Shown here: positions 1 to 43,323 of the stretch, one piece after another
Layout: each line of letters begins with the position of its first letter
Position numbering within the stretch: position 1 is the first letter of the stretch
Assembly: GCA_021297985.1 (NCBI GenBank)
Contig: JAJTGU010000087.1
Span: 1-43,323 of the forward strand
From: Rubrivivax sp.
Lineage (GTDB): Bacteria; Pseudomonadota; Gammaproteobacteria; Burkholderiales; Burkholderiaceae_C
DNA: 43,323 nucleotides
Direction: 5' to 3'
The notes under the pieces: model-generated
What the model was told of the DNA's origin: nothing
Database searches by the model: none
Seen by the model: the letters and a program-made list of their open reading frames with translations, nothing else
Program-made: the position numbers and the translations under genes

Positions 1-1326
1 TCCCGATGACGTATTCCGGCCCTGCCGTGCCGAGCCCGAGCAAGCGCGTGCCCTGTGCCACGAAGCGCCGGGTGGATGGCACCAGCGGGCCGTAGGCCAC
101 TCCAAGGGCACCGCTCGCACCCACCGGGTACAGCCGGCCGCCGATCTGCACGACCGTGTTGCCGCCGGCGACGCCGAACACGGCCCCACCCCCGAGCCCG
201 CCGCCACGCCCGTTCGGAAACGCACTGAAGGCCGGGTCGAGCTGGCCGCTGGCGCTCAGTCGCACGGCAAACGGGCGCGGCACGCCATCGGTAATGTCGT
301 CGGCCGCGATGAACACCTCGCCGAAACCGCCCACGATCACCGAGCCATCGGGCTGCGGGGCCAGCGTGTTGGCGTTGATGGTCTGGGCGTCACCGGGCGC
401 CGAGCCGGGCGGTGGTGCGAAGCCGACCAGGCGCACGCCAGCGACGCCGAACTGCAGATCCTGCGCGCCCGTGACGGCATCGACCCGCGCGATGGCCAGG
501 GCCTGTGTGCCCGGCATGCCCTGCAGCGGGGCCCCGCCGTAGGTGCCGGCGATCAGCAGCGAGGAGCCGACCACCGCTGCGTCGGCCGCGATGACCGACC
601 GGAATGTGCCCACCGGTGCCCCGACGTCGACGAGCGCAGCGCCGCCGTTGCCAAACGCCGGGTCGACGGCGCCGCCGGACGTGAAGCCGAACACCGCAAG
701 ATCGACGGCCCAACGGCGCTGGATCTCGGCCTGCACGCTCCCGACAACCCGGATGTCGCCGGTTGGGAGCGCGTAGACGTGGATCGCTTGATCGCTGAAG
801 CCGGCCGAGAAGTCGGCGAGCACGCGGCCGTTGATGCCGAAGGTCGGATCGACGGCGCCGTTGGGCAGCAGCCGCACGAGGCCCACGTCGTCGTAGCGGC
901 CGGGGGCCGGCAGACCGTTGAAGAGCGGCCGCGTCAGCTCGCCCATGCTCGTTCCGGCGACGAGGATGCGCCCATCGGGCTTGACGAAGACGGCGCGTGC
1001 GATGTCGAAGCGGCCAGCGAAGTCCACCGTCGTCGCGCCGCCGCTGCCGAAGCTGGCATCGGGCGTGCCGTCGGCGAGGAAGCGCGCGACCAGAAAGTCC
1101 CGGCCGCGAGTCCCGACCACGACCACCGAGCCGTCGGGTTGGATGGCGGCGTGTTGCCACTGCCCGGTGGAGGCAAAACGTGCGCCGCCGATGCCGAACG
1201 TCGGATCGGCGCTCACCTGGGCGTTGACCGGTGCGGTCAACAGGGTCAGCGACGCAGCAGCAGCAGTGGCCAAGGGCCGGATGAGGGGCGGTTTGCAACG
1301 CGCATTGGGGCAAAACGAAGAAGACA
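1..1326 (-). CDS. Secreted delta-60 repeat protein (5' part; runs off left edge)
   Basis: An uninterrupted reading frame runs from an ATG at 1326 leftwards to the window edge, 442 codons with no stop. A Shine-Dalgarno GGAGG sits about 6 bases before the ATG. Residues 1-37 look like a signal peptide: basic start, Ala/Leu core, and Val-Asn-Ala before Gln at the likely cleavage site. The rest is built of short blocks ending in DPTFG-GG-like motifs (for example DPTFGIGG at 41-48, ASFGSGG at 91-97, later DPTFGING and DPAFGNGG), alternating with hydrophobic strands such as PDGSVVVVG. This is the pattern of the delta-60 repeat family, presumed beta-propeller-like secreted proteins of unknown function. 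The C-terminus, which may carry an anchoring signal, is outside the window. The family call is fairly sure; the role is unknown. Confidence 0.85.
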
Positions 1327-1503
1327 TGACGACCTCCAGCAAGAGAATCGAGCCGAACACAGGGATGCGCGGCGTCCCACCGGACTTGCGCAGACGTCTT
1401 TCGTCCGGCGTGAGTGCTGTTGCGACCGGGGTCTGGTCTTCCCCTCGAAAAACAGGGCCGCTCGACGAGCGTGCCCAGGACGGCGCTCGGAGCCCGGCGG
1501 CCG

Positions 1504-1884
1504 TCAGCGCACGAACAGCGTCACCAGCGCCTCGTCGCCGTGCTGGCGGCTCCAGTGACCGTGAACCGCGGGGTCGAAGGCGGCGCCGGGAGGCAGGACG
1601 TCGGCGCTGTAGAAGTGCTCGCCCGGGCCAAAGACCCGCGAGCTGCCGTCCTGCAGGCCGATCTCCATCCGGCCTTGCAGAATGAACACCCACTGCGGCA
1701 CCTCGGTGCAATGGAACACGCTGCGAAATCCCGGCGGGCTTTCGCGCAATTGCATCTCGCGCAGCGGCAGTGGCGCGGACAGTGCCACCATGGGCTTGGC
1801 CGTTTGCAGCGGAATCGCCTCCTCGCGCCAGCGGGCGCGGCCATCCTCGGCGGTGTAGAGCACGGTCTGGGTGAACTGGGGCAT
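1504..1884 (-). CDS. Cupin-domain protein
   Basis: A 126-residue protein beginning MPQFTQTVLYT at ATG 1884. A longer frame reaching 1965 is open, but its extra residues look like noise and would run into the divergent gene. The central part (FRSVFHCTEVPQWVFILQG, then a Gly-rich turn, then FGPGEHFYSADVLPPG) has the strand-turn spacing of a single small beta-barrel cupin. Only some usual metal ligands are evident (H in VFHCTE, E in GEHFYS), so metal binding is uncertain. It is divergent from the SDR gene with 53 bp between start codons, so the two may share a control region. No substrate can be named. It could bind a small ligand or act as an isomerase or dioxygenase. Confidence 0.75.
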   Translation of the reverse strand: MPQFTQTVLYTAEDGRARWREEAIPLQTAKPMVALSAPLPLREMQLRESPPGFRSVFHCTEVPQWVFILQGRMEIGLQDGSSRVFGPGEHFYSADVLPPGAAFDPAVHGHWSRQHGDEALVTLFVR

Positions 1885-1937
1885 GGCGCAAGTGTTCGTG
1901 TTGTCCGGGCCACGATGATGCTGCGTCGCGGGCCAGA

Positions 1938-2732
1938 ATGCCGACCATGGACACCTCGACTTCAAGCCTGCCGCGTGTTGCCATCGTCACCGGTGCGGGC
2001 AGCGGCATCGGCCAGGCCTGCGCGACGGCACTCATGCAGGCCGGCTGGCAGGTGGCCTGGCTGGGACGCCGCGGCGCCGCACTCGACGCCGCCATCGCCG
2101 CTGCGGTGGCGACCATCGGCAACACCGCGGCACAGACCGCGCTCGCCCTGCCCTGCGACGTCAGCGAAGAAGCCCAGGTGTCGACGGCATTCGACGCCGT
2201 GCGTGCCCGTTTTGGCCGACTGGATCTGCTGTTCAACAACGCCGGGATCTTCAGTCCGGCAGCCAGCCCCGATGAGTTGCCGGCCGCCGTCTGGACGCAA
2301 GCCGTCAACGTGAACCTCAACGGCGCCTACTGGTGCCTGAAGCACGCCTTCCGGCTGATGCGGGCGCAGTCGCCGATGGGCGGCCGCATCGTGAACAACG
2401 GCTCGATCTCGGCCCATGCGCCGCGGCCGGGCTCGGTCGCCTACACGACGACCAAACACGCCATCACGGGGCTGACCAAGGCTGCGGCACTGGACGGCCG
2501 GCCATTCGACATCGCCGTCGGCCAGATCGACATCGGCAACGTCGAAACCTCGATGACCGACCGCATGGCCGCAGGCATGACGCAGGCCGACGGCAGCGTG
2601 CGCGCCGAGCCGCGCATGGCGATGCAGGCGGTGGTCGATACCTTCATGGCGATGGCGAACCTGCCGCTGTCGGCCAACGTGCTGGCGATGACGGTGATGG
2701 CCACCAAGATGCCTTTCGTGGGCCGAGGCTGA
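1938..2732 (+). CDS. SDR-family NAD(P)-dependent oxidoreductase
   Basis: A 264-residue classical short-chain dehydrogenase. The cofactor motif TGAGSGIG is at residues 18-25, NNAG at 100-103, and the catalytic triad fits Ser156, Tyr169 and Lys173 (YTTTK). Length is normal for the family (about 250). The start could be ATG 1938 or ATG 1947; neither has a strong ribosome binding site. The FAH-family gene follows 17 bp downstream on the same strand, so they are probably cotranscribed. This pairing is seen in sugar-acid or aromatic catabolic clusters, but no sugar kinase, transporter or dedicated regulator lies nearby, so the substrate is open. The C-terminal part is conserved SDR-like (GQIDIGNVETSM); NAD versus NADP preference cannot be read safely. 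Confidence 0.9.
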   Translation: MPTMDTSTSSLPRVAIVTGAGSGIGQACATALMQAGWQVAWLGRRGAALDAAIAAAVATIGNTAAQTALALPCDVSEEAQVSTAFDAVRARFGRLDLLFNNAGIFSPAASPDELPAAVWTQAVNVNLNGAYWCLKHAFRLMRAQSPMGGRIVNNGSISAHAPRPGSVAYTTTKHAITGLTKAAALDGRPFDIAVGQIDIGNVETSMTDRMAAGMTQADGSVRAEPRMAMQAVVDTFMAMANLPLSANVLAMTVMATKMPFVGRG

Positions 2733-2749
2733 GTACAAGGGACACGACG

Positions 2750-3595
2750 ATGAAACTGCTTCGCCACGGCCCGCCGGGCCACGAAAGACCGGGACTGCTC
2801 GACGCCGCAGGCCAGGTCCGCGACCTTTCGGCGCTGATGGGCGACATCGACGCCCGGGTGCTGCAGCCGGGCGGCCTCGCGGCGCTGCGCGGTCTCGATG
2901 TCGCCACCCTGCCGGTGATCGAAGCCGCGCGCCTGGGCGTGCCCTGGAGCGGCATGCGCAAGTTCATCGGCATCGGCCTGAACTACGCCGACCACGCCGC
3001 CGAAGGCGGCATGCCCATCCCGAAGGAACCCCTGATCTTCATGAAGGCCATGAGCTGCGCCGCCGGCCCGCACGACGACCTGATGCTGCCTGCCGGAGCG
3101 GCCAAGCTCGACTGGGAAGTGGAGCTCGGGGTCGTGATCGGCACCCGCGCCAAGAATGTGTCGCTGGCCGAAGCCCTGACCCACGTGGCGGGCTACTGCG
3201 TGGTCAACGACCTGTCGGAGCGCGCCTGGCAGCTCGAGCGCAGCGGCGGCCAGTGGGACAAGGGCAAGGGCCACGACGGCTTCGGTCCGATCGGGCCGTG
3301 GCTCGTCACCGCCGACGAGGTGGCCGACCCGCAGGCGCTCGATCTGTGGCTGGATCTGAACGGGGCGTCGCAGCAGCGCGGCAACACGCGGACCATGATC
3401 TTCAGCGTCGCCGAACTGGTCAGTGCCGTGAGCGAGTTCATCACGCTCGAACCGGGCGACCTGATCACCACCGGCACGCCACCCGGCGTCGGTCTGGGCG
3501 TCAAGCCGGTGCCGAGGTTCCTGCGCGATGGCGACGTGCTGACGCTGGGCATCGCCGGCTTGGGGGCCCAGCGTCAACGCGTGCGGTCGGGCTGA
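2750..3595 (+). CDS. Fumarylacetoacetate hydrolase (FAH) family protein
   Basis: A 281-residue protein starting MKLLRHGPPG at ATG 2750, 17 bp after the SDR stop. The FAH catalytic core is complete: a His in LNYADHAAE (about residue 82), metal ligands Glu123 and Glu125 in DWEVELG, Asp154 in VVNDLSER, and the Lys-Gly-His-Asp-Gly-Phe-Gly-Pro stretch at 173-180. The C-terminal TTGTPPGVGLG is typical of the branch that cleaves or hydrates 2-oxo acids, such as 2,4-diketo-3-deoxy-L-fuconate/rhamnonate hydrolases; family members are often annotated loosely as ureidoglycolate lyase. With the adjacent SDR, a two-step oxidation and hydrolysis of a sugar acid or related 2-keto acid is a reasonable inference, not a demonstrated pathway. 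It ends 30 bp from the convergent CoA-transferase gene. Confidence 0.9.
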   Translation: MKLLRHGPPGHERPGLLDAAGQVRDLSALMGDIDARVLQPGGLAALRGLDVATLPVIEAARLGVPWSGMRKFIGIGLNYADHAAEGGMPIPKEPLIFMKAMSCAAGPHDDLMLPAGAAKLDWEVELGVVIGTRAKNVSLAEALTHVAGYCVVNDLSERAWQLERSGGQWDKGKGHDGFGPIGPWLVTADEVADPQALDLWLDLNGASQQRGNTRTMIFSVAELVSAVSEFITLEPGDLITTGTPPGVGLGVKPVPRFLRDGDVLTLGIAGLGAQRQRVRSG

Positions 3596-3625
3596 GCCGG
3601 AACGCGTCAGGCCTCGCGCCGCGGC

Positions 3626-5548
3626 TCAGCCGTCGCGAAGGCCGGCGCGGGCCTGACCTGCGCTCTCGTAGATGTGCGGCGCGACACCACGCGCAGCGAG
3701 CGCCGGGCCGAGCTTGGCGCGCAGGAAGCCCGACGTGGTGTAGCGCGTGACCTTGCGATAGAAGCGGTCGACCAGCTCGCGCACCATCGCCGCCCAGTCG
3801 TCCTCGAGTTCGGGCGCGAGCGTGAAGTGGTCGTAGTTGACGACCGCATCGATGCGCTCGCCGATCGGTGCGACGTGTCGCTCGACCTCGGCACGGACCG
3901 CCTCGATGTCGTCGACGCTGCGGATCGCGAGGCGCTCGAAGTTGATGAAGATCGTGCGCCCTGCGGCGTCAAGGGCGAAGCGGTCGGCTAACGGAACGAG
4001 CAGCAGTCGCGCACGCAGGCCCATCGGCGCGTCGGCGAACACCGCCGCGTCCATGGGTCGCGGTGGGCCGTCGATGACGGGCTCAAAGCCCATGCCGGCC
4101 AGGATGTCGCGTTCGAGGTCCAGCCCGGGCGCGATCTCAAGCAGTTGCAGTCCGCGCTCGTGAAGGCCGAAGACGCAGCGCTCGGTGACGTAGAGCACCG
4201 GCTGACCGCGCCGCCAGGCCTCGCGGCCCGAGAACGTGCGGTGCTCGACCTCGGGCACGAACTTGCGCTCGCCAGCCGCAGCAAAACTGCCGACGAAGAC
4301 CAGTCGCTTGGCGTTCTGGCTGATGTTGATGAAGCCACCGGCACCGGCCAGGCGCGGGCCGAACTTGCTGACGTTGACGTTGCCCTGGGCGTCGGCCTGG
4401 GCCAGACCGAGAAAGGCAATGTCCAGACCACCGCCGTCGTAGAAGTCGAACTGATACGGCTGGTCGACGATGGCCTGGGCGTTGACCGCGGCGCCGAAGT
4501 TCAAGCCGCCCGCCGGGATGCCACCGATCGTGCCCGGCTCGGCGGTCAGGGTGATCAGATCGATCACCTTTTCCTCCGCTGCCACGGCAGCCACGCCCTC
4601 GGGCATGCCGATGCCCAGGTTGACCACGGCGTTGGGCCGAAGCTCGAGCGCGGCGCGCCGGGCGATGGTCTTGCGGTCACCGGCCGGCATCGACGGGACC
4701 GACGCCGCCGGAACACGCAACTCACCGGCAAACGCTGCGCTGTAGGGCTCGGCAAAAGTCTGCCAGTGGTACTCCGGGCGCTCGGCGAGCACCACACAGT
4801 CCACCAGCACGCCGGGGATCCTGACGTCGCGGCTGTTCAGAGAGTGGGCCGCGGCGAGGCGTTCGACCTGGGCGATGACGATGCCGCCGGAATTGCGCAC
4901 CGCCATCGCGATGGCCAGCGACTCCAGCGTCAGGGCCTCACGTTCCATCGTCAGGTTGCCCTCGGGGTCGGCGGTGGTGGCGCGGATGAAGGCAACATCG
5001 ATGGAAAAGGCCTTGTAGAACAGGTAGGTCTCGCCCTCGATCTCCGTCAGCGACACACGGTCCTCGGTCGTCCGCGCATTGAGCTTGCCGCCGCCCAGCC
5101 GCGGGTCGACAAAGGTGCCCAGGCCGACCCGCGACAGGTGGCCGGGCTTGCCCGCAGCGATGTCGCGGAACAGATGCGAGATCACGCCCTGCGGGAGGTT
5201 CCAGGCCTCGATGCGGTTGTCGACCGCCAGCTTTTGCAGGCCCGGGACAAGCCCCCAATGTCCGCCGATCACGCGATCCACCAAACCCTCGTGCGCGAGG
5301 TGGTTCAGGCCGCGCGTGCGGCCATCGCCTTGGCCGGCGGCATAGACCAGTCGCAAGCCCTTCGGCTGGCCGGAAATCAGGAAACGCTGCTCAAGCGCCA
5401 CCGCGAGGTTCTCGGCGAAACCGATCCCGACAAATCCTCCGGTGGCCAGCGTGTCGCCGTCGCGCACCAGGGCCACTGCCTCGGCAGCCGTCACCCGCTT
5501 GCCGTGGCTGCCGGCACGCAGGCCGACCAGCCGCTCGTGTGCATTCAT
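3626..5548 (-). CDS. Acyl-CoA:acetate/3-ketoacid (propionate-type) CoA-transferase
   Basis: A 640-residue type I CoA-transferase with alpha-like and beta-like halves fused, as in YdiF and propionate CoA-transferase. It moves CoA between acyl groups through a glutamyl-CoA thioester. The first half has the [12 protein letters not shown] loop near residues 37-48. The second half has [11 protein letters not shown] and the active-site region [11 protein letters not shown], where Glu337 is the expected nucleophile (Glu333 in YdiF). The start chosen is ATG 5548 (MNAHERL); an upstream in-frame start at 5620 would overlap the preceding gene by about 50 bp. About 100 residues follow the usual end of the transferase, including [18 protein letters not shown], which I take as a family-specific C-terminal extension. 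It lies 19 bp downstream of the broken ypfJ-like gene. Donor and acceptor are unknown. Confidence 0.88.
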
Positions 5549-5567
5549 CGCGCGGATTGCCCTGGGT

Positions 5568-6468
5568 TCAACGCGACTCGAAGGTGTTGCATTGCGCGAT
5601 GCTTCCACCCTGGAGGCCACGCTTGAACCAGGTCATTCGCTGCGCGCTGCTGCCGTGCGTGAACGAGTCCGGCACCTCGCTGCGCCCGGCACTGGCCTGC
5701 AGCACGTCGTCGCCGATCCGAGACGCGGCGTTCAACGCCTCTTCGATGTCGCCGCGCTCCAGCCAGCCCTTGCTGTTTTGCGAGTGATGGACCCAGACGC
5801 CGGCAAAGCAGTCGGCCTGCAACTCCACCCGAACCGACAGCGCGTTCATCTCGCGCTCGCCCAGGCGACGCCGCATGCCGTCGACCTTGGCCGTGATGCC
5901 CAGGATGTTCTGGACATGGTGGCCCACCTCGTGCGCAATCACATACGCCTGGGCAAAGTCGCCCGGCGCGCCCATCCGCCGGGCCAGCGTGTCGAAGAAC
6001 CCGAGGTCGATGTAGACCTTGTCGTCGCCGGGGCAGTAACGGGCCCATCGCGCTCTGGCCGGTCCCGCAGGCGGTGGCGGTCGCACCACGAAACAGCACC
6101 AGCACCGGCTCGCGGTACTGGCCGCCGTTGGCAGCAAAGATCTGCTGCCAGACGAGTTCAGTGTCCCGCAGCACGGTGCTTGTGAACACCGCCATCGGGT
6201 CCTGCGGCTGCGCACCCGGACGGGTCGCCGGAGCCCGGCTCTCCAGCGGCGCCTCCGCCACGGGCCCGCCGCCACTGAGCAGGCCGAGCACCGTCATCGG
6301 GTTGATGCCGAAGATCCAGCCCGCCAGCAGCGCGATGACGATCGTGCCGACCCCGATGCCACGGCCGCCGATCCGGGGCCCGCCGCGCATCCCGCCCTGG
6401 CCGCCTCCTGCGTTGTCGCCACGCCGATCCTCGACGTTGCGGCTCTGTTCGTGGCCTTCCCACTTCAT
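5568..6468 (-). pseudogene. ypfJ: YpfJ-type neutral zinc metallopeptidase, frameshifted
   Basis: Two frames together make one protein. From ATG 6468 the frame gives MKWEGHEQSRNVEDRRG, a membrane segment (GVGTIVIALLAGWIFGINP) and the conserved [22 protein letters not shown], then becomes nonsense. From about 6040 a different frame continues with [20 protein letters not shown], the zinc motif HEVGHH, and ends at 5568. The family normally reads AMGPFYCP here; the sequence matches a loss of two bases near 6036-6041. Restored, the protein would be about 300 residues, the normal family length, a single-pass membrane or periplasmic metalloprotease. Both halves look well conserved, so this is either a recent inactivating deletion or a sequence error. 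A translated product would lack the zinc site. Confidence 0.88.
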
Positions 6469-6520
6469 CTCACGGCTCCCGCGGCAGTTGCCGATCCATT
6501 CTGGGTTCCAAGAGGCCCAA

Positions 6521-6552
6521 GAACAACGGGCGCTGCCCTAGGACAGCGCCCG
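6521..6552 (-). terminator. Candidate intrinsic terminator after dcd
   Basis: GGGCGCTG (6528-6535) and CAGCGCCC (6544-6551) form a perfect 8-bp stem with an 8-base loop. On the minus strand it is followed by GTTGTTCTT. It lies between the dcd stop (6623) and the ypfJ-like start (6468), so it would end the dcd transcript. Confidence 0.6.
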
Positions 6553-6622
6553 CCGTTGGCACGCAAGCGTCAATGCCAGCGTCAGCCGGTTGGGGCCGAG
6601 GATGGGTTAACCCTGGCCGATC

Positions 6623-7192
6623 TCAGGCGCGTGGCAAGGTCACGCCACGCTGGCCCTGGTACTTGCCACCCCGGTCCTTGTAGCTGGTCTCGCAGACCTC
6701 GTCGCTTTCGAAGAACAGCACCTGCGCGCAGCCCTCGCCCGCGTAGATCTTGGCCGGCAGTGGCGTGGTGTTGCTGAACTCCAGCGTCACGTAGCCCTCC
6801 CATTCGGGCTCGAACGGCGTGACGTTGACGATGATCCCGCAGCGGGCATAGGTGCTCTTGCCCAGGCAGATCGTCAGCACATTGCGCGGGATCCTGAAGT
6901 ACTCCAGCGTTCGCGCCAGCGCAAAGCTGTTCGGCGGGATGATGCAGACGTCGGCATGGATGTCGACGAAGCTCTTCTCGTCGAAGTTCTTCGGGTCCAC
7001 GACGGTGCTGTGGATGTTGGTGAAGACCTTGAACTCGCGCGCGCAGCGGATGTCGTACCCGTAGCTGCTGGTGCCGTAGCTCACGATCCGGTGGCCGTCG
7101 GGGTCCTGGCGAACCTGGCCGGGCTCGAACGGTTCGATCATGCCGTGCTGCTCGGCCATGCGCCGGATCCACTTGTCGCTCTTGATGCTCAT
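6623..7192 (-). CDS. dcd: dCTP deaminase
   Basis: A 189-residue protein that matches the trimeric dCTP deaminase family over its full length (E. coli enzyme 193 residues). It converts dCTP to dUTP and ammonia, feeding thymidylate synthesis in the cytosol. Diagnostic stretches are [44 protein letters not shown] and [17 protein letters not shown], whose Glu in WEG is the expected catalytic acid. The start is ATG 7192 ([19 protein letters not shown]), the normal N-terminus in betaproteobacteria. It is divergent from the DUF962 gene (87 bp between starts) and followed by a terminator-like hairpin. In related genomes it often lies beside apbC and metG, as here. Confidence 0.97.
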
Positions 7193-7279
7193 GACACCAT
7201 TCTAGGGAGCGGATACATTGCAGGCCTGTTCGTCGCCGTGCCAACGAAGCGCGGCGAGTCCTGCCGCCCGAGGATCGAC

Positions 7280-7825
7280 ATGGCCACTCCGTTTCGCACC
7301 GCTCAAGCGCTGATCAACCAGTACGCCGAGTACCACCGCGACCGCCGCAACATCGCGACCCACTTCGTCGGCGTGCCGATGATCGTCTTTGGGGTCGCAG
7401 TGCTTCTGGCAAGGCCGGAGTTCGTGCTGGCCGGCTGGCTGCTGACGCCGGGATGGATCGTGTTTGCCGCGGTCGCTGCCTGGTACCTCAGCCGCGGCGC
7501 ACTCGGCATCGGGATCGCCACCACGCTGGGGGTTGGCGCGCTGATGCTGCTGGCTCACCGCGTCAACGACGGTCCGGTCTGGCAGTGGCTGGCCTGGGGC
7601 CTGGGCTTCTTCACCCTGGGCTGGATCATCCAGTTCGTCGGCCACTACTACGAAGGCCGCAAACCCGCCTTTTCCGATGACCTGGTCGGCCTGCTCGTGG
7701 GCCCGATGTTCGTGACGCTGGAACTGCTGGCGGCGCTGGGGCTGTTCAAGGCCACGATCGCTGCGGTCGAGCGCCATGCCGGGCCGACCCACCTGCGCGA
7801 TCTGGCCCACCCGGCCACGCATTGA
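7280..7825 (+). CDS. DUF962 / Mpo1-like (YGL010W-type) membrane protein
   Basis: A 181-residue protein starting MATPFRTAQALINQYAEYHR at ATG 7280. The N-terminal motif YAEYHRDRRNIATHFVGVP, several hydrophobic helices and the later QFVGHYYEGRKPAF match the DUF962 family, whose yeast member Mpo1 is an Fe(II)-dependent dioxygenase of 2-hydroxy fatty acids in phytosphingosine breakdown. The conserved His residues (H in YHRD, THF and GHYYE) are present. Four to five membrane segments are likely. Bacterial function is not established here; a role in lipid turnover is inference. It is convergent with apbC, 27 bp apart. Confidence 0.88.
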   Translation: MATPFRTAQALINQYAEYHRDRRNIATHFVGVPMIVFGVAVLLARPEFVLAGWLLTPGWIVFAAVAAWYLSRGALGIGIATTLGVGALMLLAHRVNDGPVWQWLAWGLGFFTLGWIIQFVGHYYEGRKPAFSDDLVGLLVGPMFVTLELLAALGLFKATIAAVERHAGPTHLRDLAHPATH

Positions 7826-7852
7826 CCCACCGACCCGGCGGACAGCTGGGGT

Positions 7853-8950
7853 TCAGGTGCCTGAACTGATCGTGATGCTGGGGAACTTGGCGCTGTAGTC
7901 GCGCGACTGGGCGGCGATCTTCAGCGCGACGGCACGGGCGACATCGCGATAGATCTGCGCTTCCGGGCTTTCAGGCGCTGCGACCACGGTCGGCCGACCG
8001 CTGTCGGCCTGTTCGCGGATCGCCATCGCCAGTGGCAGGGCGCCCAGGTAATCGACGCCGTACTGCGTCGCCATCGCCTGTCCGCCGCCTTGACCGAAGA
8101 TCGCTTCCTGGTGCCCGCAGTTCGGGCAGCAGAACATGGCCATGTTCTCGACGATGCCCAGGATCGGCACGCCGACCTTCTCGAACATCTTCAAGCCCTT
8201 CTTCGCATCGATCAGGGCGATGTCCTGCGGCGTCGTGACGATCACCGCACCGGTCAACGGCACGCGCTGACTGAGCGTGAGCGCGATGTCGCCGGTTCCG
8301 GGCGGCATGTCGACCAGCAGATAGTCCAGATCGCGCCAGTTGGTCTGACGAAGCAGTTGCTCCAGCGCCTGGGTCGCCATCGGACCGCGCCAGATCATGG
8401 CCTGGTCCTGCTCGATCAGGAAGCCGATCGACATCACCTGCAGGCCGTAGTTCTCCATCGGGTCCATGGACTTGCCGTCGGCGCTTTCGGGCCTGCCCGA
8501 CAGGCCCAGCATCATCGGCTGGCTGGGGCCGTAGATGTCGGCGTCCAGGACGCCGACCTTGGCGCCTTCGGCGGCCAGCGCCAGGGCCAGGTTGGCAGCC
8601 GTCGTGCTCTTGCCGACCCCGCCTTTGCCCGAGGCGATGGCGACGATGTTCTTGACGCCGGGCAGCAACTGCACGCCGCGCTGAACCGCATGGGCCACGA
8701 TGCGGGTGGAAAAGTCGATGTCGACCTCGCCGACGCCGGGCACGGCACGCACTGCGGCCGTCAGCGCCTTGCGCAAACCGGCCTGGCGGCTGCGGGCCGG
8801 GTAACCGAACTCGATGTCGAAGGACACGTCGCCGTTCGACGCGATGCGCAGGTTCTTCAGCGCCTTGCTGCTGACGAAGTCCTGGCCGGTATCGGGGTTG
8901 ACGACAGCCTGCAAGGCGGCGAGGACGGCGGTTTCTGAAGGAGCACTCAT
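7853..8950 (-). CDS. apbC: Iron-sulfur cluster carrier ATPase (Mrp/ApbC)
   Basis: A 365-residue protein with two parts. Residues 1 to about 90 form a MIP18/DUF59 domain ([17 protein letters not shown]). The rest is a deviant-Walker P-loop NTPase: the Walker [19 protein letters not shown], a switch region [15 protein letters not shown], and [13 protein letters not shown]. The CCPNCG motif in [12 protein letters not shown] supplies the cysteines that hold a bridging Fe-S cluster in the dimer. It delivers Fe-S clusters to apo-proteins in the cytosol. Length is normal (E. coli 369). Start ATG 8950. It is divergent from metG with 74 bp between starts, a common arrangement in proteobacteria. Confidence 0.96.
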
Positions 8951-9024
8951 GGGGGTTGGAGGAATGGGTTGGCGACGAGTCTAGCGGCCACCCTCCCCGG
9001 GGGCGGTCATTAAACTCCCGGGCC

Positions 9025-11085
9025 ATGATCCGAAAGCTCTTCGTCACGACCGCGCTGCCCTATGCCAACGGCCCGTTCCACATCGGCCACATCATGGAGT
9101 ACATCCAGGCCGACACGTGGGTGAGGCTGCAGCGCATGCTTGGCCACGAGGTTCACTTCGTGTGCGCCGACGACACCCACGGCGCGCCGATCATGATTGC
9201 AGCCGAAAAGGCCGGGCTCAGTCCGCAGGACTTCGTCGCCGGCATCGCTGCGGGCCGCAAGCCCTATCTCGACGGCTTTCACATTGCCTTCGACCACTGG
9301 CATTCCACCGATGCGCCCGAGAACCACGCACTCGCCAAGTCGATCTACCTGGCCCTGAAGGCCGACGACCTGATCGAGTCGCGCTCGGTCGAGCAGTTCT
9401 TCGACCCCGACAAGGGCATGTTCCTGCCGGATCGCTTCGTCAAGGGCGAATGCCCCAACTGCGGCGCCAAGGACCAGTACGGCGACAACTGCGAGGTCTG
9501 CGGCGCGGTCTACCAGCCCACCGAGTTGAAGAACCCCTACAGCGCGCTGTCAGGCGCGACGCCGGTCCTGCGCACCAGCGAGCACTTCTTCTTCAAGCTC
9601 AGCGACCCGCGCTGCGTCGAATTCCTGGAGTCGTGGACGCAGGACGGCCGCCTGCAGCCCGAAGTGGCGAACAAGGTGAGCGAATGGTTCAAGCGCGACG
9701 AGGCGGGCAAGGTCGGCCTCGGCGACTGGGACATCAGCCGCGAAGCACCCTACTTCGGCATCGAGATCCCCGATGCACCGGGCAAGTACTTCTATGTCTG
9801 GCTCGATGCGCCTGTGGGCTACCTCGCTTCGCTGCAGGCCCGGCTGGCCGCGCTGGGCATCGATTTCGAAGCCTACCTGGCCCAGCCCGACCTGGAACAG
9901 GTTCACTTCATCGGCAAGGACATCGTCACCTTCCATACCCTGTTCTGGCCCGCGATGCTGAAGTTCAGCGGTCGCAAGGTGCCTGACCGTGTCTACGTGC
10001 ACGGCTTCCTCACCGTCAACAACGGCGACAAGATGAGCAAGAGCCGCGGCACCGGCATCAGCCCGCTGCGCTACCTTGAACTCGGGTTCGACGCCGAGTG
10101 GCTGCGCTACTACATCGCGGCCAAGCTCAACGCCCGTGTCGAAGACCTGGATTTCAACCCCGAGGACTTCGTCGCCCGCGTCAACAGCGACCTGGTCGGG
10201 AAGTACGTCAACATTGCAAGCCGCGCGGCCGGCTTCCTGAACAAGCGTTTCAGCGGTCGATTGAGCGCCGACGTCGGCGTCGAGGGCCGGATGCTGCTGG
10301 ACACGCTGCGCGGTGCGTCCGACACCGTGCGCGACCTGCTCGACAGCCGCGAGTTCGGCAAGGCGCTGCGCGAAACCATGCTGCTCGCCGACCGCGTCAA
10401 CGAGTACGTCGACCGCCACAAGCCCTGGGATCTGGCCAAGCAGCCGGGCATGGACACCGCGCTGCATGACGTCTGCACGGTCTGCATCGAGGCCTTTCGC
10501 GTGCTGACCGTCTACCTCAAGCCGGTGCTGCCGGCGCTGGCCACCAAGGTCGAGGCCTTCCTGCGGATCGAACCCCTGCGATGGGCCGACGCCCAACGCT
10601 CGATCGGGGCCCACACCATCGGCGAGTACAAGCACCTGATGCAGCGTGTCGACCCGGCCCGGCTCCAGGCGCTGTTCGAGCCACCCGCCGAGTCGGCTGC
10701 CACCCCGCCGCCCGCCGCCCTGCCCGGCGGCGAAGGGGTGGCCCCGGAGATCGGCATCGACGACTTCAGCAAGGTGGACCTGCGCATTGCCCGCATCGTC
10801 GCCGCCGAAGCCGTCGAGGGCAGCAGCAAGCTGCTGCGACTGACGCTGGACGTCGGCGAAGGCCGCACGCGAAACGTCTTCTCCGGGATCGCGGCGAACT
10901 ACAAACCCGAGCAACTGGCCGGCAAGCTGACCGTGATGGTGGCCAACCTGGCGCCCCGGAAGATGAAGTTCGGCCTCAGCGAGGGCATGGTGCTGGCCGC
11001 CAGCCATGCCGACGAAAAGGCCGAACCCGGGGTCTACGTGCTGGAGCCGTTTGCCGGCGCGAAGCCGGGCATGCGGGTGCGCTGA
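9025..11085 (+). CDS. metG: Methionine--tRNA ligase
   Basis: A 686-residue class I aminoacyl-tRNA synthetase charging tRNA-Met. The start is ATG 9025 ([17 protein letters not shown]); an upstream in-frame start would add 23 residues unlike the family. HIGH is at residues 19-22. The zinc knuckle CPNCG...CEVCG lies near 145-162, and KMSKS ([16 protein letters not shown]) near 337. After the anticodon-binding helical domain and a Pro/Ala linker (about 555-580), a C-terminal tRNA-binding OB-fold domain ([16 protein letters not shown]) completes the long dimeric form. The final 52 bp overlap, on the opposite strand, the end of the PEP-CTERM gene. TAAACT, about 8 bases before the start, could be a -10 element giving a very short leader. 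Confidence 0.98.
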
Positions 11086-11885
11086 GCGCGCCGCCGCACC
11101 ACCCCCGCCATCGCCAGCAGGCCGGCGGCCCACAGCGCCGTGGTACCCGGCTCGGGCACCACGGCCACCGTGTAGGCCCCGGAGAACGTCAGCTCGGTCG
11201 CCGGCGAGTTCAGCGCCGTGGCGGTGAAGTACCGCGACGACAGCGCCTTGCCGTCGTCGGACAGGCCGATGCGCAGCACGAAGGCCTCCTGCGGCTTCAA
11301 CGAGGCCAGGTTCCACTGCATCGCGACGATCGCGTCGCACCCCCCGCCTCCGGCGCAGCCTGCAGGCGGGCTGCCGTCGGTCAGGTTGTTGTTCAGCCGA
11401 AAGCCCGAGATGATGTTGTCCAGCGTCGGCAAGGCCATGGTCTCTCGACGCGCCGCCTCGCCAGCGACCGACCCGCCCCAGGACTCGCCAATTCGGTCGG
11501 CAAACAGGGCTGTGTCGCCGTCCGGGTTGGCGAAGACCATGAAGCGGATCTGATCGAAGCTCTCGACCAGGCTGTTGTTGGCGATCCGGTACTCCACCTC
11601 CAGCAACCCCGGGCCAAGGTTGCGGTGGCTGAACGTGAAATCCAGGTTCGAGTTGCGCTGCACCACGGTCTTTGCGGCGTCTCCGCCGCCCAGTCCGTTG
11701 ATGAAGACGTAGGGCTGGAGCTCAAACACCTCGCCGCCATTGCCGTAGGTGATGCCCGCAAAGTCGCCAAACGCATTGGGCGCGTTGACGACCGTCACCG
11801 CAGCCTGCGCCGCCGAGGCCCCAAACATCAGGGCTACGACAGCGGCGGCCAGTCGGCGTGAGACGAGAAAGCAGTTCGTTTTCAT
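11034..11885 (-). CDS. PEP-CTERM sorting domain secreted protein
   Basis: A 283-residue exported protein from ATG 11885, preceded by GGAGG at good spacing. Residues 1-28 form a signal peptide ([19 protein letters not shown]). At the C-terminus [19 protein letters not shown] followed by VRRRAQR (from residue 243) is a full PEP-CTERM signal: the PEP motif, a hydrophobic helix and an Arg cluster. In the family this is cut by an exosortase and the protein goes to the surface or matrix; no exosortase lies in this window. The body is beta-rich ([21 protein letters not shown]) with a Cys pair in CAGGGGCD. It is the last gene of a three-gene minus-strand set with 25 bp to the previous gene. Its last 12 or so residues, after the Arg cluster, come from DNA that also encodes the end of metG on the other strand. 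Confidence 0.9.
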
Positions 11886-11910
11886 GGTCAGGGTCCTCCG
11901 GAAATGAGGT

Positions 11911-13041
11911 TCAACGCGCGGGCCGCTCGGCTTCGGTCGCATCCACGAGGTCGTACTCGCGCACGAGCCCCGGGGCGACGAAGTTCTGCTGCGACGTGAT
12001 GACACGCTCGGGGCCGACCTGCGACACCAGCACCTTCAGCGATGGCCGCAGCACGCCGCAGACCGGGCACAGCGGCGGGTTCGGGTCGTCCGGATGCGGA
12101 TAGGCCTGGCGAAGTCCGATCAGGATGGTCAGCCGGCCGGCCTTGCGCACGCCCTCGTTCCAGAGGTCATCGGTGATCTCGTCGGTCAGCGTCTTCAGGC
12201 TCTTGGACAGCGCCGGGTTCAGCTTCGGGTCCATCTGCGCATCGGCCCAGCCGTCGATGCGTGCGACCTGCACGCCGGCGTCGTCGATCGCAAAGGTGGC
12301 ACTGCCCGGTGCGATCACGTGCGTGAGCGGTTGCCCGTTGAGCGGGTTGCGCATCAGACCTGCCGGCAGCACGAACGCTCGTGGCAACTGCACCACCTTC
12401 TGGATCGGGATCCGCACGCCCGTGCGGCGCTCGGCCTCGCTCGCCACCGCCAGGGTCCGCACCGGGTACGGGTTCTTGGCCCCAGGGGGCGGCTGCGGGA
12501 TCTCCGAGCGCGGCACCCCCAGCAACTCGGCAAAGTCCAACGCCCTCTTGTAGGCCTCCTCGTCGGTCATGCGCACGGGCTTCGGGTCGCTCGTCCCACC
12601 GGGCACGAAGGCTGCGCGGCGGATGAACTTGACGTTGCCCTGGCCGATGTTCTTGCTGAACGAGAGCATCGTGTAGGCGCTGCCGCCGATGTCGTCGCGC
12701 TTGCCGGCTTCGAGGATGCACTGCCCTCGGTCGGGCTCGCCGGCGCTGGTGGTGTTGCTGCGGCAGTCGGGTGCGCTCACCGCACCGGCTCGGCCGAAGG
12801 TCGCCGGCACGATCTTCTGCAGGTTGAAGTTGCGCGAGATCGCGCCGTCGGGCTTGATCGTCATGACGCGGTTGACGATCTCGCGGCTGTTGTCGCCGAT
12901 CACGGGCTGCAGCGCGGCGTTGACGGCGGCGCGCAATTCGTCCTTGGGCGGGCGGGGCTGGGCCTGCGCCAGCGTCGTGCCCAGCAGCAGGGCGGCGGCC
13001 ACGGCGCTGGCCGCGACGCGAAGGGTGGAGGTGGTGGTCAT
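11911..13041 (-). CDS. Secreted protein of unknown function
   Basis: A 376-residue protein from ATG 13041 (MTTTSTLRVAASAVAAA) with a clear signal peptide, likely cut after TTLAQA (about residue 26). I do not recognise the family. Cys93 and Cys108 could form a disulfide; Cys325 and Cys328 form a CPVC pair near the C-terminus (PPLCPVCGVLRP). There are Pro-rich stretches (IPQPPPGAKNPYPV) and mixed alpha/beta composition, with no membrane segment after the signal. It sits between the caspase-like gene (17 bp upstream) and the PEP-CTERM gene (25 bp downstream), all on one strand, so one transcript is likely. Roles as an inhibitor, chaperone, propeptide acting in trans, or substrate of the upstream protein are speculation from position. 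The start is fixed by the signal peptide; a longer upstream frame overlaps the neighbouring gene. Confidence 0.8.
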   Translation of the reverse strand: MTTTSTLRVAASAVAAALLLGTTLAQAQPRPPKDELRAAVNAALQPVIGDNSREIVNRVMTIKPDGAISRNFNLQKIVPATFGRAGAVSAPDCRSNTTSAGEPDRGQCILEAGKRDDIGGSAYTMLSFSKNIGQGNVKFIRRAAFVPGGTSDPKPVRMTDEEAYKRALDFAELLGVPRSEIPQPPPGAKNPYPVRTLAVASEAERRTGVRIPIQKVVQLPRAFVLPAGLMRNPLNGQPLTHVIAPGSATFAIDDAGVQVARIDGWADAQMDPKLNPALSKSLKTLTDEITDDLWNEGVRKAGRLTILIGLRQAYPHPDDPNPPLCPVCGVLRPSLKVLVSQVGPERVITSQQNFVAPGLVREYDLVDATEAERPAR

Positions 13042-13058
13042 GGTGCGGGCTCCGGGCA

Positions 13059-13979
13059 TCAGGGGTTGAAGGCGTCCTGGGCGACCGGGTCGCAGCCGAG
13101 GTAGCCCATCCAGGCGTAGAAGTTGCGCGAGCTCGGCGGGCCGAAGGCAGCCGAGTTGTTGTAGCGCTCGTTCAGCAGGCGGTTCAGCGCATTGCCTCCC
13201 GAGGGACCGATGGTCATCGCCGTCGGACACTGGTCCTGGCAGGTGCCGAACCAGTTGAACGGGTCCCAGGCCTCGCATGAGAACTGGTTCGTCTTGTAGT
13301 GGTTGGTGACCCACGCATGCGCGACTCCGTGCACATGGCCGTCGATCGCGGTGTCGGCGTAGTCGCCGTTGAACGACGAGGTGATCCACATCACGCCGTG
13401 GAAGCCGGTCATGACGTGCAGGCCCTTGCTGCTGCCGGCGTTGACCTTCTTCATCGCCACGCGCATGTTGCCGAAGTAGTTGTCGTTCAGGCTCAGGCAC
13501 GAACTGGCATGCAGGAACTTGAGGTTGCTGTCGCCGACGAAGGTGTTGCCGCTGGCCTTGCCCATGCGCAGGCCGCACTCGCCGTTCCAGGCGTTGCGCA
13601 TCAACGCGCCCCAGCGGTCGCCGTCGTCCCACCCGTGGGCGGCGATGATGGCCGCGTCGGGCCAGTCGACCCAGCTGAAGTCGGCGCAGGCCGGGTTGAC
13701 GCTCGGATCGCAGAAGCGGCGAACGGTCATGTTGCCGTCGACGAACTTGCCGGTCTTGGCATGGCCCATCAGGCCCATCCACTCGTACCACGCGTTGGCC
13801 ATGCCGGGCCAGGATCCGCGGTTCGAATCGACATCGCCGGGTGCGCAGTCGCCGCCACTCCAGTTGCCGATCGCGTACATGTCCACCTTCAGCGCCAGCG
13901 CCGAAGACAAGGCGGTGCTGACCGCCACACCGACCAGCGTGCGCTGAAGCGCGCGCCGGGCTGGAATCCGAAATGCCAT
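13059..13979 (-). CDS. Secreted protein with caspase-like (clan CD) His/Cys motifs
   Basis: A 306-residue exported protein from ATG 13979, preceded by AGGAGAG at good spacing. Residues 1-29 are a signal peptide (VSTALSSALA). The mature part has a hydrophobic strand ending in His-Gly (DAAIIAAHGWDDG, His115) and, 46 residues later, a strand ending in Cys (LKFLHASSCLSL, Cys161). Strand-HG then strand-xxC with roughly this spacing is the hallmark of clan CD cysteine peptidases (caspases, gingipains). A further strand with GLHVMTGFHGV follows. Other cysteines (45, 90, 98, 135, 235, 247, 251, 296) suggest disulfides. It may belong to the group I recall as DUF6345; that is unverified. It is the first gene of the three-gene secreted operon. 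Protease activity is inference; it could equally be an inactive fold relative. Confidence 0.72.
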   Translation of the reverse strand: MAFRIPARRALQRTLVGVAVSTALSSALALKVDMYAIGNWSGGDCAPGDVDSNRGSWPGMANAWYEWMGLMGHAKTGKFVDGNMTVRRFCDPSVNPACADFSWVDWPDAAIIAAHGWDDGDRWGALMRNAWNGECGLRMGKASGNTFVGDSNLKFLHASSCLSLNDNYFGNMRVAMKKVNAGSSKGLHVMTGFHGVMWITSSFNGDYADTAIDGHVHGVAHAWVTNHYKTNQFSCEAWDPFNWFGTCQDQCPTAMTIGPSGGNALNRLLNERYNNSAAFGPPSSRNFYAWMGYLGCDPVAQDAFNP

Positions 13980-14250
13980 GGTGCTCTCTCCTGTCGGGTT
14001 CGGCCGCAACGGATTTGCGACCGCCCGGCGATGGTTCGCCGGCACCCGGCCTGCGGCCATCCCCCGAACCTCCCCTCCCGGGCCATGGATTGGGGATGCC
14101 CCGACGTGTCGACTAGGGGGGTCCAAATCCACCCCAGAGAGGGAAGCACTGCACGTTTGCGACACGGCCTGTCCTTGGCATCACGAGGCGACGCGCGCGA
14201 AGGCACTGCAAGCCTGGCGTCAGCCTGAATGCAAAAAGCCTGCGACATTT

Positions 14251-14269
14251 AGGGGGTATGAGCCCCCCT
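14251..14269 (+). promoter_or_regulatory. Hairpin enclosing the sulP start codon
   Basis: AGGGGG (14251-14256) and CCCCCT (14264-14269) can form a perfect 6-bp stem whose 7-base loop TATGAGC holds the ATG at 14258. The G-rich arm is also the only Shine-Dalgarno-like sequence, so folding would hide it. A translational control role is inference. Confidence 0.4.
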
Positions 14270-15976
14270 GCTCAGAACCCAGAGCCCCAACCCGTTGTCT
14301 CTCGCTGGCACCGCTTCAGGCCACGCCTGTTGGACACCCTGCCGGGCTACACGCGCCAGCGATTCGTCGCCGACTTCGGCGCCGGCCTGACGGTCGGAGT
14401 GGTCGCACTGCCCTTGGCCATGGCGTTTGCCATCGCCAGTGGCGTCAAGCCAGAGGCCGGGCTGGTAACGGCCATCGTCGCCGGCTTCCTGATCTCGGCG
14501 CTCGGCGGCTCGAACGTGCAGATCGGCGGGCCTGCCGGGGCCTTCATCGTCATCGTCTACGGCATCGTCGAGCGCTACGGTCTGGCCAACCTGTTGATCA
14601 GCACGATGCTCGCAGGTGTGTTGCTGATGGCGATGGGCCTGTTCAAGCTCGGGGCGCTGGTGCGCTACGTCCCGGTGAGCATCATCATCGGATTCACCAA
14701 CGGCATCGCGGTGCTGATCGCGCTGTCGCAACTGCGTGACCTGTTCGGGCTCACGGTCGCTGGCGCGATGCCGTCGGACTTCTTCGCGCTGATTGGCACG
14801 CTGGTCCGCCACGCCGAAACCTGGAATCCGCACGCGCTGGCGCTGGGGTTGGTGTGCTTCGTCGGGCTGTTCGTCTGGCCGCGGCTCGTGGGCTCGGCGC
14901 CGGTACAGCGCTTCGGCCAGCACAGCTCGGTGCAGGCCGTGTCTCGCATCCCGGGGCCGGTCGTGGCACTGGTCACGGCGACGCTGTTTGCCGCGCTGGT
15001 GCCCTGGCCGGTGGAAACCATCGGCAGCCGCTTCGGCGGCATCCCGCAGTCGATGCCGGCCCTGGCATGGCCCGAGTTCACTTGGGCTGGCGTCAAGCAA
15101 CTCGTGATTCCGACACTGACGATCGCGCTGCTCGGCGCCATCGAGTCGTTGCTGTGCGCCCGTGTCGCCGACAACATGACCGAGCTGCCACGCCACGACC
15201 CCAACCAGGAGCTCATGGCGCAAGGCGTGGCCAATGTCGTCGCTCCGCTGTTCGGCGGCATTCCGGCCACCGGCACCATCGCGCGCACCGTCACCAACGT
15301 CCGTGCCGGCGCGACCAGCCCGATCGCCGGCATCGTGCACGCGATGGCCTTGCTGACGATCCTGCTGCTTGCTGCACCGCTGGCCCTGCACGTGCCGCTG
15401 GCGGCGCTGGCCGGGATCCTGCTCTTCGTGGCCTGGAACATGGGCGAATGGCGCGAATTCACCCGGCTGCGCCAGTTCAACCTGCCCTACCGGACGATCC
15501 TGGTCGGCACCTTCGTGCTGACCATCGTCTTTGACCTGATGGTGGCGGTGGAGGTCGGGCTGGTGCTGGCGTGCGCATTCTTCATCTATCGCATGGGCAG
15601 CCAATTCAGCGCCCCGCCCATCAGGCGCGACGCCTTGCCCGCAGGCGTGCAGGCCTTCGAGCTCTACGGCTCGCTGTTCTTCGGCGCCGTCGGCAAGATC
15701 GAGGCCCTGGAAGCGCAGATCGACACCGGCACCCGCGCCTTGGTGCTGGAAATGCACCGACTGGTGTTGTTGGATACGTCGGGCCTGGATGCCTTGCAGC
15801 AGCTGCACCGGAGCTTGCAGCGACGGGGTGTGACTCTGGTGCTGGCCAACGTGAACGAGCAGCCGCTGTCGCTGATCCGACGTGCGGGTTTCGAGCTTCA
15901 GCTTGGCAGCGAGGGCATCGTGCCGCGGCTTGAGGATCTGTTGAAACCCGTCGAAGGCGACTCCGCCAGACCCTGA
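14258..15976 (+). CDS. SulP-family inorganic anion transporter with STAS domain
   Basis: A 572-residue SLC26/SulP transporter, predicted to carry sulfate, bicarbonate or a dicarboxylate across the inner membrane. After a short cytosolic start come the family motif FVADFGAGLTVGVVALPLAMAF (in pieces here, residues about 33-54), GPAGAF (about 90) and a series of hydrophobic helices up to about residue 440. The C-terminal 120 residues form a STAS domain (FELYGSLFFGAVGKIE and VLLDTSGLDALQ), typically regulatory. Length is normal. The substrate cannot be fixed by eye, and no carbonic anhydrase or sulfate-assimilation gene is adjacent. The next gene is convergent, 10 bp away. The ribosome binding site lies within a possible hairpin that includes the start codon. 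Confidence 0.93.
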   Translation: MSPPAQNPEPQPVVSRWHRFRPRLLDTLPGYTRQRFVADFGAGLTVGVVALPLAMAFAIASGVKPEAGLVTAIVAGFLISALGGSNVQIGGPAGAFIVIVYGIVERYGLANLLISTMLAGVLLMAMGLFKLGALVRYVPVSIIIGFTNGIAVLIALSQLRDLFGLTVAGAMPSDFFALIGTLVRHAETWNPHALALGLVCFVGLFVWPRLVGSAPVQRFGQHSSVQAVSRIPGPVVALVTATLFAALVPWPVETIGSRFGGIPQSMPALAWPEFTWAGVKQLVIPTLTIALLGAIESLLCARVADNMTELPRHDPNQELMAQGVANVVAPLFGGIPATGTIARTVTNVRAGATSPIAGIVHAMALLTILLLAAPLALHVPLAALAGILLFVAWNMGEWREFTRLRQFNLPYRTILVGTFVLTIVFDLMVAVEVGLVLACAFFIYRMGSQFSAPPIRRDALPAGVQAFELYGSLFFGAVGKIEALEAQIDTGTRALVLEMHRLVLLDTSGLDALQQLHRSLQRRGVTLVLANVNEQPLSLIRRAGFELQLGSEGIVPRLEDLLKPVEGDSARP

Positions 15977-15986
15977 CCGCGCAGCT

Positions 15987-17525
15987 TCAACGCCAGGGTC
16001 TCGGAGCCTTGCGGAAGGCCTTGAGCGCCTTCTCGCACTTCGGCAAGACCAGCTGTCGCTGCGCGGCCAGCCAGCCGATCGCAAACCAGGCCTGCGGCTC
16101 CTGGTCCACATGCCGCCGCGCGTGCTCCTGCGCCACGGCAATGTCATTCAACGACCCCAATGCATCGAGCACATCCCGCAGGCTCGCCCGCCAGCGTTTC
16201 GACGACTTGGCCGGATACAGCACCGCCACGGCCTCGTAGGCATAGCGCAGCCGCTTCAGGCGGCGTCGCAACCGGTGTTGGCGTTCGACCTCGGCTTGCG
16301 CAAAGCCCCGGCCATCCGCCACGGCGGACTTCCACGCCTTGTTCAGCACCGCAGCCGCCACATCGGTCAACGTCGCTGCCGGAGCGAACTCGATCCCATC
16401 GCCGGGCGGTTTCAGGCTCAGGGCCAGGCAACCCAGAAGCAGCGTGCTCAACGCCGGATCGCGCAACAGAGCCTCGGGTGTCGAGGGGGCTTCTGCCAGC
16501 CCAACATCTGTAGACGTCCGGTCGACGTCGCTGGCCGCCCAGGCGGGCGCACCGGCCTCGCGGATCTGCAACCACAGCCCGCCGGCGAGCACATCGTGGT
16601 CACGAGCCTGACCCAGCGAGGCAAACGGCGCCCTCAAGGCGGCCTCGAGCTGCTGCGCTTCGGCCGCCAGCGCTGCGCTGGCCGCCCAGGGACCGAACAG
16701 CCGGAGCACGGTTCTCAGCCGCCGCAGCGCCACCCGCAGCTGGTGCAGGTGCTCGGGAGCCCCGAGGCCCGACGCAATCTCGGCCAGATTCGGCAGGGCC
16801 TGCTGAAGCGCCGCCGTCAAGGCTGACCCCAGCGCTTCAGCCGGGCGCGCGTCATCGGCAATCGGCACGGTCGAGGCCGTTGTCGCGTCGACGCGTTCCT
16901 TCCCGGTGGCCAGACGAAAGCCCCGCTCGCTCTTGGTCCGGACGTCCCACCACAAGCGGTGCCGCAAGGCCCAGCGTGCGGCCAGCTCCAACAGTGCCCG
17001 AGGGGGGCCGCTCAACAGCTCGAACTCGAGTTCACACACCGGCAAGCGGAGCGCACCTTCGGCCGACTGCGCATCGCCCGCCGTCAACCAACCACGATCC
17101 AGTGCCAGCTCGACACGGGCACCGCCGTGGCGCACGACGCGCAGCGTGCGTTCGATCTCGCTTCGATACAACGGTCGCAGCGCCTCCAGGCCGCGACCCT
17201 TGAGGACCTCGTGCAGGCGCGCAGCCACGGTGCTGCCGTCATGACGCTGCAGGTCCAGCTCCGGCTCGCGATCCGAAGGCGGCAACAACACTTCATGTTC
17301 CAGCCGCTGGACGAGGCCGTCACCTCGACCCTTGAGCGTCTGCACCCAGACCGGTCCCTCACGGCGCAATCGCAACGCCAGGCCGGCGCTGGCGAGCGCG
17401 CGGTCGTCCGTGTCGAAGTAGATCGCAGCCAGCTCGACGCGCCGTGCGCTCGCGGTTTCGACAGCACGTGCAACCCCAGCCGCCGCCTCGGGCGGAATCT
17501 GGAACTTGAGTTCGATCTCGATCAT
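15987..17525 (-). CDS. CYTH and CHAD domain protein (inorganic triphosphatase-like)
   Basis: A 512-residue protein starting MIEIELKF at ATG 17525; an in-frame ATG five codons upstream (17540) is also possible. The first 200 residues are a CYTH (triphosphate tunnel) domain: the ExExK signature EIELKF, then YFDTDDRALASAGLALRLRRE and WVQTLKGRG, with the acidic and basic residues that bind metal and triphosphate. From about 225 to the end is a CHAD domain, a helical bundle with conserved His and Arg (EHLHQLRVALRRLRTVLRLF; HRLRRRLKRLRYAYEAV), thought to bind polyphosphate. E. coli YgiF with this layout hydrolyses inorganic triphosphate. It is downstream of the lipoprotein gene on the same strand (28 bp), and cotranscription is possible. 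Confidence 0.92.
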   Translation of the reverse strand: MIEIELKFQIPPEAAAGVARAVETASARRVELAAIYFDTDDRALASAGLALRLRREGPVWVQTLKGRGDGLVQRLEHEVLLPPSDREPELDLQRHDGSTVAARLHEVLKGRGLEALRPLYRSEIERTLRVVRHGGARVELALDRGWLTAGDAQSAEGALRLPVCELEFELLSGPPRALLELAARWALRHRLWWDVRTKSERGFRLATGKERVDATTASTVPIADDARPAEALGSALTAALQQALPNLAEIASGLGAPEHLHQLRVALRRLRTVLRLFGPWAASAALAAEAQQLEAALRAPFASLGQARDHDVLAGGLWLQIREAGAPAWAASDVDRTSTDVGLAEAPSTPEALLRDPALSTLLLGCLALSLKPPGDGIEFAPAATLTDVAAAVLNKAWKSAVADGRGFAQAEVERQHRLRRRLKRLRYAYEAVAVLYPAKSSKRWRASLRDVLDALGSLNDIAVAQEHARRHVDQEPQAWFAIGWLAAQRQLVLPKCEKALKAFRKAPRPWR

Positions 17526-17553
17526 GTCGGCAAGCACCATCGCTCGGTTTGGC

Positions 17554-18075
17554 CTAACGCCCGGTCTGCGCCTGCTCGCGCGGATCGTCGGCGATGGCCG
17601 TCGACACCACCCGACCGTCGCTGGCGAAGGTCGCACTGAACATCCTCGACTCGGTGCCAGGCTTGAAGCGCCACGACCAGACCTCCTCGTCGCCTTTCAG
17701 GGCGTAGGACTTGATCTCAGCAGGCCGGCCCAGCGCGGCGCGTACCTGGAGCTTGTCCTGCCCCGGCACGACGCGGCGGAAGTTGTCCTCGTTCAGCAAC
17801 TGCCGCAGGGCACTCATCTTTCCGTCGGCGCCGATGCGGATCTCGTAATTGGTCCAGCCCTCGGGCTGCCGTGGGTACTCCAGGATCTTCGATCCGTCGC
17901 TCTGGTTGGTGACGGTCGCCGGCTCGCCGAACTGCTTGCGGACCTGGACTTCAGTCGACACGCCCTCTTCGAGCTTTTCGACGCGCTGGGGATCGCAACC
18001 CGCCACACCCAAGCCGAGACCGATCCCGATCCCGACCGCCGCGACCAGGGTCGCTGTCACCCGCCATCTCGACAT
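17554..18075 (-). CDS. BamE/OmlA-like outer membrane lipoprotein
   Basis: A 173-residue lipoprotein from ATG 18075. The N-terminus is a lipoprotein signal with the lipobox VAGC (Cys27). The mature part has two short repeats of the type found in SmpA/OmlA/BamE proteins (STEVQVRKQFGEPATVT and DKLQVRAALGRPAEIKSY): a helix, then a Gly-Glu/Arg-Pro-Ala turn leading to strands such as EVWSWRFKPG. BamE itself is usually 110-130 residues, so this may be a longer relative rather than the BAM subunit. It is divergent from the DUF3460 gene (50 bp between starts) and precedes the CYTH-CHAD gene. Location is probably the periplasmic face of the outer membrane. Confidence 0.82.
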   Translation of the reverse strand: MSRWRVTATLVAAVGIGIGLGLGVAGCDPQRVEKLEEGVSTEVQVRKQFGEPATVTNQSDGSKILEYPRQPEGWTNYEIRIGADGKMSALRQLLNEDNFRRVVPGQDKLQVRAALGRPAEIKSYALKGDEEVWSWRFKPGTESRMFSATFASDGRVVSTAIADDPREQAQTGR

Positions 18076-18125
18076 GCCATGCCCCGGTAAACTCGCCTGC
18101 TCCGATTCTGAGCCCTCACGCCGCC

Positions 18126-18326
18126 ATGCCGCTGTTCTGGAAGCCCTACACCTCCGACGTGACCCAGTTCATCCAGGCCCTGAAGTCCGAGCGGCCGGCG
18201 CTTGAATCCGAACAGCGTGCCGGACGTGCTCTGCTGTGGGACAAGGCCGTGGACCGCGCGGCCCAGTCCGACTGGCGCGAAGCCAAGGTGCCGCAGCAGG
18301 CGTACGTGTACCAGACCAAGACCTGA
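18126..18326 (+). CDS. DUF3460 family protein
   Basis: A 66-residue protein (MPLFWKPYTSDVTQFIQALK...YVYQTKT) matching the small DUF3460 family over its full length. The family is typical of betaproteobacteria and is usually found just before scpA, as here (scpA starts 20 bp downstream). It has no signal peptide or membrane segment; it is charged and probably helical. Function unknown. GGTAAACT upstream (about 18082-18089) may be part of a promoter. Confidence 0.9.
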   Translation: MPLFWKPYTSDVTQFIQALKSERPALESEQRAGRALLWDKAVDRAAQSDWREAKVPQQAYVYQTKT

Positions 18327-18346
18327 GGCCCGCGACAAGTTCACCC

Positions 18347-19207
18347 ATGGCCGACGCTCCCGCCGATGCGGCCTTGACTCCGGCACCGAACCCGGCGAAC
18401 GATCCGACCGCGGTGCTGCCGGTCGACCAGGTTGCAGTGGCCCGCCTGTACGGCGAGCCGCTGTTCGCGCTGCCGCAGGACCTGTACATCCCGCCCGACG
18501 CGCTGGAGGTCTTCCTCGAGGCCTTCGAAGGTCCGCTGGACCTGCTGCTGTACCTGATCCGTCGCCAGAACTTCAACATCCTCGACATCCCGCTGGCCGA
18601 CGTGACGCGGCAGTACCTGGCCTACGTTGACCAGATCCGCGTCCACAACCTCGAACTCGCCAGCGAGTACCTGCTCATGGCGGCGATGCTGATCGAGATC
18701 AAGTCGCGCATGCTTCTGCCACCCAAGAAGTCGGCCGACGGTGGCGAGGCCGAAGACCCGCGTGCCGAGTTGGTGCGCCGGCTCGTCGAATACGAACAGA
18801 TCAAGCTCGCTGCGGCGCAGCTCGACCGGCTGCCGCTGCTGGGTCGCGACTTCCTCCGCGCCCAGGTCGCCATCGAGCAGAGCCTGGTACCCCGCTGGCC
18901 CGAGGTGCACGCCGACGATCTTCGAGCCGCCTGGGCCGAGATCGTGCAGCGTGCACGCCTGACTCAGCACCACACGATCACGCGCGAACAGCTCTCGGTG
19001 CGCGAGCACATGAGCATCGTGCTCAAGCGCTTGCAAGGGCGGCGCTTCGTCGAGTTCCAGGAGCTCTTCGACCCTGGGCGCGGCAGCGCTGTTCTCGTGG
19101 TCACCTTCATCGCGATGCTTGAACTCTCCCGGGAGAGCCTGATCGAGGTCACCCAGGCCGAAGCCTTCGCGCCGATCTACGTGCGATTGGCGTACTCGCC
19201 TCAGTGA
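18347..19207 (+). CDS. scpA: Segregation and condensation protein A
   Basis: A 286-residue kleisin subunit of the SMC-ScpAB condensin complex, which compacts and segregates the chromosome. The start is ATG 18347 (MADAPADAALTPAPN), giving a Pro/Ala-rich leader of about 45 residues. The conserved kleisin N-terminal domain follows: FEGPLDLLLYLIRRQNFNILDIPLADVTRQYLAYV (in pieces), then YLLMAAMLIEIKSRMLLP, which binds SMC. The C-terminal winged-helix part ends RESLIEVTQAEAFAPIYVRLAY. scpB is not in the window. It is downstream of the DUF3460 gene, probably cotranscribed. Confidence 0.94.
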   Translation: MADAPADAALTPAPNPANDPTAVLPVDQVAVARLYGEPLFALPQDLYIPPDALEVFLEAFEGPLDLLLYLIRRQNFNILDIPLADVTRQYLAYVDQIRVHNLELASEYLLMAAMLIEIKSRMLLPPKKSADGGEAEDPRAELVRRLVEYEQIKLAAAQLDRLPLLGRDFLRAQVAIEQSLVPRWPEVHADDLRAAWAEIVQRARLTQHHTITREQLSVREHMSIVLKRLQGRRFVEFQELFDPGRGSAVLVVTFIAMLELSRESLIEVTQAEAFAPIYVRLAYSPQ

Positions 19208-19259
19208 TCGAGCGCCAGGCCGGTCCGGCCTGGGTGCACAACGCGCTTCGGAAGCAAGA

Positions 19260-19278
19260 ACGCCCCACGAGGGGGCGT
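19260..19278 (-). terminator. Candidate intrinsic terminator after tRNA-Cys
   Basis: ACGCCCC (19260-19266) pairs with GGGGCGT (19272-19278), a 7-bp GC-rich stem. On the minus strand it is followed by TCTTGCTT. It lies 12 bases past the encoded CCA end of tRNA-Cys. Confidence 0.65.
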
Positions 19279-19289
19279 CTGGAAGGTCA

Positions 19290-19363
19290 TGGAGGCGCGA
19301 CCGGGAGTCGAACCCGGCTAGACGGATTTGCAATCCGTTGCATAACCGCTTTGCTATCGCGCC
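19290..19363 (-). tRNA. tRNA-Cys (GCA)
   Basis: Reads as a full cloverleaf on the minus strand. The acceptor GGCGCGA pairs with TCGCGCC, the anticodon stem ACGGA/TCCGT has loop TTGCAAA (anticodon GCA), and the T-arm contains GGTTCGACTCC. The CCA end is encoded. 74 bases. Confidence 0.95.
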
Positions 19364-19394
19364 GTGGTCGGTCAGCACAGCCCAGGGCCGGCTG

Positions 19395-19429
19395 AAACAA
19401 ACAAGGGAAGCGTTTGACGGCTTCCCTTG
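19395..19429 (-). terminator. Intrinsic terminator after tRNA-Gly
   Basis: A perfect 10-bp stem: CAAGGGAAGC (19402-19411) with GCTTCCCTTG (19420-19429). On the minus strand it is followed by TTTGTTTC. It stands between tRNA-Gly and tRNA-Cys, so the two tRNAs may be only partly cotranscribed. Confidence 0.75.
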
Positions 19430-19439
19430 CGGTGTGTCT

Positions 19440-19515
19440 TGGAGCGGGAAACGAGGCTCGAACTCGCGACCTCAACCTTGGCAAGGTTGCGCTCTACCAA
19501 CTGAGCTATTCCCGC
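19440..19515 (-). tRNA. tRNA-Gly (GCC)
   Basis: Full cloverleaf on the minus strand: acceptor GCGGGAA/TTCCCGC, D-arm AGCTCAGTTGGTAGAGC, anticodon loop TTGCCAA (anticodon GCC), T-arm GAGTTCGAGCCTC, encoded CCA. 76 bases. Confidence 0.96.
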
Positions 19516-19576
19516 TTGGTCACTCGACTTCGCTTCGCAACCGATAACCGATCACTTCAGCGCTGTCGAGCCTCGC

Positions 19577-19582
19577 AGTATA
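19577..19582 (-). promoter_or_regulatory. Candidate -10 box for tRNA-Gly
   Basis: TATACT on the minus strand, with an A-tract (seven A) about 6 bases upstream of it. It lies about 60 bases before the mature tRNA-Gly 5' end. No good -35 hexamer is visible, so this is a weak call. Confidence 0.4.
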
Positions 19583-19629
19583 CATCGATTTTTTTGGGCG
19601 TCTGCCCGACGTCGACTCCTGCGCGCCTG

Positions 19630-22071
19630 TCAGTGCGGCAATCCATCACTGACCGGAACAGAGGCCACCGCCGGAGCGGCCACGGGTTCGGCCTTGACCA
19701 CCGCCGTCTCGGACTTGGACTCGTCTTCTTGAAGCGGCTCGGGCTTGCGTTCGAGCGCGACCTCGAGCACCTGATCGATCCAGCGCACCGGCACGATGTC
19801 CAGTCCACGCTTGGCGCTTTCCGGGATGTCCTGTAGATCCTTGACGTTTTCCTCAGGGATCAGCACGGTCTTGACGCCCCCTCGCAAGGCGGCCAGCAGC
19901 TTTTCCTTGAGTCCGCCGATTGCCGTGACCTCGCCCCGCAGGGTGATCTCGCCGGTCATCGCGACATCGGCGCGCACCGGGATTCCTGTCAGCGCAGAGA
20001 CGAAGGCGGTGGTCATCGCAATGCCCGCACTCGGGCCATCCTTGGGCGTGGCGCCATCGGGCACGTGGATGTGGATGTCGCGCTTCTCGAACATCTCATC
20101 CTTGATACCCAGTCGCGTCGCGCGCGACCGCACCACGGTTCGCGCAGCCTCGACGGACTCCTTCATGACATCGCCAAGCGAACCGGTACGCGTGATGATG
20201 CCTTTGCCCGGCATCACCGCCGACTCGATGGTCAGAAGGTCACCGCCGACCTCGGTCCAGGCCAGGCCCACGACCTGGCCAACTTGGTTCTTCTTCTCGG
20301 TCCGGCCGAAGTCGTACTTGCGCACGCCCAGGAAGTCGTTGAGGTTCTCGGCCGTGACCTGAACTGGCGCCTCGTGCTTCTTGAGCTGAATGCCCTTGAC
20401 GACCTTGCGGCAGATCTTGCTGATCTCGCGTTCCAGCGAGCGTACGCCGGCCTCCCGTGTGTAGTAGCGAAGGATGGCCCGGATCGCGTCCTCGGCGAGT
20501 TCCATCTCGCCGTCCTTGACGCCATTGTTCTTCTGCTGCTTGGGCAACAGGTAGCGTTGGGCGATGCTCAGCTTCTCGTCCTCGGTGTAGCCGGCCAGCC
20601 GGATCACCTCCATCCGGTCCAGCAAGGCCGGCGGTATGTTCATGGAATTGCTGGTGGCGACGAACATCACGTCGGACAGGTCGAAGTCGACCTCGACATA
20701 GTGGTCGCTGAAGGTGTGGTTCTGCTCTGGATCCAGCACCTCCAACAGGGCAGACGAGGGGTCGCCACGGAAGTCCATTCCGAGCTTGTCGATCTCGTCG
20801 AGCAGGAACAACGGATTGCGCGTGCCGACCTTGGTCAGCGACTGCAGGACCTTGCCCGGCATGGAGCCGATGTAGGTGCGGCGATGGCCACGGATCTCAG
20901 CCTCGTCGCGCATGCCGCCCAGCGCCATGCGAACGAACTTGCGCCCGGTGGCACGGGCCACGCTCTGTCCAAGGGAAGTCTTGCCAACGCCCGGCGGTCC
21001 GACCAGGCACAGGATCGGCGCCTTGACCTTGTCGACCCGCTGCTGCACCGCAAGGTACTCCAGGATGCGGTCCTTGACCTTTTCCAGGCCATGGTGGTCC
21101 TCGTTCAGCACCGTCTCTGCATTGCCGAGATCGTGCTTGATCTTGGTCTTCTTGGCCCAGGGCAGGTTGACCAGGGTATCGATGTAGTTGCGAACCACTG
21201 TCGCTTCGGCCGACATCGGCGACATCAGCTTGAGCTTCTTGAGTTCGTTTTCCGCCTTCTTGCGAGCTTCCTTGCTCATGCGCGCGGCAGCGATCTTCTT
21301 GTCGAGTTCGTCGAGATCGGCACCTTCTTCGCCGTCGCCGAGTTCCTTCTGAATTGCCTTGACCTGCTCGTTGAGGTAGTACTCGCGCTGGCTCTTTTCC
21401 ATCTGCCGCTTGACGCGGCCGCGGATACGCTTCTCGACCTGCAGGATGTCGACCTCGTGCTCGAGCAGTTCAAGCAGCTTTTCCAGGCGCGGCACCACGG
21501 GGAAGAGGCCGAGCACGACCTGCTTGGCGTCGGGCTTGAGCGGCAGGTGCGCCGCAATGGTGTCGGCCAGGCGGCCGGCGTCGTCGATTCCGGAGATCGA
21601 CGTCAGGATCTCTGGCGGGATCTTCTTGTTGAGCTTGACGTACTGATCGAAGTGCTGAGTGACGGCGCGACGCAGGGCCTCGGCCTCCGGGCTGGCCTTG
21701 GCATCCGGCGCGATCGGCGAGACCTCGCCGACGAAGTGCTCGCCGCTGTCGTCGATCGACAAGGTGCGAGCCCGCTGCAGGCCCTCGACCAGCACCTTGA
21801 CGGTGCCATCCGGCAGTTTCAGCAACTGAAGAATCGAGCTGACGCAGCCAACCTCGAACATGTCTTCAGGCTTGGGTTCATCCTTGCCGGCAGCCTTCTG
21901 AGCCACAAGCATGATCTGGCGACCCGACTCCATGGCCGCTTCAAGAGCCTTGATCGACTTGGGCCGCCCGACGAAGAGCGGGATGACCATGTGAGGGAAC
22001 ACAACCACGTCGCGCAGCGGCAACAGCGGCAGCACGATGGGGTCACTGGGGAGGATGGGATGTCCGGACAT
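19630..22071 (-). CDS. lon: ATP-dependent endopeptidase Lon
   Basis: An 813-residue LonA protease that degrades misfolded and short-lived regulatory proteins in the cytosol. Order: an N-terminal substrate-binding domain (LPLLPLRDVVVFPHMVIPLFVGR), a coiled-coil region (about 190-290), an AAA+ module with Walker A GPPGVGKTS near 355 and Walker B FLLDEIDK, and a C-terminal protease domain with catalytic Ser681 in DGPSAGIAM and Lys722 in GGLKEK, almost the same positions as in E. coli (679, 722). The last 35 residues form a charged, Ala/Val-rich tail beyond the usual end. It follows clpX on the same strand after 95 bp that carry a heat-shock-type promoter. Confidence 0.98.
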   Translation of the reverse strand: MSGHPILPSDPIVLPLLPLRDVVVFPHMVIPLFVGRPKSIKALEAAMESGRQIMLVAQKAAGKDEPKPEDMFEVGCVSSILQLLKLPDGTVKVLVEGLQRARTLSIDDSGEHFVGEVSPIAPDAKASPEAEALRRAVTQHFDQYVKLNKKIPPEILTSISGIDDAGRLADTIAAHLPLKPDAKQVVLGLFPVVPRLEKLLELLEHEVDILQVEKRIRGRVKRQMEKSQREYYLNEQVKAIQKELGDGEEGADLDELDKKIAAARMSKEARKKAENELKKLKLMSPMSAEATVVRNYIDTLVNLPWAKKTKIKHDLGNAETVLNEDHHGLEKVKDRILEYLAVQQRVDKVKAPILCLVGPPGVGKTSLGQSVARATGRKFVRMALGGMRDEAEIRGHRRTYIGSMPGKVLQSLTKVGTRNPLFLLDEIDKLGMDFRGDPSSALLEVLDPEQNHTFSDHYVEVDFDLSDVMFVATSNSMNIPPALLDRMEVIRLAGYTEDEKLSIAQRYLLPKQQKNNGVKDGEMELAEDAIRAILRYYTREAGVRSLEREISKICRKVVKGIQLKKHEAPVQVTAENLNDFLGVRKYDFGRTEKKNQVGQVVGLAWTEVGGDLLTIESAVMPGKGIITRTGSLGDVMKESVEAARTVVRSRATRLGIKDEMFEKRDIHIHVPDGATPKDGPSAGIAMTTAFVSALTGIPVRADVAMTGEITLRGEVTAIGGLKEKLLAALRGGVKTVLIPEENVKDLQDIPESAKRGLDIVPVRWIDQVLEVALERKPEPLQEDESKSETAVVKAEPVAAPAVASVPVSDGLPH

Positions 22072-22097
22072 TCTTCAGGCCTCGCTTTCTCGCGACC

Positions 22098-22125
22098 ACA
22101 TGGGGCTCGAGCGGTGAGTTGCAAG
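22098..22125 (-). promoter_or_regulatory. Sigma-32 (heat-shock) type promoter for lon
   Basis: On the minus strand CTTGCAA (22119-22125), 13 bases, then CCCCATGT (22098-22105). This fits the RpoH consensus CTTGAAA, N11-16, CCCCATNT with one mismatch in the -35 and none in the -10. Transcription would start near 22090, about 20 bases before the lon ATG, leaving room for the GAGG ribosome binding site. Confidence 0.75.
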
Positions 22126-22166
22126 CCTCGTGCGCCAGGCCGCGCGTACAAGGGGAAGGCGTGGCG

Positions 22167-23462
<1,296 letters not shown>

Positions 23463-23610
23463 GGTGCGGTGTGTGCGAAGGCTCTGTTGTGGAGGATGAG
23501 GCGCCGGAGTCGAAGCCGGGGACATCATAGCCTCGGGCCGGAGCTGGGTCGGCGCACAGATGAGGGGCGGGCTTCCCCCTGTTCTGCCGACCGTCCCGGG
23601 CCCGAGGGAC

Positions 23611-24219
23611 TCAGGCGCGCTTGTCGAGCACCTGATCGATCAGCCCGTAGTCCAGCGCCTCGCCAGGGGACATCCAGCGGTCGCGCTCCATGTCGGCCGA
23701 GATGCGCTCCAGGGGCTGACCTGTGCGATCGGAATAGATCCTGTTCAGCTGCTCTCGCGTCTTGATGATTTCGCGGGCCTGGATCTCGATGTCGGTCGCC
23801 TGCCCTTGGGCTCCGCCCGAAGGCTGATGGATCATCACCCGCGAGTTCGGCAACGCCGAGCGCTTGCCCTTGGCCCCGGCCATCAACAAGAAGCTGCCCA
23901 TGCTCGCCGCCATCCCCATGCAGAGCGTTGCGACGTCGGGCTTGATGAACTGCATCGTGTCGAAGATCGACAGGCCTGCGCTGACGCTTCCTCCAGGCGA
24001 GTTGATGTACAGGAAGATGTCCTTGTCCGGGTTCTCGCTCTCCAGGAACAGCAACTGGGCCACGACGAGGTTCGCGGTCGCATCGTTCACGGGTCCGACC
24101 AGGAACACGATGCGCTCGCGCAGCAGTCGGCTGTAGATGTCGTAAGCACGCTCTCCGCGACCAGACTGTTCGATGACGATGGGCACCATGCCCAATCCGA
24201 CGGTGTCATGCACGCTCAA
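23611..24219 (-). CDS. clpP: ATP-dependent Clp protease proteolytic subunit
   Basis: A 202-residue serine peptidase forming the 14-mer Clp chamber. Catalytic residues: Ser in GMAASMGSF, His in MIHQPSGG, and Asp in the [16 protein letters not shown] region. The start chosen is TTG 24219, giving [18 protein letters not shown]. This aligns position for position with the usual betaproteobacterial N-terminus (MSALETQxLGMVPMVIEQ), and GGAGA lies 5 bases upstream. Alternatives are GTG 24213 and a TTG at 24285 that overlaps the tig stop and adds 22 residues unlike the family. There is no ATG before the codon for Met11. It lies between tig and clpX on the same strand. Confidence 0.95.
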
Positions 24220-24281
24220 GGGATTCTCCAGCTCGAAAACGGTAGGGGATGACCGCGAATGTACGACCGTCTTGGCCGGAC

Positions 24282-25592
24282 TCAAGCCTGGGCCATGAGC
24301 TCGTCGAAGGCGACAAGCCTGTCATTGACCTTCGCCAGACCGAGCACATGGGCAGCGACGTTGTTCTCGATCACGATGGCTTCGACTTCAGACATGCGCT
24401 GGCGGTCGCTGAGGTACCAGCGGACGACTTCGGCTGGCTTCTCGTAGCTCTGGCTCAGTTCTTCGATGTGGGCCTGCAACTGGTCTGGCTTGGCTTGGAG
24501 CCCCTGTGTGCGCACCAGTTCGCCAACGACGAGGCCCAGCCGGACCCGGCGTTCGGCCTGGGGACGGAACTCTTCCGCGGGCACCGGCACCTTGTCGGCG
24601 TCCTTGATGCCCTGGGCCTTGAGCCGCTCGCGGAACTGCTCGACCAGGCGGTCGGCCTCGGAATCGACCAGGGCCTTCGGCAGATCAAGCTCCGCAGCCT
24701 TCGACAACGCGTCCATCACGGCCGCCTTGTTGCGCTGCTGGACACGGAAACGGACCTCACGCTCAAGGTTCTTCTTGACGTCGGCACGCAGGCCCTCGAC
24801 GGTCGGATCCGCGATGCCCAGGGTCTTGGCAAATCCTTCGTCGACGGCAGGCAGGTGCTGAGCCTCGATCTTCTTGACGGTGACGAGGAAGTCGGCTTCC
24901 TTGCCGGCGACGTCCTTGCCTTGGTAATCAGCCGGGAACTGCAGCGGGAAGGTCTTGCTGTCGCCCACCTTCATGCCGCGCACGGCCTGGTCGAACTGCT
25001 CCAGCATCTGGCCTTCGCCCACGATGAACTGGAAGGCCTCGGCCTTGCCGCCATCAAAGGGCTCGCCGTCGATCTTGCCTTCGAAGTCGATGGTCACGCG
25101 ATCACTGGCCTGGGCACCTTCCGCGGCCGGGCGCTGCGCAAAAGTGCGGCGTTGCTTGCGCAGGATCTCGACCGTGCGGTCGATTGCAGCCTCGGTGACC
25201 TCGGTGGACACGCGCTCGATCTCGGCCGTGCTCAGGTCGCCGAGCTTGATCTCGGGATAGACCTCGAACGTGGCGTCGAAAGCCAGCGTGCCTTCGGCGG
25301 CTTCCTGCTTCTGAGTGATGCGAGGCGGACCGGCAACGCGCAGCTTCGCTTCGCCGGCGGCATCTGCAAAGGCCTTGCCGATGTGGTCGTTGACGACTTC
25401 GTACTGCACCGAATAGCCGTAGCGCTGCGCGACGACGCTCATCGGCACCTTGCCGGGGCGGAAGCCATCGGCCTTGACGGTGCGCGACAAGCGCTTCAGG
25501 CGCGACTCGACCTCGCCATTGATATCCGAGGCGGGCACGGTCAGCGTGATGCGACGCTCGAGCTTTTCCAGGGTTTCGACTTGCACGGCCAT
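24282..25592 (-). CDS. tig: Trigger factor
   Basis: A 436-residue ribosome-associated chaperone with peptidyl-prolyl isomerase activity. The N-terminal ribosome-binding domain contains [17 protein letters not shown] (the family's GFRxGKxP loop). A central FKBP-type PPIase domain (about 155-240, [18 protein letters not shown]) and a helical C-terminal domain follow. Start ATG 25592. Length is normal (E. coli 432). It heads the tig-clpP-clpX-lon block; only 50 bp separate it from tRNA-Leu upstream, with no evident terminator between. Confidence 0.98.
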
Positions 25593-25642
25593 GATTGCAA
25601 TGTGAGGCGTTGAAGCGTTGGGGAAAGACGGGGCAGTGGGCT

Positions 25643-25729
25643 TGGTGCGCGGGGCCGGACTCGAACCGGCACGCCCGTGAAGGCGTCAGGACCTAAACCT
25701 GGTGCGTCTACCAATTTCGCCACCCGCGC
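25643..25729 (-). tRNA. tRNA-Leu (TAG)
   Basis: An 87-base class II tRNA on the minus strand. Acceptor GCGCGGG/CCCGCGC, D-arm with GGTAGACGC, anticodon loop TTTAGGT (anticodon TAG), a long variable arm, T-arm GGTTCGAGTCC, encoded CCA. The outer pair of the anticodon stem looks like a C-A mismatch. Confidence 0.95.
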
Positions 25730-25789
25730 GGTGGATGGTGCGACGGCCTTGTGCATTCGCACCACGACCGTCGCCCAAGCGAACCGACG

Positions 25790-25795
25790 ATTCTA
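25790..25795 (-). promoter_or_regulatory. Candidate -10 box for tRNA-Leu
   Basis: TAGAAT on the minus strand, about 60 bases before the mature 5' end of tRNA-Leu. A weak CTCGAA lies 17 bases upstream as a possible -35. The spacing relative to the tRNA resembles that of the tRNA-Gly candidate. Confidence 0.4.
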
Positions 25796-25836
25796 GCGGC
25801 CCGACCCACCCCTTCGAGCCGTCCACCGCGGGCCAC

Positions 25837-28800
25837 TCAAGTCGGCTGTGGCGTGTCGCGCTTCACGCGAAACCATGCGGCGTACATCGCCGGCAAGGCC
25901 AGAAGCGTCAGCGCGGTGGCGACGATCAGGCCGCCCATGATCGCGACCGCCATCGGGCCCCAGAACACGCTGCGCGACAAAGGGATCATCGCGAGCACCG
26001 CTGCGGCGGCGGTCAGGACGATGGGGCGGAAGCGTCGCACGGCGGCTTCGACCACGGCGTCGAAGTCCGGCACGCCCCGGGCCCGGTCCTGTTCGATCTG
26101 GTCGATCAGGATCACCGAATTGCGCATGATCATGCCGCTCAGCGCAATCACGCCAAGCAGCGCCACGAAGCCGAACGGCCGGTCCAGGATCAACAGCGCC
26201 CCTGCAACCCCCGCAATGCCCAGCGGCCCGGTCAGGAACACCAGCATCGCGCGACTGAAGCTCTGCAACTGGAGCATCAGCAGCGTCAGGATGATGAACA
26301 GCATCAGCGGCACGCCGACGAGGATCGAGCCCTGCCCCTTGCTGCTTTCTTCGACGGCCCCGGCAATCTCGATGGCATAGCCGGGCGGCATCGTGGCGGC
26401 CAGCGCCTGCAGCTTGGGCCAGGCCTTGGCCGTGACGGTCGGACCTTGAACACCTTCGACCACGTCGCCCTGGACCGTCACCGCGTATTGACGCCCCTCG
26501 CGCCACAGCACGCCGGGCTCCCAGGCCAGCGAGGCCTTGGCCACCTGGGACAGCGGGATCGACCGGCCGCTGGCCGTTGGCACATAGGCGTTGGCCAGGT
26601 CGGTGATGTATCGACGTTCGTCAGCCGGCTGGCGCAGCACGATGTCAATCAGCCGATCACCATCGCGGTACTGGCCGATGGTGCTGCCCGAAAGGATCGT
26701 GCGCGCCGCCACGGCGATGCCCTGGCTGGTGACGCCGAGCGCGCGGGCCTTGTCCTGGTCGACTTCAAGGCGCAGCACCTTGACCGACTCGTTCCAGTTG
26801 TCATTGACGCCGCGCATCTCGGGCTCGGCACGCAAGATGTCCTTCGCCTTGTCTGCCCATTGCCGGACTTCGCCGACGTCCACACCGACCACCCGGAACT
26901 GCACGGGGTACGGCACGGGCGGCCCGTTGGGCAGCAGCTTGACGCGACCGCGCACCTCGGGGAACTCGGTTGCCAGCAACTGCGGCAGCTTGACACGCAG
27001 AGCCTCGCGGACCGCCAGGTCCCGGGGCAGCACGATGAACTGGCTGACATTGGCCTGCGGGAACACCTGGTCCAGCGGCAGATAGAAGCGCGGCACGCCC
27101 GACCCGATCCAGCTCGTCACCGACTCGACCCCGGCTTCCTGGCGCATGCGGGTCTCGAAGCGCAGTGCCACCATCTCGGTCTCGCGGATCGTCGAGCCTT
27201 CGGGCAACCAGAGATCCACCAGCAGTTCGGGACGACTCGAATCCGGAAAGAACTGCTGTTGGACCTTGCCCATGCCGACGATGCCGAGGCCGAAGATGCC
27301 GACGGTCAGCGCGATCGTGATCCAGCGATGACGCACGCACCAGCCGACGAGAGCGCGGAAACGGCTGTAGAACGGCGTGTCGAACAGCTCGTGCGGCCCT
27401 TCGCCGACCGGCTCGTGGGCGGGCTCGCCAACGGGACTCCCCTGGCGGCGAACCTTCAGCAGCAAGGCCCCCAGGTACGGCACGAAGTAGACCGACACGA
27501 CCCAACTGACGATGAGGGCCACCGAGGTGACCGCAAAGATCGCGAAGGTGTACTCGCCGGTCACGCTCTGGGCCAGACCGATGGGCAGAAAGCCGGCGGC
27601 CGTGATCAGCGTGCCGGTCAGCATCGGCATCGCCGTCACCTCGTACGCATAGGTTGCGGCGCGCATCTTGTCGTAGCCCTCTTCGAGCTTGCGCACCATC
27701 ATCTCGACGGCAATGATCGCGTCGTCGACCAGCAGGCCGAGCGCGATGATCAGACTCCCGAGCGAGATCTTGTGCAGGCCCACGCCCCAGTAGTACATCG
27801 CCACGAAGGTGATCGCCAGCACCAGCGGGATCGTGATGGCGACGACGAGACCGGGACGGATGTCGATGCGCAGCGGACGGGTGTGCAGGCCCAGGGCAAT
27901 GAAGCTCACCGCGAGCACGATGACGATGGCCTCGACCAGCACCTTCACGAACTCGCCGACGCTTCGGCTGACGGCCTTGGGTTGGTCTTGAACCTGCTCA
28001 AGCGTCAGGCCCAGCGGCAGGTCGGCCTGGAGCTGGGACTTTGCGGTCTGCAAGGCCTTGCCCAGGGCGATGATGTCGCCGCCACGAGCCATCGACACGC
28101 CAATGGCCACCACACTCCGGCCCTGATGGCGCACGCTAACGCCTGGCGGATCGGCATAGTCGCGCCGGACCTCCGCGATGTCGGACAGGCGGATCGTGCT
28201 ACCCGCTCCAGTGGCCGGATTCAAGCCGCGGATCGGGAAGTCCCGCAGTGCCTGAACCGAGTCGAACTGGCCGCCAATTCGCACTTGCAGGTTCTGGGCG
28301 CCGGCGTTCAACAGGCCGGGGTTCTCGACTGCGTTCTGGGCCCCGATCTGGGCAATGACCTGGGTCATGTCCAGGCCGAGCTGGGCCAGACGCTTCTGTG
28401 AGATCTCGACAAACAGCTTCTCGGCCTGGACGCCAAAAAGCTCGACCTTGGCGACGTCGGGAACCCGCAGAAGTCGCTGGCGGATGCGCTCGGCCGCGGC
28501 ACGGGTCTCCTCCCTGCTGAAACCATCGGCACTGAGCGCGAAGATGCTGCCGTAGACGTCGCCGAAGTCGTCGTTGAAGACCGGACCCACGGTGCCTTGC
28601 GGCAGCGTGTGGCGAATGTCGCCGACCCGTTTGCGGGCCTGGTACCAGCTTTGGGCGACCTCCTTGGGTGGCGCCGAACCCTTCAGTTGAAGGATCGTCA
28701 GAGACTCGCCGGGCTTCGTGAAGCTGCGCAGCACTTCGGCATGCGGAACCTCCTGAAGCGTGCGTTCAATCTTGTCAGTGACCTGATCGGCCATCTGTTG

Positions 28801-28983
28801 CGCCGTCGCGCCCGGCCAGAAGGCCTGCACGACCATCGCGCGAAACGTGAACGGCGGATCCTCGTCCTGACCCAGCTGGAAATAGGCGGCGAAGCCCAGA
28901 ACCATCAGAACGATCATCAGGTACCGGGTCAGCGCCGGGTGCTCGAGCGCCCAGCGGGAGATGTTGAAGCGCGACGTGTTCAC
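25837..28983 (-). CDS. RND-family efflux transporter permease
   Basis: A 1048-residue AcrB-type inner membrane pump using the proton gradient, partner of the adaptor encoded just upstream. It has the two-fold RND layout: a first membrane helix (LTRYLMIVLMVLGFAAY), a large periplasmic loop (about 35-330), helices 2-7 with the paired proton-relay aspartates in GLLVDDAIIAVEMM, a second loop, and helices 8-12. FTFRAMVVQAFWPGATAQQM near the start is typical. The start is GTG 28983, overlapping the adaptor stop by 4 bases (GTGA), a sign of translational coupling. The sequence looks closer to the HAE-1-like group with divergent substrate pockets than to AcrB itself; substrates cannot be named. No outer-membrane channel gene is in the window. 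Confidence 0.95.
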   Translation of the reverse strand: MNTSRFNISRWALEHPALTRYLMIVLMVLGFAAYFQLGQDEDPPFTFRAMVVQAFWPGATAQQMADQVTDKIERTLQEVPHAEVLRSFTKPGESLTILQLKGSAPPKEVAQSWYQARKRVGDIRHTLPQGTVGPVFNDDFGDVYGSIFALSADGFSREETRAAAERIRQRLLRVPDVAKVELFGVQAEKLFVEISQKRLAQLGLDMTQVIAQIGAQNAVENPGLLNAGAQNLQVRIGGQFDSVQALRDFPIRGLNPATGAGSTIRLSDIAEVRRDYADPPGVSVRHQGRSVVAIGVSMARGGDIIALGKALQTAKSQLQADLPLGLTLEQVQDQPKAVSRSVGEFVKVLVEAIVIVLAVSFIALGLHTRPLRIDIRPGLVVAITIPLVLAITFVAMYYWGVGLHKISLGSLIIALGLLVDDAIIAVEMMVRKLEEGYDKMRAATYAYEVTAMPMLTGTLITAAGFLPIGLAQSVTGEYTFAIFAVTSVALIVSWVVSVYFVPYLGALLLKVRRQGSPVGEPAHEPVGEGPHELFDTPFYSRFRALVGWCVRHRWITIALTVGIFGLGIVGMGKVQQQFFPDSSRPELLVDLWLPEGSTIRETEMVALRFETRMRQEAGVESVTSWIGSGVPRFYLPLDQVFPQANVSQFIVLPRDLAVREALRVKLPQLLATEFPEVRGRVKLLPNGPPVPYPVQFRVVGVDVGEVRQWADKAKDILRAEPEMRGVNDNWNESVKVLRLEVDQDKARALGVTSQGIAVAARTILSGSTIGQYRDGDRLIDIVLRQPADERRYITDLANAYVPTASGRSIPLSQVAKASLAWEPGVLWREGRQYAVTVQGDVVEGVQGPTVTAKAWPKLQALAATMPPGYAIEIAGAVEESSKGQGSILVGVPLMLFIILTLLMLQLQSFSRAMLVFLTGPLGIAGVAGALLILDRPFGFVALLGVIALSGMIMRNSVILIDQIEQDRARGVPDFDAVVEAAVRRFRPIVLTAAAAVLAMIPLSRSVFWGPMAVAIMGGLIVATALTLLALPAMYAAWFRVKRDTPQPT

Positions 28984-30161
28984 GACCGGACCTGCGACGC
29001 AGCGACCGGAGCAACAGGGGCCGTGCCAGACGACGATCCGGGAGGCCCACCCGGCGAGGCAGACGATCCTGGCTCCAGGTAGCGCTTGACCTTCAAACCG
29101 GGCGTCAGCACATGCACCCCTGCGGTGACCACCTGCTGCCCAGCGCTCAGCCCCTGGGCGACGATGATCTCATTGCCGTCGGCGCCGGCGACCACCACGG
29201 TCTGCGCCTTCACGGTCATCGTTGCGGGATCCAGCACCCAGACCGCTGACTGCCCCTGCTGTTGCCACAAGGCCGCCAGCGGCAGGCGCGCAACACCGGC
29301 CTGCACCGGTCTGGAGACCAGTGCCGTGAGCGTCTGACCCAGTTGCAGCCTCGCATCGCCAAGGTCGGCCTTGACGGTGAAGGTCCGCGTGACCGGGTCC
29401 GCCGCAGCAGCGACCTCGCGCACGGTGGCCGGGAACTGCTGCGTCGTGCCCCAGGGCCGCACCGTGATCGCCTGCCGTTTGCCGATCAGCACCCGCATGC
29501 CCAGGGCGGCGTCTTCCGACACCTGGAAGACCGCGTCCCGTGGCCCATCGTGCGCCAGGCGAAGCACCGGCGTCCCCGCGCTCAGCACCGTGCCGGGCTC
29601 GGCCTCCACGGCAGTCACGATCCCGTCGGCGTTGGCAGTCAACACCGCGTAAGCGGCCTGGTTGCCCTGGACGTCGGCCTGCGCACGGGCCTGGTCAAGC
29701 TGGGCACGTGCAGCCTCGAGAGCGTTCTTTCGCCGCTCAAGCTCCCAGGCGCTGATGAAGCCCTGCTCGCGCAGTTCAGTGAAGCGCTTGAACTCGGCGC
29801 CCTGTTGTTCGAAGCTGGACGTTGCCGACCTCAAGCCGGCCTGCGCGGCGTCCTGGGACAGCCGCAGGTCGGTCGCATCGATCCGGGCCAGCACCTGACC
29901 GGACCGGACGCGCTGCCCGACCTCGGCCGGGCGCGCCATCAGCTTGCCTGGGACACGGAACCCGAGCCTCGTCTCGGTCCGCGCCCGCACTTCAGCCGCA
30001 AACTCGCTCTGGCCGCCGGTGGTGGCGGCACTGATCGTCATCGTCCGCACCGACCGCACCGGCTCGGGCGCCGGAGCCGGGCGGCCGCAGGCGGAGAGCA
30101 AGAGTGCAATGGCGGCGACAGCGACTGATGCGCAAACGGTGCGGCTGCGGTTGGTATTCAT
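28980..30161 (-). CDS. RND efflux periplasmic adaptor lipoprotein
   Basis: A 393-residue membrane fusion protein linking the RND pump to an outer membrane channel. The start is ATG 30161 (MNTNRSRTVC); the lipobox LSAC places the lipid on Cys25. After a short Pro-rich linker come the first lipoyl half (LGFRVPGKLMARPAEVGQRV), a helical hairpin (about 100-165), the second lipoyl half (TANADGIVTAVEAEPG), beta-barrel and membrane-proximal domains, and a Ser/Pro/Gly-rich tail of about 30 residues. Expression probably starts from the promoter at 30194-30223 and is repressed through the TetR-type operator at 30181. It is divergent from hpnC. Confidence 0.94.
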   Translation of the reverse strand: MNTNRSRTVCASVAVAAIALLLSACGRPAPAPEPVRSVRTMTISAATTGGQSEFAAEVRARTETRLGFRVPGKLMARPAEVGQRVRSGQVLARIDATDLRLSQDAAQAGLRSATSSFEQQGAEFKRFTELREQGFISAWELERRKNALEAARAQLDQARAQADVQGNQAAYAVLTANADGIVTAVEAEPGTVLSAGTPVLRLAHDGPRDAVFQVSEDAALGMRVLIGKRQAITVRPWGTTQQFPATVREVAAAADPVTRTFTVKADLGDARLQLGQTLTALVSRPVQAGVARLPLAALWQQQGQSAVWVLDPATMTVKAQTVVVAGADGNEIIVAQGLSAGQQVVTAGVHVLTPGLKVKRYLEPGSSASPGGPPGSSSGTAPVAPVAASQVRS

Positions 30162-30180
30162 CACCCAGGATTCACTAATG

Positions 30181-30194
30181 ACTGACCGGTCAGT
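30181..30194 (-). promoter_or_regulatory. TetR-type operator
   Basis: ACTGACCGGTCAGT is a perfect 14-base palindrome, the form bound by many TetR/AcrR efflux repressors. It overlaps the downstream edge of the -10 box of the efflux promoter, so bound repressor would block RNA polymerase. No tetR gene is adjacent. Confidence 0.82.
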
Positions 30195-30223
30195 TATAAA
30201 CGCAAACCCCGGGGCCCTGTCAA
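30194..30223 (-). promoter_or_regulatory. Sigma-70 promoter of the RND efflux operon
   Basis: On the minus strand TTGACA (30218-30223), an 18-base spacer, then TTATAA (30194-30199). The -35 is a perfect consensus match. Transcription would start near 30187, inside the TetR operator, about 25 bases before the adaptor ATG. Confidence 0.8.
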
Positions 30224-30234
30224 CCGTCCTGCGA

Positions 30235-30249
30235 TGACCTGCAAGGTCA
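30235..30249. promoter_or_regulatory. Inverted repeat upstream of hpnC
   Basis: TGACCT GCA AGGTCA: a perfect 6-base inverted repeat with a 3-base spacer, 51 bases before the hpnC start. The size and symmetry fit a dimeric repressor site; the regulator is unknown. It could also be chance. Confidence 0.4.
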
Positions 30250-30300
30250 CGGCGCCAAGTGACGGCAAACGCAGGTGACAAACCGTGAGAATCGCGGCCC

Positions 30301-31164
30301 ATGCCTCAGGGCCACTACGAAAACTTCCCCGTCGCGTCTGTCCTGTGTCCACCGCGGATCCGACCCGCGGTGGTGGCGATCTATCACTTCGCCCGCACCG
30401 CCGACGACCTTGCGGACGAAGGCGATGCCTCGCCGGAGGATCGGCTCGCGTTGCTGGCCGAGTACCGCGGAGATCTGATTGACGCGCTCGCGAACCGCAG
30501 CGCCAGCCAGCGGTGGCCTCAGGTGTTTGCGGGCCTCCAAAGGCAGGCCGACGCCCATGCGTTGCCAGGTCAGCCGCTGCACGCCTTGCTTGACGCCTTC
30601 GAGCAGGATGTGCACAACCCGCCTTACCCCGATCGGGCCAGTCTGCTGCACTACTGCGAGCGTTCGGCCAACCCCGTCGGGCGGCTCCTGCTCCATCTTT
30701 ACGGCGTGCACGACCCGCTCGCCTTGCGGCGCTCGGATGACATCTGCACGGCACTTCAGCTCATCAACTTCTGGCAAGACCTCAGCCGGGACGGTCCACG
30801 CGGCCGCTGTTACGTCCCGGAGTGCGACCGTCTTTCACATGGCGTGGATGCACAGGACCTGGCGACAGCGACGGACAGCCCCGCCGCTCGGCGCTTGGTC
30901 CAGACCTTGACCACCTGGGCGGTGGCGACCATGAATCAGGGTGCCCCGCTGGCCACAAACCTGCCGGGGCGCATCGGCTGGGAACTGCGCCTGGTGGTTC
31001 AAGGCGGGTTGACCATCGCCTCCAAGCTGCGTCAGCGTGGGTTCGACAGTCTCGTGCACCGTCCGAAGCTGACCGTCTGGGACACGCCTGGGCTGCTCTG
31101 GCGTGCGGCCACGATGCGCCACTCGCCACACGCCGCCACGGCCCTGGACACACCCACCCGATGA
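30301..31164 (+). CDS. hpnC: Presqualene diphosphate to hydroxysqualene enzyme, HpnC
   Basis: A 287-residue squalene/phytoene synthase family protein of the HpnC type. In the bacterial three-step route HpnD joins two farnesyl diphosphates to presqualene diphosphate, HpnC converts that to hydroxysqualene, and HpnE reduces it to squalene. The start MPQGHYENFPVASVLCPP is characteristic of HpnC. The two metal-binding Asp-rich motifs are DDLADE (35-40) and NFWQDLSRD near 160. It is the first gene of hpnC-hpnD-hpnE; its stop overlaps the hpnD start (ATGA), so the genes are coupled. No hopene cyclase gene is in the window; it is presumably elsewhere. Confidence 0.95.
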   Translation: MPQGHYENFPVASVLCPPRIRPAVVAIYHFARTADDLADEGDASPEDRLALLAEYRGDLIDALANRSASQRWPQVFAGLQRQADAHALPGQPLHALLDAFEQDVHNPPYPDRASLLHYCERSANPVGRLLLHLYGVHDPLALRRSDDICTALQLINFWQDLSRDGPRGRCYVPECDRLSHGVDAQDLATATDSPAARRLVQTLTTWAVATMNQGAPLATNLPGRIGWELRLVVQGGLTIASKLRQRGFDSLVHRPKLTVWDTPGLLWRAATMRHSPHAATALDTPTR

Positions 31165-32015
31165 CGCCCGAGCAATATGTCCAGGACAAGGCCGCCAAGA
31201 GCGGCTCGTCGTTCTACTACGCGTTCCTGTTTCTGCCGCCGCAACGACGTCTGGCCATCACCGCGTTCTACGCCTTCTGTCGCGAGGTTGACGACGTGGT
31301 GGACGAGGTCAGCGATCCGTCGGTCGCGGCAGCCAAGCTCGCTTGGTGGAAGCGCGAAGTCCAGGCCGCGTTTTCCCCTGGGGCCGCGCCTGGCCATCCG
31401 GTGCTGAAGGCTCTCCTTCCGCTGGCTCCGTCGTTCGACATCCGGGCCGAGCACCTGCTGGCCGTGATCGAAGGTTGCGAAACCGATCTGACCCAGACCC
31501 GGTTCCTCGACTACGCATCGCTGCAGCGCTACTGTCACCTCGTGGCAGGCATCGTGGGCGAAGTCGCGGCCAACATCTTCGGACGCAGCCAGGACGCGAC
31601 CGTCGCGTACGCACACCGGCTGGGTCTTGCGATGCAGTTGACGAACATCGTGCGCGATGTCGGTGAGGACGCCCGCCGCGGGCGGATCTACCTGCCGGTG
31701 GCCGAACTCCAGCGTTTCGACGTCAAGGCCCACGAGCTGCTCAAGCGAGATCCTCCGTGGGGCTACAGCGACCGGTTCCAGGCCCTCATGCGCTTCCAGG
31801 CCGAGCGCGCCCAGGCCACCTACGACGAAGCCTTCGCGCTGCTGCCGGCCGCTGACCGCCAGGCCCAGAAACCGGGACTGATGATGGCCAACATCTATCG
31901 CAGCCTCTTGGGCGAGATCCAATCCCAGGACTTTCAGGTGCTGCACCAGCGGACCTCGCTGACGCCGCTTCGCAAGCTCTGGATCGCGGCCCGCACGCAC
32001 CTGCGCGGCCGATGA
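31161..32015 (+). CDS. hpnD: Presqualene diphosphate synthase, HpnD
   Basis: A 284-residue prenyl synthase starting MTPEQYVQDKAAKSGSSFYY at ATG 31161. It condenses two farnesyl diphosphates head to head. The first Asp-rich motif is REVDDVVDE (41-49) and the second is QLTNIVRDVGEDARRGRIYLP (in pieces), both intact. SGSSFYYAFLFLPPQRR is the usual phytoene/squalene synthase opening. It overlaps hpnC by 4 bases at its start and hpnE by 4 bases at its end (ATGA both times), a tightly coupled operon. Confidence 0.96.
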   Translation: MTPEQYVQDKAAKSGSSFYYAFLFLPPQRRLAITAFYAFCREVDDVVDEVSDPSVAAAKLAWWKREVQAAFSPGAAPGHPVLKALLPLAPSFDIRAEHLLAVIEGCETDLTQTRFLDYASLQRYCHLVAGIVGEVAANIFGRSQDATVAYAHRLGLAMQLTNIVRDVGEDARRGRIYLPVAELQRFDVKAHELLKRDPPWGYSDRFQALMRFQAERAQATYDEAFALLPAADRQAQKPGLMMANIYRSLLGEIQSQDFQVLHQRTSLTPLRKLWIAARTHLRGR

Positions 32016-33307
32016 CAACACCGACCACGCGCGCGCGCCGCATTGCGATCGTCGGCGCGGGCTGGGCGGGCCTGGCCTGCGCCGTGCGCTCGGTCCAGGC
32101 GGGCCACGCGGTGACGGTCTACGAAACCGCCGAGCCCGGTGGCCGGGCACGAAGCGTTGCGCTGGCCGACGGGGCGGTATTCGACAACGGCCAGCACATC
32201 CTGATCGGCGCCTACCGTCGAACGCTGGGCCTGATGCGCGATGTCGGCATCGACCCGGCTGCTGTGCTCGAACGGCGTCCGCTGGCCTTGGTCGACGCGC
32301 GAGGCCACGGCCTGGTGCTGCCTTCGGGCGCTGCGATCCCTGCCTTCGTCCGCGGCGTCCTGGGCCACCGCGGCTGGCCGCTGTCGACCCGAATGGCCCT
32401 GCTCGCCCGCTGTGGTCGTTGGGCCGCGATGCGCTTCGCCTGCCCGGCCGACTGGACGGCGGCCCGACTGGCGGCGGGCCTGCCCCAGGCCGTGATTCGG
32501 GAATTGATCGAGCCGCTGTGCGTCGCCGCCTTGAACACGCCCGCCGCCGAAGCGAGCGCCAAAGTGCTGCTGCGCGTGCTGCGGGACGCACTGTTCAGCG
32601 GCCCGGGTTCGGCCGACCTGCTCCTGCCCCGCTGCGGCCTTTCCGACCTGCTCCCGGTGCCGACCTGGCGCTGGCTGGGAGGTCGCGGTGCAGATCTGCG
32701 CCCAGGGGTACGGGTACTCGCCATCGAGCGCGTCTCCGGCGAATTCCGGGTGCAACACGCCGCGGGCGGCGAGCCGTTTGACGCGGTCGTGCTAGCCACC
32801 CCGCCCTTGGAGGCCGCACGCCTGGCCGACAAGCACGCGCCGCATTGGGCCGCCATGGCCCGGGGGTTGCGCTACGAGCCCATCGTCACGGTGTTTGCCC
32901 ACCGTCAGCGGCGGCTGCCGGCGCCGATGCTGGCGCTTGTCGAAGGCCCGCAGGCGCCTGCACAGTTTGCATTCGACCTTGAACTGCTGGGGGTCGCGCC
33001 GGGCCGCATCGCCCTGGTTGTCAGCGGCGCCGCCCCTTGGGTCGAACGGGGGCTCGAGGCCACCGGACGGGCCGCCGTCGCGCAGTTGCAAGGCGCGCTG
33101 GGTGACGACAGCCGCGACATCGCGAGCGTGGTCAAGGTGATGGCCGAGAAGCGCGCGACGTTCCGCTGTACGCCCAGCCTGGTCCGTCCCAAAGCCAGCA
33201 TCGCCAACGGACTCTGGGCCGCCGGAGATCATGTGGATGGCCCCTACCCCGCCACGCTGGAAGGCGCAGTGCGCAGCGGCGAGGCCGTTGCCGCTGCGCT
33301 GGGCTGA
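32012..33307 (+). CDS. hpnE: Hydroxysqualene dehydroxylase, HpnE
   Basis: A 431-residue FAD-dependent enzyme that reduces hydroxysqualene to squalene. The dinucleotide-binding motif IVGAGWAGLACAVRSVQAGH is at residues 12-31, followed by the amine-oxidase/phytoene-desaturase signature YETAEPGGRARS. The C-terminal FAD contact reads GLWAAGDHVDGPYPATLEGAV, as in the family. It is the last gene of the hpnCDE operon. Its stop TGA directly abuts the stop of the next, convergent gene, the two making TGATCA with no space between. Confidence 0.95.
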   Translation: MTTPTTRARRIAIVGAGWAGLACAVRSVQAGHAVTVYETAEPGGRARSVALADGAVFDNGQHILIGAYRRTLGLMRDVGIDPAAVLERRPLALVDARGHGLVLPSGAAIPAFVRGVLGHRGWPLSTRMALLARCGRWAAMRFACPADWTAARLAAGLPQAVIRELIEPLCVAALNTPAAEASAKVLLRVLRDALFSGPGSADLLLPRCGLSDLLPVPTWRWLGGRGADLRPGVRVLAIERVSGEFRVQHAAGGEPFDAVVLATPPLEAARLADKHAPHWAAMARGLRYEPIVTVFAHRQRRLPAPMLALVEGPQAPAQFAFDLELLGVAPGRIALVVSGAAPWVERGLEATGRAAVAQLQGALGDDSRDIASVVKVMAEKRATFRCTPSLVRPKASIANGLWAAGDHVDGPYPATLEGAVRSGEAVAAALG

Positions 33308-34465
33308 TCAACGCCCGGCGTCTGTCGCCACTGGCGGCCTGATGCGCGGCGCAAAGGGTGCGGCCAGTGGCTCGCCGACAAACAGACTCTGCTGCGGCCA
33401 AGCCACGCTGCGCCAGTAGGCCTCGATCGCGGTCGCGCCCTGCAGGTAGTGCAACAGCAACAACTGGGGGTGAGGAAACTTCTGCAGGTGGTTGCAAGGC
33501 TCGCTGACGGTGCCGTGGCTGGCCGTGGCGCCGCTGGCAATCCAGTCCAGCACCGTCGACTGCCCGGTCACCGTGTTGGCGCCCGGGGTTCCGCCGAAAG
33601 AGGTCAGATGATCGGCCATTGCTCCGGGCAGCCAAGCCGCAGGAGTGGCCGGCATCGCCGGTCGCATGCTGCCGGCCATCGCGATGAGCACCCGCTCGGC
33701 ACCGACCAACGCGGATTCGTTTTCGACGCGGATCCGGACCGCCGGCGGACCCAGAGTCTGAGCCGGCGGATAGAGCACGCTGCGCACCGCGCGGGCCCGG
33801 TCGGACGAGGTCGTGAGCCAGATCTCGGCAAGGCCGCGCCCGCGTTGGCGCAACGAGCCGTCGGCAGCCACTCCGCGGTCGATCAGGTCCCGGGCCTCGT
33901 CGATGGAGTTCGCGGCCAGCAGCATCGAAGGCCGCACGCCCAGGTCAGAAAACGGCCGGTGTGTCGCGGCGTTGAAGTACGGCGATGGACGTGTGGGCTC
34001 GCAACTGCGACTGCACAAGCCTTCGTCCAGACCCAAGGTCAGTGCCGCAGTCAGACTGTTGCAGGCCACCGAATAGGGCTGGACCCAGGCCAGGGCCAGG
34101 GCTTGGATGTTTGACCCGAATCGGCGGTTGATCGCGGTCTTCAGGGCCAGGAACTCTGCTGGATCCAGGCCATTGCGGATCGGGAGTTCGACCCGCAAGA
34201 CCTGGTCGTCTGCAAGGCCGCGGGCCCGCCGGTAGTGATCCCCTACCGCCACCGAGTAGGGATCCGCGGTGTTGATGACCAGTCCGATCTGGCTGGCGGT
34301 CAGCCGGCCCCGCAAAGCCGGAACGGGCGACGCACTGCTGGAAAGCCGCTCGGCAACAGGCGCCGTTGCACTCTGCGCGATTGCCGGCGAAATGGCTCCC
34401 AAACCCATCACGGCCACGCCCAGGCGCAACAACCAGCCGCAGACCGGGTTTCGCTGGGCAGTCAT
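33308..34465 (-). CDS. TIGR03790-type secreted protein
   Basis: A 385-residue protein from ATG 34465 (MTAQRNPVCGWLLRLGVAV) with a signal peptide ending near ISPAIAQ (about residue 31). The sequence LVINTADPYSVAVGDHYRRARGL and the later ASHGTVSEPCNHLQKFPHP match what I recall of the TIGR03790 family, found in varied bacteria and of unknown function. A longer upstream frame would run into the IclR gene and lacks a signal, so it was not used. It is divergent from the IclR gene, with a palindrome in the 43-bp gap that ends 4 bases from this ATG. No usual ribosome binding site is seen; GCAAAACGT precedes the start. Regulation by that IclR protein is likely. Confidence 0.78.
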   Translation of the reverse strand: MTAQRNPVCGWLLRLGVAVMGLGAISPAIAQSATAPVAERLSSSASPVPALRGRLTASQIGLVINTADPYSVAVGDHYRRARGLADDQVLRVELPIRNGLDPAEFLALKTAINRRFGSNIQALALAWVQPYSVACNSLTAALTLGLDEGLCSRSCEPTRPSPYFNAATHRPFSDLGVRPSMLLAANSIDEARDLIDRGVAADGSLRQRGRGLAEIWLTTSSDRARAVRSVLYPPAQTLGPPAVRIRVENESALVGAERVLIAMAGSMRPAMPATPAAWLPGAMADHLTSFGGTPGANTVTGQSTVLDWIASGATASHGTVSEPCNHLQKFPHPQLLLLHYLQGATAIEAYWRSVAWPQQSLFVGEPLAAPFAPRIRPPVATDAGR

Positions 34466-34468
34466 ACG

Positions 34469-34483
34469 TTTTGCGATGCAAAA
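34469..34483. promoter_or_regulatory. Candidate IclR operator
   Basis: TTTTGC GAT GCAAAA: a perfect 6-base inverted repeat around a 3-base centre, in the gap between the divergent TIGR03790 and IclR genes. Position and form fit an IclR-family operator controlling both; the link is inferred. Confidence 0.6.
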
Positions 34484-34508
34484 TGGAGCATCACCACATT
34501 CTGAACCC

Positions 34509-35282
34509 ATGGCCACCCGGGACCCTTCCGCGCCAACGATCCAGGTGCTCGAACGCGTGTTCAAGCTGCTGGACCTGCTCGCCAGCCAGGCCGAGCCGAT
34601 GGCATTGAAGGAGATCAGCGAGCGCAGCGGACTGCATCCGTCGACGGCCCATCGCATCCTCAACGATCTGGCCAGCGGGCGTCTGGTCGATCGGCCTCAG
34701 GCGGGCAGCTATCGCCTCGGCATGCGGCTGCTGGAACTGGGAAACCTGGTCAAGGCCAGGCTTGATGTGCGCGACGCCGCCCTGACCCCGATGCGCGAGC
34801 TTCACCGACTGACCCACCAACCGGTCAACCTCTCGGTTCGACAAGGTGACGAGATCGTCTACATCGAACGCAGCTACAGCGAGCGGTCGGGCATGCAGGT
34901 CGTTCGCGCGATCGGGGGCCGAGCGCCGCTGCACCTCACCTCGGTCGGCAAGCTGTTCCTGGCCCAGGACGACAACCTGCGGGTCCGCGCCTACGCCGCG
35001 CGGACCGGGCTTGTCGGTCACACGCGCAACAGCATTACCGATCTGGCAAGACTGGAGCGAGAACTGGCTCTTGTTCGCCAGCGCGGCATGGCCAGGGACG
35101 ACGAAGAACTCGAGCTGGGTGTCCGCTGCATGGCCGCCAGCATCTTCGACGACCAGGGCCGACTCGTGGCGGGCTTGTCGGTGTCCGCACCGGCCGACCG
35201 CCTGGAGGAATCCTGGCTCGAACGCGTGCAGTCGACCGCCGCCCAGATCTCGGCCGCCTTGGGTTACCGAGGCAACGACTGA
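34509..35282 (+). CDS. IclR-family transcriptional regulator
   Basis: A 257-residue regulator: an N-terminal winged helix-turn-helix (MALKEISERSGLHPSTAHRILNDL, residues about 31-54, in pieces) and a C-terminal effector-binding domain with RAIGGRAPLHLTSVGKLFLA and MARDDEELELGVRCMAASI, standard for IclR. The start chosen is ATG 34509 (MATRDPSAPTIQVLERVFKLL); an in-frame ATG at 34476 lies inside the palindrome and would move the start into the control region. Targets are unknown; the closest candidate is the divergent secreted-protein gene. The last 19 bp overlap the convergent peptidase gene. Confidence 0.93.
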   Translation: MATRDPSAPTIQVLERVFKLLDLLASQAEPMALKEISERSGLHPSTAHRILNDLASGRLVDRPQAGSYRLGMRLLELGNLVKARLDVRDAALTPMRELHRLTHQPVNLSVRQGDEIVYIERSYSERSGMQVVRAIGGRAPLHLTSVGKLFLAQDDNLRVRAYAARTGLVGHTRNSITDLARLERELALVRQRGMARDDEELELGVRCMAASIFDDQGRLVAGLSVSAPADRLEESWLERVQSTAAQISAALGYRGND

Positions 35283-36388
35283 ATCATCGGTGCGGTGAGG
35301 GCACCGGATGGATCGATTCCAGCGGCGTCGGTCGGATGCGCTTCCCTCGCAGGCTGCGGCGACACCATCGGCGATGCGCCAGCTCCAAGCCAGCTGCGAA
35401 TCCGTTCGGCGTCCCCGATGCGCGAGTAGCGCCCAGCCGAATCCAGCAGCACCATGATCAACTGGCGACCCGCAAGTTCGGCCTGCATCACCACACAACG
35501 ACCGGCGGCCGCGATGTAGCCGGTCTTCTGAAGGCCAATGTCCCATTGCGGGTTGCGTACGAGCCCATTCGTCGTGCGGAACTGGACGTTGCGCCGACCG
35601 ACTGGCATTGCGGCTTCGACCGAAGTGCTCAGTTCCCGCAGGATCGGGAAGCTGAAGGCCGCTTTGGCCAACCGCACCAGATCCTGCGCGCTCGAGCGGT
35701 TGTCGCTCGACAAGCCGGTCGGCTCGACATAGTGCGTGTCGCGCATGCCGAGCTCACGTGCCTTGGCGTTCATCAGGCCGACGAAATTGACCATGCCGCC
35801 GGGGAAGGTTCGGCCCAGGGCATGTGCGGCACGGTTCTCCGAGGACATCAGGGCCAGGTGAAGCAACTCGCCGCGCGTCAACGACGTGCCGGCCGTCAGA
35901 CGCGACTGCCTCCCCGGGAAGATCGCGACATCCTCGCGTGAGACCACAAGCGGTTCATCGAGAGAAAGCTGTGCGTCTGCCACCACCAGGGCCGTCATCA
36001 GCTTGGTGATCGAGGCGATGGGCAACACCGCCTGGTCGTTCTTGGCCAACAGGACCTCGTTGGTGTTCTGGTCGACCACCAAGGCCACGCTCGATCGCAA
36101 GTCGAGCGGGTCTTCCGTGCGGTGCAGACCTGCCAACTGGCCTTCCGAGGGCCGCGCCGGGACAACCCGCCGCGCAGTCTTGCGCGGAGCCGCCTTGCCG
36201 CTGCGCTGCGCACGGGCCTTGACCGCCTTGCGCCCCGCCTGGGCTGGCTGTGCCTTCTTCACTGGCCCAGCCTTGCTCGCCTTGCTCGCCTTGGTCGACG
36301 CAGAACCCGACTTCTGAGCCCATGCCGCATCAGGCACCGACAGGCTCAACAACACAGCGACGAGGATCGACAGCCAGCCTTGTTTCAT
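35264..36388 (-). CDS. D-alanyl-D-alanine endopeptidase (PbpG-type, S11)
   Basis: A 374-residue periplasmic serine peptidase that trims peptidoglycan cross-links. Signal peptide residues 1-24 (LVAVLLSLSVPDAAWA). A linker rich in Lys, Ala and Ser (about 25-75) follows, which would be strongly positive and may bind the wall. The S11 catalytic set is complete: Ser126 and Lys129 in ASITK, SEN at 183-185, and KTG in LQKTGYIAAAG. Start ATG 36388. The Lys-rich linker is longer than in E. coli PbpG (about 310 residues in all). Endopeptidase versus carboxypeptidase cannot be settled from sequence alone. Confidence 0.92.
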   Translation of the reverse strand: MKQGWLSILVAVLLSLSVPDAAWAQKSGSASTKASKASKAGPVKKAQPAQAGRKAVKARAQRSGKAAPRKTARRVVPARPSEGQLAGLHRTEDPLDLRSSVALVVDQNTNEVLLAKNDQAVLPIASITKLMTALVVADAQLSLDEPLVVSREDVAIFPGRQSRLTAGTSLTRGELLHLALMSSENRAAHALGRTFPGGMVNFVGLMNAKARELGMRDTHYVEPTGLSSDNRSSAQDLVRLAKAAFSFPILRELSTSVEAAMPVGRRNVQFRTTNGLVRNPQWDIGLQKTGYIAAAGRCVVMQAELAGRQLIMVLLDSAGRYSRIGDAERIRSWLGAGASPMVSPQPAREAHPTDAAGIDPSGALTAPMIQSLPR

Positions 36389-36422
36389 CGTTGCGTTCAC
36401 CCGGGTCTTGCAAGTGGAGACT

Positions 36423-36440
36423 ACGGCCCTCGCGGGCCGT
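36423..36440 (-). other. Hairpin in the leader of the S11 peptidase gene
   Basis: ACGGCCC TCGC GGGCCGT, a perfect 7-bp stem with a 4-base loop. It is near the expected 5' end of the transcript and lacks a following T-run, so it is not a terminator. It may stabilise the mRNA. Confidence 0.4.
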
Positions 36441-36452
36441 ACCAAGCCGGGA

Positions 36453-36481
36453 AGTGTAAGCCGGCCAAAAAACGCGCGCAA
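36453..36481 (-). promoter_or_regulatory. Candidate promoter for the S11 peptidase gene
   Basis: On the minus strand TTGCGC (36476-36481), 17 bases including a T6 run, then TACACT (36453-36458). Spacing is ideal, but each hexamer is only a partial match. Confidence 0.45.
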
Positions 36482-36487
36482 TATCAA

Positions 36488-36530
36488 TTACTTGCGACTA
36501 CTTCTTCAAGTAAACCCTGGGTTAACCCGG
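36488..36530. repeat. Two inverted repeats after leuA
   Basis: TTACTTG (36488-36494) and CAAGTAA (36507-36513) form a perfect 7-base inverted repeat. Next to it CCCTGGGTTAACCCGGG is a palindrome with one mismatch. They lie between the leuA stop and the peptidase promoter; they could end leuA transcription or bind a regulator. Confidence 0.35.
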
Positions 36531-36543
36531 GCCTCGCAGCCGA

Positions 36544-38085
36544 TCACCCCTGAGCGGCAACCCGCTCGGCCTTGCTGTGCAGCTTGTTCAGGGCGGCCAG
36601 GTAGGCCTTGGCGGACGCCACCACGATGTCGGGGTCAGAACCAACCCCGTTGACGACACGTCCCCCATGTTGAAGGCGCACCGTCACTTCGCCTTGCGAT
36701 TCTGTGCTGCCCGAAGTGATCGCATTGACTGAATAGAGGAGCATTTCGGCACCACTCTGGACCCTGGACTCGATCGCCTTTAGGCTGGCATCGACGGGGC
36801 CATTGCCGTCACTTTCGGCATGGTGCTCGGTCGACCCGGCTGCAAAGGCCACCCTGGCATGTGGCCTCTCGCCCATCGCGCTGCCTTGCGACAGGTCGAG
36901 CAAGCGGTAGTGCTCCTGCTCGGCGGTGACGCTCTCGTCGCTGACGAGGGCCAGGATGTCCTCGTCGAAGATCTCGGCCTTGCGGTCGGCCAAGTCCTTG
37001 AAGCGGGTGAACGCCGCATTGACTTCCGCTTCGCTGTCCAAGGCGATCCCCAGTTCCTGCAGGCGCTGCTTGAACGCGTTGCGACCCGAAAGCTTGCCCA
37101 GCACGATCTTGTTGGCTGCCCAGCCCACGTCCTCGGCACGCATGATCTCGTAGGTGTCTCGAGCCTTCAGCACGCCATCCTGATGGATGCCGCTGGCATG
37201 CGCAAAGGCGTTGGCGCCGACCACCGCCTTGTTCGGCTGGACGACAAAGCCGGTCGTCTGGCTGACCATGCGCGAGGCCGCAACGATCTGCGTCGTGTCG
37301 ATGCCCAGGGACAGCCCGAAGTAGTCGCGCCGGGTGCGGACCGCCATCACCACCTCTTCGAGCGAGCAGTTGCCGGCACGCTCGCCCAGGCCGTTGATCG
37401 TGCACTCGACCTGGCGTGCGCCGCCGATCTTCACACCGGCCAGTGAGTTGGCAACCGCCATGCCGAGGTCGTTGTGGCAGTGCACGCTCCACACGGCAAG
37501 GTCGCTGTTGGGGATGCGCTCGCGCAGCATGCGGATGAATTCACCATAGAGCTCGGGCACCGCATAGCCGACCGTATCCGGGATGTTGATGGTCGTCGCA
37601 CCCTCGGCGATTGCCGCTTCAAGCACCCGACAGAGGAAGTCGGGCTCCGAGCGGTAGCCGTCCTCAGGCGAGAACTCCACATCGCCGCAGCGGCTGCGGG
37701 CGTAGCGCACCGCCAGACGGGCCTGCTCGAACACCTGGTCAGGCGTCATGCGCAGCTTCTTTTCCATGTGCAGCGGCGACGTGGCGATGAAGGTGTGGAT
37801 GCGCGCCTGTGCCGCACCGGCCAGGGCATCCGCCGCGCGACCGATGTCGCGGTCGTTGGCGCGTGCCAGTGAGCAGACGGTCGAGTCCTTGATCGCATTG
37901 GCGATCGCCTTCACGGCCTCGAAGTCGCCATTGCTCGAAGCCGCGAAACCGGCCTCGATCACGTCCACGCGCAGCCGCTCGAGTTGCCTCGCGATGCGCA
38001 GCTTCTCGTCGCGGGTCATCGAGGCGCCCGGGGACTGTTCGCCGTCGCGCAAGGTGGTGTCGAAAATGATGAGCTTGTCGGTCAT
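36544..38085 (-). CDS. leuA: 2-isopropylmalate synthase
   Basis: A 513-residue enzyme joining acetyl-CoA and 2-oxoisovalerate, the first committed step of leucine synthesis. The DRE-TIM signature [18 protein letters not shown] is at residues 5-22. [17 protein letters not shown] supplies metal-binding His residues, and [15 protein letters not shown] is conserved. The C-terminal regulatory domain (about 385-513), where leucine binds for feedback inhibition, is complete. Start ATG 38085. Expression is probably governed by the leader peptide and hairpin at 38131-38272. It follows pssA in the ilvIHC-pssA-leuA order common in Burkholderiales. Confidence 0.98.
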
Positions 38086-38130
38086 GGTGCGGTCGGTTCA
38101 GGTGGGGGTTCCAAGCAGCCACTGAGGGAC

Positions 38131-38171
38131 AAAATGACCAACGGCCCGCTGCTTGCGCTGGCGGGCCGTTG
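38131..38171 (-). terminator. Attenuator terminator before leuA
   Basis: A perfect 11-bp stem: on the minus strand CAACGGCCCGC (38171-38161), an 11-base loop, then GCGGGCCGTTG (38149-38139), followed after 4 bases by TTTT (38134-38131). It lies 50 bases after the leader peptide stop and 45 bases before the leuA ATG, the usual place of an attenuator. Confidence 0.78.
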
Positions 38172-38221
38172 ATCTCAAGGTTCGGTCTGGCGTCGGACGA
38201 TTGGACAGCAGATGAGGTCGA

Positions 38222-38272
38222 TCAGCGCTCCCGCGAAGGCGGAAGTAGTAGAAGCGCACGGGTCGACGACAT
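38222..38272 (-). CDS. leuL: leu operon leader peptide
   Basis: A 16-codon frame from ATG 38272 encoding MSSTRALLLLPPSRER and a TGA. It has four consecutive leucine codons (CTT CTA CTA CTT), two of them the CTA codon that is rare in this high-GC DNA. Followed by a terminator hairpin and then leuA, this is the classic layout of leucine attenuation: a ribosome stalling at the Leu codons for lack of charged tRNA-Leu would favour read-through. The leader coding sequence can itself fold (GCGCT with AGCGC, CCGC with GCGG). No clear Shine-Dalgarno precedes the ATG. TGCTACATT ends 7 bases before it and could be an extended -10, which would make the transcript leaderless or nearly so. Confidence 0.75.
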   Translation of the reverse strand: MSSTRALLLLPPSRER

Positions 38273-38295
38273 GGCGCGGAATGTAGCACGCGGAA

Positions 38296-39162
38296 TCAGC
38301 GATCCGGACCCGGTTCAGGTTGCTCAGGGTGCAGGCCCTTCTCATCGGGCTCATCGGTCGAGGTGGCGATCACGCTGGCCGGCTGGCCCTTGGCCTTGCG
38401 CCAGGCGTAGATGACGTAGCCGGAGAGGCCATAGATGCAGAACAGCCCGAACAATGCCAGTGCCGGATCCAGGCTGATGACCGCAATGCCCAGTGCAATG
38501 CCGACGATGACGACAAACGGTACGGTGCGCCGGCCACCCCAGACCTTGAAGCTGTAGAACGGCGCATTGGTCACCATCGTCAGCCCGGCGTACAGGGTGA
38601 CGCCAAACGCCACCCAGGCCAGCCAGGGGTTGTCGGCCCCCGGCTTCAAGCCCTCCTGCTCCAGGACCCAGATGGTTCCGACCACCAGCGCCGCGGCAGC
38701 AGGGCTGGGCAGGCCCTGAAAGAAGCGCTTGTCGACGACGGCGTTGTTGGTGTTGAAGCGCGCGAGGCGAAGGGCCGCGCCGGCACAGTACACAAAGGCG
38801 GCGATCCAGCCCGGCTTCCCGAGGCCCTGCAAAGCCCAGGTGTAGACGATCAAGGCCGGTGCTGCACCGAAGCTGACCATGTCGCACAGGCTGTCCATCT
38901 GCTCGCCAAACGCGCTCTGAGTGTGCGTCATGCGGGCGACCCGTCCGTCCAGGCTGTCTAGAACGGCCGCACAGAAGATGCCGATGCAGGCCGTCTCGAA
39001 ACGGCCGTTCATGGCCATCACGACCGAGTAGAAACCGGCAAACAAGGCCGCCAACGTGATCGCGTTGGGCAGCACGTAGATGCCTCGGCGCCGTGGCCGG
39101 GGCACGTCATGTGCCTCCGTCACGTCAGTGCTTTCTGGCAGCGGGCGCAGGTCGTCCTTCAT
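38296..39162 (-). CDS. pssA: CDP-diacylglycerol--serine O-phosphatidyltransferase
   Basis: A 288-residue membrane enzyme making phosphatidylserine, the precursor of phosphatidylethanolamine. The CDP-alcohol phosphotransferase motif is complete: D69, D72, G73, A76, R77, G86, D90 and D94 in LDSLDGRVAR and FGEQMDSLCD. About eight hydrophobic segments follow an N-terminal charged region. It is of the membrane-integral (type II) form, unlike the peripheral E. coli PssA. Start ATG 39162. It sits 36 bp downstream of ilvC and just upstream of the leu leader, so it is probably part of the ilv transcript. Confidence 0.95.
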   Translation of the reverse strand: MKDDLRPLPESTDVTEAHDVPRPRRRGIYVLPNAITLAALFAGFYSVVMAMNGRFETACIGIFCAAVLDSLDGRVARMTHTQSAFGEQMDSLCDMVSFGAAPALIVYTWALQGLGKPGWIAAFVYCAGAALRLARFNTNNAVVDKRFFQGLPSPAAAALVVGTIWVLEQEGLKPGADNPWLAWVAFGVTLYAGLTMVTNAPFYSFKVWGGRRTVPFVVIVGIALGIAVISLDPALALFGLFCIYGLSGYVIYAWRKAKGQPASVIATSTDEPDEKGLHPEQPEPGPDR

Positions 39163-39198
39163 TGGGGGGGATGGTACGCCTCGCGCAGCTGCCAGCCC

Positions 39199-40281
<1,083 letters not shown>

Positions 40282-40773
40282 TCAGACGCGCAGGATGCGT
40301 TCGCCGCGGCCGATGCCGCTGGCACCGGTGCGGACAGTCTCAAGGATCGCGGCGCGATCGATGGCGACCAGGAAAGCGTCGAGCTTGGCCGAATCGCCGG
40401 TCAGCTCGATCGTGTAGCTCTTCTCGGTGACGTCGATGATGCGGCCCCGGAAGATCTCGGCCATCCGCATCATTTCCTCGCGCTCCTTGCCAACCGCGCG
40501 CACCTTCACCAGCATCAACTCGCGCTCGGTGAAGGCGGCTTCGGTCAGGTCGACCACCTTGACGACCTCGATCAGTCGGTTCAGGTGCTTGGTGATCTGC
40601 TCGATGACCTCGTCGCTGCCGGTGGTCACGATGGTCATGCGCGACAGGCTGGAGTCCTCGGTCGGCGCGACGGTCAGGCTTTCGATGTTGTAGCCACGGG
40701 CCGAAAACAAGGCGACGACACGCGACAAGGCACCGGGCTCGTTCTCGAGCAGCACGGCGATGATGTGTTTCAT
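40282..40773 (-). CDS. ilvH: Acetolactate synthase small subunit
   Basis: A 163-residue regulatory subunit that activates the large subunit and gives valine feedback control. The N-terminal ACT domain reads MKHIIAVLLENEPGALSRVVALFSARGYNIESLTV (in pieces, residues 1-35). The C-terminal part (about 80-163) ends in the conserved GDSAKLDAFLVAIDRAAILE. Start ATG 40773. Normal length (E. coli IlvH 163). 77 bp after ilvI on the same strand. Confidence 0.97.
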   Translation of the reverse strand: MKHIIAVLLENEPGALSRVVALFSARGYNIESLTVAPTEDSSLSRMTIVTTGSDEVIEQITKHLNRLIEVVKVVDLTEAAFTERELMLVKVRAVGKEREEMMRMAEIFRGRIIDVTEKSYTIELTGDSAKLDAFLVAIDRAAILETVRTGASGIGRGERILRV

Positions 40774-40850
40774 GTTGGATGTCCTGGCCACGCGCTCTTC
40801 AGACGTCGGGGCGGTAACCCACGCTGACACCCGCCACCGGCAGACCCGGC

Positions 40851-42641
40851 TCAGAGGTCTTCCGAACCCAGCAGCATCTCTGAGATGCCCTTGCCCGCTT
40901 GGACCATCGGCCAGACGTTCTCGGTTGGGTCGGTGCGGATGTCCAGGAAGACGGTGCGGTCCTTCAGGTGAATCGCCTCGCGCAACGCGGGCTCGACGTC
41001 TTCCGGGCGTTCGATCAGCATGCCGACATGGCCGTAAGCCTCGGCCAACTTGACGAAGTCCGGCAGTGCATCCATGTAGCTGTGCGAATAGCGGCCGCCG
41101 TAGTCCAGCTGTTGCCACTGCCGCACCATGCCCAGGTAGCGGTTGTTCAGGCTCACCACCTTGACCGGGGTGTTGTACTGCTTGCAGGTGGACAGCTCCT
41201 GCAGACACATCTGGATGCTGCCTTCTCCGGTAATGCAGAACACGTCGGCATCCGGCTTCGCCAGCTTGATGCCCATCGCATACGGAAGGCCCACGCCCAT
41301 GGTGCCGAGGCCGCCAGAGTTGATCCAGCGACGTGGATCCTCGAAGCGATAGAACTGCGCCGCCCACATCTGGTGCTGGCCGACGTCACTGGTCACATAG
41401 GCATCGGTGCCGCGGGTCAGCTCCCAGAGCTTCTCGACGACCATCTGCGGCTTGATGACTTCACTGCTGTTGCGGTAGGCCAGGCAATCGCGCCGGCGCC
41501 ACTCGTTGATCTGGGCCCACCAAGGCGCAAGGGTCGCAGCGTCGGGGCGCGGAACCTCGCGCAACTGGGCGAGCAGCTCAGGAAGGACCTCCTTCACGTC
41601 CCCGACGATCGGGATGTCGACCTTGACCCGCTTGCTGATGCTGGACGGGTCGATGTCGATGTGGATGATCTTGCGCTCGTTCTGTGCGAAGTGCTTGGGA
41701 TTGCCGATCACACGGTCGTCAAAGCGCGCACCGACGGCAAGCAGCACATCGCAGTGCTGCATCGTCATGTTCGCCTCGTAAGTCCCGTGCATGCCGAGCA
41801 TGCCGAGGAACTTCGGGTCGCTCGCGGGGATGGCACCCAGACCCATCAAGGTGTTCGTGCACGGGAAGCCGAGCAGTTCGGTGAGCTGGCGCAACTCGGC
41901 AGACGCGTTGCCCAGGATCACGCCGCCGCCGGTGTAGATGTAGGGGCGCTTGGCGTGCTGCAGCAGTTGCACCGCCTTGCGAATCTGTCCCCCGTGGCCC
42001 TTCTTGACCGGGTTGTAGCTTCGCATCTCGACCTTGTCCGGGTAAGAGAAGGGAGCCATCTTCAGCGAGACGTCCTTGGGCACATCCACCACCACCGGAC
42101 CGGGTCGGCCCGTGCGGGCGATGTGAAACGCCTTCTTCATCGTCATCGCCAGGTCGCGGACATCCTTGACCAGGAAGTTGTGCTTCACGATCGGGCGCGT
42201 GATTCCGACCGTATCGCACTCCTGGAAGGCATCGAGCCCGATCGCAGGCGTGGGAACCTGCCCGGTGACGATCACCATCGGGATCGAGTCCATGTAGGCC
42301 GTCGCGATGCCGGTCACCGCGTTCGTGACACCAGGACCTGAGGTCACCAATGCGACGCCGACCTCGCCCGTGGCACGCGCATAGCCATCGGCAGCGTGGA
42401 TCGCAGCCTGCTCGTGTCGCACGAGTACGTGCTCAATGGTCTGCTGCTTGTAGAGCGCGTCGTAGATGTAGAGCACGGCACCCCCGGGGTAACCCCAAAG
42501 GTACTTGACGCCCTCGGCCTGCAGGCAACGCACGAGGATCTCGGAGCCGTTGATCTCGGCGCCGGGCGGCAGCGGGTGGGAGAGAGAGGAAGAGCCTTGT
42601 GCCGATGCGGCACGCTTGACTTCCGCGGCAGACATGTCCAT
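40851..42641 (-). CDS. ilvI: Acetolactate synthase large subunit
   Basis: A 596-residue thiamine diphosphate enzyme, the first common step of branched-chain amino acid synthesis. The catalytic Glu77 is in VRHEQAAIHAADGYARATG. The diphosphate-binding GEGS...NN motif is CITGEGSIQM to VVSLNN near the C-terminal third. The start is ATG 42641 (MDMSAAEVK), with AAAGG 8 bases upstream; ATG 42635 is the alternative. About 28 variable residues precede the conserved domain (GSEILVRCLQAEGVKYLWGYPGG). A much stronger ribosome binding site lies 40 bases upstream in another frame. First gene of ilvI-ilvH-ilvC. Confidence 0.96.
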   Translation of the reverse strand: MDMSAAEVKRAASAQGSSSLSHPLPPGAEINGSEILVRCLQAEGVKYLWGYPGGAVLYIYDALYKQQTIEHVLVRHEQAAIHAADGYARATGEVGVALVTSGPGVTNAVTGIATAYMDSIPMVIVTGQVPTPAIGLDAFQECDTVGITRPIVKHNFLVKDVRDLAMTMKKAFHIARTGRPGPVVVDVPKDVSLKMAPFSYPDKVEMRSYNPVKKGHGGQIRKAVQLLQHAKRPYIYTGGGVILGNASAELRQLTELLGFPCTNTLMGLGAIPASDPKFLGMLGMHGTYEANMTMQHCDVLLAVGARFDDRVIGNPKHFAQNERKIIHIDIDPSSISKRVKVDIPIVGDVKEVLPELLAQLREVPRPDAATLAPWWAQINEWRRRDCLAYRNSSEVIKPQMVVEKLWELTRGTDAYVTSDVGQHQMWAAQFYRFEDPRRWINSGGLGTMGVGLPYAMGIKLAKPDADVFCITGEGSIQMCLQELSTCKQYNTPVKVVSLNNRYLGMVRQWQQLDYGGRYSHSYMDALPDFVKLAEAYGHVGMLIERPEDVEPALREAIHLKDRTVFLDIRTDPTENVWPMVQAGKGISEMLLGSEDL

Positions 42642-42729
42642 GTCGACAACCTTTGTGAATTTCTCTGACGAAAAACCATCGGTGCACCTCCTTGCGCCCT
42701 CGTGAGGCGGATTCGGTGCGTGCGCGGCC

Positions 42730-42760
42730 AAAAAACCGCCGTCCGGGTCGAACGGCCGGG
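42730..42760 (-). terminator. Terminator-like hairpin in the ilvI leader
   Basis: On the minus strand CGGCCGT (5' arm) and ACGGCGG (3' arm) pair over 5 bp plus one beyond a mismatch, loop 9 bases, followed directly by TTTTTT (42735-42730). It lies about 90 bases before the ilvI start, so it could attenuate ilvIHC transcription. Stem strength is moderate. Confidence 0.45.
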
Positions 42761-42870
42761 CTTGGGCCCAGAAAACGTTGTGCGAAGCAGCATTATGGCA
42801 TTGGCGCCGGTCCGCCCTTGGTAGGCGTGGAGCGCTGCCGATGCGGCGGCCGCCGCCTGTTGATGCAGCG

Positions 42871-42898
42871 ATGACCCCAAAAGGGGCAATGACATAAT
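42871..42898 (+). promoter_or_regulatory. Candidate promoter of the sigma factor gene
   Basis: ATGACC (42871-42876), 16 bases, CATAAT (42893-42898). The spacer contains CCCCAAAAGGGG (42875-42886), an inverted repeat with a 4-base centre that could be an operator. Transcription would start near 42905. Confidence 0.5.
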
Positions 42899-42958
42899 CC
42901 TTTCGCGCCAAATCCGGGCGTACCTGTTGCGCGCCGACGCCGGCCGCGAGTCGCCCCT

Positions 42959-43323
42959 TTGGCCACCGACAAAGAACTTGCGGACTTCCTGAAGGGCGTC
43001 GAGAAGCGGGCCTTCAAGCGCGCGGTTTACAGCGTACGGAACGACGACGCAGCACTTGACATTGTCCAGGAGGCCATGATCAAGCTGTCGGAGAACTACG
43101 CGGACCGCCCGGCGACCGAGTTGCCGCTGCTGTTCCAGCGCATCCTGTCGAACGCGACGATGGACTGGTTTCGTCGCGAGAAGGTGCGCGGTGCGCTGAT
43201 CCAGAACTTCTCCGACTTCGAAGGGCAGGACGACGAGGGTGACTTCGATCTGCTGGAGACCCTCCACGTCTTGGGCGGCCAGCCGGGCACGGAAAGTGCT
43301 GAGGATGGCATGGGTCGAGCTCA
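42959..43323 (+). CDS. RNA polymerase sigma factor (ECF/RpoE-like), 5' part
   Basis: An open frame from TTG 42959 to the window edge, 121 complete codons, reading LATDKELADFLKGVEKRAFK. It matches the betaproteobacterial sigma factor found next to ilvI. Region 2 is visible: AALDIVQEAMIKLSENYADR corresponds to the core-binding helices (region 2.1-2.2), and LPLLFQRILSNATMDWFRRE to region 2.3-2.4, which melts and reads the -10 element. Region 4 lies beyond the window. No ATG or GTG start is available in frame upstream; TTG or GTG starts are common for this gene. It may read its own promoter or respond to envelope stress, but no anti-sigma gene is visible here. Confidence 0.88.
   Translation, partial: MATDKELADFLKGVEKRAFKRAVYSVRNDDAALDIVQEAMIKLSENYADRPATELPLLFQRILSNATMDWFRREKVRGALIQNFSDFEGQDDEGDFDLLETLHVLGGQPGTESAEDGMGRA

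Follow-up and report, generated by a model that had tools for sequence, protein, structure and literature searches.

A Rubrivivax gene trio pairing an exported DUF6345 protein, a candidate caspase-like peptidase, with a putative PepSY-type partner and a PEP-CTERM protein

The gene trio and its distribution

What might link three exported proteins, one with a caspase-like order of histidine and cysteine, one unrecognised and one with a PEP-CTERM sorting signal, in what looks like a single transcript? This question was raised by an earlier note on a 43,323-nucleotide stretch of Rubrivivax sp. DNA (contig JAJTGU010000087.1; the window hereafter is this whole stretch), which had described three consecutive minus-strand genes, here called P1, P2 and P3, with intergenic gaps of 17 bp (P1–P2) and 25 bp (P2–P3); coordinates, strand and lengths were all borne out (Table 1). 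The signal peptides assigned to the three proteins were likewise recovered, each having an N-terminal hydrophobic segment behind basic residues (12-residue hydropathy peaks of 1.70, 2.48 and 2.44 for P1, P2 and P3, respectively), with export signals being judged from hydropathy. As a gene read as metG is convergent with P3 (overlap of 52 bp) and one read as a SulP transporter is divergent and upstream of P1, the unit consists of P1, P2 and P3 only. A sigma-70 scan found no promoter, the three terminator-like matches were close to the shuffle mean of 1.7, and there was no consistent sigma-54 site like that mapped for pepA upstream of P1 in nine loci, the best upstream matches having 2–4 mismatches while a background of 86.6 kb held 12 two-mismatch matches.

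Table 1. Features of the P1–P2–P3 unit, numbered by position in the window
Feature	Position	Strand	Details
P1: exported DUF6345 protein, putative clan CD cysteine peptidase	13059..13979	-	306 aa; PF19872 44.8 bits; in-register C14 and CHAT profile match
P2: exported PepSY-type partner, putative chaperone/inhibitor of P1	11911..13041	-	376 aa; AF2 pLDDT 75.1; YpeB match; same 6/299 genomes as P1
P3: PEP-CTERM surface protein, putative substrate/anchor	11034..11885	-	283 aa; TIGR02595; third-position homologue in 9 distinct genomes
His115 codon, putative catalytic His	13635..13637	-	conserved in 14/14 aligned DUF6345 proteins
Cys161 codon, putative nucleophile	13497..13499	-	conserved in 13/14; Ser in L022
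CPVC of P2, residues 325-328	12058..12069	-	both Cys in 6/6 close P2 proteins; absent from L022 homologue
Pro-Glu-Pro of P3 sorting signal	11148..11156	-	strict PEP in 4/6 aligned P3 proteins

The three genes travel together, with adjacent homologues of all three in nine distinct genomes. When 299 genomes of the same family were searched, P1 and P2 were found in an identical set of six genomes from three genera, and P3 lay beside the pair in all six of these; all three are thus adjacent in 6/6 genomes that have P1. In a set of six P1 loci, P1 was followed by P2 and P3 homologues in five, the sixth (L009) stopping 26 bp past P1. These two counts indicate that the trio is more than chance. P1 and P2 form the core, the PEP-CTERM gene being an add-on; one P1–P2 pair (G826) has no P3. 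No relatives were identified among 50 candidate stretches in a scan of viral_contigs with a nine-row alignment, nor in plasmid searches queried with P1 and with P2; a plasmid search queried with another DUF6345 protein returned one record.

The PEP-CTERM signal of P3 scored above the cut-off of TIGR02595 (16.9 bits against 16) and narrowly below that of Pfam PF07589 (20.6 bits against 20.7), and the Pro-Glu-Pro motif is degenerate in two of six aligned homologues. A search of the genome for an exosortase, as had been suggested, identified three PF09721 matches above cut-off. By its position P3 is not the flocculation gene pepA: it adjoins P2 and not prsT, the gene that pepA adjoins in strain RN12 according to PMC9850573; its score against the PepA model, 26.8 bits, is far below the cut-off of 80. 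The triad occurs in Aquincola, and very likely also in the floc-forming environmental strain A. tertiaricarbonis RN12.

P1 and the clan CD families

P1 is a member of DUF6345 (PF19872; 44.8 bits, gathering cut-off 26.9, E-value 1.3e-11), a Pfam family of unknown function that was its sole Pfam match up to an E-value of 1; there was no curated Pfam match to C14 or C25, and neither P1 nor the DUF6345 profile found a chain when searched against PDB sequences. Both the His-Gly at 115–116 and Cys161 were located where the earlier note had put them, and its expectation of their conservation held: His115 is present in 14 of 14 relatives and Cys161 in 13, these aligned sequences otherwise sharing few residues. 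In the one exception, L022, Ser replaces Cys161, and an intact P2 homologue adjoins it. This natural substitution, together with the lack of a Pfam peptidase family matching P1, would fit a protein with a clan CD core that is no peptidase, P1 being a binding or structural component, P2 its export chaperone and P3 the tether of the complex to the surface; the mean identity among homologues, which is well above that of P2 (50.7%) and P3 (44.7%) for P1 (67.8%), would fit as well, but is expected of any core component. We consider this unlikely, if well short of negligible, since the two residues are otherwise so well conserved across sequences that share little else, and since a pro-domain-like partner (see below) suggests an enzyme in need of restraint.

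A possible relationship to clan CD, to which CHAT and C25 are both assigned, emerged from profile comparisons. With hhalign, a profile of 19 DUF6345 sequences matched C14 (P = 0.0075 over 113 columns) and CHAT (P = 0.0043 over 93 columns), in each case with the catalytic His and Cys in register; none of 60 block-shuffled templates of either family reached the DUF6345 score, and an abhydrolase control gave P = 0.3 over 7 columns. For the canonical subset of DUF6345 (10 sequences), the match to C14 had P = 0.0057 over 65 columns that end before the Cys, and that to CHAT P = 0.011 over 46 columns; the P1-type subset alone (nine sequences) matched neither (P = 0.6 and 0.27, respectively), no clan CD profile matched P1 itself, and there was no match between DUF6345 and a C25 set of four sequences, three of them partial (P = 0.5). 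In the same set-up, C14 matched CHAT at P = 2.1e-8 and CHAT matched C25 at P = 0.034. The comparison sets comprised 20 of the 31 listed matches for C14, 10 of 16 for CHAT, all four for C25, 15 of 30 loci for the abhydrolases and 14 of 17 for FTP. L019, whose match covers profile positions 130–216 only, was excluded from every alignment; L015 and L016, which nearly duplicate L012 and L014, were kept in the 19-sequence set and in the comparison of export status given below, and were left out of alignments A6 and A7 and of the leave-one-out test. Weak Pfam matches of DUF6345 members included L017 to C25 (E-value 0.0082, below cut-off and spanning the His and Cys) and a single member to C14 (0.19), with unrelated families at comparable E-values (0.01, 0.042 and 0.24).

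The clan CD arrangement proposed for P1 in the earlier note is therefore supported, though not proven, by conservation of the His and Cys and by the weak but specific, His-on-His and Cys-on-Cys alignment of the whole DUF6345 set with caspases and CHAT; the P1-type subset alone gave no such match. P1 might instead lie outside clan CD, its His-Gly and Cys serving another alpha/beta fold, a disulphide or a metal site and the profile matches being due to chance. We think this distinctly improbable: while the AF2 model of P1, built from seven sequences, was poor (pLDDT 34.9), there was no PDB sequence match, and the profile matches (P of 0.004–0.0075, and missing for the P1-type subset and C25) fall far behind that between C14 and CHAT, C14 and CHAT, as independent clan CD families, both line up with DUF6345 at the catalytic His and Cys in one register, a score reached by 0/60 shuffles of each, and CHAT and C25 themselves only reach the modest P-value given above.

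P2 and the partners of other DUF6345 proteins

P2, which the earlier note had left unrecognised and which had no match in Pfam, gave an AF2 model with a pLDDT of 75.1. A fold search of the PDB with this model matched YpeB (5boi; E-value 1.2e-4, probability 0.99) with low TM-scores (0.20/0.30), and no other of the 813 matches had an E-value of 0.001 or less; on this match of its model the fold of P2 appears to be PepSY-like, a new assignment for this partner. A PDB match of the P2 profile to Villin-4 was dismissed (E-value 0.92). The CPVC pair reported in P2 was confirmed, both Cys being conserved in the six close P2 proteins.

Among other DUF6345 proteins, either the product of a neighbouring downstream gene or a fused N-terminal region resembles FTP/PepSY pro-domains. 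The partner family matched FTP-PepSY pro-domains at P = 7e-5 over 82 columns, while four controls gave P-values of 0.31–0.94, and the partner ORF took first rank in all nine loci of a leave-one-out search (E-value of 0.0068 or less in seven; not significant, at 0.46, for the L002 partner). In two fusions, L017 and a Deinococcus protein, the partner-like region is N-terminal to DUF6345. Export signals were absent from eight of 10 examined DUF6345 members outside the close clade of P1, and in all 16 pairs the DUF6345 protein and its partner had the same export status. The P2 family is more distant, matching the other DUF6345 partners at P = 0.045 by sequence profile and, alone, the FTP-PepSY pro-domains at P = 0.093 (abhydrolase control 0.24); a curated PepSY/FTP Pfam match was found for none of P2, P0005, six separate partners and the two fusions tested.

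PepSY-type proteins have varied partners, and this, the weak sequence relation of P2 to other DUF6345-linked partners and the single PDB match of the partner profile, to YycI (E-value 0.29), could suggest that P2 binds another target, as YycI-like or other PepSY proteins do, and is linked to P1 by co-expression only; we regard this as very unlikely given the fusion of partner-like regions to DUF6345, the agreement of export status, the identical distribution of P1 and P2 in the 299 genomes and a correlation of divergence of 0.96 between P1 and P2 against 0.71 between P1 and P3.

A proposed mechanism and its relation to known systems

We propose that P1 is a cysteine peptidase of caspase fold which the PepSY-type P2 controls in trans, with the PEP-CTERM protein P3 as a possible substrate or anchor, a reading that we give an even chance of being correct. 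P1 would be exported and would use a His115/Cys161 dyad on a clan CD core; P2 would be the counterpart in trans of an N-terminal FTP/PepSY pro-domain acting in cis, aiding the folding of P1 and inhibiting it while it is exported, with removal or degradation of P2 ending the inhibition; and P3 would undergo exosortase processing at the cell surface. Were P3 the surface substrate or anchor, the operon would work as a device for surface processing or shedding. A broader reading, which we put forward only tentatively, is that DUF6345 as a whole is a clan CD cysteine-peptidase family with an FTP/PepSY pro-domain control element, fused or separate depending on lineage, and that the exported Burkholderiales pair has joined an exosortase-sorted protein in a self-contained operon for surface shedding or matrix remodelling. 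Either way, the proposal offers a testable function for the uncharacterised DUF6345 and its unannotated neighbour, suggests that a metalloprotease-type pro-domain also controls caspase-like enzymes, and supplies the PEP-CTERM surface system with a candidate protease; for Aquincola RN12, transposon mutants and complementation are described in PMC9850573.

With the PEP-CTERM/exosortase system the trio shares the sorting signal on P3 and the three exosortase matches in the genome, and P1 has the same His-Gly and Cys motifs as other DUF6345 members, but differs from them in being exported and grouped with a PEP-CTERM gene. P1 shares the order of His-Gly and Cys with clan CD (C14 caspases and metacaspases, CHAT and the C25 gingipain family), and its family their register in C14 and CHAT; it differs in the PepSY-type partner proposed for it, a kind of partner that is not known for any clan CD enzyme, a literature search likewise finding none. 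In YpeB–SleB of Bacillus spores, an enzyme is also paired with a secreted PepSY protein, the PepSY region of YpeB being that matched by the P2 model, and YpeB may keep SleB inactive until YpeB is proteolysed (PMC13393411); however, SleB is a peptidoglycan-lytic enzyme, and PMC6660665 attributes the best in vitro inhibition of SleB to the N-terminal domain of YpeB, not to its PepSY part. The FTP/PepSY pro-domains of M4/M36-type metalloproteases are matched by the DUF6345 partners, which in L017 and the Deinococcus protein are likewise N-terminal and fused; here, by contrast, a cysteine enzyme is proposed, P2 itself is divergent, and the partner domain of DUF6345 proteins is mostly encoded by a separate downstream gene.

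Layout and linkage of the three genes

The coordinates of the P1, P2 and P3 genes (see table) bear out the earlier note's description of three consecutive minus-strand genes, with gaps of 17 bp (P1-P2) and 25 bp (P2-P3), and the signal peptides it had read on all three proteins agree with N-termini of basic residues followed by a hydrophobic segment. A metG-like gene is convergent with the P3 gene, overlapping it by 52 bp, and a SulP transporter-like gene lies upstream, divergent from the operon (both names are our reading of the translations); given these neighbours, we take the unit to consist of three genes only.

Coordinates of the triad and related features
Feature	Location	Strand	Product or remark
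P1-P2-P3 operon	window 11034-13979	minus	
P1 gene	window 13059-13979	minus	306 aa
P2 gene	window 11911-13041	minus	376 aa
P3 gene	window 11034-11885	minus	283 aa
Gene-end overlap	window 11034-11085		end of P3 gene with end of opposite-strand metG-like gene
Triad of L084 (G607; very likely RN12)	P1 from about 5967; P3 8081-8908		
P1-type gene with adjoining P2 homologue	L022:1363-2274		Ser for the proposed nucleophile Cys
Fused single-chain protein	L017:1477-3189		pro-domain-like N-terminal region plus DUF6345
Fused single-chain protein	L023:2627-4531		pro-domain-like N-terminal region plus DUF6345

A genome-contig scan with P1 identified six loci; in five, P1 was followed by P2 and P3 homologues, and the sixth (L009) stops 26 bp past P1. 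Among 299 genomes of the window's family, the P1 profile matched six (3 genera), the P2 profile matched the same six, and P3 adjoined in all of them. As two of these genomes duplicate loci of the first scan (L007 and L010, with the same identities), the triad is adjacent in nine distinct genomes, each with the P3 homologue as third gene, and the proposal that the genes travel together held. Within the window's genus, a P1 search of 36 further genomes found none, and the distribution of the triad is sporadic. When ten loci were compared over up to ~7 kb of flank (shorter in several), flanking ORFs were common only to the pairs L007/G607, L010/G598 and L006/L009, and the linkage therefore cannot be put down to general synteny. 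Gaps in six measured triads ranged over 15–136 bp (P1-P2) and 25–92 bp (P2-P3), with start codons of our choosing. Mean pairwise identities over six triads were 67.8% (P1), 50.7% (P2) and 44.7% (P3), with identity correlations of 0.96 (P1-P2), 0.71 (P1-P3) and 0.74 (P2-P3); common descent by itself produces correlation. One genome (G826, loci L022 and L083) has a P1-P2 pair without P3; its next ORF of at least 120 aa begins 0.7 kb further and reads as an oxidoreductase.

The full PEP-CTERM signal claimed for P3 stood against TIGR02595 (16.9 bits, cut-off 16) and fell just short of Pfam's threshold (20.6 against 20.7); past the basic residues that close this signal, the P3 tail continues for ~20 residues. 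A strict PEP occurs in four of six aligned P3 homologues, the others having VPVP (L008) and VPEA (L010). The suggested search for an exosortase returned three matches over cut-off in the window's genome. Aquincola tertiaricarbonis RN12 very likely carries the triad (L084 of genome G607) and, as PMC9850573 describes transposon genetics in this strain, is a practical handle on it. An identification of P3 with pepA was rejected on the gene position given in PMC9850573.

P1 and the clan CD peptidases

P1 matches PF19872 (DUF6345) at 44.8 bits (cut-off 26.9). This family is present in 12/299 genomes of the same family, 2/369 of the class and 2/299 of the phylum, the window's own included each time; only three of the six same-family genomes with P1 are among the 12, so PF19872 misses some P1-type genes (the close clade of P1). 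The proposed catalytic pair is kept among 14 aligned DUF6345 members, with His115 in all, and Gly116 and Cys161 in 13 each. The sole Cys161 exception, the P1-type protein of L022 (38.8% identity, P2 homologue present), has Ser and from its sequence is a putative natural inactive or serine variant. A partial DUF6345 match (profile 130–216; L019, G650), which closes a long reading frame that is itself probably spurious, is perhaps a remnant.

Because the AlphaFold2 model of P1 (seven sequences) was unusable (pLDDT 34.9), we turned to profile-profile comparison, setting 19 DUF6345 sequences against sets of C14 (20 sequences), CHAT (10), C25 (4) and abhydrolases (15), all drawn from the window's class or phylum. 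DUF6345 matched C14 (P 0.0075, 113 columns) and CHAT (P 0.0043, 93 columns), and in both His115 and Cys161 aligned with the catalytic His and Cys, and the segment before was aligned as well. No block-shuffled template reached the real score (0/60 for each); with abhydrolases as the control, P was 0.3 across 7 columns and 9/60 shuffles reached the score. For scale, comparing C14 with CHAT yielded P 2.1e-8, and CHAT with C25 P 0.034. The clan CD arrangement read in P1 is favoured by the C14 and CHAT profiles with both residues in register, but not by the P1-type subset alone (nine sequences; C14 P 0.6, CHAT P 0.27) or by C25 (P 0.5). A Pfam scan of 14 single DUF6345 members had one touching C25 (E 0.0082, spanning its His and Cys) and one touching C14 (E 0.19), along with unrelated families (E 0.01, 0.042 and 0.24). 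Judged from these alignments, P1 likely has a clan CD core, and we favour, with some reserve, its being an active peptidase. In the window's own genome the C14 caspase domain is matched nine times, CHAT once above cut-off and once weakly (the latter overlapping one of the C14 matches), and C25 once over its full length.

Partners of DUF6345 proteins and the fold of P2

In all ten further DUF6345 genes whose surroundings were read (L002, L003, L011–L016, L018 and L022; the partial match L019 was left out), a same-strand partner gene follows directly, 3–50 bp off, and in L017 and L023 a partner-like region is fused N-terminal to DUF6345. The L023 protein is encoded on a Deinococcus peraridilitoris plasmid between IS3 and IS110 transposase genes and has a lipoprotein-like start. 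Nine partners, the two fused regions included, matched 14 FTP-PepSY metalloprotease pro-domains (P 7e-5, 82 columns), with controls at P 0.43 (C14), 0.31 (abhydrolase), 0.81 (CHAT) and 0.94 (DUF6345). In a leave-one-out search, with a model of the other partners and the pro-domains run on 10–41 ORFs per locus, the partner ranked first in 9/9 loci, with E at most 0.0068 in seven; the weakest were L017 (E 0.028) and L002 (E 0.46). Pfam found neither PepSY nor FTP in the partners, and the sole PDB match of their profile was YycI (E 0.29). Export status was alike in both members of 16/16 DUF6345-partner pairs (near copies L012/L015 and L014/L016 included), hydrophobic N-termini being present in eight pairs (peaks of at least 1.58) and absent from the other eight (at most 0.96).

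P2 matched no Pfam family; its AF2 model (six sequences; pLDDT 75.1, pTM 0.74) was usable. Of 813 Foldseek matches to the PDB, a single one, to 5boi, had E ≤ 0.001 (E 1.2e-4 at probability 0.99, with low TM-scores of 0.20/0.30). This entry is the C-terminal domain of YpeB, a part made up of PepSY domains according to PMC6660665. The P2 family compared with the partner family at P 0.045 and, in the same register, with the FTP-PepSY pro-domains at P 0.093 (abhydrolase control, P 0.24); its membership of this group, not proven by sequence alone, may be proposed, and P2 is likely PepSY-type. Beside the distant P1 gene of L022 lies one whose product is clearly homologous to P2, at 27% identity and E 1e-29.

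A possible P1-P2 system and its known counterparts

Full-text literature searches, with most subscription papers outside their scope, returned no paper containing DUF6345 or PF19872 and none joining clan CD with PepSY; matches for caspase-like or cysteine proteases with PepSY or a propeptide, and for PEP-CTERM with caspase, looked unrelated by title. The system is one of known folds in a combination undescribed in the literature searched.

FTP/PepSY-type pro-domains chaperone and inhibit their metalloproteases. P2 would correspondingly be an exported chaperone or inhibitor of P1, and we lean slightly towards its controlling P1; P3 would be a substrate or anchor in the P1-P2 system, a putative role that we hold only tentatively. 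For the spore proteins, PMC6660665 gives the best in vitro inhibition of SleB to the YpeB N-terminal domain, not the PepSY part, and according to PMC13393411 SleB may be kept inactive by YpeB until YpeB is proteolysed.
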